DNA from: an uncultured Erysipelotrichaceae bacterium
Lineage (GTDB): Bacteria > Bacillota_I > Bacilli_A > RFN20 > CAG-826
Direction: 5' to 3'
NCBI GenBank assembly: GCA_902803375.1
Contig: CADCPN010000007.1
Span: 1-49,078, forward strand
Length of the DNA: 49,078 nt
Position numbers and translations under genes: made by a program. The notes beneath the pieces are model-generated. The model was not told the DNA's origin, searched no databases, and saw nothing but the letters and a program-made list of their open reading frames with translations. Of this stretch, positions 1 through 49,078 are shown in pieces. Within the stretch, counting starts at the first letter, position 1, and each line of letters opens with the position of its first letter.

Positions 1-122
1 ACGCAAGATAAAAGCGCCGAACCCGCGATAAGTCCGACGCAATTTTCGGTCGCGCCTAAAAACTTGCATTTAGTTTGTCAGTTGGCGGTTTCGCCCATAT
101 TCTTTTTCATTTTTGTTCTGGC

Positions 123-350
123 TTAGTCTTCGAATTTCTTCTTTTTGCGGGTGAAGATGTAGGCGGCTACTCCTGCCATTCCAACGCCTAGAGTTGTAAA
201 GGTAATAATTGCGGCGGTCGTATTGGAGTTAGAGACGTCGGCATTGAGAATCGGGAGGGTGTCTTTGGCGGCGAGTAGCGTGTCGCGAGTCCATCTCAGA
301 TGGCAAAAAACTTCTGCGAGAAAGGGCATGCCACCGAAGATGCCAAACAA
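123..350 (-). pseudogene. Remnant of a surface protein C-terminal membrane anchor
   Basis: The 75-codon frame opens only at a TTG and is closed by a stop about 20 bases further upstream. Its last 35 residues form one hydrophobic helix (roughly residues 44-66) followed by RKKKK and an acidic end, the layout of a C-terminal cell-surface anchor. No LPxTG motif is present. The preceding 40 residues look like noise. It lies beside an IS3-type transposase fragment, so it is probably the tail of a larger exported protein cut off by an insertion. The family is unknown. Confidence 0.4.
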
Positions 351-368
351 GCCAAAGACGGTCGATGA

Positions 369-524
369 GCTCTAGCGCGAGAACGAATTAAGTCCCTGGA
401 CGAGCTTGAGAAAGCAACCATCGACTATATCGATTACTGCAATTTAGAGAAGATAACGGAGAAAACAAAAGGGCTGCCGTCTGTTCTGCATAGACAGCAG
501 TCCGTGAACCTATTGCCGTGTTAG
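369..524 (+). pseudogene. IS3-family transposase C-terminal remnant
   Basis: The open frame reads ...SLDELEKATIDYIDYCN, then KTKGLPSVLHRQQS and a stop at 522-524. This matches the end of the IS3/IS150 orfB integrase domain, which usually reads YIxYYNNxRIxxKxKGLSPVxYR. The frame is closed upstream by TGA at 366-368, so only about 50 C-terminal residues survive, without the catalytic DDE residues. An imperfect 9-bp hairpin (474-500) lies inside it. No terminal inverted repeat was found. It points to an old insertion next to malK. Confidence 0.6.
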
Positions 525-586
525 ACAATCAAATCCAGCATGCGGGACTCGCCACACAAGGGACTTAGTTTTTTGGCGAATGAGCC

Positions 587-1807
587 TTAGATCGCAGCTT
601 CGGTCTTCGGATCGAAGAACTTGACCTTAGAAAGGTTGAAGGCAAGCTTAACCTTATCGCCAATCTTGATTTCCTTCTCCGCGTTGAACTTCGCGACGAG
701 GTCAATTCCGCCGAAGTCACTATGGAGATAATATTCAGAGCCAAGGAGCTCGGCGACTTTGATTTCGGTCTCGAATACGGCGCCAGGATAGGCTTTCGCG
801 GTATCGGAGCCTTCGCCGTGAATATCTTCTGGGCGCAGGCCAAGGACGAGGTCTTCCGGCAAAGTCTTGCCAGCGATGACTTCCTTCGGCAGCTTGATGG
901 TCTCGCCAGTTGCAAAAGTAACGACGCCATCGTTATATTTAACCTTGAAGAAGTTCATCGACGGGGAGCCGATGAAGCCAGCGACGAATAGGTTGGCCGG
1001 GTTGTTGTAGATTTCCTTCGGGGTACCGATCTGCTGGACGCGGCCTAGCTTCATGACGACGATGCGGGAAGCCATGGTCATGGCTTCGGTCTGGTCGTGG
1101 GTGACGTAGATGGTGGTGGCGTTAAGCTGCTCGTGGAGGCGGACGATCTCAGAACGCATCTGAACGCGGAGCTTAGCATCGAGGTTAGACAAAGGTTCAT
1201 CCATCAAGAAGACCTTGGCGTAACGCACGATGGAACGGCCTAGGGCAACGCGCTGCCTCTGGCCGCCGGAGAGGGCCTTCGGCTTACGGTCGAGGTACTC
1301 CTCGATCTGAAGGATCCTCGCGGCTTCGTGGACTCTCTTATCGATTTCGGCCTTCGGAAGATGACGGATCTTCAGGCCGAAAGCCATATTGTCATAAACA
1401 GACATATGCGGATAAAGCGCATAGGATTGGAAGACCATGGCGATGTCACGGTCTTTCGGCTGTTTATCGTTGCAGAGCTCACCATCGATATAGAGCTCGC
1501 CGCGGGTAATGTCCTCCAAACCTGCGATCATACGCAAAGTGGTTGATTTTCCGCAACCGGACGGACCGACGAAGACGATGAATTCGTGCTTCTTGATGTC
1601 GAGATTGAAGTCGAAGACGGCCTGGACGTTGTTGTCATAGACCTTATCGATGTGGCGAAGGGAGACGAACGCGTTCTCGTGTCCTCCTTCTTCCTTCGCT
1701 TGAAGACTTGCCACGTTCTCTATTGGGGCAAGCCTTTCTGCAGGGTCAACTTTGACTTCCGCCTCTTCGGGCTGGGCCTTTTTCAGGTCCTCTTTTTTCT
1801 GTGCCAT
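587..1807 (-). CDS. malK: Maltodextrin/multi-sugar ABC transporter ATPase (MalK/MsmX type)
   Basis: Cytoplasmic ATPase energising sugar import, most likely with the MalF/MalG permeases at 8771-12558. The 406-residue protein has Walker A GPSGCGKST (about 81-89), the Q-loop VFQSYALYPH, signature LSGGQ (179-183), Walker B VFLMDEP (199-205), the D-loop and H237 of the H-loop, followed by a TOBE-type C-terminal domain. The start is set by AGGAGG five bases before ATG 1807; an ATG 22 codons upstream lacks such a site. About 45 charged residues precede the normal MsmX start, an unusual N-terminal extension. The gene stands alone, as a shared MsmX often does. A palindrome over its -10 suggests carbon control. 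Confidence 0.93.
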   Translation of the reverse strand: MAQKKEDLKKAQPEEAEVKVDPAERLAPIENVASLQAKEEGGHENAFVSLRHIDKVYDNNVQAVFDFNLDIKKHEFIVFVGPSGCGKSTTLRMIAGLEDITRGELYIDGELCNDKQPKDRDIAMVFQSYALYPHMSVYDNMAFGLKIRHLPKAEIDKRVHEAARILQIEEYLDRKPKALSGGQRQRVALGRSIVRYAKVFLMDEPLSNLDAKLRVQMRSEIVRLHEQLNATTIYVTHDQTEAMTMASRIVVMKLGRVQQIGTPKEIYNNPANLFVAGFIGSPSMNFFKVKYNDGVVTFATGETIKLPKEVIAGKTLPEDLVLGLRPEDIHGEGSDTAKAYPGAVFETEIKVAELLGSEYYLHSDFGGIDLVAKFNAEKEIKIGDKVKLAFNLSKVKFFDPKTEAAI

Positions 1808-1912
1808 ATTGGCCTCCTGTTTGTGCGAACAACAAATAAACTCCGAACCTTCGCTCCAACTCCTGGTGGGCAAAGTTTCGGTCCAGTCGATTTGCTAATT
1901 CGGCTTGCGTTT

Positions 1913-1928
1913 ATTATAAGCGCTTTCA
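1913..1928 (-). promoter_or_regulatory. malK -10 box overlapped by a cre/LacI-type operator
   Basis: On the minus strand a perfect TATAAT (plus-strand ATTATA, 1913-1918) lies about 105 bases before the malK start. Overlapping it, 1915-1928 reads TATAAGCGCTTTCA on the plus strand and matches the catabolite-responsive consensus TGWAANCGNTNWCA at 13 of 14 positions. The -35 region is weak. The overlap suggests repression by CcpA or a MalR-like LacI protein, which no gene in this window encodes. Confidence 0.55.
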
Positions 1929-2045
1929 AACGACATGAAACCAAGTTTTTTCATAGTGGACGCCTATTTAATCGATTTTTTGGCGTTTTGTTGCAAAAGA
2001 GCAAAATTTTCTCTCTTTTTGCATAAGGAAAAGGGGCGATTGGAG

Positions 2046-2074
2046 TTCACTATTTCCGTGCGCGCGTTTAAAAT
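2046..2074 (+). promoter_or_regulatory. Promoter of the RDD gene pair, probably leaderless
   Basis: TTCACT (2046-2051), a 17-base spacer and TAAAAT (2069-2074) form a good vegetative promoter. The -10 ends only 8 bases before ATG 2083, so transcription should start at or within a base or two of the start codon. No Shine-Dalgarno fits in that gap. Confidence 0.55.
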
Positions 2075-2082
2075 TCCCCCAT

Positions 2083-3069
2083 ATGACGAAAAAGATTATC
2101 TCCTCACCCGGAATGTGGCGCCGCATCGGCGCCCACGCTATCGACCTAGGCTTCATCCTTGTCACCGCGGCCATTGTGTATTTTAGTTTTGTTTTCCGCC
2201 TTTCCTTCAACGCGGAAAGCTATGATAAGGCACAGCAAGCCGCCGTGAAGGCCCAGCTAGATTCCTCTCTTTACGTGAAGTGGGATTCTACCTATGTTGC
2301 CTCTCCTGCCGATGTTGGCAGTTTTGAAAGCGTTGCCAGCTTCTCCTATAATACCACTCTTGCCAATGGGGTTAATGCCTCCTATTCGATGCTGGATAAC
2401 CTCCATGATTACTACACCCTTAATCGTGAAGCGTATGGAGAGAGGAAACTTAGCGAAGAAGTCTTCGAAAGCGACGTCCTCGCCATCGGTTCTCCTCTTT
2501 CTAACATCGCCTCCATCGAAAAGAACTCAGCTTCTCATTTTGCGATTACCTTAACGGATAAGAACGCCTTCTCTACGACTAGGGACTTCCTGCTAAAGCG
2601 TTATAAAGCCGCCGTTACCGAGGTCAATGACTCTAAACTAGTCAGCACCTATGCCGAAGAGGCAGCCTCCTATACCCGCTTTGCGGTTTTGATGCTTATT
2701 CCTACTACCGCCGGAAGCGCCCTACTCTATACGCTTCTCATCCCGCTTTGCCTCCCCAACGGTAAAAGTCTAGGCAAGCTCTTCCTTCACCTCGTCGTGC
2801 TTAGCAAAGATGGGTATGAACTAAAGAAAATCTGGCTATTGCCACGTTCCTTATCCTATATCGTCATCGAATTGCTTCTTGGCGTAGCTAGTTTTGGCGC
2901 TACTTTCCTCATCTCCTACACCATGTGCATGTTCATGAAGGAGCATCGCTGCATCCACGATCTCCTCTCCAACTCGGTCGTGGCCGAGGAAGAGACCTCT
3001 TTCTGGTTTAAAGACGAGGTCGATGAAGAGGAATATCTTGCGAGGAACCCTGAAAATGAAGCCTATTAG
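2083..3069 (+). CDS. RDD family membrane protein
   Basis: The 328-residue protein starts with the RDD signature MWRRIGAHAIDLGFIL (residues 11-26). It has membrane segments at about 18-38, 205-230 and 265-290, and an RDD-like stretch NGKSLGKLFLHLVVLSKDG near 225. The 160-residue stretch between the first two helices probably faces outward. RDD proteins are membrane proteins of unclear function; some have been linked to ion transport. The next gene overlaps its end by 14 bases, so the two are one transcription unit and perhaps one complex. The mRNA is probably leaderless (promoter at 2046-2074). The function of this member is unknown. Confidence 0.8.
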   Translation: MTKKIISSPGMWRRIGAHAIDLGFILVTAAIVYFSFVFRLSFNAESYDKAQQAAVKAQLDSSLYVKWDSTYVASPADVGSFESVASFSYNTTLANGVNASYSMLDNLHDYYTLNREAYGERKLSEEVFESDVLAIGSPLSNIASIEKNSASHFAITLTDKNAFSTTRDFLLKRYKAAVTEVNDSKLVSTYAEEAASYTRFAVLMLIPTTAGSALLYTLLIPLCLPNGKSLGKLFLHLVVLSKDGYELKKIWLLPRSLSYIVIELLLGVASFGATFLISYTMCMFMKEHRCIHDLLSNSVVAEEETSFWFKDEVDEEEYLARNPENEAY

Positions 3070-4114
3070 ATCTGGGATTCCCCGCCCGGAACCCCAAAAG
3101 GTTCTTCTCTCTTTCTTGAGTAACTATGTCTTCGTTTGCATTTTGACACTCGTTCTCTATTTTGCGGCCGCCTTTCCGATCCTCCATTCCACCTCTTCTT
3201 ATCTTTCCGCCTCTTCCTATATTGAAAATACCGAGGTGGCGGCAGGGTTCACCTTAAAGGCGAATCTTTCCTATGAACCCTATAAAGAAGCATGTGAGAA
3301 TTTTTATCTTCACTCCTATGGAGAAGAGTTAAAAGAAGCCTATAACGAAGCAAATTCCACCTCTTTTACCCTCAATCACATCTATAACATCCTCGTCTTA
3401 AGACTGCCGGTCTCCCCTTCTCCTAGCGACTATAAGACCGATTATTTCGCCTATCCCCTCAATGAAGATGGCACCGTTAACGCCGATGGGCTAGGACTTA
3501 TCGCTAGGGACTTAGGCTCCCGGGGCTATGACGATGTTAGGGATATCTACTACACCGGCTATTCAAGAATCCAGGATAATCTCCTCATTTTCGATTCCAC
3601 ATACGCGAAAGCAAAAGGCGATATCCGCGCGATGGAGGGGGCTTCCCGCTTCGCTTGCTTAAGCTTCTCGCTACTAATAGTCGAAGTCCTCTTTCCGTTT
3701 TTTGCTAAATTCGGCAGAAGGCCAGGAGAATTAATTTTTAAGGTCTGCTATCTTAACCGCAACGGCTTTGGGGCAAGTTTCTATAAATCTTTGCTGCGTG
3801 CCCTCATCGAGCTTCTTCTTGCTAGCATTGGCATTTATTACCTTAACCCCTATTTCGTCACCCTCTTCCTCGTCTTCCCCTATTTTATTGAAGGAATCAC
3901 GATGCTATTTGATGAATATAACCGTGGCTATATCGAAAGAATTCTTTCTCTTATCCCCGCCGACTTCAAAGCGGAGAAGATCTACGCTAACGAAGCCGAA
4001 ATGCTTCAGGATAGAGAAAATAGCCTGGCCGCTTACGCAGAACCAGGCTATACAGGAAAACTTAGCGAAGTCGATTCCTTCTCCTCAAAGGCCGAGGGAA
4101 AGAAGAGCAATTAA
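3056..4114 (+). CDS. Second RDD-like membrane protein
   Basis: The 352-residue product has the same layout as its upstream neighbour. A membrane helix lies near residues 20-40, a roughly 160-residue Tyr/Ser-rich outer region follows, and a cluster of hydrophobic helices lies at about 195-290 with RPGELIFKVCYLNRNG matching the RDD stretch of the neighbour. It is probably a diverged tandem duplicate. ATG 3056 was preferred over an in-frame ATG 11 codons earlier because AGGAA lies about 8 bases upstream and the larger overlap would be unusual. The C-terminus is a charged cytoplasmic tail. Its last 30 bases overlap the convergent gene at 4085-4372. Confidence 0.75.
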   Translation: MKPIRSGIPRPEPQKVLLSFLSNYVFVCILTLVLYFAAAFPILHSTSSYLSASSYIENTEVAAGFTLKANLSYEPYKEACENFYLHSYGEELKEAYNEANSTSFTLNHIYNILVLRLPVSPSPSDYKTDYFAYPLNEDGTVNADGLGLIARDLGSRGYDDVRDIYYTGYSRIQDNLLIFDSTYAKAKGDIRAMEGASRFACLSFSLLIVEVLFPFFAKFGRRPGELIFKVCYLNRNGFGASFYKSLLRALIELLLASIGIYYLNPYFVTLFLVFPYFIEGITMLFDEYNRGYIERILSLIPADFKAEKIYANEAEMLQDRENSLAAYAEPGYTGKLSEVDSFSSKAEGKKSN

Positions 4115-4372
4115 GGTAAACCCGTCTCCGCGAAGAAGGTTCGTCAGCATGATGAAAACGATCCCAAGTCCAAAGAAAAGTATCGCGATAACAATATAGA
4201 GAAGGGGCCAATTCGGCTCCTTTTTCTTTTTACCGTTTTTATCGATGTAATACCCCTTCTCCACCTCTTTTTTAGGGGAAGGGTTCGCCTGCAGCTCTTC
4301 TTCAAGCTGGATAGAGGCTTTCTCGAAGGCGGATTCATCGATTTTGGAATTGGGGTCTTTAATTCTAGGCAT
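4085..4372 (-). CDS. Small single-helix membrane protein, unknown
   Basis: A 95-residue protein starting MPRIKDPNSK. A charged cytoplasmic N-terminus with a YYIDKNGKKKKEPNWP stretch leads into a strong membrane helix (about 55-77) and a short hydrophobic tail. A TATAAT ends six bases before ATG 4372 and no ribosome-binding site is visible, so the mRNA may be leaderless; that -10 lies in the T-rich side of the neighbouring terminator. An upstream in-frame ATG (4411) would start inside the terminator and is unlikely. The family was not recognised. Confidence 0.6.
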   Translation of the reverse strand: MPRIKDPNSKIDESAFEKASIQLEEELQANPSPKKEVEKGYYIDKNGKKKKEPNWPLLYIVIAILFFGLGIVFIMLTNLLRGDGFTLIALLSLGL

Positions 4373-4384
4373 AGGTTGATTATA

Positions 4385-4426
4385 GAAAGAAAAGACCATC
4401 CATGAAAGCAAGGATGGCCTCTTTCT
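4385..4426. terminator. Rho-independent terminator after the pullulanase gene
   Basis: Arms CCATCC (4396-4401) and GGATGG (4412-4417), extended by AAAGA/TCTTT pairing, lie 16 bases after the pullulanase stop at 4442. Pyrimidine-rich tails on both sides make it potentially bidirectional. Confidence 0.7.
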
Positions 4427-4441
4427 TTTGGTGAAAAGAGG

Positions 4442-7165
4442 TTAGGCGTTAAGGGCTTTGACACCGATAACGGTATCTAGGCTCTTGATGGGGGTAGAGG
4501 AAGAAAGGGAAGTGAGCTCACCGCGGGTATCGAGATAGAGGTCATAGCCAGAGAAGTCGACGTTAGCGTGAGAGCCAACCCCATTGGCGTGGACGATCTT
4601 GTACTCCTTGCCGTTTTTAGAATCGGTGATTGTGTAGATGAGGGTGCCGCCATTATCGAGTTCTTTCACTTCTAAGGCGCGGCAACCTTCCTTTTCGAGG
4701 TGAAGTCCATCGACGCCGGTCTTGAGACTGATAAGTTTCTGATAGGAAACGAAGATATCGGCGTTCTTGACCTTGAGGCTGTAGTCGAGGGCGTTCTCCT
4801 CATAGCTTGCGTTATAGGAGTTGCCGTCGCAGGTTCCATCGCTCTTCGTTTTGGTGCGAAGGAACTCTTCGCCCGCGAGCATAAAGGAGGTTCCTTGGCT
4901 CGTCAAGACGACGGAATTGGCGAGAAGAGGCATGTAGTGAAGCTGTTCTTCGCTGGCTGAGGTAGTGGCGCCACCATCGGTGGAATAGGCGAGCCTTACA
5001 CGGTCGGAAAGGGTGTAGTTATCGTGGCAAGAAGCGTAGACAACAGACTTATTCGGATCGGTAGTGAGGGTAGAAACCGGATCGGAGCCAGTATAGCCCT
5101 TGATGCCATAGCCAACTCCTTCTCCGGAGACTGGGGAAGCAGATTCCGTAGCCCAGCCTCTTTCGCTCGTGGCGCTCATACCGCCTTTGATAAGGGAATC
5201 GCGGATCTTGTCGTTGAAGGCGCCATAGCCCTGAAAATCCGCGATGTACTTCTGCGCGCCGGTCTTTTCGGAATAGGAAGAGGTTCCTCCGGTCCACGGC
5301 TCGCCATAGACGACGATGTTATCGTAGGTCTTCTTCTTCAAGTTGGCGACTAGTTCATTCATGGTCTCAAGGTCATGAAGGCCCATGAGGTCGAAGCGGA
5401 AGCCGCCGAGCTTATATTCGCTGGCCCAGAATTCGGTGGATTCCTTTATGAACTTGCGCATCATGAAATGGTCAGAAGCGGTCTCATTGCCGCAGCCAGA
5501 GCCATTTGAGAGGGCTCCTTTTGAGTCATAACGGAAGTAATAGCCTGGAGCCAAAACATCGAAGTTAGAGCCCTTAGCGGCGTTAACGTGGTTATAGACG
5601 ACGTCCATGATGATGTTTATGCCGGCGTCGTGGTAGGCCTTGACGAGGGATTTGAATTCCTTGATGCGGGCATAGCCATCGAAGGGGTCGCTGGAATAGG
5701 AGCCTTCGAGAACATTGTAGTTAAGCGGGTTATAGCCCCAGTTGAACTCGGTATGGACTTCATCATTCGCCGCGTCGAAGATCGGCTGAAGCTGGACGGC
5801 GTTGACGCCGAGCTCCTTGATGTGGTCGAAGCCAGTTTTTACCGTGGTATCGCCTTCGGTGTAGGTGGTGCCAGAAAGATAGGCGCCTTCATAGGTTTTT
5901 GCCTTCTTTTTCGCGGAAGCATCGCTGCTCCAGGAAGAAGAGGAGGTAAGATCGACGACGTGGGTCTCGTAGACGGAGAGCTCCTTGCGGTCGTAGTTAA
6001 TTGGGGCGACTTCATTCCAGCCGCTTGGGTTGGTCTTGGCGAAGTCGACGATCATGCCGCGCACGCCATTGACGCCAGCTGCCTTGGCATAGGGGTCAAC
6101 GACTTCAATTCCTTGGGTGTAGGTGCCGTTTTTGACGAAATAGGTGTAATACTTGCCTTCGAGGTTGCCATCCACTTCCGCCATCCAGACGCCTTTTTCG
6201 CCTTTGGTCATCGTGATTTCCTCAAACTCGTCATCGCCTTTAACGGCGTCAACGGAAAGCGGGGTACCTGATTTATAAAGACGAAGGGTCATCGAGGAGC
6301 TAAATGGACTCCAGACTTTAAAGGTGGTCTTGGAGGCGCTATAAACGGCGCCAAGGTCATCGCCGTCATAGGCATATGTGGCGTTGAAGGATTCGGTGCC
6401 ATAGAGTCTCTGGAAGGAGACCTTGGAGCTAAGGGTGGCCTTCGATTCGATGAAGGTGACTTCAAAGGTATATTCGGCGGTGAAGTCGATGTTGAAGCCT
6501 TCGACACCGGAGAAGTCCTTCTTCACAATCTTCTGGTTCTTTACGGTTGGCTCGCCAGAAGCGATGACTTCGCCGTTTTTCTTTAGGTTCCAGGAAGAAA
6601 ATGGGTTACTGAGTTCTGCGTAGAAGATGGTACTGGTGTACCAAGTCGCGGTTTTGATTGTGTCTAACACTTTGTACTCGCTATTGATATATGGGGTTTC
6701 ATCGCCCTCTTTGAAATAGATGTGGTGAATCTTATTGGCGTCGGCTGGATAGTCGGCAAGGGTGACGAGAATATCGCTCGTCTGCCCGGTCCAGTCTCCT
6801 TCTCCGCTCGGCTTGAAGATGATGCCGAGGGTGGAGTCGGGGGTGCAGCCTTCGATGTCGCTTAGCTTATAAGCGGCGATGCCACCGCCCACTTCATTAA
6901 AGCCATTGAAGGCGAACTGCTTGCCAGCGTTGGCGACGCTATCCCAAAGCCAGAGGGCTTTCTTGGAATAGTCGCCGCTATCCATCAAATAATGGATCTG
7001 AACGGATTCCTCACTATAGGTAGGCGCGGGGCCAAGGGTAGTTTTCTCCTCGTCCCCCGAGGCTTTTCCTCCTTGGCTAGAGGGGTTGTCATTGCTTCCG
7101 CAGGAAGAGAGAAGCAAGGCAGGCGCGGCTAAGACAAACAGAAGCGTGACTTTCTTTTTGCTCAT
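4442..7165 (-). CDS. pulA: Cell-surface type I pullulanase lipoprotein (GH13)
   Basis: Debranching enzyme that hydrolyses alpha-1,6 links in pullulan, amylopectin and limit dextrins outside the cell. The 907-residue precursor has a lipoprotein signal with lipobox LLSSC (Cys22). It then shows a CBM41-like starch-binding module with ALWLWD (about 56-160), a second beta domain, a CBM48-like domain (about 270-375) and the GH13 barrel. FNWGYNPLNYN (474-484) is the type I pullulanase signature. Expected catalytic residues are Asp592 (GFRFDLMG), Glu622 (YGEPW) and Asp715 (CHDNYTL). It is the last gene of the mal operon, 24 bases after the amylase gene, and a terminator follows. The length is typical of surface pullulanases. 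Confidence 0.92.
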   Translation of the reverse strand: MSKKKVTLLFVLAAPALLLSSCGSNDNPSSQGGKASGDEEKTTLGPAPTYSEESVQIHYLMDSGDYSKKALWLWDSVANAGKQFAFNGFNEVGGGIAAYKLSDIEGCTPDSTLGIIFKPSGEGDWTGQTSDILVTLADYPADANKIHHIYFKEGDETPYINSEYKVLDTIKTATWYTSTIFYAELSNPFSSWNLKKNGEVIASGEPTVKNQKIVKKDFSGVEGFNIDFTAEYTFEVTFIESKATLSSKVSFQRLYGTESFNATYAYDGDDLGAVYSASKTTFKVWSPFSSSMTLRLYKSGTPLSVDAVKGDDEFEEITMTKGEKGVWMAEVDGNLEGKYYTYFVKNGTYTQGIEVVDPYAKAAGVNGVRGMIVDFAKTNPSGWNEVAPINYDRKELSVYETHVVDLTSSSSWSSDASAKKKAKTYEGAYLSGTTYTEGDTTVKTGFDHIKELGVNAVQLQPIFDAANDEVHTEFNWGYNPLNYNVLEGSYSSDPFDGYARIKEFKSLVKAYHDAGINIIMDVVYNHVNAAKGSNFDVLAPGYYFRYDSKGALSNGSGCGNETASDHFMMRKFIKESTEFWASEYKLGGFRFDLMGLHDLETMNELVANLKKKTYDNIVVYGEPWTGGTSSYSEKTGAQKYIADFQGYGAFNDKIRDSLIKGGMSATSERGWATESASPVSGEGVGYGIKGYTGSDPVSTLTTDPNKSVVYASCHDNYTLSDRVRLAYSTDGGATTSASEEQLHYMPLLANSVVLTSQGTSFMLAGEEFLRTKTKSDGTCDGNSYNASYEENALDYSLKVKNADIFVSYQKLISLKTGVDGLHLEKEGCRALEVKELDNGGTLIYTITDSKNGKEYKIVHANGVGSHANVDFSGYDLYLDTRGELTSLSSSTPIKSLDTVIGVKALNA

Positions 7166-7188
7166 GATTTATTTCTTCTTTCTAAAAA

Positions 7189-8763
7189 TTAATCGATGGT
7201 GAGAATTGCGGTTGAGGAAGAAGCTAACGTGAGCTTGCCTCCATTTAAGGATGGGGAGACGCCGATGGTGTTAATGCTATCGAATAACTTCGCAGAAGAA
7301 GGCACATCGAAGTCGATATTGCCTTCCCTAGCGGTATTGGTAACAACAAGCATCTTCTTGCTCTTATCTTGGGAGATGAGGGTAAAGGCGCAAATATAGT
7401 CGCTATTGGTGGAGATGGCCTCTAAGCTTGCGTTTTGGATCCAGGGGATGGAATTACGGACTTCGCCCAGCTTGCGGTAATGTGAGAGCAAAGAGGTTGG
7501 GTCCTTATAAAGGTCATCCGCTCCTTCTTCTACCTGGTTTAGGTTGGCGTAGAGGGTTGCAACGCTTGGGTCGGGACACTTGGTCTCCCCCTTCTTATCC
7601 GATTTAGACCAAATCATAGGAAGACGTCTCATCGCATCGCTGTTTTCCTTGCCTCTAGTTCCTTCTAGTCCGATTTCCTCGCCATAGTAGATATAGGGGG
7701 TGCCTGGAGTTAGGTAGAGGAGAGAGGCCGCTAGTTTAGCGGAGTTCCCGTTTAAGGATTTGCTGCTTCTATCCTGGTCATGGTTAGAGAGGAAGAAGCT
7801 AGGATAGGCGTCGGGGTTGCGTGATTTGGCCGCGGTTATCTCCTCCTCGAGTTTTTTGGAGAGGGAGTCTCCGCTCGTGAAGCCTTTGGCGGTCGTGATG
7901 AAGTCGTTATTGGCGCTGATGCTCGTATCGAAATCGAAGAAGCTATCGAGCTTCGAATCGAAATAACGGTAATAGGAAGAGCCGGTGCACCAGGCCTCGC
8001 CTACGAAATAAGCTTCGGGGCAAGCTTCTTTCAAGAAGGTGCAGACCTCGGCGTTCTTCTCGTGTTGGTTGTAGTAATAATAGAGGACCGCGTCGAGGCG
8101 GAAGCCATAGATGCCCTTCTCCATCCAGAAATTGAGGATGTTCTTCACTTCCTTGCGGAAGGCAAGGGAATCCCAGTTGAAGTCAGGCATCGAGGAACTA
8201 AAGCGCGCCTCGTAATATGCCTCGCCGAACTTGGCGTAGCCTGTAGAATCACTCTCGCTCCAGTTATACCAATCGGCTTTGGAAGACTCTTCCTTGTTGC
8301 CCGCGAGGTAATCGCGGTAGCTTTGGGCAAACCAGGGGTGGCGGGAGCCAGAATGGTTGAGGACCATATCGAGGGTTACGCGAATGCCATGTTTTTTTAG
8401 CTCCGCGACCATGTCAGTGAAGTCATCCATCGTCCCGAATTCGCTATTAACGCCATAGAAGTCGGTCACGTCATAGCCATGATAGGAAGAGGTTGGGTAA
8501 ATCGGCATGAGCCAAACATTGGAAACGCCTAGATCCTGCAAATATTGGGCTTTTTCGGCCACGCCTTTGAAGTCGCCGACCCCATCGCCGTTGCTATCGT
8601 AAAAGCTTCTGACGAATATCTCATAAGATAGTGATCCGTTGGCGTTGTCGACGTCTCCTTTTAAGTTGTAATAATGGGGGCCGCTGCCGCAGCTACCCAA
8701 AATGAGGGCCCCAAGAGAGGCCCCCATGATCGACAGCAAATTTTTATGTTCGCTAGATTTCAT
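7189..8763 (-). CDS. Extracellular alpha-amylase lipoprotein (GH13)
   Basis: Secreted GH13 enzyme expected to hydrolyse alpha-1,4 links of starch or maltodextrin. The 524-residue precursor has lipobox LILGSC (Cys25). The GH13 conserved regions are DMVLNHSG (132-139), GFRLDAV with nucleophile Asp224, VGEAW with acid/base Glu256 and SNHDQDR with Asp329. A short C-terminal beta domain follows. NGDGVGDFKG is a calcium-site-like loop common in GH13_36-type enzymes. ATG 8763 lies 7 bases after the malG stop; the longer open frame overlaps malG and would lose the signal peptide. Oligo-1,6-glucosidase or cyclomaltodextrinase specificity cannot be excluded. Confidence 0.9.
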   Translation of the reverse strand: MKSSEHKNLLSIMGASLGALILGSCGSGPHYYNLKGDVDNANGSLSYEIFVRSFYDSNGDGVGDFKGVAEKAQYLQDLGVSNVWLMPIYPTSSYHGYDVTDFYGVNSEFGTMDDFTDMVAELKKHGIRVTLDMVLNHSGSRHPWFAQSYRDYLAGNKEESSKADWYNWSESDSTGYAKFGEAYYEARFSSSMPDFNWDSLAFRKEVKNILNFWMEKGIYGFRLDAVLYYYYNQHEKNAEVCTFLKEACPEAYFVGEAWCTGSSYYRYFDSKLDSFFDFDTSISANNDFITTAKGFTSGDSLSKKLEEEITAAKSRNPDAYPSFFLSNHDQDRSSKSLNGNSAKLAASLLYLTPGTPYIYYGEEIGLEGTRGKENSDAMRRLPMIWSKSDKKGETKCPDPSVATLYANLNQVEEGADDLYKDPTSLLSHYRKLGEVRNSIPWIQNASLEAISTNSDYICAFTLISQDKSKKMLVVTNTAREGNIDFDVPSSAKLFDSINTIGVSPSLNGGKLTLASSSTAILTID

Positions 8764-8770
8764 TGAATAA

Positions 8771-9703
8771 TTAACCTTTGACGGCACCACCGGTGACACC
8801 GCCGACGTAGTACTTCTGCGTCGCGATGAAGAGGGCGGCCATTGGGATGGCAACGACTACGGAACCAGCTGCATAGCGGGTGTAGTAGGCGTTGAGGTAG
8901 TTCTGCTCATCGGTAGCCCATTTGTAGAGGCCGATGGCGACGGTCCAGTTGTCGGTATTCTGAAGACCGATTATGTATGAAGAGGTGATGTAATCACCCC
9001 AAGGACCCATGAAGGAAGTAAGAATCGTGTAAACGACGATCGGCTTCGCGAGCGGAAGGATGATGTTCCAGAAGATCTGGGCGCGGCTCGCGCCGTCAAT
9101 CATCGCGGCCTCATCGATGGATTTGGAGATCGTGTCGAAGAAGCCTTTGGAAATGAAGAAGCCCATGCCAGTGCCTGCGCTATAGAGAATAACGAGCGAC
9201 CAGAACTGGCCTTGGAGATGGAAGATCTCCTTCATGACCCAGTAGTTGATAATCATACCAAGGAACCCTGGGAACATGCCGAGGATGAGGTTTAGCTTCA
9301 TAAACGTCGGCCTGGCCTTGAAGCGGAAACGGGACAAGGCGTAGGCGGTGGCGAGGACGAAGATGGTAGAGATGATACAGACGAGAATAGCGACAACCAA
9401 GGTGTTTAGGAACCAAAGGGAGAAGCCGGTCATCTCGATGCCACCTAGGTTATTGGCAACAATGCCATCAAAGGTGGTATTGTTTGCCGCATAGCTAGGA
9501 TGGGTGTTTGGGACGAAGAGGTAATAGTAATTTAGCAACGTCCACTGCGATGGGGCGAACTTAGCGCGGCTGGAGACGCCTTCTCCAGAAAAAGACTGGA
9601 GGAAGAGCCAGAGGATTGGAAGGACCCAAACGACCGCGGAAATCGTGAGGATGATGTAGATAATCGTATTGACGAGAATACGATTCGCTTTCATGGATTT
9701 CAC
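8771..9703 (-). CDS. malG: Maltodextrin ABC transporter permease MalG
   Basis: Inner permease subunit that pairs with MalF. The 310-residue protein has six predicted membrane helices and the EAA loop EAAMIDGASRAQIFWNIILP, which docks on the ATPase. It starts with GTG 9703, which overlaps the malF stop (GTGA) and has AAGGAGG ten bases upstream; the in-frame ATG at 9694 is too far from that site. The stretch between helices 1 and 2 is long, as in MalG proteins. The tight overlap implies co-translation with malF. Confidence 0.92.
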   Translation of the reverse strand: MKSMKANRILVNTIIYIILTISAVVWVLPILWLFLQSFSGEGVSSRAKFAPSQWTLLNYYYLFVPNTHPSYAANNTTFDGIVANNLGGIEMTGFSLWFLNTLVVAILVCIISTIFVLATAYALSRFRFKARPTFMKLNLILGMFPGFLGMIINYWVMKEIFHLQGQFWSLVILYSAGTGMGFFISKGFFDTISKSIDEAAMIDGASRAQIFWNIILPLAKPIVVYTILTSFMGPWGDYITSSYIIGLQNTDNWTVAIGLYKWATDEQNYLNAYYTRYAAGSVVVAIPMAALFIATQKYYVGGVTGGAVKG

Positions 9704-12558
9704 TGGAACTGGTCCTCCTTAGCAACGCTGGAACTCTTGTTGTAGATGATCATGGAGATGATGGCGCAGATGATGAAGACGAAGATGCCGATTGCGGAGG
9801 CAAGTCCGTACTGCTCGTTGTTCTTTGCCGTCACCAGCTTATAGATGTAGGTTATGAAGAGGTCGGTCTCGCCAAGACGGACGTTAGCGATGACGTTCGG
9901 GTTATTTGGTCCGCCTCCGGTAAGGAAGTAGATGACGCCGAAGTTATTAATGTTGCCAATGAAGGTCTGAATGAGGGACGGGCCGGTAACGAAGAAGATA
10001 TAAGGCATCGTGATCTTGAAAAACTGGGTAGCTGCGCCAGCGCCGTCAATCCTGGAGGACTCATAGAGGTCATTCGGGATGTTCAGGAGGATACCGGTGG
10101 TCTGAAGAATGGTATATGGGATACCGATCCAGATGTTGACGAGGATGATGATCGCCTTGGTGGAGAGCGCGTTATTGGTGGTGTCTTTACCGAAGCCTAA
10201 GTCGGTTCCGAAGGTATTGTACCACCACTTTCCTAGTGCGCCGCCATCCTTGAGAATCAAGGACAGGCCGATAAGGGAGATGAACTGCGGAACAGCGATG
10301 GAGAGGACGAAGACGAACCTCCAGAAGCTCTTGAACTTGATGCCGTCCTTATTGATCATCAAGGCATAGATGATGCCGAGGAAATAGTTGGTGAAGGTGG
10401 CAAGAATCGCCCAGACGATGGTCCAGACGAAGGTGAGGACCAAGCCTTTGCCTAAGCCGCTGGACGCGCCGCCGCCGAAGTCGAGGAGCTTCGAGAAGTT
10501 CTCGAACCCGACCCAAGTAAACAATGCTCCCGGCGGTGTATGCTGGTTATCGTAGTTGGTAAAGCCGACGAGGATGGAGAGCAATAGTGGCATGAGGACG
10601 AAGACCACGACGCCAAGGACAGGAAGGGCAAGAAGGGTGACATGGAAGTTCTCGTCAAGCAAGCTCTTGCCTGTCTTTTTGAAGCCCGATGGACGACCTT
10701 CGAATCTTTCCGGATGAGAGGAAGCATATTCGCTAGAAGCTTTGACCACTTCTGCCTTTTTGGCATCGATGGTAGAAGCGTCCATATGGGCTTCCACCTC
10801 TTTGATGAGCTCTTGGGCGAGATTATAGGTGAACTTAAAGTTGATGAGCATGTAGTTCTCAGCGGAGAAGCGAGCATACTCGATGGCGGTGTAATTGGTC
10901 TTTAGCGCCTTATAGTCACGCTTATAGGCATGATCGGCGTTATTGATGTCTTCCTTGTGGGAGGCATTGACCTCTTTAACGGTTGGAAGGCTTAGGAGGA
11001 CACCCTTGATGGTCTTGCAATGATCAACGTACTCCTCTTTCGTGATTTTGCCTTCTTTATAGGCAGCCTTCTCGGCATTGAAGCGAGAGAGGACTTCGGC
11101 GCGCCTAGCGGCGATGCCTTCATACTTCTTCTCAATTTCAGCGAGGTCGGATTCGTGCTTTTTGACGATTCTAGCCTGCTCCGCCTTATTTTCTTCGTTA
11201 GCCTTCTCGAAGTTAGCTTTTCCTTCTTCGTAGACTTCGACGAGCTTGGAGTAGTTTTCGTAGAAGGTTTTCTTCTGCTCGAAGGAGGCAGCGTTAAGGT
11301 AATAGACGTTGAACTTGCCGTACTTGGAGTGGTTGAGAACAGAATCGGCGTGGGCGAAGCAGCTTGCGGTCTTTTCGGCCTCGACGATTCTGGAGGAATA
11401 GGCGCGGATGCTCTCAGAGATTGCGCCAACCTTATTCATATGGGCGGTCTTGAGGTTAACTTCCTTATTGGAGAGGTTAAGCATCTTGACTCTGACTTTT
11501 CTGGCTTCTTTCTTCTTGGCAGAGGCGGCCTTCAGGTCGTTTTTAAGGGTGAGGTCATTGGCGGTAGCCATCATGGCCTGATACTGGGCGGAGAGGGAGG
11601 CGACCTCCTTATCCATGCTTTCGATTTTCTCCAGGTAAGAGGCTTTAGACTCCAAAGCCTCAGCTTTTGCAACGAGCTTGGCTTTCTTCTTCTCTAATGA
11701 ATTGAGGTTAGCGTGGTATTCCTTATCGGAAAGGATGGTCTGTTTGAGGAGATACCGGCCATAGGCCTTATCCATCTTGGATTCCTCCAGGCTATCGACC
11801 TTAGCAAAGATATCGCTATAGCGAGAATAGAGGGAATCGAGGGGAACGCTCTTCTCATAGAGGCGGTTCTTCTCCATATCCTCGTAGATCTGCTCGCTAT
11901 AAGGGGTGGCAACTTTGTTTCGTCTATCGAATTCAGTGAAGTGGGCGATGCGGTAATTGTCATAGCCGGCGTTGATGGATCTCTTCCAGATATAGAAGAA
12001 AAATACAACAGAGAAGACAACCAAAATGCCATTGATTAGGGCGAGGAGGGAGTTATCACCACTGACAGCCGAGCAGATCTCGGAATCCAGGAAGGGGTCA
12101 TAGACACAGACCTGTTCGGTTTTCTTGGTACCGAGGGTGGTAAGTAAGGCAATCGCCTTGAATCCCGAAAGAGCCATGAAGACGATGTAGCCGATTTCAA
12201 ACACCATGTAGCAGACGGCGTTGAAGTATTGCTTATGGGTCAAGCTGCTGGTTCCAAACAGGAAGAAGGAAGCGCGTCCTGCTTTATCGTTGAACTTCCA
12301 CTTATGGCCGATGTCCTTGAAGAAAGCCTTAATGCGGAGATAGGCTTTCCCGAAGAATAGCCCGATGGTTTTGAGGATGTTCCAAAGAGCGCGTCCGATG
12401 TCAACGAAGAAGCCAGCAATCTTCATAAGCAAGGCAAAGCACCCGGCCGTGAAGGAATGCCAGAAGTAAACGTACCCTGGCTCTGGCTCGACTTCCCTGC
12501 CGAGGCAAGTTCGGTTCTCCGCTACGGTAAGCTCCTTCAGTTTGTTTCGCTCATCCAT
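9700..12558 (-). CDS. malF: Giant MalF permease with coiled-coil N-terminal extension
   Basis: The C-terminal third (about 638-945) is a MalF-type permease with six helices and the EAA loop YESSRIDGAGAATQFF (832-847). The first 635 residues are not part of the usual family. They comprise an amphipathic/hydrophobic stretch (about 38-85), membrane helices at about 113-140 and 171-192 bracketing an outer loop with Cys151 and Cys162, then about 420 highly charged, Lys/Glu/Ala-rich residues with strong coiled-coil character (about 275-615). Usual MalF or MsmF proteins are 290-520 residues. ATG 12558 is preceded by AGAAAGGAAC. The malG start overlaps its stop. The extension has no known function; it could dimerise the transporter, bind a cytoplasmic partner or act as a scaffold. 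Confidence 0.88.
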   Translation of the reverse strand: MDERNKLKELTVAENRTCLGREVEPEPGYVYFWHSFTAGCFALLMKIAGFFVDIGRALWNILKTIGLFFGKAYLRIKAFFKDIGHKWKFNDKAGRASFFLFGTSSLTHKQYFNAVCYMVFEIGYIVFMALSGFKAIALLTTLGTKKTEQVCVYDPFLDSEICSAVSGDNSLLALINGILVVFSVVFFFYIWKRSINAGYDNYRIAHFTEFDRRNKVATPYSEQIYEDMEKNRLYEKSVPLDSLYSRYSDIFAKVDSLEESKMDKAYGRYLLKQTILSDKEYHANLNSLEKKKAKLVAKAEALESKASYLEKIESMDKEVASLSAQYQAMMATANDLTLKNDLKAASAKKKEARKVRVKMLNLSNKEVNLKTAHMNKVGAISESIRAYSSRIVEAEKTASCFAHADSVLNHSKYGKFNVYYLNAASFEQKKTFYENYSKLVEVYEEGKANFEKANEENKAEQARIVKKHESDLAEIEKKYEGIAARRAEVLSRFNAEKAAYKEGKITKEEYVDHCKTIKGVLLSLPTVKEVNASHKEDINNADHAYKRDYKALKTNYTAIEYARFSAENYMLINFKFTYNLAQELIKEVEAHMDASTIDAKKAEVVKASSEYASSHPERFEGRPSGFKKTGKSLLDENFHVTLLALPVLGVVVFVLMPLLLSILVGFTNYDNQHTPPGALFTWVGFENFSKLLDFGGGASSGLGKGLVLTFVWTIVWAILATFTNYFLGIIYALMINKDGIKFKSFWRFVFVLSIAVPQFISLIGLSLILKDGGALGKWWYNTFGTDLGFGKDTTNNALSTKAIIILVNIWIGIPYTILQTTGILLNIPNDLYESSRIDGAGAATQFFKITMPYIFFVTGPSLIQTFIGNINNFGVIYFLTGGGPNNPNVIANVRLGETDLFITYIYKLVTAKNNEQYGLASAIGIFVFIICAIISMIIYNKSSSVAKEDQFQ

Positions 12559-12613
12559 AACTGTTCCTTTCTAATACGCCGCACAAAACGCGCAGCTTTT
12601 CCAATGCTTTCTA

Positions 12614-12619
12614 ATTGTA
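12614..12619 (-). promoter_or_regulatory. Possible -10 box for malF-malG-amylase-pullulanase
   Basis: On the minus strand TACAAT lies about 55 bases before the malF start, downstream of a terminator-like hairpin (12699-12731). The -35 is poor. It would give malF its own transcript, separate from malE. Confidence 0.3.
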
Positions 12620-12698
12620 TCACCTAAAGGCGATTATGGAAGCAAAAAAAATAATGTCTTTGTGTCAATTAAATAACTAAAAAGTTCCGATGAATACG

Positions 12699-12731
12699 AA
12701 AAAAGGCGAGTACATGCGCTCTCACCTTTTT
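12699..12731 (-). terminator. Terminator-like hairpin between malE and malF
   Basis: Eleven-base arms (AAAAAGGYGAG type) with one mismatch flank a ten-base loop, and TTTTTT follows on the minus strand. It was probably the original malE terminator, now separated from malE by the inserted repeat element. Incomplete termination would set the MalE to MalF ratio. Confidence 0.55.
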
Positions 12732-12735
12732 CTAA

Positions 12736-13095
12736 GGCACTATAAAGTTTAGTACGGAGGGCTCATCCCCCCATTTTTTGCGTAAAAAAAGCAGCCGCTT
12801 TGGTACGAATAGCCTTAACACAAAAATCTACCAAGGAGGCTGCGTGAAATATGATAGCAAATATCTTTGCGATGCGCTGAGGATCGACCCGTCGAAGGCC
12901 GAGGAGATCCATGACTTGGCCAACGGCGTGTCCAGCTTCCGAAGATTCAAGGCGAGGCGAATGCTTATTTGCAGCAAAGAGGCCTCGCTCTCCCCAAGAA
13001 GGGATGAGAAAGGGCCCATCCTGCCGGACGGGCCCTTTAGGCTCCACAGTTAACTTTAGAGGTTTTTCACCCCTTAGCACTAAACTATATAGCCC
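12736..13095. mobile_element. MITE-like element inserted between malE and malF
   Basis: The ends are near-matching inverted repeats: the left end (12736-12763) contains CTATAAAGTTTAGT and the right end, read inward on the minus strand (13068-13095), contains CTATATAGTTTAGT. Matches continue to an AGGG about 20 bases in. The flanks TTTTCTAA (12728-12735) and TTTTTTAA (13096-13103) agree at 7 of 8 bases, consistent with an 8-bp target duplication such as ISL3-type elements make. Inside are a long hairpin (12789-12846) that hides an AAGGAGG site, a short ORF and a second GC-rich hairpin (13009-13038). No transposase is present, so it is non-autonomous. The family assignment is uncertain. Confidence 0.6.
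12844..13053 (+). CDS. Short ORF inside the MITE-like element
   Basis: A GTG start at 12844 follows AAGGAGG at good spacing and gives 69 residues beginning VKYDSKYLCDALRIDPSKAE. The first 40 residues look protein-like (charged, helical). The rest runs through the 13009-13038 hairpin and looks random. It may be the N-terminus of the parental element's transposase left after an internal deletion. The ribosome-binding site is enclosed by the 12789-12846 inverted repeat, as in many transposases protected from read-through expression. Confidence 0.3.
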   Translation: MKYDSKYLCDALRIDPSKAEEIHDLANGVSSFRRFKARRMLICSKEASLSPRRDEKGPILPDGPFRLHS

Positions 13096-13112
13096 TTTTT
13101 TAAATATAATCC

Positions 13113-14375
13113 TTACTTAGCTTCAGCACGTAGTAGGTCGCATTCAGCCTTAAGGAAGAGCTCCCAAGTATTTGCGGTTTCCGGAAGCTTACCATCGAGG
13201 AGGGCGTTGCCGATTTCGGCACCACGATCCCACCAGCGGCCTTCGGCAGAGGTGGACTGGATGGCGGCGTACTGAGCCTGTTCGGTTAGAGCCTTGCCAC
13301 CGAGGGTGACGTTAGCGGTGTAACGAGAATCCTTCTGGGCTTCGAGGTTGCACGGGAGAGCCTGTCTCTTTTCGAAGCGAACGAGCTGGGATTCCTTGTT
13401 GGTAAGGAGATCACCAAGGATGATAGCGGCCTTCTGTTCAGCGACGGAAGCGTACTTGTTGACGACGTAGAGCTTGGTGCCGGTGAAGGAACCCATCTGA
13501 TGCTTGGTGCCGGTGATGGTGAAGGTCGGAAGCTTGACGGCTTTGAGGTTGTTGCAGACAGGCTTGAGGTCAGCTTCCATCCAAGTGCCGGAAACGGCGG
13601 CGATCATCTCGCCAGAGGTGAAGCCTTCTTTGATTTTGTCGTTGGAGCCAACAACAAGGGTCTTATTAAGATAGCGCGGCTGGAGAAGTCCATTGATGTA
13701 CTTCGCAGCGGCAACGCCTTCTGCGCCATCCCACGTGATGTCATAGATAGGCTTGTTGTTTGCGCTCATCTTCCACTTGAGGGATTCGGTTCCGCAAACT
13801 CCTTCAGCGAAGAAGAAGGATGGGACATACCAGCCATTGCCGACGTCCATGAGGAAGGTCTTCTTGCCAGCTTCGGCAACGGAGAGGATGCTCTCAAGGG
13901 AGCCAGCCTGCTCAGCGGTTAGCGCATCGCCGTTGTACCAAAGGAAGTAACCGTTGTCAGCGGTGATTGGGAAGCCATAGGTGTCGTTGCCGTACTTAGC
14001 AGCGGTGACAGCGGTGGCGGCGTTCTTCTCAGAAATGGTCTTGGCGAAGGAAGCCGGGAGCTTGGTGATATAGTTCTTCTGAACAAGGTTGGAGAGCTGG
14101 TCATCAGCGATGGCGACGAGGGACGGATAGCCTTTGACGGTCGGGTCGGTTGCAAGGGTGGATCCGCCATCAGCTTCGGAAACAGCCTTAAAGGTGACGT
14201 TGATCTTATCATCGGCGGCGGCGGTCTTGTTGTAATTGTCGACGATGGTGGTGAGGACGGCTTCTTCTTCAGCCGGAGCCCAGACGACGATGCTGGTTCC
14301 AGAGGCTTTGCCGCAGGAAGCGAGCGACATGAGTCCTAGAAGGAATGCACCAGCAGAAATGACAGTCTTTTTCAT
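13113..14375 (-). CDS. malE: Maltodextrin-binding lipoprotein MalE
   Basis: Solute-binding protein that delivers maltodextrins to MalFGK. The 420-residue precursor has lipobox LMSLASC (Cys21) and then the start typical of family 1 sugar-binding proteins (IVVWAPAEEEAVLTTIVDNYN). Further family features are FPITADNGYFLWYN (about residues 140-153), an aromatic-rich cleft and a C-terminal ...WELFLKAECDLLR helix. ATG 14375 has AGGAGA nine bases upstream. It lies 30 bases after the preceding lipoprotein gene, so both share an mRNA. Downstream, an inserted repeat element and a terminator-like hairpin separate it from malF. Confidence 0.9.
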   Translation of the reverse strand: MKKTVISAGAFLLGLMSLASCGKASGTSIVVWAPAEEEAVLTTIVDNYNKTAAADDKINVTFKAVSEADGGSTLATDPTVKGYPSLVAIADDQLSNLVQKNYITKLPASFAKTISEKNAATAVTAAKYGNDTYGFPITADNGYFLWYNGDALTAEQAGSLESILSVAEAGKKTFLMDVGNGWYVPSFFFAEGVCGTESLKWKMSANNKPIYDITWDGAEGVAAAKYINGLLQPRYLNKTLVVGSNDKIKEGFTSGEMIAAVSGTWMEADLKPVCNNLKAVKLPTFTITGTKHQMGSFTGTKLYVVNKYASVAEQKAAIILGDLLTNKESQLVRFEKRQALPCNLEAQKDSRYTANVTLGGKALTEQAQYAAIQSTSAEGRWWDRGAEIGNALLDGKLPETANTWELFLKAECDLLRAEAK

Positions 14376-14405
14376 AGTTTTATTTCTCCTATTAAAAATT
14401 ATAGA

Positions 14406-14942
14406 TTAGGCAATAGACTTTAGACGGCAAGCAGCGCTCCAGCCTTCAAGGGCAACGCCGAATTTGTTGTATTCGAAGGTGTAGGTGGCATCTTTGAGAG
14501 CAATGATGTTCTTTGAGCTGAGGTCATCTCCTTCTTTGACTTTGTCTGCGTCTTGAAAACTAACGTTGGCAGCGAGGATTTCATCACTGACGCCGGCGCT
14601 CTTCCAGTCGACTTTGCCGTAGCCGAAGTCGCTGTTCCAGCCGTGGTTGAAGGTGAACTTATATTGGGTGTCTTTCTTGATCTCGATGGTAAGGGTATAG
14701 AAAGAATTCTCGGTGTGACCTTCGTTAACAACTTTAAAGAGCTGTTCTTCTTTGGCTTGCTCTGGCTTCCAATCCCAAGCAGAGCCAGTGATCTGGAGGT
14801 CAAGCACATCCTTAGAGATAGAACCGGAAGCGGTTTCGAGGTCATCAGCGCCGAAACGACTATCAGCGGCTTTGGTTCCACAGGAAGCGAGGCCCATGGT
14901 CGCGGCGGCAAGAGCAACGGCGATCAGTTTTTTGTTAATCAT
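14406..14942 (-). CDS. Putative starch-binding accessory lipoprotein
   Basis: First gene of the mal operon. The 178-residue precursor starting MINKKLIAVA has lipobox GLASC (Cys21). The mature part is a single beta-rich domain with ITGSAWDWKPEQ, KKDTQYKFTFNHGWNSD and a C-terminal TYTFEYNKFG. Trp-rich ITGS..W and FTFNHGW patterns resemble starch-binding modules of SusE/CBM type, where exposed tryptophans stack on glucose rings. ATG 14942 has AAAGGAGA upstream; an ATG ten codons earlier has no site. Context (malE, amylase, pullulanase) supports surface glycan capture, but binding is inferred. Confidence 0.7.
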   Translation of the reverse strand: MINKKLIAVALAAATMGLASCGTKAADSRFGADDLETASGSISKDVLDLQITGSAWDWKPEQAKEEQLFKVVNEGHTENSFYTLTIEIKKDTQYKFTFNHGWNSDFGYGKVDWKSAGVSDEILAANVSFQDADKVKEGDDLSSKNIIALKDATYTFEYNKFGVALEGWSAACRLKSIA

Positions 14943-15062
14943 GAAATTACTTCTCCTTTCATTTCTTTTCAAAAATTTTTAGGGCGATTTCGCTTAGGAC
15001 ACTATCAACTAGTTGTCCCGGGACTCCTCGGCCCTTAGTAATTTTTGATCAACACGCTGACT

Positions 15063-15091
15063 ATAATATGTCCCCAAAATCGAGGGCGCAA
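15063..15091 (-). promoter_or_regulatory. Candidate promoter of the mal operon
   Basis: On the minus strand TTGCGC (15086-15091), a 17-base spacer and TATTAT (15063-15068) lie about 120 bases before ATG 14942. The -10 matches 5 of 6 and the -35 is weak, so activator or repressor control is plausible. The cre-like site at 15101-15114 sits just upstream of the -35. The leader can form an 8-bp bulged hairpin near 14998-15019. Confidence 0.45.
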
Positions 15092-15100
15092 TAGGTAAAC

Positions 15101-15114
15101 TGCAACCGCTTACA
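15101..15114. promoter_or_regulatory. cre/LacI-type operator of the mal operon
   Basis: TGCAACCGCTTACA satisfies every fixed position of the core TGNAANCGNWNNC pattern of catabolite-responsive elements. Its place next to the candidate mal promoter fits control by CcpA or a MalR-type regulator. Confidence 0.55.
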
Positions 15115-15740
15115 ATACCGATGCCATCGAGACTTTTTATCCTTAATATCATACGCGCAACATTTTGACTTTGCGTTTTGGAAATCCTAAATGTATACAA
15201 GCTTTTTTTAAGTTAAAGATATACATCTAATAGTTACGATGACATCTCATTTTGTTCCTAAATCTAAAAAGTTATAGCGATAGATAAAAATGTTTTTCCG
15301 TTGACAAAATAAAAAATAGTTTTGATTCTGAAAACATCTTTTAAAAATCCGCTAAAAAATTTTTAAAATTATTTTTGAACACCCGCTGCACTTCTAGAGA
15401 AAAAATCCGATAACATCGAAATATCTTAAAATTTCGAAAACGTTTACGTTAAGGAAATAAGGCACTTTTCTATGTTTTCATTTATTTCATCAAAAAAGGG
15501 CAAAAAATTTTCATCGACTTGAATAAGTTCTTCCTTCCTACGATTAAATCTCATTTTTTAAGGCAGATTTTTTTTGGTTGATAATGGGAAACCGCTTCCA
15601 TAGAAATAGTTCCCTTTGGTATTCAAAACGGCATAATCTCAAGCTTTTCTAGCTTCTACTACATTGCAAAATATCTGGTTTTGAAGTGATCCTAGCTTCA
15701 ATCTCGGCAATATCTGTTTGGTCCTTCTTAATGGGAATCA
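15115..15740. other. AT-rich gene-free region with two more operator-like palindromes
   Basis: No coding frame longer than noise and no RNA gene was recognised. Two further LacI/cre-like palindromes occur: CGAAAACGTTTACG (15435-15448) and GGAAACCGCTTCCA (15587-15600), each matching 12 of 14 consensus positions. A plus-strand TTGACA at about 15302 lacks a convincing -10. The many A/T runs suggest curved DNA. The region may hold remote operators for looping repression of the mal operon. Confidence 0.4.
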
Positions 15741-15849
15741 AGCCCGCTGCATTTCTATCTCCTACTGGCCCTGGGCGAAAGACGCTCCGCAGGGTTATTT
15801 CTGCTTCGGCTTGTGAGAATTAGCTGCTAGATAGGCTCTTGGGCGGGCT
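15741..15849. other. Possible structured RNA element
   Basis: Nested complementary arms occur in order: AGCCCGC (15741-15747) with GCGGGCT (15843-15849), CTATCT (15755-15760) with AGATAG (15829-15834), and CCCTG/CAGGG (15769-15773 with 15790-15794). Together they make an interrupted rod of about 109 bases. It lies just beyond the rpmA terminator, whose hairpin also has a T-run on the plus side. No known RNA family was recognised. A 6S-like rod is possible but the element is short. Confidence 0.25.
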
Positions 15850-15860
15850 ATAGAGACGGC

Positions 15861-15886
15861 AAAAAAGCCAACCCTTTCGGATTGGC
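15861..15886 (-). terminator. Terminator of the rplU-prp-rpmA operon
   Basis: On the minus strand an 8-bp stem with a GAAA tetraloop is followed by TTTTTT, about 22 bases after the rpmA stop. Confidence 0.8.
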
Positions 15887-15907
15887 CAGTTTTAGATAAA
15901 GCTCTAA

Positions 15908-16198
15908 TTACTTCGCAGCGACCGGGTAAACGGAAACTTTCTTTCCGCTTCTGCCCATGCGCTCAAACTTCACGGTGCCGTCGATGGTGGTGAAGAGGGT
16001 ATCATCTCCACCCTTCATGACATTGGCGCCCGGATAGACTTTGGTGCCTCTTTGACGATAAAGAATGCTGCCAGCGGTGACAAACTCTCCATCGCCGGCT
16101 TTCGCGCCAAGGCGGCGGCCAGCGGAATCGCGGCCGTTCTTGGTGGAACCAACGCCCTTCTTGGAAGCGAAGAGCTGAAGATCTAGAACAAATTTCAT
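15908..16198 (-). CDS. rpmA: 50S ribosomal protein L27, Prp-cleavable precursor
   Basis: Large-subunit protein near the peptidyl transferase centre. The 96-residue precursor begins [11 protein letters not shown] followed by [14 protein letters not shown]. The first 11 residues are the Firmicutes-type N-terminal extension ending in the Prp site LQLFA, removed to expose the functional N-terminus. GSTKNGRDS and RLGAK are L27 signatures. It lies 4 bases after prp, encoding the likely processing protease, in the conserved order rplU-prp-rpmA. Confidence 0.97.
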
Positions 16199-16202
16199 TG
16201 TG

Positions 16203-16514
16203 CTACTTCCTTTCTTTGATAGTTAAGGCATTCGGGTAGGATGCCTCAATGGTTTTGAGTTGGATGATAAGGGTTTCGATCACGGTCTGATCGTGCTCAG
16301 AGATAGTTCCCTTGAAATTGACTTCAACGCATCCGGATTCGAGCGCGATGTCGTAATTTTCTCCCTCATCGTTTAAGGCGTTGAGAGCGCCGGTTGCGCA
16401 AGCGCTGACGGCAGCGCAGACTAAGTCTTTGCCGTAGTCTCCGGTGTTCGCATGGCCTTTGATGGAGAGGGATTCAATCCCTTTGCCCTTATACTGGATG
16501 TCAACCTTAATCAT
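16203..16514 (-). CDS. prp: L27-processing cysteine protease Prp (YsxB family)
   Basis: The 103-residue protein has the family signature [19 protein letters not shown], holding the catalytic His (residue 21, in GHA) and Cys (residue 33, in VCAAVS). The fold is a small alpha/beta DUF464 domain. Prp homologues cut the N-terminal extension of L27, and the adjacent rpmA carries that extension. It lies 12 bases after rplU and 4 bases before rpmA. Confidence 0.93.
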
Positions 16515-16526
16515 AGAACAACTCTA

Positions 16527-16835
16527 TTAGGCGTTGATGGCTTTGACGACGAGGCAGGTATAGGGCTGACGGTGGCCGATGTGCTTGCGCTCATTGGCTT
16601 TGGCCTTGTACTTGTAGACGTGGATCTTCTTGTTGAGGCCCTGCTTCTCGACCTTGCAGTCGACGGAAGCGCCTTTGACGTACGGAGCGCCGACCTTAAC
16701 GGTGTCTCCGCCGACAAAGAGGACCTTCTCGATCTTGACGTCTTCGCCGGCTGGGACGTCGAGCTTCTCGACATAGATCTTGGCGCCGACTTCAACTTTG
16801 ACCTGCTTGCCGCCGGTCTCGATGATTGCGTACAT
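16527..16835 (-). CDS. rplU: 50S ribosomal protein L21
   Basis: Binds 23S rRNA in the large subunit. The 102-residue protein starts [20 protein letters not shown] and has the C-terminal [17 protein letters not shown] segment typical of L21. It is the first gene of the operon. GGAGG lies about 8 bases before ATG 16835. A small leader hairpin lies upstream. Confidence 0.97.
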
Positions 16836-16912
16836 GTTGATTTTTCCTCCTTTGTTTTGTGCTTTGTGATGACTCGCTATAGAGGCATTTAGGTATAAAA
16901 CCTAGATTTTAT
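16836..16912 (-). promoter_or_regulatory. Leader of the rplU operon, possible L21 autoregulatory element
   Basis: The leader holds a small hairpin with arms TAGGT/ACCTA (16890-16905) and the strong ribosome-binding site. Firmicutes rplU genes often carry a structured L21 leader here. Only this one hairpin is visible, so the assignment rests mainly on position. Confidence 0.25.
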
Positions 16913-17049
16913 GGCCTTTTCTATGCGGTTGCGCGCCCAAAGCAAAGGCGACAACGGGAATATAATAGTCATTGCCTTCCCTAAAGGGAAGCAAAATATT
17001 CCTAGGCGAGGTAGATTTTAGGACTTTCCCCTTGTGAAGAAAAGCCTTT

Positions 17050-17277
17050 TTAGCACTTTGGCAAGTTTCGTTGGTTCTCTTTGCCTTCACTCTCTTCTAG
17101 GTAGAAGGTTTCCGCCCAGAAAAGAAGGAAGGCGTCAAAGGCTTCGGCGATGAATTCCTCATAGGTCCAATGATTCCTTCTGCAGGCGTTGTCTAAGACG
17201 GCCCAGCCATCAGGGGAAAGCCTAGAGGAAAGCAAGCTCCATAGCGAAGCGTAACGATGGCGTCTTCTTCTGCTCAT
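17050..17277 (-). CDS. Small hypothetical protein coupled to a membrane peptide gene
   Basis: A 75-residue protein starting MSRRRRHRYASLWSLLSSRL, with a basic N-terminus, an aromatic/acidic middle (WTYEEFIAEAFDAFLLFWAE) and a charged tail. Its ATG overlaps the stop of the upstream 62-residue gene (ATGA), so it is probably translated by coupling; no strong site of its own is visible. The family was not recognised. A partner, modifier or immunity role for the peptide next door is possible but speculative. Confidence 0.5.
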   Translation of the reverse strand: MSRRRRHRYASLWSLLSSRLSPDGWAVLDNACRRNHWTYEEFIAEAFDAFLLFWAETFYLEESEGKENQRNLPKC

Positions 17278-17462
17278 TTAGAATCCCATTCGAACTTATA
17301 GCCATCGGGCAACGTCACCTTTGCACCGCGGCTAGTGAATAGCTTGTAGGCGACGATTGTCAAAATGACGACGGAGAAGACAAGCAAGACGGTGGCGAGG
17401 GTAAAAGCCTCGCCAGGGCGGCAGGAAGAGGCTTCTTCTTCGGTTAAGGGTATTAGGTTCAT
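17274..17462 (-). CDS. Small hydrophobic peptide, bacteriocin-precursor-like
   Basis: A 62-residue product. Residues 1-19 (MNLIPLTEEEASSCRPGEA) resemble a peptide leader, with LTEEE and a degenerate PGE where a double-glycine would be. Residues 20-43 form one membrane helix, and the tail ends LPDGYKFEW. GGAGG lies six bases before ATG 17462, an excellent start. Leader plus helix plus aromatic tail recall class II bacteriocin-like or membrane-active peptides, but no transporter gene is near, so a plain membrane protein is equally possible. Confidence 0.55.
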   Translation of the reverse strand: MNLIPLTEEEASSCRPGEAFTLATVLLVFSVVILTIVAYKLFTSRGAKVTLPDGYKFEWDSK

Positions 17463-17832
17463 ATTCGACCTCCAATTTGTTATTTTGCCTTATAGACAAC
17501 AGGGCATTACGTTAAGTTTTCAGCGGATTTAGTCTCCCTCCTTAAAGGAGCTATTTTTATCCGCTTAATAAGAAGAGAAAGAATGAAAGGGGGGGACAAC
17601 GACCGAATCGCCTAGCGATGCTATCCATCTTTCCTTCCTCTTCCAAAGCGTAAGAGCAACGATTTGGCGTAACTCTAGCAATAGGCAAAGCCATTTTGGA
17701 TAGAGCTAGGGCTAATTAGGCTAAGCCCCAAACAACTAGCAAAGTGAAGCCTATTGGGACAAGAAGAGGCGAATCTATTAGTTAGACTCCCCTCACTATC
17801 CTTTTAGGGGTGCAAACTAAGAAAAGGACAAT
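17463..17832. other. Gene-free spacer
   Basis: No convincing coding frame or RNA is seen. Inverted repeats GCGGAT/ATCCGC with an internal CTCCTTAAAGGAG lie near 17522-17565. They are not followed by a clean T-run on the minus strand. Confidence 0.4.
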
Positions 17833-17861
17833 AAAAAAGCCAGGAATTTATCGTTCCTGGC
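17833..17861 (-). terminator. valS terminator
   Basis: Perfect 8-bp arms GCCAGGAA/TTCCTGGC with a 7-base loop and TTTTTT on the minus strand, 30 bases after the valS stop. Confidence 0.9.
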
Positions 17862-17890
17862 CAATAATGTCGATGCAGTCGATATTATTT

Positions 17891-20467
17891 TTATTTTAGA
17901 GATTCCAGTCTAGCGGAGACTTCAGCTAGCTTGGCCTTATTGGCTTCTAGCTTTTCCCTCTCGAGCTTGATCTTGGCTTCCGGGGCTTTGGCGAGGAAGC
18001 CCGGGTTAGAGAGCATCTTCTCGCCGCGAGAGACTTCGGCGTTGAGCTTTTCGATATCCTTGCTTAGGTTAGCGAGAAGCTCGTCTTTGTCGATATCCTC
18101 CTCGACGACGAGGGTGAAATCGCGGTAGACGAAGGAATCGCCTTGCGGTGCATGCTTCTCAAAACGGACTTCCTTGGCGAAGAGGAATCTCTTGAGGTAA
18201 TCCTCGATGCCCTTAAACGGAGATTTCGGGGAGAGAACTAGCTTGATCGGGGCATTCGGGGCGATCTTCCTTTCGGATTTATAGCCGCGGATATCCTTGA
18301 TCATGGCGGCTAGAAGGGCACCGGTCTTCTCAGCGCTTGGGGAGTGGAGGGCCTTGTCGTACTCAGGGTAGCTTTCCAGCATGATGGATTCCTTATGGCC
18401 TGGAAGGGAGAGATACATCTCTTCGCAGACGAACGGGCAATAAGGATAGATCATGAGGATGATCTCTCTGACGACCTTATAGAGGGTGGCTTTGACGGCC
18501 TTTTCCTTAGCTGGGTCAGCGAGGGAGACTTTAGACATCTCTAGGTAATAGGAGCAGAAATCGTCATAGACGAAGTCGTAGAGTGCTTCCGAGGCGGCGC
18601 CGAACTGGTACTCCTCCATCTTGGAGGTGACCTTCTTGATGGTGTCCTCTAGCCTAGAGAGGATGTATTTCTCTAGGGTGCCAAGCTCTTTGGGGTTGAT
18701 TTTTGTCGGGACATAGTCTTCGCCTAGAGTCATCTCGACATAGCGGGTGGCGTTCCAGATCTTGTTGAGGTAGTTTTCAGCGGCCTGTAGCTTCTCCTCG
18801 CTATAGCGCATATCCTGCCCTGGAGTGCTATTGGTGGTGATGAAATAACGCATCGCGTCGACGCCGTATTTGGCGATGATGTCCAGCGGGTCGATGCCGT
18901 TGCCTAGGGACTTAGACATCTTTCTGCCCTGCTCATCGCGGATGAGGCCATGGATCAAGACTTTCTTAAACGGGGCCTTATCGGTGAAGTGCTCGGACTG
19001 GAAGACCATTCTGGAAACCCAGAAGAAGATGATGTCGTAGCCGGTATTGAGGATAGAGGTCGGGAAGTATCTATCGAAATCCGGGGTCTTCTTTGGCCAG
19101 CCCAAGGTGGCAAAGGGCCAAAGGGCGCTAGAGAACCAGGTGTCGAGGACGTCCTCGTCCTGAGTGTATTCATTCATATCCGGCGCGGTCTCGGAAACGA
19201 GGATGCTGCCATCTTTCTTAGAATAGTAAGCCGGGATTCTGTGGCCCCACCAAAGCTGGCGGGAGACGCACCAATCCTCAACGTTGCTCATCCATCTGAT
19301 GAGGACCTTTTCGAATCTCTTGGGGAGGAATTCGATCTTATCTGGAGACTTCTGCTGCGCCAAAACGCGGTCAGCAAGCGGCTTCATCTTGACGAACCAT
19401 TGCTTTGAGAGCATCGGCTCGACGACGACCCCGCTGCGCTCGCTATGTCCGACGGAGTGGACGATTTTCTCGATGTGGTCAAGATGTCCGTTGGCCTTGA
19501 TGTCCTGCACGAGGGCCTTGCGGCACTCATAACGGTCCATGCCTTCATATTTGCCAGCAAGCTTATTCATGTGGGCGGTCTCATCAAGCACCTTGATGAG
19601 GGGGAAGCCATACTTCTTCGCAAGGGCGAAGTCATTGGGGTCGTGGGCGGGGGTGCACTTCATCGCGCCGGTGCCGAAGGCGATATCGACATAAGAGTCG
19701 CCCATAAGGGGGAGCTCTTCGCCATTTGCCGGGTTAATGACCTTCTTGCCGATGAGGTCTTTATATCTCTCGTCTTTGGGGTTGACGAAGACGGCGGTGT
19801 CGCCAAACATCGTCTCCGGACGGGTGGTCGCGACGATGATCTGCTTATCGGTGCCGACCACATCGTATTTGAAATAGAAGAATTCTCCTTCGTCATCGCT
19901 ATGGATGACTTCGATGTTGGAGAGGGCGGTGCGCAGCTCCGGATCCCAATTGATGATGCGCTCGCCCTGATAGATGAGGCCTTCGTTATAAAGGGTGACG
20001 AAAACGTGCTTAACCGCGTTAGATAAGCCCTCATCAAGGGTGAATCTTTCGCGGGTATAGTCGACGCTTAAGCCGATTTTGGCCCACTGATCGTGGATGG
20101 TATTGGCATACTCATTCTTCCACTTCCAGACTTCTTCGACGAACTTCTCGCGTCCAAGGTCATATCTAGAGATGCCCTGCTCGCGAAGCTTGGCCTCGAC
20201 TTTGGCCTGGGTAGCGATGCCAGCGTGGTCCATGCCAGGAACCCAAAGGACATCATAGCCCTTCATCCTCTTGTAGCGGGCGATGATGTCATCGGGGATG
20301 GTATCCATGACGTGGCCAAGGTGAAGCTTTCCGGTGACGTTGGGGGGCGGGATAACCAAAGAAAATGGCTGCTTATTCTTGTCGCCGGCTTCAAAATAGC
20401 CCTTGTTCTTCCAGTTTTCGTACTTGCCCTGTTCCACCAGAGCGTGGTCATAATGCTTGTCTAACAT
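17891..20467 (-). CDS. valS: Valyl-tRNA synthetase
   Basis: Class I synthetase charging tRNA-Val. The 858-residue protein has the HIGH-type motif PPPNVTGKLHLGHVMD (about 40-55), the CP1 editing domain with TTRPETMFGDTA, the KMSKS loop GRKMSKSLGNGIDPLD, the anticodon-binding domain and a C-terminal coiled coil (...EKLNAEVSRGEKML...). The length is normal. It is preceded by a T-box leader and followed by a strong terminator, so it forms a single-gene unit controlled by uncharged tRNA-Val. Confidence 0.98.
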   Translation of the reverse strand: MLDKHYDHALVEQGKYENWKNKGYFEAGDKNKQPFSLVIPPPNVTGKLHLGHVMDTIPDDIIARYKRMKGYDVLWVPGMDHAGIATQAKVEAKLREQGISRYDLGREKFVEEVWKWKNEYANTIHDQWAKIGLSVDYTRERFTLDEGLSNAVKHVFVTLYNEGLIYQGERIINWDPELRTALSNIEVIHSDDEGEFFYFKYDVVGTDKQIIVATTRPETMFGDTAVFVNPKDERYKDLIGKKVINPANGEELPLMGDSYVDIAFGTGAMKCTPAHDPNDFALAKKYGFPLIKVLDETAHMNKLAGKYEGMDRYECRKALVQDIKANGHLDHIEKIVHSVGHSERSGVVVEPMLSKQWFVKMKPLADRVLAQQKSPDKIEFLPKRFEKVLIRWMSNVEDWCVSRQLWWGHRIPAYYSKKDGSILVSETAPDMNEYTQDEDVLDTWFSSALWPFATLGWPKKTPDFDRYFPTSILNTGYDIIFFWVSRMVFQSEHFTDKAPFKKVLIHGLIRDEQGRKMSKSLGNGIDPLDIIAKYGVDAMRYFITTNSTPGQDMRYSEEKLQAAENYLNKIWNATRYVEMTLGEDYVPTKINPKELGTLEKYILSRLEDTIKKVTSKMEEYQFGAASEALYDFVYDDFCSYYLEMSKVSLADPAKEKAVKATLYKVVREIILMIYPYCPFVCEEMYLSLPGHKESIMLESYPEYDKALHSPSAEKTGALLAAMIKDIRGYKSERKIAPNAPIKLVLSPKSPFKGIEDYLKRFLFAKEVRFEKHAPQGDSFVYRDFTLVVEEDIDKDELLANLSKDIEKLNAEVSRGEKMLSNPGFLAKAPEAKIKLEREKLEANKAKLAEVSARLESLK

Positions 20468-20485
20468 CTTTGACTCCTTCTTCTA

Positions 20486-20702
20486 AATAAAAAACGCCGT
20501 ATCCCATTCTAGGACGCGGCGCGCGGTACCACCTAGATTCCTATATAGAGATATATAGGCTCTTAAGCCCTTTAACGCGGGGAAACGATTCTCTCCCTTG
20601 CCGACTCATAGGGACCTCTATCCTGGCTTTTCAGCTGCCGCCAGGTCTCTGCTATAGAAGCCTTCCTAATCCCTTCAAGATCATCAAGACGTAGGTATTA
20701 TC
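20486..20702 (-). promoter_or_regulatory. T-box riboswitch of valS with its promoter -10
   Basis: The minus strand carries AGGTGGTACCGCG, the T-box sequence that pairs with the acceptor end of uncharged tRNA. A terminator hairpin (CGCCG-type arms, about 20494-20521) follows, with TTTTTT. Upstream lie Stem I-like pairings and a candidate GUC valine specifier near 20631, not certain. GATAAT (20697-20702) is the likely -10. Confidence 0.9.
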
Positions 20703-20874
20703 CTATTTTCTATGCAATTTGTAAGGGGGGAAAAGCATTGCCTCCACTCTATTAAGAATAAGGCAATAGGTTTGGTGATTCCCCTAATAAGCGCATCTTT
20801 TATTTCGTTAATGTTAGTGCCAAACAAGGCGATTTGCTGGCAGAGGGGGATGCTCACGAAACCTTAACGAAAGG
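20703..20874. other. Spacer between engB terminator and valS leader
   Basis: Nothing coding is seen. It contains the weak -35 region of the valS promoter on the minus strand. Confidence 0.4.
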
Positions 20875-20901
20875 AAAAAACCCTCCGCAAAAAGTGGAGG
20901 G
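20875..20901 (-). terminator. Terminator of lon-engB
   Basis: CCCTCC/GGAGGG arms around a 9-base loop followed on the minus strand by TTTTTT, directly after the engB stop. Confidence 0.85.
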
Positions 20902-20908
20902 TAGGATC

Positions 20909-21487
20909 CTATTTGCCGTAAGAGGCGATGGCGTTGCGGATCTTTTCCGTAGCGGCGGACGACAGGTCAGATTCAAGATAACGGGTGAGGCCCATCTTCT
21001 CGGCGCGCAGCCTAGCCTGATGCTTCTCTTTCTGGTTCATCTGGTCGCACTTGGTGAGGATGACGATAAGAGGAACGTTGGTGGAAACAAGGTAGCGGAT
21101 GAAGGATTCATCGTCTTTTCCTAGGTCCCTGCGGAGGTCTAGAAGAAGGCAGATGGCCTTAAGGCTAGGCTCTTTGACATAGTCTTCCATCATCTTCGCG
21201 AAGTTGATGGTATCGATATTCGCGTAGATGGTAGAGCCGTAACCTGGAGAGTCGACGAGGTAGAATTTGCCATCGACTTCGAAATAATTAAGCAGCTTCG
21301 TCTTGCCGGCTTTTTTGGAGCTGAAGGCGATCTTCTGCCCCAAGACGGCATTGATGAGGGTGGATTTGCCGACGTTAGAGCGGCCAACCATCATGATGGC
21401 GGGCAGCTCTAAGCGCGGCCTTTTCTTCAAATTGGGAGCCGAAGTTACGAATTTGGCTTTGCGGAAGTTAACGGGGGAGCTGCTCAT
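20909..21487 (-). CDS. engB: Ribosome biogenesis GTPase YsxC/EngB
   Basis: GTPase needed for late assembly of the large ribosomal subunit. The 192-residue protein has G1 GRSNVGKSTLINA (about 34-46), the switch I threonine in GKTKLLNYF, G3 DSPGYG, G4 TKCD and a G5-like SSA. The length is normal. Its ATG overlaps the lon stop by four bases (ATGA), so it is co-translated with lon and shares its heat-shock-type promoter. The lon-engB pairing occurs in many Firmicutes. Confidence 0.96.
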   Translation of the reverse strand: MSSSPVNFRKAKFVTSAPNLKKRPRLELPAIMMVGRSNVGKSTLINAVLGQKIAFSSKKAGKTKLLNYFEVDGKFYLVDSPGYGSTIYANIDTINFAKMMEDYVKEPSLKAICLLLDLRRDLGKDDESFIRYLVSTNVPLIVILTKCDQMNQKEKHQARLRAEKMGLTRYLESDLSSAATEKIRNAIASYGK

Positions 21488-23823
21488 GCTTGCTTGGCAA
21501 CGAGAGCGAAGTTCACGGCGTCATCGACGGACTTCATGAACTTGATCTCAAGTCCTTTCTTAACTTCTTCGGGAAGCTCGGCGACATCCTTTTTGTTGTC
21601 CTCGGGGACCATGATGGCCTTGAGGCCGCTTCTCATGGCGGCGAGAGACTTCTCGCGGAGACCGCCGATAGGAAGGGCTTTGCCGCGGAGGGTGACTTCG
21701 CCCGTCATGCCGACGTCAGCGGAGACAGGGGTGCCTGAGAGGCAAGAGATGATGGCGACGGTCATCGCGACGCCAGCAGAGGGCCCATCCTTTGGCACGG
21801 CGCCTTCTGGAACGTGGATATGGATATCGTTCTTCTCGAAGATCTCGGGCTTGATGCCGTATTTGTCGGCATTGGCGCGGACATAGTCAAGGGCGATGGT
21901 CGCGCTTTCCTTCATGACGTCGCCTAGCTTTCCGGTGAGGACGAGTCCGCCCTTGCCCGGGAAATAGGTGACTTCGATCGGAAGGATATCGCCGCCGAAA
22001 TCGGTATAGGCGAGGCCGGTGACGACGCCGACTTGGTTCTCCTTCTCTTTCTTGGTGCCTTCGAAGATCTCGACGCCGAGGTATTCCTGGACCTTGGCGG
22101 CGTCGATCTTGATGGGCTTAATTGTCTCGGGCTTAGTGAGGATCTCAACGACGGCCTTGCGGCAATTGGAGGCGATAAGCCTTTCCAGCTGGCGGACGCC
22201 GGCTTCCATGGTGTAGTGCTCGATCATCTCGGGGAAGGCATCTTCCTCAAATTCGATGTCGCCTTCTTTTAGGCCATTGAGCTTCATCTGCTTCGGAACC
22301 AAGAAGCCTTTGGCGATCTTGGTTTTTTCGATCTCGGTATAGGAAGGGACTTCGATGAGCTCTAGACGGTCGCGGAGAGGTCCCGGGACTCTAGAGATAT
22401 CGTTGGCGGTGCAGATGAAGAGGACCTTAGACAAGTCATAGGGCTCTTCGAGGTAGTTATCGTTGAAGGCGAAGTTCTGCTCAGGGTCAAGTACCTCAAG
22501 GAGGGCGCTTGCCGGGTCGCCACGGTAGTTATTGCCGCCGACCTTATCGATTTCATCGAGGAGGAAGACCGGGTTAATGACGCCGGCTTTGGTCATGCCA
22601 TGGATGATTCGCCCAGGCATAGAGCCAACATAGGTGCGGCGATGGCCGCGGATTTCAGCTTCATCGGAGATGCCGCCGAGGGAGGCTTTGAAGAACTTTC
22701 TGCCAAGGGCTCTGGCGATGGAGCGGGCAAGAGAGGTCTTGCCGACGCCAGGGGCGCCATAGAAGCAAAGGATCGGGGCCTTTAAGTCGCCGGTCATCTT
22801 CTTGACGGCTAGGTACTCAAGGATGCGCTTCTTGACCTTCTCTAGGCCATAGTGGTCCTCATCAAGGACCTTCTTGACGTTGTCTAGATCCTCATTGTCT
22901 GTGGTGGTCTGATACCAGGGGACGTTCATGAGGGTCTCGATATAGGACATGATGAGGGAGGACTCGATGGAGGACTCCGGCATCATCTCGTAGCGGTGAA
23001 GCTCTTTCCTAACCTTTTCCTTAACGTAGTCGGGGTAGGGGTTCTTCTCTAGCTTCTCCTTGATGGTCTCTTCGGAAGTGCTGGAAGAAGGGTCTTCCCC
23101 AAGCTCTTGCTTGATGGCCTTCATCTTCTCGCGAAGATAGTATTCCTTCTGCTGCTTTTCGGCGGCGTCACGCACTTTGTTGTTGATGTCGTTATCGACG
23201 TCGGCAAGCTGCTTGACGCCGTTGATCATGGAGATGAGAAGCTCCATTCTCTTATTGATATCGACTTCCTCTAGAAGGGCCTGCTTCTGCTGTAGGGAGA
23301 TGGGAAGATAGCCGGCAAGGGTGTCGGGGAGATCTTCCGGATTGATGCCTTTGCCAAGCTGGTTGAGGGCGGATCTTGGGATATTCTGTCCCATAGAGGG
23401 GGTGGAGGCGATGACATCGACAACTTTCTTGGTGAGGGTCAGCTCATCTTCCTTCTCGCCGCGGACGCTCTCAAGAAGCTCGCCGGTCGCGACATAGGCG
23501 TTGTCCTCGACCCTGACGTTAGAGAGGCGAGCACGCTTGCTGCCGACGACGCGGATGCGGATGGAAGAGCCATCCTGGGCATAGGAGACGATGCGGCACA
23601 TGGTACCGACGGAATAGATATCCTCTTCTGTCGGGTTATCGACTTTCTCGCCTTTTTGAGAGACGACGAAGATTAGGTTATTGGTCTCCTCTTTGGCCTT
23701 GTTGACGGCGGCGACGGAGAAAGGACGGGCGACTTCGATCTCTTCGCTCATATTGGGGAAGACGACGAGGGCGCGGGCAATCAATAAAGGAAGGGCAATG
23801 GTGTTGGATTCGATGTTTGGCAT
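21484..23823 (-). CDS. lon: ATP-dependent protease La (Lon)
   Basis: Cytoplasmic quality-control protease. The 779-residue protein has the N-terminal substrate-binding domain, a coiled coil, an AAA+ module with Walker A GAPGVGKTS and Walker B VFLLDEIDKV, and a serine protease domain with PKDGPSAGVAM (catalytic Ser) and the downstream Lys in GKALPIGGLREK. The length is typical. The promoter is flanked by two CIRCE-like repeats, so repression by HrcA is likely. engB overlaps its end. Confidence 0.98.
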   Translation of the reverse strand: MPNIESNTIALPLLIARALVVFPNMSEEIEVARPFSVAAVNKAKEETNNLIFVVSQKGEKVDNPTEEDIYSVGTMCRIVSYAQDGSSIRIRVVGSKRARLSNVRVEDNAYVATGELLESVRGEKEDELTLTKKVVDVIASTPSMGQNIPRSALNQLGKGINPEDLPDTLAGYLPISLQQKQALLEEVDINKRMELLISMINGVKQLADVDNDINNKVRDAAEKQQKEYYLREKMKAIKQELGEDPSSSTSEETIKEKLEKNPYPDYVKEKVRKELHRYEMMPESSIESSLIMSYIETLMNVPWYQTTTDNEDLDNVKKVLDEDHYGLEKVKKRILEYLAVKKMTGDLKAPILCFYGAPGVGKTSLARSIARALGRKFFKASLGGISDEAEIRGHRRTYVGSMPGRIIHGMTKAGVINPVFLLDEIDKVGGNNYRGDPASALLEVLDPEQNFAFNDNYLEEPYDLSKVLFICTANDISRVPGPLRDRLELIEVPSYTEIEKTKIAKGFLVPKQMKLNGLKEGDIEFEEDAFPEMIEHYTMEAGVRQLERLIASNCRKAVVEILTKPETIKPIKIDAAKVQEYLGVEIFEGTKKEKENQVGVVTGLAYTDFGGDILPIEVTYFPGKGGLVLTGKLGDVMKESATIALDYVRANADKYGIKPEIFEKNDIHIHVPEGAVPKDGPSAGVAMTVAIISCLSGTPVSADVGMTGEVTLRGKALPIGGLREKSLAAMRSGLKAIMVPEDNKKDVAELPEEVKKGLEIKFMKSVDDAVNFALVAKQA

Positions 23824-23872
23824 TAGAACTAATACCCCTTTCTAGCTTGTTACAGCGTTATTTTTCACAACT

Positions 23873-23899
23873 TTAGCAATCTCGACAAGAGACTGCTAA
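23873..23899. promoter_or_regulatory. CIRCE-like HrcA operator 1 upstream of lon
   Basis: TTAGCAATC, nine bases, GACTGCTAA. Each arm differs from the CIRCE consensus (TTAGCACTC-N9-GAGTGCTAA) at one position. It lies just downstream of the lon -10. Confidence 0.75.
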
Positions 23900-23907
23900 C
23901 AAGGGTG

Positions 23908-23935
23908 ATTATAAAGAGGCTGTTAGCACTGTCAA
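23908..23935 (-). promoter_or_regulatory. lon promoter, consensus sigma-A type
   Basis: On the minus strand a perfect TTGACA (23930-23935), a 16-base spacer and a perfect TATAAT (23908-23913). One CIRCE overlaps the -35 and the other covers the start site region. The leader to ATG 23823 is about 75 bases. Confidence 0.85.
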
Positions 23936-23982
23936 GCGATAAGCGCTAAAGCTTATCGGTTGGTTGCTAAACAGCCTCCTTT
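23913..23982 (-). terminator. tig terminator overlapping the lon promoter
   Basis: Long arms (23913-23928 and 23965-23982, AGGCTGTTAGCA type, one extra base) enclose a second hairpin GATAAGC/GCTTATC (23938-23957). The stem ends in CTCTTT on the minus strand, 42 bases after the tig stop. The lon -35 and one CIRCE lie inside it. Confidence 0.5.
23923..23949. promoter_or_regulatory. CIRCE-like HrcA operator 2 overlapping the lon -35
   Basis: TTAGCACTG, nine bases, AAGCGCTAA: 8 of 9 and 7 of 9 matches to the CIRCE arms. The lon -35 lies inside it. Confidence 0.65.
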
Positions 23983-24024
23983 CTTATTTATATATAAGGA
24001 TAACAGTAAGAAGAATCAAGCGAC

Positions 24025-25482
24025 TTACTCAGCCTTTTTGGCAGCAGTCTTCTTGGCAGAGGGCTTCTTGGCGGCAGGTTTCTTCTCGCCACTTTCTTCC
24101 TTCGGAGCGGTCTCCTTCTTAGCAGAGGGCTTCTTCTCGCCTTCTTCTTCCTTCGGAGCAGCCTCCTTCTTGGCAGAAGGCTTCTCTTCCTTGGCAGAGT
24201 CGGCAGAAGAAGGGTTCTTCTCTAGGATGAAGCGCTGGAGCTTGGTCTGGTGGACGTTCTCGCGGAACTGGTCGAGCTGGCCGCCAAGGATCTTCTTGAG
24301 CTCGGCGATCTCCATCTTATAGGTGTCGGCCATCTTGGCGATTTCGTGATCGAGCTCAGAGTCGGAGACGGCGAGGTTCTCCTTGGCGGAGAGGGTCTCG
24401 AGGACGAGGTAACGCTTGATGTTAGCAAGGGACTGTTCCTTCATCTGAGCCATGGTGGCTTCTTCGGTGGAGCCAGTGATCTCGAGGTACTGCTGGAAGG
24501 TTAGGCCATTGGATTCGACTTGCTTCTTGAGGTTCTCTTCCTGCTGCTTGGCTTCGTTCTCGACGATTTCGTCGGCGATTTCGACCTTAGCATTGGCGAC
24601 GATCTGATCAATGATGGCGTTGTAATAGGCGCTTTCGATCTGGTCGACCTTGGCCTGGAGGAGGGACTTCTTCTCATATTCCTTTAGCTCATCGACCGTC
24701 TTGACGTCCTTGATGTTGAGGTCGAGGACAGCTTCGTCGGAGAGGGTCGGAACGGACTTCTCTTTGACTTCGTGGATAGAGCACTTGAAGGTGGCTGGCT
24801 TGCCAGCGAGGTTAGCGACATACTGTTTCGGGAAGACGATTTCGACATCCTTAGAATCGCCGGCCTTGACGCCGACGAGGGCTTCTTCAAAGCCAGGGAC
24901 GAAGGAGTTGGAGCCGAGTTCGAGGGAATAGTTGTCGGCGGATCCGCCTTCAAATTCCTTGCCATCGACGTAGCCGACAAAGTCGAAGACGACGGTGTCG
25001 CCCATCTTGGCTTCGCGCTGCACGGTGACGAGTTCAGCGGCGGCGGCGAGGCGGCGGTTGATATCGTCGGTGATTTCCTTTTCGGAGACGGAGGCGACTT
25101 TTTTCTTGGCGGTTAGGCCAGTGTAGGCGCCGAGGGTGACCTTCGGAGCGAGGGTGACCTTATAAACGAGGGAGAGTTCCTTGTCGGAGACTTTGGTGAT
25201 ATCGACATCCGGACGGCTGAACGGATTGAGCTTCTCCTCGGTGAGGACCTGGGCATAGACAGGGTTAAGGACATCATTGATGGCCTGGTTGATGATTTCG
25301 CCTTGGGAAATCATCTTCTTCGCCATGGCAGCGGGGACGTGTCCCTTGCGGAATCCTTTGGCGGAAAGATTGGCGGAGAGTTTATGGAAGGCCCTCTCCT
25401 GAGCCTGAGCCCACATGTCGCTATCAACGTCGACACTGATCTCAACTTTGCAGTTCTCTAATTCTTTGACGGTGTGCTTCAT
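24025..25482 (-). CDS. tig: Trigger factor with Lys/Ala-rich C-terminal tail
   Basis: Ribosome-bound chaperone and peptidyl-prolyl isomerase. The 485-residue protein has the N-terminal ribosome-binding domain with GFRKGHVPA (residues 43-51), an FKBP-type domain (KMGDTVVFDFVGYVDG near 160) and the helical C-terminal domain. Trigger factors are usually about 430 residues; here about 55 more follow, built of PSAKKE/AAPKEE repeats and a histone-H1-like end (KKPSAKKTAAKKAE). The role of that tail is unknown; extra ribosome or nucleic acid contact is possible. ATG 25482 follows AAAGGAAAC. Confidence 0.96.
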   Translation of the reverse strand: MKHTVKELENCKVEISVDVDSDMWAQAQERAFHKLSANLSAKGFRKGHVPAAMAKKMISQGEIINQAINDVLNPVYAQVLTEEKLNPFSRPDVDITKVSDKELSLVYKVTLAPKVTLGAYTGLTAKKKVASVSEKEITDDINRRLAAAAELVTVQREAKMGDTVVFDFVGYVDGKEFEGGSADNYSLELGSNSFVPGFEEALVGVKAGDSKDVEIVFPKQYVANLAGKPATFKCSIHEVKEKSVPTLSDEAVLDLNIKDVKTVDELKEYEKKSLLQAKVDQIESAYYNAIIDQIVANAKVEIADEIVENEAKQQEENLKKQVESNGLTFQQYLEITGSTEEATMAQMKEQSLANIKRYLVLETLSAKENLAVSDSELDHEIAKMADTYKMEIAELKKILGGQLDQFRENVHQTKLQRFILEKNPSSADSAKEEKPSAKKEAAPKEEEGEKKPSAKKETAPKEESGEKKPAAKKPSAKKTAAKKAE

Positions 25483-25499
25483 TTTCTATTGTTTCCTTT

Positions 25500-25514
25500 A
25501 GCAAGCGGTTACAA
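25500..25514. promoter_or_regulatory. cre-like sequence before tig
   Basis: On the minus strand TTGTAACCGCTTGCT fits WTGNAANCGNWNNCW. A weak promoter (TTGCGC-N17-TATTCT) ends just before it. Catabolite control of tig would be unusual, so chance is a real alternative. Confidence 0.25.
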
Positions 25515-25575
25515 GAATACTCTATCTTTAGATAGTGCGCAAATACTTAATTGCGGGTTCCTTGCACCTTTTCCC

Positions 25576-26478
25576 TTATTCGGTAAGGGGCGGGTTCTCT
25601 TTAAGTAGCTTCTCCATTGCCTCCATCGCCTTGGTCATCTTCGCGGTCGCGGGTTTACTAGCGACATGAAGATAAGAGGAAGCTAGCGCGAGGGAAGCAT
25701 CTTCAATAAGCTCGATGCTTCCTAGGCTATTTAGGGATTCTGGGTAGAGGGCCATCACGGTTTCGTTGACGATAGAGGCGGCAAGGCGGCCAAGACTTGC
25801 GTCTTTATAGCCGGAAAGATAAGAGGTGATAGCGGCGTACTCCTTATCGCCAAAAGGCGGGATTAAGGAAGAAGGCACAACTTTATACGTCTTTCCGTTT
25901 TTGCTGAATTCTAATGGCGATGCATCCCCTAAAGAAAGAAGGATAAGAAGAGCGAAGGTCCTTAGGTCACTATGGCGGTTAGTGGAGCTTGCGACCTCCC
26001 TGATTTCCTTTTTATAGTCTCCGGCGTTATGGCTACGGAGGTAATTGAGTAGACCCAATAGCTCATAATCCTCTTTCGGGGAGGCGAAGATCCTTTCGAT
26101 CTCCTCTTGCTCATAAGGAGAGGCGGGGCGAGAATCCCTTTCGGCTTCCCTTATGGCTTTGGGGAGCGCGCGCAGCACTTCTTCCACCTCTTGTTTGACG
26201 TAGGGGAGGTTTTGGAAATACGCAAGGTCTTCATAGGCCTCATCGAATTCTTTTAAGGCAAAGCGGACCTCGAAATTGACCTTCAAGGTCAAGACGGGGT
26301 TTTCCTTCCAAAGGATATCGCGGTCAGAGACGAGGATATCAACGGCTTCTTCGTAACGGGAAAGGCTTAGCAAAGCAGAGAGGCGATATAGGAGCTCTTT
26401 CGGCTTTTTGGAGAGGCGGGTAAGCTGCTCAACGAGCTCATACTCGCCCTTTTCTAATAATGTTTTGTAGTTGTCCAT
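25576..26478 (-). CDS. TPR-like helical protein (DUF3196-type)
   Basis: A 300-residue cytoplasmic protein starting MDNYKTLLEKGEYELVEQL. Helical hairpins with TPR-like spacing occupy the first 100 residues (ELLYRLSALLSLSRYEEAVDIL). No signal or membrane segment is seen. The composition and N-terminus resemble the DUF3196 family of Bacilli and Mollicutes; function unknown. ATG 26478 was chosen because the extra 36 upstream codons are rich in Trp/Arg and run through the divergent promoter region. No clear ribosome-binding site precedes it, and TAAAAT lies 14 bases before the ATG. Confidence 0.7.
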   Translation of the reverse strand: MDNYKTLLEKGEYELVEQLTRLSKKPKELLYRLSALLSLSRYEEAVDILVSDRDILWKENPVLTLKVNFEVRFALKEFDEAYEDLAYFQNLPYVKQEVEEVLRALPKAIREAERDSRPASPYEQEEIERIFASPKEDYELLGLLNYLRSHNAGDYKKEIREVASSTNRHSDLRTFALLILLSLGDASPLEFSKNGKTYKVVPSSLIPPFGDKEYAAITSYLSGYKDASLGRLAASIVNETVMALYPESLNSLGSIELIEDASLALASSYLHVASKPATAKMTKAMEAMEKLLKENPPLTE

Positions 26479-26607
26479 AAGGTTGCCGCTATATTTTACA
26501 TAGATATATGGCAAACCCCTAGGGATAAGAGCCCAAATAAGCCAAAACCATCTAGTAATGCGTACGAGATTTCCATTTGCCCTCACTTGCTTTATATTTA
26601 TCCCCGG

Positions 26608-27495
26608 ATGATTTACTTTGTCATTTTCATCGCATCTAGCCTCGCCGCCATGACGACCTATGGCACGCTTACATATATCGACTCCCCCTCGATGCTAGTT
26701 ACCTGGTGGTGGTATTTCGCCATCATCCTCATCGGGCTAGCCACCTACTTTGGCTTATTCCTGCTGGAAGCCATCTGGCATTACGTCTTCGCCGAATGCA
26801 TCAAAGCCTGCGGGGCTGGGGAAGAAGGAAAGAAAAACAAATACGCAAGCCACGTATTGCAGCAAAATATCTTCCTTGTCCTGCGCCTATTCCGCCTCCA
26901 CGTTAGGAAAAACGACTTCGATAAGCTTCCTAGCAAAAATGAGCACGCGATGTTCGTCTATAACCATATCTCAAACCTCGATCCCCTCGTCATGATCGAC
27001 GCCTTCAAGGATAGAGATCAGTTCTATATTCAGAAAGAACAGATGAAGAGCGTTCCGATTGCTGGCGGCTATACCAAAAAGGCCGGTTACCTCTTCATCA
27101 AGCAAGATGACATGCTCTCTGGCAAGCGCGTTGTGGACCTCTCGACCGAAATTCTAAAAGCCAACAAAGCCGACATCGTCGTCGCCCCGGAAGGGCACCG
27201 CAATAAAGATTATCCGCAACGCGCGAATCTCCCCTATCACGGCGGCACCTTCTCGATGGCCTACTTCTCGCATTGCCCGATCGTCGTCTGCGCGATTGAG
27301 AATACCCATGCGGTGAAGGACAGGTTCCCCTTCCGCTCCACCAAAGCCTACGTCGACATCGTCAAAGTCCTCCATTACGAAGACTATAAGAACATGAAGC
27401 CGATGGATTTGGCTTCTCACGTCGCCTATCTCATCAACGAACGCCTAGAAGAGAAAGAACCTAGGCGTTACCACCTAAGGAAGAAAAAGAAATAA
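26608..27495 (+). CDS. plsC: 1-acyl-glycerol-3-phosphate acyltransferase family protein
   Basis: Membrane enzyme acylating lysophosphatidate in phospholipid synthesis, or a related acyltransferase. The 295-residue protein has two N-terminal membrane helices (about 3-22 and 30-55), the HX4D motif in YNHISNLDPL and the second motif VAPEGHRNKD. A downstream PIVVCAIENTH segment fits block IV. ATG 26608 was preferred to the TTG 21 bases earlier. No Shine-Dalgarno is present and a -10-like TATATT ends 9 bases before it, suggesting a leaderless mRNA. A terminator follows immediately. Confidence 0.85.
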   Translation: MIYFVIFIASSLAAMTTYGTLTYIDSPSMLVTWWWYFAIILIGLATYFGLFLLEAIWHYVFAECIKACGAGEEGKKNKYASHVLQQNIFLVLRLFRLHVRKNDFDKLPSKNEHAMFVYNHISNLDPLVMIDAFKDRDQFYIQKEQMKSVPIAGGYTKKAGYLFIKQDDMLSGKRVVDLSTEILKANKADIVVAPEGHRNKDYPQRANLPYHGGTFSMAYFSHCPIVVCAIENTHAVKDRFPFRSTKAYVDIVKVLHYEDYKNMKPMDLASHVAYLINERLEEKEPRRYHLRKKKK

Positions 27496-27522
27496 TCCCG
27501 ACGAAATCGGGATTTTTCTTTT
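27495..27522 (+). terminator. plsC terminator
   Basis: Seven-base arms ATCCCGA/TCGGGAT followed by TTTTCTTTT, starting at the stop codon. Confidence 0.85.
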
Positions 27523-27650
27523 AAGCATACCGGCCTTTCCCATACGCGTAATCAAAGGGCTTCCGCAGTTATTCCATAGCGGTGCCATCTTCATGCGGAT
27601 GAGCCTTGTAGAATTCTTTTGATAGTTTCCTTAGTTCAACAAGTTTTGCC
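27523..27650. other. Spacer with a possible 27-codon ORF on the minus strand
   Basis: A minus-strand frame from ATG 27652 to the stop at 27569 reads MAKLVELRKLSKEFYKAHPH and seven more residues. It has a protein-like start but follows the terminator at 27651-27683 directly and has no ribosome-binding site. It may be a gene remnant. Nothing else is seen. Confidence 0.2.
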
Positions 27651-27683
27651 ATAAATATAATAAAAGCTTGGATTATCCAAGCT
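27651..27683 (-). terminator. Terminator downstream of tRNA-Arg
   Basis: On the minus strand AGCTTGGA/TCCAAGCT arms with a short loop precede TTTATTATATTT, about 80 bases after the tRNA 3' end. Confidence 0.65.
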
Positions 27684-27763
27684 ACTTCATTCGGGATTTC
27701 TTTTTCAGGTCTTACCCTCAGACCATATCTATCAAGAGGTTTCCCTCAGGAATCTAAATTTTA

Positions 27764-27840
27764 TGGCGCGCCCGAGCCGACTCGAACGGCTGACCCACAG
27801 CTTAGAAGGCTGTTGCTCTATCCAGCTGAGCTACGGGCGC
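27764..27840 (-). tRNA. tRNA-Arg(UCU)
   Basis: A complete 77-base cloverleaf: acceptor GCGCCCG/CGGGCGC, D-arm GCTC...GAGC, anticodon stem ACAGC/GCTGT with loop CTTCTAA (anticodon TCT, 27804-27806), T-arm AGCCG-TTCGAGT-CGGCT, discriminator G and encoded CCA. It reads AGA/AGG arginine codons. Confidence 0.97.
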
Positions 27841-27976
27841 GTGCTCCGATAATATAAGACATAGCCGAGTCATTCTCAACTTTAACTTTCATTTTCTTCG
27901 TAACTTTTTCGCTATTTCAGCGCTAGTTGGCGAAAAACGAATAGAAAAAGAGTGTTTTGAACCGGCTTATCTTTCT

Positions 27977-29359
27977 TTATCTTTTCTCGGAGAGCGACTT
28001 CTTCTCTTCGTACATCTTCTTATCCGCTTCTTCGAGCATCTGCTCTACGCTATGGTGAAGCGAGGGTTTGAAGATTTTGACGCCAACGGAGATGGCGACC
28101 TGAGCCCAAGGTTTTTCTAGGGTTGTGTCACGGCTGACTTCGAATTCGCGCAACTTCGCCAGGAGGGCATTCCTATTCTCGTAATCCTCGCCTTCGAGGA
28201 CGACGACGAATTCATCGCCCCCAACGCGGTAGAGGGGAGAATGGATGAAGCAGCCGGCGATGGCTCTAGAAGTTGTCCTTAGGGCAAGGTTACCGCGATT
28301 GTGGCCATAGGTGTCATTGACGAACTTAAGGCCATTCATATCGATCATGACAAGGGCGAACCTCGCGGTATCGTTGGCGATGGAGGCATCTAGCTCCTGC
28401 TCTTTTTGCAGGAAGGAGTTAATGCTATTGGCGCCGGTAAGAGGGTCGCGGAAGGCGAGCTCTTTCATCCTCTCGCTATATTCCTGCAGCTTCTTTCTGT
28501 CCTCGACGATCGTTTCCTGCGAGAGGAGGATGGAGCGGTAGAGGCTTTGGAACTCATTCGAGTTGTATCTAGTTAGATAAGAGGAATCGACGATTTCTTT
28601 GGTAGCAGAGAAGTTCTCGTTGAACTCCTTAAGCTTATTAATCGGCTTTACGATCGAGAAATTGACGATGAGGATGGCTCCGACAAGGGTGATGATCATC
28701 AATAGGCCTTCGATGCCGATGATCGAATAGCCGACGCGGTTGATGTCTTTGATGACGGCGTTGAAATCAACGTCGACGCCGATATAGCAGATTGCTTTGT
28801 TATCCGAATCAAGGATGGGGCGGTAATAGGAGATAAGCCATCCCCAATATCCGTTATATAGGAACGGGCCGACGTCGTCTTTATTATCGGGGTCGGTAAG
28901 CGGCGACTGTCCCTCGAGTTCGTATTCTCCATTCATCGGGAAGACGTAACCGTAACTATCGCCATCCTCTTTGTCGGAATCATAGATAACGCGGAAGCCT
29001 TTACCGCCCTCTTCCATATCGACGACCTGATAGACATAGAGGTATTTGATGACCTCATCCGAGAGGGCGAACCAATTTTCTAAGTCGTCTCTAACCTCTA
29101 GATATTCATCGCCATTATCGCCATTAGGCTCAACGATCTTCTTCGCTTTCTCTGGCGAGATGTAGGTCGAGGCAGCGCTGGCATAATTCTCCGCGATCTC
29201 CCCGTAGGTTTTTAGGGTTTGGCTGCGATAAGCAATGGTGGTGGTGAAGAACAAAGCGACGCCGAAAACGATGGTGACAGCGGCCAAGCCAGCGCCGAGT
29301 CGGAAACAGAGGGAATGGAGAAAACGCCATCTATTTTTGCTGCTTTGCTTCTTTTCCAT
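27977..29359 (-). CDS. Membrane diguanylate cyclase with extracellular sensor domain
   Basis: Predicted to make c-di-GMP in response to an external signal. The 460-residue protein has a membrane helix at about 22-45, a Cache-like outer domain (46-210) with YYRPILDSDNKAICYIGVDVD, a second helix (212-233), a HAMP-like linker and a GGDEF domain with DPLTGA near 305 and intact GGDEF at 380-384. No RxxD inhibitory site is seen. ATG 29359 is used; upstream codons of the longer frame run through an extended -10 (TGGTATAGT) 20 bases before the ATG. Confidence 0.88.
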   Translation of the reverse strand: MEKKQSSKNRWRFLHSLCFRLGAGLAAVTIVFGVALFFTTTIAYRSQTLKTYGEIAENYASAASTYISPEKAKKIVEPNGDNGDEYLEVRDDLENWFALSDEVIKYLYVYQVVDMEEGGKGFRVIYDSDKEDGDSYGYVFPMNGEYELEGQSPLTDPDNKDDVGPFLYNGYWGWLISYYRPILDSDNKAICYIGVDVDFNAVIKDINRVGYSIIGIEGLLMIITLVGAILIVNFSIVKPINKLKEFNENFSATKEIVDSSYLTRYNSNEFQSLYRSILLSQETIVEDRKKLQEYSERMKELAFRDPLTGANSINSFLQKEQELDASIANDTARFALVMIDMNGLKFVNDTYGHNRGNLALRTTSRAIAGCFIHSPLYRVGGDEFVVVLEGEDYENRNALLAKLREFEVSRDTTLEKPWAQVAISVGVKIFKPSLHHSVEQMLEEADKKMYEEKKSLSEKR

Positions 29360-29469
29360 GATTTTGCTTCGCGGCACTATACCACGTTGCGGGAAGACTC
29401 TTCCCATAATTTGCCCCGATACGTTCCTTTGCGGGCAAGTTATTAAAGGTATTTTCACGCATGGGATAT

Positions 29470-29501
29470 AAAAAAAGCCAAGAATCGCTTAGGCTCTTGG
29501 C
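29470..29501 (-). terminator. Terminator of mutS2-uvrC
   Basis: GCCAAGA/TCTTGGC arms followed on the minus strand by TTTTTTTA, just after the uvrC stop. Confidence 0.85.
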
Positions 29502-29513
29502 ACAAATTAAGCC

Positions 29514-31289
29514 CTACTCTTCTTTAGGGGCGTGAAGCTTGTTATAGAGGCTTTCGGCAACCGGAATCGGAAGCAATTGGCTAAGCTCGGCAACGCTGGC
29601 CCCCAGCAAAGAATCGATGGAGGGGTAATGCCTCTCCAGCAATTCCTTGCGTTTGATGCCAAGCCCAGGAACATCATCGAAGATCGAGGAAACCATGGAT
29701 TTGCTGCGCTCATTGACGTGGAAGGTGATGGCGAAGCGATGAACTTCATCCTGCATTCTCATAAGGAGGAAGAATAGTCGCGACTTCCTATCGATAGGGT
29801 AGGTATTGCCGCTACTATCGATAAGGCCTTCGGTCTGGTGCTTGTCATTTTTATATAGGCCAGCGACCGGGATACTCACCCCGATGTTATTTAGGGCTTC
29901 TAGCGTTGCGTGAACCTGGGGGAGGCCGCCATCGGTAAGGATGAGGTCAGGATAGCTTTGCCCCTCTTCTTTTAATCGGGAATAGCGCCTGGAGACGACT
30001 TCGACCATGGAATGGTAGTCATCGCCGGCATCCTGCATAGAAAGATGGAACTTGCGGTACATCTTCTTCGCGGGCTCGCCATTGATATAGCAGACCATGG
30101 CGCCGACCGGGCTAGAGCCTTGCAGGTGAGAGTTATCGAAAAGCTCGATGCGGTAAGGGGTATCCTTTAGTCTTAGGATTTGGCCTAGCTCTTCTAGAAG
30201 CGCATTATTGTCTTCTTCTAGCCTTGCGGACATGAAGTGGGCATCAAGGCCTTGCCTGGCGTTAAGCTCGGCAAGGTTAACCATGTCGAGCAGACGTCCT
30301 TCTTTCGGTAGGGCAACGAAGACGCCATCGAGTTCTTCCTCGAGGTCTTGGAGCATTGGGAGCCTGCCTACGATTTCTTTCGGGGTTTCGTGATTGGAGT
30401 AATATTGCTCAAGCAAATCCAGGACCTGCTCTTCGACATCGCCGAAGCTAGCGACGACGTGCACCGATTTCCCTAGCAAGATGCCGCGCCTATAGGTAAG
30501 GATAGCCAGGCTACGATACTGGTCGCGCTCGGCATAGGCGATGACGTCGCGAGGGGTTTTGTCGCTAGTGAGCTCCACATTTTGCTTCGCGGTGGCATAG
30601 TCGATGGCATCGAGGGATTTCTTATATTCGGCCGCGGTTTCAAAATCGAGGTTCTCCGAGGCTTCGTTCATTTTCTCGCGCAGCTTCGCCTTCACCTCGC
30701 TTGTATCGCCATTAAGGAATTTCTTGATCTCTTCGTATAGCCTTTCGGTCTCCTCTTTCTCTAGCTTATGGATGCAGGGGGCAAGGCATTGGCCCATCGA
30801 ATAATATAGGCAAGGCTTATTGGGGATATTCTTGCACTTACGGGTAGGGTAGACCTTGTTTAGGACGCGGATCGTTTCGCTGGCCTGGCTGCTTCCCGGG
30901 AAGGGGCCGAAATAGAAATAGTTCTTATCCTTGCTGGACCTAGCGATCTTCAAAAGCGGGTCATTATGCCGCTTTAAGGCGATATAGGGATAATGGCTAT
31001 CGTCCATCAGCATGATGTTGTAACGGGGATAGTAGGTCTGGATGAGATTCTGCTCCAAAATGAAGGATTCCTTATCGCTAGAGACGATGATGAAATCAAA
31101 GTGGTCGACGTGGCTGACCATCGCGGCGACTTTGCCGGATTGGGGACGAAGAAAATACTGCGAAACGCGCCGCTTTAAATTCTTCGCCTTGCCGATATAG
31201 ATGATCTTATCGTCGGCATTCTTCATCTGATAAACGCCAGGCTTATCCGGCAGAAGGGCGATCTGCTTTTTTAAGGTTTCGGTCAGCAT
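29514..31289 (-). CDS. uvrC: Excinuclease ABC subunit C
   Basis: Makes the dual incisions of nucleotide excision repair. The 591-residue protein has the N-terminal GIY-YIG nuclease (PGVYQMKN...IIYIGKAKNLKRRV), a Cys-rich patch (CKNIPNKPCLYYSMGQC), a UVR motif, the RNase H-like C-terminal nuclease (LFDNSHLQGSSPVGAM, DGGLPQ) and a terminal HhH. The length is normal. It lies 12 bases after mutS2, so both repair genes share an mRNA. Confidence 0.96.
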   Translation of the reverse strand: MLTETLKKQIALLPDKPGVYQMKNADDKIIYIGKAKNLKRRVSQYFLRPQSGKVAAMVSHVDHFDFIIVSSDKESFILEQNLIQTYYPRYNIMLMDDSHYPYIALKRHNDPLLKIARSSKDKNYFYFGPFPGSSQASETIRVLNKVYPTRKCKNIPNKPCLYYSMGQCLAPCIHKLEKEETERLYEEIKKFLNGDTSEVKAKLREKMNEASENLDFETAAEYKKSLDAIDYATAKQNVELTSDKTPRDVIAYAERDQYRSLAILTYRRGILLGKSVHVVASFGDVEEQVLDLLEQYYSNHETPKEIVGRLPMLQDLEEELDGVFVALPKEGRLLDMVNLAELNARQGLDAHFMSARLEEDNNALLEELGQILRLKDTPYRIELFDNSHLQGSSPVGAMVCYINGEPAKKMYRKFHLSMQDAGDDYHSMVEVVSRRYSRLKEEGQSYPDLILTDGGLPQVHATLEALNNIGVSIPVAGLYKNDKHQTEGLIDSSGNTYPIDRKSRLFFLLMRMQDEVHRFAITFHVNERSKSMVSSIFDDVPGLGIKRKELLERHYPSIDSLLGASVAELSQLLPIPVAESLYNKLHAPKEE

Positions 31290-31301
31290 TCTAAGGATAT
31301 C

Positions 31302-33617
31302 TTACTTCAAAAAGACGACGGTCGCGCCGCTGCCGCCTTCATATTCGCCGCCAAGAGAGAAGGATGCGATCCAATCCTTGTGCTTCTTGCAGTAATCGTG
31401 GGTGAGCTTGCGAAGGGTTCCGCTTCCATTGCCATGGATGATGCGGACGCGCTTAAAGCCCTTAAGGCGGCAGGCATCCAGGTATTTATCGATGGCCAAA
31501 GAGGCTTCGTCGTAGCGCATGCCGATGATATTCAGCTCTAATCCAACGCCAGAAGAGCTGCCGATTTTATCAAGGACGGCGCCCTTCATCGCGACTTTCT
31601 TATCTTCCTTGGGAGCGCTAGTTCTGACAAGTTTGTCCTTGGTGGTTTTGAAAGTCATGCCGGAAGAGGTGGATATTTCGACGTTTTTGCCCTTCATGCT
31701 GCTGACTTTGCCGATGATGTTATAGGAAGGCATCTCGACATAGTCGCCGACTATTATCGGCTCATCGAAGACTTGCTCGGGGTGCTTTTCCTGTAGCTCT
31801 TCCAGGCGCTTTTTCGCGGCAATGGCCTGATGAAGCTTCACTTCCGGGGAGTTTAGGCCCTTCATGATCTCTTCGACTTGCTCTCTAGCCGAGTCGATGA
31901 TGGCCTGCTTCTTCATATTGACGGAAGAAAGGAGCTTCTCTTGCTTGGCGTTAAGATCGTTTTCCTTCTGGTGGAGCTCGCGTTCTTTAAGATCAAGCCG
32001 AGCCTGCTGCTTCTTCAAGTCTTCGCGCAGCTCTGCATTCTCTTTGGAGAGCTTGGTGAGTTCTTGTATGGCGGAAGCGACAGATACATTTTCATCGACG
32101 GAGGCATATTTCTCAGCCGAAGAGACGATTTCCTCGCTTAATCCGAATCTTCTTGCGACGGTCAAGCCATAGGATTCGCCAGGCAAGCCCATCTGGAGGA
32201 TATAGGTAGGCAGTAGCTTCTTCGAATCGAAAAGCATGGAGGCGTTGCTGATGGCCTTATTGCCAAGAGCATAGGCCTTAAGCCCCTCAAAGTGAGAGGA
32301 GATCATGGCGTAGACGTGCTTGCGGAGAAGGAAATCGGTGACGGCTTTGGCAAGGGCTTCGCCTTCTTTTGGCGAGGTGCCGGTTCCGACCTCGTCTAGA
32401 AGGGCGAGGTCTTTGCCGCCGATATGGGAGGTGATGAAAGCTAGATTAGCCATATGGCCAGAGAATGTGGAGAGGTTATCGCTTAAAGACTGGGAGTCGC
32501 CGATATCGACATAGACGTGCTTAAAGTAAGGGAGGATCGCTCCTTCCGCGGTAGGGAGCAATAACGCCATTTCAAAGAAAAGCGCGGTGACGCCCAGCGT
32601 TTTTAAGGCAACGGTTTTGCCGCCGGCATTGGGGCCAGAGATAATGATGACCTTCTTCTCATCGGTAAGTCTGAAGTCATTGGGCACGACTTTTTCTTGA
32701 TCAAGAAGCGGGTGTCTAGCGCTCGGCAAATAAAGCTCCCCATTGTCAGAAAGGGTGCCGATATGGCCTTTAAGGGATTCGCCATAAAGGACTTTGGCCA
32801 TAAGAAGGTCAAGGTAGGCGATGGAGGAGTTATTGAGGATGATGGCATCGCTAGAGCCGGCAACTTCCTCGGAAAGCTGCGCAAGCAGGCGATGGATCTC
32901 TTCTCTCTCGTCGTTTTTTAGCTCCGCCATCTGATTGTTCATCGAGACGAGGATCTCAGGCTCGATGAAGGTGGTTCCGCCGCTGCCGGAGATATCCTGG
33001 ACGATGCCTTTGACTTTGTTTTTATAGGCGTTGGCGACGGGCAAAACATAATGGCCATTCCTCATGGTCAATGTGGTGTCGCTTAGGTAGACCTTGTTTT
33101 GCTCCAAGACAAAGCCTAATTTGCTCGTCATCTCCTTCTCCAAACGAGCAATGGCGACGCGGGTGTGCTTAAGCTTCGGGGAGGCATCATCGAAAATCGA
33201 GAGGTCCGGCGCGATGATCTTATGGATATCCTTTTCTAAGAAGGAGAGATCAGGAAGATGGCTTTCGGCATATTCCTTGAGGCTATTTGCCTCGGTGGCA
33301 GAGGCGAAATACCTTCTTAGGCTGTCGCCTTGAAGGGCATCGGAGGCAACGCGTTCCAAATCTTCGATATCGAGGACGTATCCTTTGACGGTCATCTCGA
33401 CTTTCTTCTGCAAATCGGAGCCGAAATCGATGGGGAGGCGGCCGAATCTGGCGTAGCAATAGTTGGTCTCGTCCACCCTTTTTAATTCAAGGGGCAGCCT
33501 ATCTTCTTCAAAAGGCTTTAGCTCAAGGGCGAAACGCTTGCCCTTCTCGGTACGGCAATAGGAGGAAAGTTTCTCCAAGGCCTTGTTGATTTCCAATACT
33601 TCAAATGTGTCTTGCAT
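31302..33617 (-). CDS. mutS2: MutS2/RqcU family ATPase-endonuclease
   Basis: Acts on branched DNA and, in Bacillus (RqcU), on collided ribosomes. The 771-residue protein has MutS core and lever domains, Walker A GPNAGGKTVALKTLG, Walker B LALLDEVGTGTSPKEG, a long coiled coil (about 510-590) and a C-terminal Smr domain with LNIIGMRYDEA and HGNGSGTLR. A TAGAAT ends 11 bases before ATG 33617 with no Shine-Dalgarno, so the mRNA has almost no leader. The divergent neighbour is rnhC. Confidence 0.95.
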   Translation of the reverse strand: MQDTFEVLEINKALEKLSSYCRTEKGKRFALELKPFEEDRLPLELKRVDETNYCYARFGRLPIDFGSDLQKKVEMTVKGYVLDIEDLERVASDALQGDSLRRYFASATEANSLKEYAESHLPDLSFLEKDIHKIIAPDLSIFDDASPKLKHTRVAIARLEKEMTSKLGFVLEQNKVYLSDTTLTMRNGHYVLPVANAYKNKVKGIVQDISGSGGTTFIEPEILVSMNNQMAELKNDEREEIHRLLAQLSEEVAGSSDAIILNNSSIAYLDLLMAKVLYGESLKGHIGTLSDNGELYLPSARHPLLDQEKVVPNDFRLTDEKKVIIISGPNAGGKTVALKTLGVTALFFEMALLLPTAEGAILPYFKHVYVDIGDSQSLSDNLSTFSGHMANLAFITSHIGGKDLALLDEVGTGTSPKEGEALAKAVTDFLLRKHVYAMISSHFEGLKAYALGNKAISNASMLFDSKKLLPTYILQMGLPGESYGLTVARRFGLSEEIVSSAEKYASVDENVSVASAIQELTKLSKENAELREDLKKQQARLDLKERELHQKENDLNAKQEKLLSSVNMKKQAIIDSAREQVEEIMKGLNSPEVKLHQAIAAKKRLEELQEKHPEQVFDEPIIVGDYVEMPSYNIIGKVSSMKGKNVEISTSSGMTFKTTKDKLVRTSAPKEDKKVAMKGAVLDKIGSSSGVGLELNIIGMRYDEASLAIDKYLDACRLKGFKRVRIIHGNGSGTLRKLTHDYCKKHKDWIASFSLGGEYEGGSGATVVFLK

Positions 33618-33726
33618 AAAACGAGGGTATTCTACCCCTAATCAAAGATATGTCGAAGCAAAAGGCTTATTTTGTGGCCCTTTCGCTATCCCCGGCTTCC
33701 CTATTTCTAATGTAGAATAACTAGGC

Positions 33727-34650
33727 ATGAGTCCTAACGTCACTATCACCTTATCCGTTTCTAGCCTTCTTTTGGCCAAGATGAATGCTTTTTATAATTC
33801 TTTTCGCATGGCCAATCCTAACGAATACGTGCTTTGGCAAGCCAAAGTGGAAGATACCATCATCACGGCCTATAAGATGAAGAAAGAGGTCTCCAAAGTC
33901 GTCTTTCAGGGCAAGCAGGCGGAATATGAGGCAAGCTTATGGAAAGAAGGCGCGCTTGGCGTGGCCACTCCTAGCGTACAAGCCCCTGAAAATGAATTAT
34001 ATAAGAACCTATATCCCCAGATTGGCAGCGATGAAGTCGGCACCGGCGATTATTTTGGCCCCATCTGCGTCGCCGCAGGCTATGTCACCAGGGAATCCCT
34101 TCCTCGATTAATGGAGCTAGGCGTCACCGATTCCAAGAAGATGAGCGATGCCCATATCCTGGAAATCGGCCCCATCCTGCTCAAGGAATTCCCCTATGCT
34201 CAGCTTTGCCTAGACAATCCGACTTACAACAAGCTCCGCCGCCAGGGATTGAACATGAACGAGGTCAAGGCGAAGATGCATAACGCCGCTTTGCTTAAGC
34301 TCACCCGGAAGTTCCCAGAGGCCCACGTCTATATGGACCAATTCGCGGAAAGCTCTCTTTACTACCATTACCTCCAAAATGAAAAAGAAGTGGTGTCTGG
34401 CATCACTTTCAAAACCAAAGGCGAGACCGCCTTCCCTAGCGTTGCCCTAGGCTCGGTTCTAGCAAGGTACTCCTTCTTAAAGCATATGGAGGCGCTAGAG
34501 AAGAAAATCGGGGAGAAAATCCCTCTTGGCGCCGGGCCATCTGTCGATATATTCGCCGCTAGATATTATCGGCAGCATGGCATCGAAGCCCTTGATGCCA
34601 TCTCCAAAGCCAACTTTGGCAATCGGAAGAAGGCCCTAGGCGAAGAATAA
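33727..34650 (+). CDS. rnhC: Ribonuclease HIII
   Basis: Removes RNA from RNA/DNA hybrids. The 307-residue protein has the N-terminal TBP-like substrate-binding domain (1-90) and the RNase H2-type catalytic domain starting IGSDEVGTGDYFGP. The Asp-Glu of SDEVGTGD and later Asp residues (TDSKKM, YMDQFAESS) are the acidic active site. TAGAAT (33713-33718) ends 8 bases before ATG 33727, suggesting a leaderless mRNA. Divergent from mutS2, with promoters only about 100 bases apart. Confidence 0.93.
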   Translation: MSPNVTITLSVSSLLLAKMNAFYNSFRMANPNEYVLWQAKVEDTIITAYKMKKEVSKVVFQGKQAEYEASLWKEGALGVATPSVQAPENELYKNLYPQIGSDEVGTGDYFGPICVAAGYVTRESLPRLMELGVTDSKKMSDAHILEIGPILLKEFPYAQLCLDNPTYNKLRRQGLNMNEVKAKMHNAALLKLTRKFPEAHVYMDQFAESSLYYHYLQNEKEVVSGITFKTKGETAFPSVALGSVLARYSFLKHMEALEKKIGEKIPLGAGPSVDIFAARYYRQHGIEALDAISKANFGNRKKALGEE

Positions 34651-34654
34651 GAAT

Positions 34655-34692
34655 AATCCAAGGAATGCCGATGATTCCTTGGATTTCTTTCT
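34655..34692. terminator. Bidirectional terminator between rnhC and the HAD gene
   Basis: Perfect 12-bp arms (AATCCAAGGAAT type) around a 7-base loop with T-rich tails on both sides; it serves the two convergent genes. Confidence 0.9.
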
Positions 34693-35304
34693 TTAAAGCT
34701 CAATCCCGAATGCCTTTAGCTTTTCAATCGCCTTTTCTTTAGTCGCGTATTGGATGGCGTTGATATGAAGGCTATTGGCACTTCTGACATTCGCGGAGGA
34801 ATCATCTAGAAAGAGAGTCTCTTCGGCAACAAGATGATACTTGTCTAGCAAAGCGGCAAAGATCCTTGGATCTGGCTTCACAAGATGGACATCGGCAGAG
34901 AGGATATAGCCATCGACTTCTTTTAAGGCAGGGTGCTTTTGCTTGACGTAAGCAAAGGCCTCTTTGCTTAGGTTAGTAAGAAGATAGACGTGATAGCCCA
35001 TTTTCTTAAGGGAAAGCAGCAATTCAATTCCAGGGAGAGCGACATCATATACATGCATCACGCCTTTCTCTGCGATGGCCTTGATATCTTTCTTCAAGGA
35101 ATCGAAACGGAAGAGATAGGTTGGCAAAGCGCAAGCGAAGGAATCATAGATTCCCGTATCGAGGTCATGCCAGGTCTTATTGAAGTAAATAGCTTCGGCA
35201 AGCTGTTTTGCCTTTGCTTTCTGATAGCCAATAGAGCTGAGGTAGCGGATGGGGTCGAAGTCGACGAGAACCCCGCCGATATCGAAGACGACGTTTTTGA
35301 TCAT
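34693..35304 (-). CDS. HAD-superfamily phosphatase
   Basis: Predicted small-molecule phosphatase of HAD subfamily IA (YihX/epoxide hydrolase-like). The 203-residue protein from MIKNVVFDIGGVLVDFD has motif I DIGGVL with the nucleophile Asp8, motif II LLTNLSKEA, motif III Lys in HLVKPDPRIF and motif IV FLDDSSANV. A cap domain fills about 15-80. ATG 35304 gives the usual family start; an ATG 16 codons earlier adds unrelated residues. The substrate is unknown. Confidence 0.85.
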   Translation of the reverse strand: MIKNVVFDIGGVLVDFDPIRYLSSIGYQKAKAKQLAEAIYFNKTWHDLDTGIYDSFACALPTYLFRFDSLKKDIKAIAEKGVMHVYDVALPGIELLLSLKKMGYHVYLLTNLSKEAFAYVKQKHPALKEVDGYILSADVHLVKPDPRIFAALLDKYHLVAEETLFLDDSSANVRSANSLHINAIQYATKEKAIEKLKAFGIEL

Positions 35305-35424
35305 GGGAAGATTTTGCTTCGCGCTCCTATATTTTTCCATAGGGAAATCCAAGTATTATCGGGGCTTTGACGTTTTGTTCTATTTTTTATGAACATGACG
35401 TTTGTAAAATTGGATAAATGTTTG

Positions 35425-35447
35425 AAAAAAGCCCGATTGCTCGGGCT
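35425..35447 (-). terminator. Terminator of ileS-lspA-rluD
   Basis: AGCCCGA/TCGGGCT arms with a 4-base loop followed on the minus strand by TTTTTT, 11 bases after the rluD stop. Confidence 0.9.
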
Positions 35448-35457
35448 AGTTTGTTTT

Positions 35458-36366
35458 TTAATCAAGGCTATCAAGAAGGGACTGGAAGTAAGGGGGAAGC
35501 GGGGCTTCGAAGCTCATCTGCTTCTTCAAAATAGGATGAAAGAAGCTTAGGCGATAGGCGTGAAGCAATTGGCCTTTGTCATAGAGCTTTCTATTGGAGT
35601 TATTGCCATAGACAAGATCGCCGATCACCGGATGGCCAATATAGTCCATATGAACACGGATCTGATGGGTTCTGCCAGTCTTTAGGCGGCAGCTGACCAA
35701 AGTGGCATTCGCATGCTTATATCTCGCTTCGACATGGAAGAAGGTGACGGCTTCCTTGCCATTAAGATCGACGCAGTTACGGGTCGGATGGGCTTTGTCC
35801 CTGGCGATGGGGGCATTGATCATGCCATCGTCGGTATCGGCGATGATGCCATTGACGAGGGCTTTGTATTCCCTATGCATGGAATGATCTTTCAGCTGAG
35901 ATTGTAAGCCAAGGAAAGCCTCTTCGGTTTTTGCGACGACAAGAAGTCCAGAGGTATCCTTATCGATGCGGTGGACGATGCCAGGACGGGAAGGGTCTTC
36001 CCCGCCGAGCTCTTCTTCTCTATATAGAAGCGCGTTGACGAGTGTTCCGCTATAGTTGCCATTGCCGGGATGGACGACGAGTCCAGCCGGCTTATTGATG
36101 ACGAGGAGGTCCTTATCTTCATAGACGACGTCTAGCGGGATGTTCTCCGGGGTGAGGTCAGAGCTAGGAGCCACGTAGTCCTCGTATTGGACCTCTTCGC
36201 CGGCGGAGACCCAATAATGGGGCTTGCTTACTTTGCCATTGACGGTTACTTTGCCCTCTTTTATGAGGTTAGCGCATTTGCTGCGGCTAACCGCGACGCC
36301 CTTAGAAAAGAGAAGCTCATCGAGGCGAGTGCTGTTTTCTTCTTCGGAAACGATGAATTTATTCAT
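35458..36366 (-). CDS. rluD: 23S rRNA pseudouridine synthase, RluD family
   Basis: Converts uridines to pseudouridine in rRNA. The 302-residue protein starts MNKFIVSEEENSTRLDELL, with an S4 domain (about 12-75, GKVTVNGKVSKPHYWV) and the catalytic domain with GIVHRIDKDTSGLLVVAK (catalytic Asp in RIDKDTSG) and LKTGRTHQIRVHM. A much longer open frame upstream is the lspA sequence in another frame. AAGGAGG lies eight bases before ATG 36366. It overlaps the lspA stop by 8 bases. Assignment among RluA/C/D is not certain. Confidence 0.93.
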   Translation of the reverse strand: MNKFIVSEEENSTRLDELLFSKGVAVSRSKCANLIKEGKVTVNGKVSKPHYWVSAGEEVQYEDYVAPSSDLTPENIPLDVVYEDKDLLVINKPAGLVVHPGNGNYSGTLVNALLYREEELGGEDPSRPGIVHRIDKDTSGLLVVAKTEEAFLGLQSQLKDHSMHREYKALVNGIIADTDDGMINAPIARDKAHPTRNCVDLNGKEAVTFFHVEARYKHANATLVSCRLKTGRTHQIRVHMDYIGHPVIGDLVYGNNSNRKLYDKGQLLHAYRLSFFHPILKKQMSFEAPLPPYFQSLLDSLD

Positions 36367-37072
36367 GCTTCCCCTCCTTCTCCTCCAAGGCATCGGGCTT
36401 GGCTTCCACGGTGGCATAGACCTGCTCAGACTCCTTCTTTTTCTCTTGAAGGCGAGGATCCTCCTGCAGGGGATCTTCCTTTTCTGATTTGATCGCCTGC
36501 ACAATTTCCACGACGAGGAAGTAGATGATGCCGATGACCAGGCAAGCATCCGCGATATTGAAGGTGGCAAATGGGTTAAGGAAGCTATGGTCCTTGCTAG
36601 GTCCCCCGCCAAGATAGAACTGCATGAAGTCAATAACGCCATTGAAGCCCGTGATCCCTTCCCAGTAGAAGGCGCGGTCGATGAGGTTACCGACGGCGCC
36701 CGCGAGGATAAGCATCGCGATGGAGCGGTAAATGTTATTCCACTTCTTGTCTTCCATTAGCCAATAAATGGCAATGCCAATGCTCATAGTTAAGGAGATA
36801 GCGATGCCAAGGACTCTGCCCCAAACTCCCCAAGAGGCGCCGGCGGAGAAGGCGGCGCCGGTATTGTGGGAGAGAGTGATGTACCAGAAGTTAGGGATAA
36901 CTTCGACCATCTGCCCAACGCTCAGGTTAAGCTCTACGGCCCATTTAGAGAGAAGATCAAGAAGGACAAGAGCAAGAGCACCAAGGAGGAAAAAGCAAGT
37001 TTCCTTGTGATTAGCAAGGAAAGAGGAAAAGAAATTCTTTCCTTGCGGTTGTCTTTTCTTTTCTTCTTCCAT
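36359..37072 (-). CDS. lspA: Lipoprotein signal peptidase (SPase II)
   Basis: Integral membrane aspartyl protease that cleaves prolipoproteins, such as the lipoproteins in this window. Four helices and the motifs SHNTGAAF, GNLIDR (first catalytic Asp) and FNIADAC (second Asp) are all present. ATG 37072 (237 residues) follows AAGGAAG; an ATG 20 codons upstream lacks a site. The protein exceeds the usual 150-170 residues through a charged N-terminal tail (about 25) and an acidic C-terminal tail (about 50) of unknown role. It follows ileS by 29 bases, a widespread linkage. Confidence 0.95.
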   Translation of the reverse strand: MEEEKKRQPQGKNFFSSFLANHKETCFFLLGALALVLLDLLSKWAVELNLSVGQMVEVIPNFWYITLSHNTGAAFSAGASWGVWGRVLGIAISLTMSIGIAIYWLMEDKKWNNIYRSIAMLILAGAVGNLIDRAFYWEGITGFNGVIDFMQFYLGGGPSKDHSFLNPFATFNIADACLVIGIIYFLVVEIVQAIKSEKEDPLQEDPRLQEKKKESEQVYATVEAKPDALEEKEGKHE

Positions 37073-37101
37073 ACTTACTTCCTTATTGTTGTTAACTCCG
37101 T

Positions 37102-39831
37102 TCATATTGTCTTGACTAGCGCTTTGGCGCAACGCTCGCAGACTTTTTCTTCATAGCCATCGATAGAGACTACGTGATCGACGTGGTTGCGGCAGCGCGG
37201 GCATAGCGGGCCAGTGGCGACTTTGACGGTGCAAGCGTCTTCTTCGCCTTTTCTAAGGATAACCTTAGAGACGATGAAGCCTTTGGAGACCTCGTCGTTG
37301 CCTTCTTTGGAAAGAAGGTTGAATAAGGCTTGCTCTTTGACGAGCACGTCGACTTCGGCTTCGGAGGAACTGCCGATCTTGCCGGCGGCACGGGCGTCTT
37401 CTAGAGCTTTGAGGACGACGGAGCGAAGAGCCTTATAAGAGGCGTAGTTAGCAAGGAGCGAAGCATCATAGTCATGGGATTCCTTGACCATGTCCTCAAG
37501 CTGGATGGACTCCTTCTTCTCGCCTGGCAGATAAGAATAGACTTCTTCCATGGTGAAGGGGAGGATCGGATTGAGGAGAAGAGAGAATGTCTTGGCGCAG
37601 GTGTAGATGACGTATTGGGCGGCAAGGCGGCGGGAGCTAGAAGCTTCATCGCAATAGAGGACGTCTTTGCAGACATCGAGGTAGAAGCTCGAGAGCTCGC
37701 CAGTCATGAAAGAGGTGACGGTGTTGATGACGCCAGGGAAGTCATAGTTCTCATAGGAAGAGAGGCACTTGTTCTTCGCTTCTTCTAACGCGGCTAAGAC
37801 AAACTCTCCTAAAGCCGAGATTTGCTTTGGGGTTTCCATAGAGTAGCCATGCAGGTTACCAAGCATGAATTTGAAGGTATTGCGGATCTTGCGGTAGTTA
37901 TCGACGGCAGTGCCGATGATGCGCTCAGAGAGCCTAGCATCGGCCTGGTAGTCGACGGAGGCGGCCCAAAGGCGGAGGATATCGGCGCCATACTGTTCGG
38001 CGATCTTGTTCGGATCGATGCCGTTGCCAGAGGACTTGGACATCTTCTGCCAATTCTCATCCATGACGAAGCCGTGGGTGATGCAGGTCTTAAACGGAGC
38101 GACGCCATTGACGGCCATGGAGACGATCATCGAGGAGTTGAACCAGCCGCGATACTGGTCGTTGCCCTCTAGATAGACGTCGGCAGGATACTTTAGGCCA
38201 CGCTCAACGAGGGTGCCATTCCAAGAGGAACCGGAGTCAAACCAAACGTCCATGATGTCCTTTTCCTTGGTGAAGAGGCCATTGGGGGAATGGGCATTGG
38301 TATAGCCTTCCGGCAAAAGGTCTTTGGCTTCGCGCTCGAACCAGACGTTGGAGCCAAACTCCTTAACAAGAGCCTGAATATGGTCGAAGACTTCCTTCTC
38401 CATGATGGCGGTTCCGTCTTCGCAATAGATGATGGGAAGGGGGACGCCCCAGGCACGCTGACGGGAAATGCACCAGTCCGCGCGGTCTTTGATCATATTG
38501 ACCATCTTATTCTCGCCCCAGGCGGGGACCCAGGTGATTTTATGGATCTCATCAAGCAGCTGCTGACGGATCGGGGAGATCGAGCAGAACCATTGCGGGG
38601 TAGCGCGGAAGATGATGGGCTTTTTGGTCCTCCAGTCATGGGGATAGCTATGGACGATGTCGACTTCCTTGATGAGGAGGCCTTTTTCCTCGAGCATCTT
38701 GATGACAAGATCGTTGGTGTCATCGTAGAACATGCCGTTGAAAGGATCTCCTTCGCCTGTAGCGAAGCAGCCCTTGTCATCGATGGGGCCATAGGGCTTG
38801 ATGCCGTATTTGGCGGCGGCGTTGAAATCATCGACGCCGTGGTCGGGAGCGATATGGACGGCGCCGGTACCAGCGGAGGCGTCAACGTAGGCGGCTTCGA
38901 TGACGATGCCTTGCCTAGAAGGATAAAGCGGGTGGGTATAGGAGATGTATTCCATATCCTGACCCTTGAAGGTCTTAAGAAGCTCCATCTCGGTAAGGGC
39001 CCATTCTTCCTTAAGCTTCGCCTGCAGTTCCTTTAGAAGGACGAGGGTGCCGATATTGGTCTTATATAGGCCATATTCATATAGCGGGTTGACTGCAACG
39101 GCCTGGTTGGTCGGGATGGTCCAGGGGGTGGTGGTCCAGATGACGAGGTAGGAGTCATTGGGGATCAATCCCTTGCCATCTTTGACCGGGAACTTGACGT
39201 ACATCGTCTTGGCGGTGACGTCATGGTATTCGACCTCAGCCTCGGCGAGGGCGGATTCACTAGACGGAGACCAGTAAACCGGCTTAAGCCCTTTGAAGAT
39301 GAGCCCTTTGAGGGCCATCTTGGCGAAGACTTCGATTTGACGGGCCTCGTATTCAGGAAGCAAGGTGAGATAGGGGTGATCATAATCGCCCATCACGCCT
39401 AGACGCCTGATCTGCTCTTTCTGGCGAGCGACCTGGGTATGCGCGTATTCGTCGCACTTATTGCGGAATTCAACGACCGGGGTTGTCTTGCGGTTAACGC
39501 CGCTTTTCGTGACTTTGACCTCAATTGGCAGACCATGGGTATCCCAGCCGAAGATGAACGGGGTGTTAAACCCGGCCATGTTCTTATAGCGGATGATGAA
39601 ATCCTTTAAGCAGCGGTTGAGCGCGTGGCCGCAGTGGATGTCGCCATTGGCGTAGGGAGGGCCGTCGTGAAGCATGAAAACCGGCGCGTTGATGCGGTTG
39701 GCTTTCATCTTCTCATAGAGGTTACTGTCCTTCCATTTCTGGACGAGGACCGGCTCCTTTTGGGCGAGGCCTGCCCTCATCGGGAATTCGGTCTTCGGCA
39801 TCAAAAGGGTTTCTTTGAATGAAGTTGCCAT
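37102..39831 (-). CDS. ileS: Isoleucyl-tRNA synthetase
   Basis: Class I synthetase charging tRNA-Ile. The 909-residue protein has the HIGH-type motif DGPPYANGDIHCGHALN, the CP1 editing domain with VIWTTTPWTIPTNQAV, the KMSKS loop WQKMSKSSGNGIDP and a C-terminal zinc finger (CPRCRNHVDH...CERC). The length is normal. AAGGAAG lies 8-9 bases before ATG 39831; the upstream 33 codons of the open frame lie within the T-box leader. It is the first gene of the ileS-lspA-rluD operon. Confidence 0.98.
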   Translation of the reverse strand: MATSFKETLLMPKTEFPMRAGLAQKEPVLVQKWKDSNLYEKMKANRINAPVFMLHDGPPYANGDIHCGHALNRCLKDFIIRYKNMAGFNTPFIFGWDTHGLPIEVKVTKSGVNRKTTPVVEFRNKCDEYAHTQVARQKEQIRRLGVMGDYDHPYLTLLPEYEARQIEVFAKMALKGLIFKGLKPVYWSPSSESALAEAEVEYHDVTAKTMYVKFPVKDGKGLIPNDSYLVIWTTTPWTIPTNQAVAVNPLYEYGLYKTNIGTLVLLKELQAKLKEEWALTEMELLKTFKGQDMEYISYTHPLYPSRQGIVIEAAYVDASAGTGAVHIAPDHGVDDFNAAAKYGIKPYGPIDDKGCFATGEGDPFNGMFYDDTNDLVIKMLEEKGLLIKEVDIVHSYPHDWRTKKPIIFRATPQWFCSISPIRQQLLDEIHKITWVPAWGENKMVNMIKDRADWCISRQRAWGVPLPIIYCEDGTAIMEKEVFDHIQALVKEFGSNVWFEREAKDLLPEGYTNAHSPNGLFTKEKDIMDVWFDSGSSWNGTLVERGLKYPADVYLEGNDQYRGWFNSSMIVSMAVNGVAPFKTCITHGFVMDENWQKMSKSSGNGIDPNKIAEQYGADILRLWAASVDYQADARLSERIIGTAVDNYRKIRNTFKFMLGNLHGYSMETPKQISALGEFVLAALEEAKNKCLSSYENYDFPGVINTVTSFMTGELSSFYLDVCKDVLYCDEASSSRRLAAQYVIYTCAKTFSLLLNPILPFTMEEVYSYLPGEKKESIQLEDMVKESHDYDASLLANYASYKALRSVVLKALEDARAAGKIGSSSEAEVDVLVKEQALFNLLSKEGNDEVSKGFIVSKVILRKGEEDACTVKVATGPLCPRCRNHVDHVVSIDGYEEKVCERCAKALVKTI

Positions 39832-39874
39832 TTCTTTTCTTCCTTTTTTCTTTTCGCTATCTTTTCCAAGGGCG

Positions 39875-40123
39875 GAATATAAAAGCGTCCTTGAGCGTTT
39901 GCCCAAGGACGCATGATTGCGCGGTACCACCTTGATTCATAAGCCCTATCTTAGGCTTATGCGCTTATCGGCAGAATAGATGCCAGCTAGGGTTCCCTTA
40001 CTGCTACTTTCAGGGAGCAGGCTCGCTTAGTGATGTCCTTTTCGCCATGCCCTTTCTCAGCTTCAGCAGGGCTCTCTGTGAGTCGGTTACTTCGGCGCGT
40101 CTAAGCTAGTGACGCCTTTGTCC
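39875..40123 (-). promoter_or_regulatory. T-box riboswitch of ileS
   Basis: The T-box AAGGTGGTACCGCG (about 39920-39933) is followed by the terminator hairpin GCGTCCTTG/CAAGGACGC (39885-39912) and TTTTATATT on the minus strand. An AUC isoleucine codon followed by a purine lies in a Stem I-like loop at 40032-40034 and is the likely specifier. Confidence 0.92.
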
Positions 40124-40129
40124 GTGAGT

Positions 40130-40157
40130 ATTCTATATCTTTCTTTCTTCTTTTCAA
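40130..40157 (-). promoter_or_regulatory. ileS promoter
   Basis: TTGAAA (40152-40157), a 16-base spacer and TAGAAT (40130-40135) on the minus strand; each hexamer differs from consensus at one base. Confidence 0.7.
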
Positions 40158-40479
40158 GAAGTTGCTCTATAAGAAGCCTTCTTGGCAAGTTAGGCTGAAG
40201 TGGCCAACGCTTCGCCTAAGCCGCGTCTTTCTCTCATTTATTTCTCTTGCGGAGGGTCTTGCCCTAACTCTATTTCGATTTATGCAAAGGGTTTGCCCTA
40301 TTGCTATTTGGCTAGAAAAAGCAAAGGTAGGGCCCGCAGCAGGCAAAATAGGTACGGCAAGCGGGAGCTATAGGAATGAAACCTCGCCTAGACGTAAAGT
40401 AGGGAGAAGAGAATATTAAGAAGGAAAAGTAGCCGCCTCTTAGCAAAGGTTACTGCCTCTTATCCTTATATATAGAAGA
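40158..40479. other. Gene-free spacer
   Basis: No supported gene. An 85-codon plus-strand frame (40162-40419) has no ribosome-binding site and no family-like features. Confidence 0.4.
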
Positions 40480-41835
40480 TTAGACGCGGGAATAATGGGT
40501 AGGCTCTCCTTCGGCATTGAAGCGATGGCTCCATCCGCCCTTATTGTCATACTCCTGGAAGGAAAAATAATGGTCGTCGGTGTAGACGCAGACCGGGCTT
40601 TGATCATAGCCAGATCCAGTAAAGCCGCTATTCCAGCAAACAAGGCGCCCAACCCCGCGGGAGGCGTTGGAATAGCTGCCATCGACGTCGATATCTAGCT
40701 CATAATAGCCGCTTTTTGCGCTTCTAACTGGGACGCTTCTGGCATAGCCATCGGCCCTGGTGTAATAACTCCAAACCCTTGCCTTGTTGCCGAAGATCTT
40801 CTTGGCATCGTTATAGCGGCTATTGCCAACATAATTGGCCGGGTAGGTCTTGAAGGCGTTGAAGTAGGCCGCGATCTCGGCTGGATCGGTATAGGAGGCA
40901 TCTTCAGCTAGATCCCTATGGGCATCAATATAGTCATAGGTGTAATAGGTGAGGGTCTTCTTTTTTCCAGCAAAGGGAACGGAGACGGAGACCCCATCTT
41001 TTAAGACCCCAGAATAAGTAACCGGATTCTGGCGGGAAAGGCCGCTCCAAGGGTTATCGTAATCAGTAGCGGCAGCATACCCGCCCATATAGGAAACGGA
41101 AAGGCTATCGATATTGATCTTATAATCGCCGCAGCAGAGCCGAAAATAATTGAAGTTGGTCGCGGGGGAGAGGATGCAGGCGCTGACGATGGAGGATGAG
41201 CCAAGGTCAATGTTGTACTTCTTGCTGTAATCCCTGCCGTTACCGGACTCCACGAAGGGGACGTTGCTCTTATCCCTGCCCTCTTTCGAAGAAAACGAAT
41301 AAGAGAAGGCAACGTCGATCCTTGCGATGTCGCGGATCGCCTCGGTGTTATAGATCGCGCCAGGAAGGCCGCCATCGCCGCCATAGGATTTCGGGGCGGG
41401 GGAAGGAAGCAAAGAGGCGACGCCACTAGAATAATTCACGTCCCTATATCCCTCAAAGCCAAAGCCATCTTGATAGAAGGAATGGTAGTTGCCCGTCATG
41501 TATTTCCCCGCAGACAAAGAAGAGAAATCGATGGAAAGTAGCTTGCTCTCATCCCAGGAATGGATGGGGGCAGAGATTTCTTCGCTAGAAGATTCCTGCG
41601 AAATGAACTCCTCGCTAGAAGAAGTTTCGCAACTAGTGTCCTCAGAGTGGTCGGTGCCTCCGGCGTCGACATCGTTGGAGCTAGATGCTTCGCTATGGGC
41701 AACGCTAGAAAAAGAAGACTCTGCAACAGAGGATTCTTCCTTGTCACTAGAGCTACTAGCAATCGTGATCGCAATGCCGCAGCTAGTAAGGGCAAGAAGA
41801 GATGGGACTAAAAGGAACAAGGCTCTTTTTTTCAT
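40480..41835 (-). CDS. Surface lipoprotein with barnase-like ribonuclease domain
   Basis: The 451-residue precursor has lipobox LALTSC (Cys19), a Ser/Glu-rich linker (about 28-90), an unrecognised beta-rich domain (95-285) and a C-terminal domain (about 315-430) that follows barnase in order. AAYFNAFKTYPANYV matches the first helices; YYELDID (Glu379, like Glu73), Arg393 and Arg397 (like Arg83 and Arg87) and YTDDHYFSF (His422, like His102) supply the active site. It would hydrolyse RNA at the cell surface, for nutrient scavenging or competition. No barstar gene was seen. A TAAAAT ends 8 bases before ATG 41835, so the mRNA may be leaderless. Confidence 0.75.
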   Translation of the reverse strand: MKKRALFLLVPSLLALTSCGIAITIASSSSDKEESSVAESSFSSVAHSEASSSNDVDAGGTDHSEDTSCETSSSEEFISQESSSEEISAPIHSWDESKLLSIDFSSLSAGKYMTGNYHSFYQDGFGFEGYRDVNYSSGVASLLPSPAPKSYGGDGGLPGAIYNTEAIRDIARIDVAFSYSFSSKEGRDKSNVPFVESGNGRDYSKKYNIDLGSSSIVSACILSPATNFNYFRLCCGDYKINIDSLSVSYMGGYAAATDYDNPWSGLSRQNPVTYSGVLKDGVSVSVPFAGKKKTLTYYTYDYIDAHRDLAEDASYTDPAEIAAYFNAFKTYPANYVGNSRYNDAKKIFGNKARVWSYYTRADGYARSVPVRSAKSGYYELDIDVDGSYSNASRGVGRLVCWNSGFTGSGYDQSPVCVYTDDHYFSFQEYDNKGGWSHRFNAEGEPTHYSRV

Positions 41836-41927
41836 AACTGCACATTTTATAGGCTGCTCCTTTGCAATGCCAGCGAATCTATAGAAATTGAAAAAGGGTT
41901 AGAGCTTTCATGCAAGCGGAAGCAAGC

Positions 41928-42297
41928 AATCGAGTAGAGCGGCGAGGTTTTAATCTCGCCCGCCCTCTCACACCATCGTACGTGCGGTTTTCCGCATACG
42001 GCGGTTCCAGTCAATATAACGACTCCCTACGCTTGAGGTAGTGCTTGAGGGGATTCATCAATCCGCCGAGTTCCAGCAGGGAGTCGGACACGAAGCGGGC
42101 GAACGAACCGCTTTTCGCCGACTCGCCTCTCCGACGACGCCTTTTATCGGGTTCCTATTTGTAGGGTCTTTGTTTCGCCTCCCCCTTCTTTCCCCGCCTC
42201 GGTCGCCCGAGTAAGGTTGGGTTTGGCTATGTTGGGTTTCTTTGCAAAGCCACCCAGCGAGATCTTTCACCTCAGGCCTGTGACGTGCCCGTCGCAC
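41928..42297 (-). mobile_element. ORF-less group II intron, class C-like
   Basis: Read on the minus strand, it begins with the group II 5' end GTGCGAC. It ends with a domain V-like hairpin (CGTATGCGG-AAAA-CCGCACGTACG) and a domain VI-like hairpin with GGCGAG/CTCGCC. The end is CTACTCGATT, with a candidate branch A eight bases from the 3' end. It is only about 370 bases long and has no reverse transcriptase, so it must depend on a protein in trans or be dead. It sits directly after the T-run of a terminator, the known target preference of class C introns. A second 5' copy lies at 46921-47030. Confidence 0.75.
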
Positions 42298-42327
42298 AAA
42301 AGCCTCTGATATTGATAAATCAGGGGC
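42298..42327 (-). terminator. Terminator of the toxin/immunity operon, intron target
   Basis: GCCCCTGAT/ATCAGAGGC arms (one wobble) followed on the minus strand by TTTT, then the intron 5' end. Confidence 0.75.
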
Positions 42328-42353
42328 TTAGTGTTTCGCGGCGAGCAAAGCAA

Positions 42354-42680
42354 TCACTTCGCGGATTTATCCAATAAGGAATTGAATTCCTCTTCGGAGA
42401 GCGAAGCCACAAACCGAATGGTTGCGGAATAATATTCATCCAATTGTGCGAAATAAAGTTTGGCGATCTGGTAAACGGAAAGATTCTCATAATCCAATTT
42501 TGACAGGAATTCCAAAAAATCCTCATAGATCGCTGGATCGCCGCTTGCTTCACCGGCCCATATATGGGGGTTGGCGTCGGAAAGGTAATCAACGAACTCC
42601 TCGGCACGTTCCGGGTGGTCGTCGCAATAGCTGTCGAGAGCAGCGTAGATGGATGTGAAGATAGAATATTGTTTGCTCAT
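42354..42680 (-). CDS. Putative immunity protein
   Basis: A 108-residue acidic, helical protein (many Asp/Glu, e.g. SYCDDHPERAEEFVDYLSD) without signal or membrane segment. The family was not recognised. Its ATG overlaps the stop of the toxin-like gene (ATGA) and AAAGGAC precedes it. Small size, acidity and coupling to a basic toxin-like protein fit an immunity protein. A terminator follows. Confidence 0.5.
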   Translation of the reverse strand: MSKQYSIFTSIYAALDSYCDDHPERAEEFVDYLSDANPHIWAGEASGDPAIYEDFLEFLSKLDYENLSVYQIAKLYFAQLDEYYSATIRFVASLSEEEFNSLLDKSAK

Positions 42681-43060
42681 TTTTTGTCCTTTCTGTCGAA
42701 CAACTGATCATCGGGACGAGGGGGTTCGTTGCAGCCGCAATTGCGAATAACACCGTTTCTCACCTGAACCCAATACTGTTTGCCACCAATCGTTTTGGCG
42801 TACCAGCGATTACCATGCTTGTCGGTCCCGACATAATTATGCTCGTCGGAAGCGACGGTCGCTATGGTATTTCGATTGGTCGGTGTATCGGGAAGGTGAC
42901 CTCTCCCTCCGCGAAACATATGTTTGACCTGACCGTCTTCCTTTGGAAAACTGGGGCGAGCGCCACTCCCGGAGCCAGGGCCGCCGTTGCCCGATACCCT
43001 GGCTCCGCTGCCGCCCTGGCCTCCAGAGGGGAAATGGACGGACTTGAATTTCATTCCCAT
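42677..43060 (-). CDS. Putative polymorphic-toxin C-terminal domain protein
   Basis: A 127-residue protein. Residues 1-45 form a Gly/Ser-rich linker, and residues 45-120 contain KHMFRGGRGHLPDTPTNR, NYVGTDKHGNRWYAK and WVQVRNGVIRNCG. This pattern resembles the C-terminal toxin modules of CdiA/RHS-type polymorphic toxins, thought to be nucleases. No signal peptide or delivery domain is present, so it is either an orphan toxin cassette or an intracellular effector. ATG 43060 has AAGGAGG at good spacing and follows the DUF4417 stop by one base. Function is inferred from family resemblance only. Confidence 0.5.
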   Translation of the reverse strand: MGMKFKSVHFPSGGQGGSGARVSGNGGPGSGSGARPSFPKEDGQVKHMFRGGRGHLPDTPTNRNTIATVASDEHNYVGTDKHGNRWYAKTIGGKQYWVQVRNGVIRNCGCNEPPRPDDQLFDRKDKK

Positions 43061-43061
43061 G

Positions 43062-43783
43062 TCAGTCCCCTCCTTCGGCGCCAAAGGCCTTGGCTATCTC
43101 GGAGTCGAACCGCCAGATCTCTGCACCGCATTCTTTCAGCGGCCCAAACACGTCGTCCGGGGCATAGCCGTAGATGATGACGATTCTAGGGCACACGCAC
43201 TCGGCGAGGGCGACGACGCTATTTGCCAGCAGCTTCCTGGATTCGCGGTCGCGCAAAGCGCCCAATGATCCGATGGCCACGGTCTGGCCGATCGACATTC
43301 CGGACAGCGCGGCTTCATAGGACCATTCGTGGGTCGCGCGGAAATTGACGATTGCTTTCACGCCGCGGTCTTGCAGGATGAAGCCTACCTCGCGGCTCTG
43401 GCCATCGCGTCGATTTGCTTGTAGATAGGGAAATTACCGTAGACAGAGTAATCAGGGCAGACGACAAAGGCATATTGCTTGAGTTCGCCGACCAAACCGT
43501 CAACCTCGGCATCGCCCCCATATTTCAGGATGTTGTAGATGCCGTCTTCGCCGTCGAAGTTGCCGTCGTATTCATAGAAGATTAGCGCGTGCGACGCCTT
43601 GTCTTGGCAAAGGTGGCGTTTGGACCAAAGGACGGTGCCCTTCGGCCTTTCGATGTGGCAGTTCTTGATGGCGGGGAACTGGTAGAAGCCCGTCTTGAAA
43701 TCAGCGTTCTTAAGTAGCTTGGCAAGGAACACGTCCCTGTCGCTCCTCGACGGAAGTCTGACGTCATTAACTTTATTAATCAC
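43062..43783 (-). pseudogene. DUF4417 protein gene, frameshifted
   Basis: Two frames together make one DUF4417-like protein. The first (GTG 43783, preceded by AAGGAGG) runs to a stop near 43385 and contains CPDYSVYGNFPIYKQIDAMAR. The second frame continues REVGFILQDRGVKAIVNFRATHEWSYEAA to the stop at 43062 with VAIGSLGAL and RIVIIYGYAPDDVF. The order matches the family, so a single indel near 43385-43395 breaks it unless recoding occurs. DUF4417 genes are often carried on mobile elements; function unknown. Confidence 0.7.
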
Positions 43784-43837
43784 GAGAAAACCTCCTTCCG
43801 AATGGTGTCAAAACCGTCGATCAGAGCGTTTTCTCGT
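43782..43837 (-). promoter_or_regulatory. Inverted repeat enclosing the DUF4417 ribosome-binding site
   Basis: Perfect 10-bp arms: the 5' arm ACGAGAAAAC (minus strand, 43828-43837) lies inside the upstream 11-codon ORF. The 3' arm GTTTTCTCGT (43782-43791) begins right after AAGGAG and runs into the GTG start. Pairing would block initiation; a ribosome on the leader ORF would open it. Confidence 0.5.
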
Positions 43838-43856
43838 CTTTTTTGGTAAGGATCAT
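43821..43856 (-). CDS. Possible 11-residue leader peptide MILTKKDEKTL
   Basis: ATG 43856 follows AAAGGAGG at good spacing and the frame ends in TGA after 11 codons. Codons 7-10 overlap one arm of the inverted repeat that can hide the DUF4417 start. The layout is that of a translational attenuator leader, though it could be a decayed gene start. Confidence 0.4.
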   Translation of the reverse strand: MILTKKDEKTL

Positions 43857-43944
43857 AAAAGCCTCCTTTCAATTCTCCGGTGGAAGAACGGTCGAGAGGC
43901 GAGTATGATTTCCTTGGTGGCGGATCTTATGATTCGACTCTCAG

Positions 43945-43974
43945 GCGCCTCGTCCATTGCAGTGGATGGGGCGC
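43945..43974. other. Strong hairpin between the 44027-44440 gene and the leader ORF
   Basis: Twelve continuous pairs (GCGCC... with ...GGCGC, including G-T wobbles) around a six-base loop. No T-run follows on the minus strand; it could process or stabilise the operon mRNA. Confidence 0.4.
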
Positions 43975-44026
43975 TTTCTCGTTGATGCGGGCACCGTTGC
44001 CGCGCTTGGTTATAGAGGCAGGCGCT

Positions 44027-44440
44027 CTATTCGTCCTCGTCCCCCTTGCTGACCTTCCTGGCCTTATCCATATAAAAGACGATGGCAGGCTGATCGTTGG
44101 GAAGCACGTCGACCTTTCCGCTGACGCGATATGGATAATCCGTCGGGGTTAGGCGGGAAAGCTTGTCGCAAAGCCTATGAAGTGCCCGCGACTTGAGCCT
44201 GACGTATCGGTCGGAATCCTTCTTGACGAACTCGAAAGCATCAGGATCCTCTGCGTTGCACGCGACCAGAACAACTACGCAAGAAGCATCGTTTACGACT
44301 AGGCGCGCGTACCGCGGCTTCCCAAGGGCGTCCAAAGCGCCGATGCCGAAGGAAACGGTGGATTCGGTCACGCTGAGCAGCGGCGTTCGTTGGTTCTCGT
44401 CCTTGATCTGGACGGATTTGAAGCTTGAGATATCAATCAT
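44027..44440 (-). CDS. Hypothetical protein of the accessory operon
   Basis: A 137-residue soluble protein starting MIDISSFKSVQIKDENQRTP, with a beta-rich first half (FGIGALDALGKPRYARLVVN, ASCVVVLVAC) and an acidic end (SKGDEDE). No recognised family. AGGAGG lies eight bases before ATG 44440. It is the first gene upstream of the leader ORF, DUF4417 and toxin-like genes on the same strand. Tandem GTGCGCT repeats lie about 95 bases upstream. Confidence 0.6.
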   Translation of the reverse strand: MIDISSFKSVQIKDENQRTPLLSVTESTVSFGIGALDALGKPRYARLVVNDASCVVVLVACNAEDPDAFEFVKKDSDRYVRLKSRALHRLCDKLSRLTPTDYPYRVSGKVDVLPNDQPAIVFYMDKARKVSKGDEDE

Positions 44441-44534
44441 AGAGTTTTCCTCCTGTCGATAGTTTACCAGCACCGTTTTTGCTTCAGCAAGTGTTCTCGT
44501 TATTTTGTTCCTTTATAATTCTAGATTTATATAG

Positions 44535-44566
44535 TTGTGCGCTTTATTGTGCGCTCTTGTGCGCTC
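44535..44566. repeat. Three direct repeats TTGTGCGCT
   Basis: Copies begin at 44535, 44547 and 44557 (spacing 12 and 10 bases), with a partial TGTGC beyond. On the minus strand they lie just upstream of a TATAAA-like -10 for the 44440 gene. Helical phasing fits binding of a regulator; replication iterons are an alternative. Confidence 0.55.
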
Positions 44567-44748
44567 GCTGTGCATAACTTGTTTTAGGCATTAATGCCTA
44601 ATTTTTGTAGAAAAGCCTTTTTTATAAAAAAAAGTTCCATGATATTGGTGAAACATTAGTTTAGTTATTTATCGAGATAAAATATTTTTTTGGATTAAAT
44701 TGCGTTTTTGTTTGCATTTCGTGGATAATTCCGCTCAAGGTATAGTTT
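44567..44748. other. AT-rich spacer between the hsdR remnant and the accessory operon
   Basis: Nothing coding is seen. Base composition is far more AT-rich than the flanks, as in horizontally acquired islands. Confidence 0.4.
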
Positions 44749-45990
44749 TCATTCGTCATTCATTATGTATTCGGCTTGCCGCACGACATCATCGATCGCC
44801 TGCTTTTGATACTCTGGCGGATAGTTGTATTTTTTGAGGCATTCCTTGATCTTTGTGCGAATCTTCGCCCTCGTGGCCTCTTTGTTTCCCCAGTCGGTCG
44901 AAGCCCGCTCCTCGACGATTTCCTTAATCTCTCTGGCGATCAATTTCAGGGTTTCGTCATTCATTAGCTCTTGAGCCGATTTGTCTCGGATCAAGGCATC
45001 GTAGAAGCTCTCTCCCTTCCGAAAACGCCGAGCTTTTTAGCTTCTTCCTCATCGGCGACCATTTCGACGGCGAAGGAAACCGATTCGACGACCGTCGTCT
45101 CGGGTGCGAAAGCGGAATCGCGGTCGTTATATTGCTCAAGAAAATGGCGAAGCTTCTTGGAATACTCTTGGGGCTTGAAAAAATTATGCTTCCTGGATTC
45201 CGCGATGGGACGCACCAGAAATTCTTGATAATCTCGACGAAGACAAGAGGCGGATTCCTTTTCCTTAGCTCCTCTATCTTTTCTGCGCTGAGGAGGTCTA
45301 TGACGTTGATGGAATCGTCCGGCCCTTTGGTAAGGACCTTCACTTCGTCGCCTTTGATCGCGTCGGCCAAAAGATTGCTGACGTATTCGTTCATGTCCTT
45401 GATGGAGACGGACGAGACTTTGGCGCGGAGCTTCAAGATGTATGAGCGGATGGCGAGGCAGTAGTAAACGTCGTTCCTTTCCTCCTCGCTTGTGATGCCG
45501 CCGTATACGACGAAAGCCTGCTTAATCGTTAGGGAAAAGTCTTGGATGAACGGCTCTTCCCTCTTATTTTTATCTTCCAAGATGAATTGGGTCCCTTCTT
45601 GGATCGTGGTGAAGCGCATCAAAGAATCCTTGCTGAAGAACTTAGATTTATCGATTTTTTAGAACCATTCGTTAAGGATGGAGAGCTTTTCCTTCCGGAG
45701 GTTGTAGATGTCCTGGACATTGGTCTCGCGGTCCGTGTATTTCGCCAAAGCCTCATCCAAGGCTTTCTCGAGTCCGATATAATCGACGATCAAGCCGTAG
45801 CACTTGCCTGGATAGACGCGGTTAACCCTGGCGATGGCCTGCATGAGGTTATATGACTTCAGGAGCTTGATGAAATACATGACGTCGAGGTCGAGCACGT
45901 CAAATCCGGTAAGCCACATGTCGACGACGATGGCGATTTTGTATTTGGAATTGTCTTTCTTGAATTCCTCGCCCAATTCCTTGCATACTG
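44749..45990 (-). pseudogene. hsdR: Type I restriction enzyme HsdR, 3' remnant
   Basis: The C-terminal portion of the HsdR motor subunit is recognisable. First comes helicase motif V/VI text ([11 protein letters not shown]...[13 protein letters not shown]), then the C-terminal domain ending TDWGNKEATRAKIRTKIKE. It is broken by an in-frame TAA at about 45659, a frameshift near 45205 and another near 45010. The nuclease and the rest of the helicase are missing, cut off at about 45990 by an IS1595-type remnant. No hsdM or hsdS is in the window. Confidence 0.85.
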
Positions 45991-45993
45991 GGG

Positions 45994-46340
45994 GATGGGA
46001 TGCAAAAATACCTCTGTCGTTCCTGCGGAAGGGGGTCCAACCCGCTGACCGGGACCGTGCTTAACTCCCGCAAGATGCCCATATCGGAATGGATAGAGTA
46101 CCTGCTCCACCTCCTCGAGTTTCATTCCGTCGTTACCTATGCCAGGGACAACAGAAGGACCCATACCACAGGCGTTTACTGGCTCAGGAAGGTGTTCGCT
46201 GCCCTCGAGGGGTGCCAGGATTTCGTCGTCCTTTCTGGTACGTTCAGGAAGCACATCGCCAAAGGCTTCAGGCACGCCCACGACGGCGACAACTCGCACT
46301 CACTGCTGATTGCGGAGCTTGATAAATGCAATAGTTTTTT
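45994..46340 (+). pseudogene. IS1595/ISXO2-type transposase remnant, internally deleted
   Basis: The frame reads [20 protein letters not shown] (zinc ribbon), then SEWIEYLLHLL, TTGVYWLRKVFAAL and FVVLSGT. It then jumps to HDGDNSHSLLIAEL, which normally lies much further on. About 90 codons of the catalytic region are therefore missing. The N-terminus is incomplete at the junction with hsdR. Confidence 0.7.
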
Positions 46341-46379
46341 CACCAATTTTGGGCTCTGTTTTACATGTCTACTGATAAG

Positions 46380-46910
46380 TTACTTGTCCCCGAAGATCCC
46401 GCAATGCCATTTCCCATATGCTTTCTTGACGCCAAAGGGCATTGCTTTCGACAGGATTTCCCTGCACTGCATCGCCGATTTTGTCTTCAATAGCCTAGAC
46501 AGCTCCGCGCCGGGGCGGCCCAAGGCCTCCTTCGCGTAAGACAAAGCCTTTTGGAACAGAAAGCGGTCAACATATCCCTGCAGATGCTTCGATGAGACGC
46601 CCCGGAACCTCGCGAACCAGGCCTGGGATTCCGACATGAGCCCGTTGGCCTCGTTCATTGTCTCGCCGTCTTCGTTGCAATGGCCCGCAATCACCTTGAT
46701 TTGGACGTGGCGGAAGCCATTGTCCCTGGCGAAGGCTTCGTAGCAGGATCTCCCATCGGTCACGAGGGTCTCGCATCCCGCGAGGAAAGGCAGCATCGCG
46801 CCCGCCTTCTCCCTGGTCTCGTCGCCGATCCCAGCCACTAGGCGACCGAAGGAATCAAATTCGTCGATCGCGAAGATGACGCACACCTTGTGCACGTGGC
46901 CGGCGCTTTC
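46380..46910 (-). pseudogene. IS1595/ISXO2-type transposase remnant, C-terminal part
   Basis: About 175 codons of a transposase: KVCVIFAIDEFDSFGRLVAG, TLVTDGRSCYEAF, NEANGLMSESQAWFARFRG and KHLQGYVDRFLF are typical of the DDE/N domain and end of this family. The N-terminal zinc ribbon is absent. It faces the other IS1595-type fragment, and its upstream end abuts a truncated group II intron. It is probably a different copy, not an inverted half, since both fragments contain the post-catalytic region. Confidence 0.7.
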
Positions 46911-46920
46911 CGTGAGCCGC

Positions 46921-47030
46921 TCACCTTCGCCGCGGTCGTCCGAGTAAGGCTAGGTTTAGCCTATGTTGGATTTTTTCCAAGGCCACCCATCGAGGGCTTT
47001 CACCTCAGGCCTCTGACGTGCCCTTCACAC
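46921..47030 (-). mobile_element. Truncated 5' fragment of a second group II intron
   Basis: On the minus strand the sequence from GTGTGAAGGG at 47030 aligns with the first 110 bases of the intron at 41928-42297. Shared runs include GGCCTGAGGTGAAAG and a TTACTCGG...GACCG block. Similarity ends at the transposase remnant. It also starts right after a terminator T-run. Confidence 0.7.
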
Positions 47031-47061
47031 AAAAAGCGGATAGGCCCCCACACCTACCCGC
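47031..47061 (-). terminator. Terminator of the PAS-GAF-GGDEF gene, intron target
   Basis: GCGGgTAGG/CCTAtCCGC arms with one mismatch; TTTTT follows on the minus strand, then the intron fragment. The stem includes the stop codon of the gene. Confidence 0.7.
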
Positions 47062-48397
47062 CTTCGGGAAAGGAAACGGCTACTTGTTTCTTGCCTTGCT
47101 TCATCGAGAGTTTATTCTTATACATCTTCTCATCGGCGATGTTGAGGCAATGCTCAAAGGAATCATGCCCAGACTTAAAGAAAGCCGAGCCGATGGCGAC
47201 GCTTAAGTTCTTCTCCAGGAAAATGGAGTTCAAGATCGCTTCCTCTACCGTTAGGTCGGCTTCGTCTTTGCCATATCTAAGGACCAAGAATTCATCCCCG
47301 CCCAAGCGGAAGCAAGCTTGTTCGCCATAGCGAGACAACAAGACCTCAGAGACATCGCAAAGGTATCTATCCCCTGCCTTATGGCCTTTTTGGTCGTTGA
47401 CGCGCTTAAGCCCATTCAAGTCCATGAACAAGAAGCCTAGCGGCTGAGAATCAGGATACTTATCGATGATTTCATATAGTCCGGTGCGGTTACGCGCCTT
47501 GGTAAGGAAATCATGGGTGGATGCATATAAGGCAGCATCGGTTAGCTTCTTTTGGTTCATGAAACCGCCTAGGAAGCCGGAAATGGCGATGAAGGAAGCG
47601 GCGTCTTTCTCAAATTTCTCGCAATCGAAGCCATCCATGCAATAAAAGCCGATTCTAGAGCCATTTAAGACAAGGGGAACAACGGCAAAAGCCCCGTGAT
47701 GGGCGGCATTGGTTTTGGTTTCTGGATGCTCTTTTACATATTCTTCCCAAAAAGGGAAATAGACATATCCCTTCTTTAAGAAGGAATCTTCCCAATCCTG
47801 GTCGGTAGAATAGATAAGCCTCTTGGGATTAACGAAGGTAGTAGGCTCTTCACCCTTGGAGACCTTGAAGGCAGGGAAATAGAAGCCATATTGGTCGATG
47901 GAGAAGACAAAAAGATTTTCGGCATCGAAGTGATTGCGTGTGACCTCCATAAAGGTCTTGATCTTCTCATCCACGGATTCGTAATGGTTGGTAAGGATAA
48001 GCAGATCGAGAAGGAAATGCTGATCGACCTTAAGAGCGCTTTCTCCCTTGTCGCGATTAGAGAGCGCGACGATGACATGATAGGTTTTGCCTTCGATATC
48101 GATGAGGGCGTCGTGGATGCGGAAGGAGGCATCTAGCCTCGGGTTATAGTAACTCCAGCTTTTCCAGCAGTCCTTCTTCAGGGATTTGCACTTGCAGAAA
48201 GAGCACGGGGTGATGATATGGTTAACCACCTCGTAGCACTTCTGGTTACGCCTTTGATAGCCCTCGGAAACCCCAAAATCATCCCTGGCCCTCTTATTGA
48301 GGAAAACGAGGTCGTAGGTTTCGGGATCAACTAGGTAAAGAGGATCTTCAAGGGTTTCGAAAAGAGCCTTGAACTCCTTCATTGACGTAATATTCAT
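47054..48397 (-). CDS. Cytoplasmic PAS-GAF-GGDEF diguanylate cyclase
   Basis: A 447-residue soluble protein. A PAS-like domain (about 8-115) contains a Cys cluster CSFCKCK (65-71) with Cys54 and Cys77 nearby, possibly a metal or redox site. A GAF-like domain spans about 130-285 and a GGDEF domain follows, with HDFLTKARNRTGL and intact GGDEF at 366-370. Predicted to make c-di-GMP in response to an internal signal. A TATATT ends seven bases before ATG 48397 with no Shine-Dalgarno, another likely leaderless gene. Confidence 0.87.
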   Translation of the reverse strand: MNITSMKEFKALFETLEDPLYLVDPETYDLVFLNKRARDDFGVSEGYQRRNQKCYEVVNHIITPCSFCKCKSLKKDCWKSWSYYNPRLDASFRIHDALIDIEGKTYHVIVALSNRDKGESALKVDQHFLLDLLILTNHYESVDEKIKTFMEVTRNHFDAENLFVFSIDQYGFYFPAFKVSKGEEPTTFVNPKRLIYSTDQDWEDSFLKKGYVYFPFWEEYVKEHPETKTNAAHHGAFAVVPLVLNGSRIGFYCMDGFDCEKFEKDAASFIAISGFLGGFMNQKKLTDAALYASTHDFLTKARNRTGLYEIIDKYPDSQPLGFLFMDLNGLKRVNDQKGHKAGDRYLCDVSEVLLSRYGEQACFRLGGDEFLVLRYGKDEADLTVEEAILNSIFLEKNLSVAIGSAFFKSGHDSFEHCLNIADEKMYKNKLSMKQGKKQVAVSFPEGG

Positions 48398-48450
48398 TAA
48401 TATTAATATAGCTTACTTTTCTTAAGCCAAACCAAGAAGTTAACAAATAA

Positions 48451-48484
48451 AACCCGCGAATAACGCATCATTCGCGGGTTTTTA
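48451..48484. terminator. Terminator after the zinc-ribbon gene
   Basis: Eleven-base perfect arms (AACCCGCGAAT type) with an 8-base loop and T-rich sequence on both sides. Confidence 0.85.
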
Positions 48485-48569
48485 TCTATTCTTTAGCGTT
48501 AGCAAACGCTTATGGGGATTCGTATCTTATAGAATCTTTGCGGCGACTAGTTTCCTCGCGCCTTCATCC

Positions 48570-48989
48570 CTAGATGCCAGCGGTGGCGCCAGCAAGGAGG
48601 GTGATGAGGAAGAAGATGAAAAAGATGACGCCTGCCACCGCGCTAAGAACGAAGAGCACGATGGTCGCGATGTTGAAGCCTCTGTACTTGCCAGCTTTAT
48701 CTTTATTAAGGGAGATGATGGCAAGGATAAGGCCGACGATTCCGCCAACGCCGGCTAGGGTTAGGACAAAGCCCAAGATGGCCAAGACCTTAGCGGTGGA
48801 ATCATCGTCAGAGGAGGAGACATCAGAAGTCGAGGCAAAAGCGGGGGAAGAGTTGGAAGAAGAGGCGAAGCGATCGCTACTATCGAATTTGGCTGCGCTA
48901 TCATCAATCCTAGGGAAAGCAGTTCCGCATTCGCTGCAGAAGGCGGCGTTATCCTCGTTTTCTTTGCCGCAATGAGAGCATTTTTTCAT
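48570..48989 (-). CDS. Zinc-ribbon membrane protein
   Basis: A 139-residue protein: an N-terminal zinc ribbon CSHCGKENEDNAAFCSECG (residues 4-22), a Ser/Asp-rich linker to about 65, then two membrane helices (about 68-90 and 105-130), the arrangement of zinc_ribbon_2/DUF4190-type proteins. AGGAG lies six bases before ATG 48989. Its role is unknown; similar proteins are common membrane proteins in Firmicutes. Confidence 0.8.
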   Translation of the reverse strand: MKKCSHCGKENEDNAAFCSECGTAFPRIDDSAAKFDSSDRFASSSNSSPAFASTSDVSSSDDDSTAKVLAILGFVLTLAGVGGIVGLILAIISLNKDKAGKYRGFNIATIVLFVLSAVAGVIFFIFFLITLLAGATAGI

Positions 48990-49041
48990 TTAAAACTCCT
49001 AGGTGCACGTAAGGGATGAAGAGACCCCTTCCTACCAAGGC

Positions 49042-49078
49042 TGGTATAATGTGGCTGCTGTCCTGAAAGGAGGCAGCC
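49042..49078 (+). promoter_or_regulatory. Promoter and leader of a gene starting beyond the window
   Basis: An extended -10 TGGTATAAT (49042-49050) is followed by GGCTGC (49053-49058) and GCAGCC (49073-49078), which can pair and place the ribosome-binding site AAAGGAGG (49067-49073) in the loop and stem. The start codon is not in the window. Confidence 0.5.

Follow-up and report, generated by a model that had tools for sequence, protein, structure and literature searches.

What does a MalF permease subunit do with some 415 additional residues, and on which side of the membrane do these lie? Among ABC importers MalFGK2 serves as the reference, and importers of this kind are regulated through MalK and its partners. 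The malF gene considered here belongs to a Candidatus Alloenteromonas-like member of Bacilli and lies within a stretch of 49,078 nucleotides, the whole of which is referred to as the window. A sequence-only reading had described a single uninterrupted 952-codon gene, the last third of which was MalF, the preceding 635 residues being an extension of membrane helices and coiled coil that might tether the transporter to a partner or cluster it with a surface amylase and pullulanase.

An intact gene with a MalF core

The malF gene is one unbroken frame of 952 codons, opening with ATG and having an AAGGA stretch that resembles a ribosome-binding site (RBS) just upstream; it is real and intact. The following features were distinguished, together with the evidence that supports each of them:

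9700-12558, minus strand: malF, whole gene, 952 aa (frame, ATG with AAGGA-like RBS; intact homologues in 20 other contigs)
11959-12558, minus strand: residues 1-200, N-terminal membrane pair (hhalign to ordinary MalFs; AlphaFold2, AF2)
10693-11946, minus strand: residues about 205-622, insert in the TM2-TM3 loop, predicted to be cytoplasmic and all-helical (loop length, AF2, conservation, dN/dS)
11359-11658, minus strand: residues 301-400, least conserved and length-variable, possible distal arm (majority-residue fraction, indels)
10684-11358, minus strand: residues 401-625, conserved half of the insert (alignment motifs)
9703-10692, minus strand: residues 623-952, TM3 and MalF core with EAA motif YESSRIDGAGAATQFFKITMPYI (PF00528, E. 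coli MalF model, 2r6g alignment, TM3 match)

A trivial explanation of such a gene would be that a separate N-terminal gene was fused to malF by a sequencing or assembly error. This is refuted, and retains practically no probability, because 20 further contigs, drawn from many MAGs, contain intact full-length homologues of the same architecture; in addition, dN/dS is low on either side of the junctions.

The last third was correctly recognized as MalF, since PF00528 (BPD_transp_1) covers residues 726-939 with 49.3 bits (curated cut-off 26.4) and the E. coli MalF model matches residues 680-937. Over the latter residues NF008232 (enteric-type MalF, equivalog) scores 152.6 bits, below its cut-off of 392, the best stretch comprising profile positions 262-510 only; the protein is a relative of MalF and not the enteric equivalog. 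The genes for MalG, MalE and MalK are present in its neighbourhood, as for a MalF of the CUT1 type of ABC permease, and the window MalF is a subunit of an otherwise complete MalE/F/G/K (MalEFGK) maltodextrin importer. The MalK-coupling EAA motif stands at residues 832-854, its core residues being invariant in the alignment of group A (the long MalFs of the window type, see below), and with this motif intact the permease looks functional. Likeness to E. coli MalF (MalFGK2, CUT1; PDB 2r6g, 3fh6) extends to a core aligned over 2r6g chain residues about 259-504, to a recognizable TM3 (E. coli 72-99), to the EAA motif and to an operon with MalE and MalG. The two proteins differ in their loops. E. 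coli MalF has a periplasmic P2 loop of about 180 aa after TM3, whereas in the window MalF FTNYDNQHTPPG is followed at once by the core, with no P2 domain between TM3 and TM4; conversely, the TM2-TM3 loop, very short in E. coli, has about 430 cytoplasmic residues in the window MalF.

A helical domain in the TM2-TM3 loop

Only part of what precedes the core is additional. The N-terminal region consists of an amphipathic/hydrophobic helix (residues 28-88), TM1 (about 111-139) and TM2 (about 170-190). A profile of ordinary MalFs matches the N-terminal 200 residues of the window MalF and group A (hhalign probability 99.8, E 2e-28), and the ordinary MalFs of the order, mostly of about 500-550 aa, also have two hydrophobic segments before the core. 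The membrane pair is thus ordinary for the lineage, both it and the core being homologous to those of ordinary MalFs of about 500 aa in the order; the core is likewise homologous in the MalFs of other Bacilli in the class (about 450-550 aa). The membrane helices consequently no longer count as part of the novelty, and the proposed extension of residues 1-635 shrinks to residues about 205-622. The cysteines that had been pointed out in the outer loop are indeed found between TM1 and TM2 (Cys151 and Cys162, positions about 12070-12110), in a predicted beta hairpin. This pair is present in 11 of the 16 group A MalFs and absent in five, and a disulfide between the two residues is possible, though not universal in group A. 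Note also that two MalFs, L059 (genome G007) and L061 (G178), have five extra N-terminal hydrophobic segments, making seven before the core, an extension of another kind.

The additional part is defined by the loop between TM2 and TM3, which spans about 430-448 residues in the window MalF and 34-38 in most of the ordinary MalFs read in the order, these being devoid of the helical domain; this contrast places the extra sequence at residues about 205-622. It forms a long K/E-rich helical region free of membrane segments between two hydrophobic segments of MalF. Such a region had been read as a coiled coil of about 340 residues, of which the K/E-rich helical character stands; the length is about 415 residues, and heptad-like periodicity is significant only at 306-338 (shuffle p 0.004) and 436-501 (p<0.001), so that the term helical domain with coiled-coil arms describes the insert better. 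AlphaFold2 modelled the insert alone entirely as helices (mean pLDDT 91.2), and the insert was likewise all-helical in the model of the whole MalF, both being single-chain models in which the longest helices reach 66 residues (about 100 angstrom). An ordered all-helical fold is thus predicted with high confidence.

The insert ends just before TM3. The charges of its flanks (basic) and of the TM1-TM2 loop (acidic) agree with a cytoplasmic location. TM3 of ordinary MalFs aligns with E. coli MalF 72-99, and in E. coli MalF the periplasmic P2 loop comes after TM3 (PMC2246101). Since the insert precedes TM3, while P2 follows it, the sequence supports a position on the cytoplasmic side, distinct from P2, as the sequence-only reading had proposed.

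Distribution of long MalFs

That reading had left room for all related MalFs lacking the extra region; relatives do have the insert. MalFs were compared in 196 genomes of the same order, a long MalF being one of at least 875 aa and group labels being taken from pairwise BLASTP of the pre-core regions. The long genes that were read comprise group A (window type, 15 distinct genes compared), group B (eight genes) and a single gene, L036, of 1514 residues, with TM2-TM3 loops of 373-569 residues in groups A and B and about 1000 in L036. In the tree of the core, group A, which is found in two families, is monophyletic (support 100/100), and A, B and L036, i.e. all long MalFs, form one clade (94/88). 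The only short member of this clade, L047, is a long gene with a frame change in its assembly, and neither the core tree nor the loop lengths reveal any loss of the insert inside the clade. Outside the order, sampling of the class and phylum yielded mostly MalF frames of 430-600 aa, together with two longer open frames of 698 and 759. Mid-sized TM2-TM3 loops of 210 aa (L042, genome G168) and 222 aa (L059) occur outside the long clade, and at least that of L042 seems to have expanded independently.

When 192 genomes of the order were searched with a profile of the A insert, only long MalFs matched, in 18 genomes; a 19th genome gave a marginal match covering only the loop-end motif. In the genome of the window itself MalF is the one match. 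These profile searches show the window type of insert to be exclusive to MalF. The same profile has no match in group B genomes, and the comparison of the A and B inserts by hhalign (probability 3.2) detects no significant homology, their best local match, FY.NY..LV..Y..GK, not being within a significant alignment; homology of the two inserts consequently rests only on their position and on the tree. A plasmid search for the insert gave no match. The scan of named genomes returned 20 loci, including Candidatus Alloenteromonas pullicola and Candidatus Alloenteromonas pullistercoris, which mostly are the same contigs as in the order-wide set.

Conservation and selection

Conservation is unevenly spread over the insert. 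The majority-residue fraction is 0.34 in residues 301-400 and 0.45-0.57 in the rest, and this part, in which indels occur, is the most variable in length and sequence. Residues 401-625 contain the near-invariant motifs YGKFN.YY, LPT.K, KEE..AYKRD.K.LKTNYT and P..Y.GKP. Four close pairs give dN/dS ratios of 0.07-0.13 for the insert, and a fifth, more distant pair gives 0.28; the ratio of the core is lower in every pair, i.e. the insert evolves faster. These ratios show that the insert is under purifying selection.

These observations bear on two alternative explanations. A largely neutral ornament, an expanded loop in which changes of length are tolerated and which persists because it is harmless, would account for a range from 373 to about 1000 residues across the clade and for the poorly conserved tip; however, a dN/dS well below 1, the invariant motifs and the fact that no loss was seen in the long clade make it rather improbable. 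Alternatively, the insert could link one MalF to another and so gather transporters into clusters in the membrane, e.g. by antiparallel pairing of the long helices seen in the models, for which the two stretches of heptad-like periodicity would be suited. We regard this as quite unlikely, given that the highest conservation is found mostly in shorter helices around 409-436 and 524-557 and mostly outside the periodic long ones.

Comparison with known proteins and folds

Residues 193-632 of the window MalF have no significant match in Pfam, NCBIfam or the PDB sequences. Among its relatives single weak matches occur. The best PDB sequence match (E 0.02) is to a coiled coil. Foldseek retrieved nothing at E <= 0.001 for the insert model in PDB and BFVD, and the best VIA-align result (Z 11.0 over 98 residues) is within the range expected for helical bundles. 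Fold matches to the long helices of ABC exporters, to F-BAR and to BBSome fragments were rejected as generic helical similarity. The literature that we searched contains no description of a MalF with such a cytoplasmic insert, although large inserts in maltose permease subunits are already known elsewhere, in MalG of Thermotogales. The N-terminus of MalG lies inside, so the TM1-TM2 loop of this subunit is extracytoplasmic in Thermotogales. It is in this loop that MalG1 and MalG2 carry a hydrophilic region of about 500 aa (PMC2246101). The resemblance, drawn from the description, lies in the presence of a large hydrophilic insert in a subunit of a maltose permease, but both the subunit and the loop are different from those of the window MalF. 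A cytoplasmic insert in MalF has no counterpart in the papers searched.

The mal locus

The genes relevant to the importer are all on the minus strand:

587-1873, minus strand: malK-type ATPase with OB/TOBE regulatory domain (domain match)
4442-7165, minus strand: pullulanase-type lipoprotein, beyond malG (domain match, synteny)
7189-8853, minus strand: alpha-amylase lipoprotein, conserved neighbour beyond malG (domain match, synteny)
8771-9703, minus strand: malG, of normal length, with a GTG that overlaps the stop of malF (GTGA) (frame, domain and family matches)
13113-14375, minus strand: malE-type solute-binding lipoprotein with lipobox LASC, upstream of malF (domain match, synteny)

MalE, MalF and MalG are found together in most named loci, usually with the amylase, as far as the contig reaches. 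The amylase and the pullulanase each have a signal peptide with a lipobox (LSSC and LGSC, respectively), which should put them outside the membrane, whereas the insert would be inside. Provided that the lipobox signals have been interpreted correctly, the opposite membrane sides exclude direct contact of the insert with either enzyme, and the suggested clustering with them is not supported; from the broader idea of a tether, attachment to a cytoplasmic partner may hold. Upstream of malE, a small lipoprotein (14406-14972, minus strand) has a weak match to the pullulanase X25 domain (E 0.005), and a similar X25-like lipoprotein is upstream of malE in L082 and L083. An overlapping frame pair at 2083-4114 (plus strand), the first frame of which encodes an RDD-family membrane protein, also accompanies the mal cluster in many named loci.

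The malK frame encodes 428 aa from a TTG, or 406 aa from an internal ATG, and its orthologues are located near the long malF in most group A genomes. In group B genomes (those listed are G024, G121, G166, G099, G100, G126, G081 and G083) the best-matching MalK has an open frame of 451-551 aa and aligns with the window protein over residues about 4-313 only, which suggests a different or longer C-terminus. A second MalK of this kind is also present in several group A genomes.

These genes are pertinent to another explanation, in which the insert acts as an intramolecular regulator that leans on MalK or its regulatory domains and tunes ATPase coupling without a further partner, equivalent to inducer exclusion or trans-inhibition built into the permease. 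That the insert lies on the same side of the membrane as MalK, that its conserved half adjoins TM3, and that a MalK gene of the same type is close to the long malF in most group A genomes are all consistent with such a function. The best group B MalK match aligns over only part of the window protein and is not beside malF, so that no coupling to one MalK type is seen to be shared by the long MalFs, and we consider this regulator possible but doubtful.

A candidate docking arm on the cytoplasmic face

Our preferred, still tentative reading is that the insert constitutes a cytoplasmic docking arm near MalK, with a putative partner, in the MalEFGK importer. In an ancestor of the long clade, MalF would have gained a large helical domain within its short TM2-TM3 loop on the cytoplasmic side, and helices of the modelled length could form an arm able to reach past the MalK dimer, serving there for docking or as a scaffold. 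The conserved half (401-625) may contact something constant, either the transporter itself or a dedicated partner, and the variable tip (301-400) may be a spacer. Such an arm could place a cytosolic maltodextrin enzyme or a regulator at the pore exit, or hold transporters together. In favour of the docking arm are the loop lengths, the single clade, the invariant motifs, the low dN/dS, the pLDDT of 91, the restriction to MalF, the conserved neighbourhood and the intact EAA motif; against it are the lack of a family or fold match hinting at function and the faster evolution of the insert relative to the core, as a spacer would show. With the A and B inserts being without demonstrable homology, one partner common to all would be conjectural. 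We also consider unlikely, if worth stating, that the insert represents a new class of built-in cytoplasmic ABC importer module. Such a module would bring one particular maltodextrin enzyme or regulator of the cytosol to the transporter exit, coupling uptake to metabolism, and would have had a single origin in the order, followed by divergence into two or more types.

A conserved, ordered cytoplasmic domain of about 415 residues in MalF may thus offer a handle on the regulation of this importer, or on the coupling between uptake and cytosolic starch metabolism, in gut Bacilli, and it indicates that the TM2-TM3 loop of MalF tolerates very large domains.
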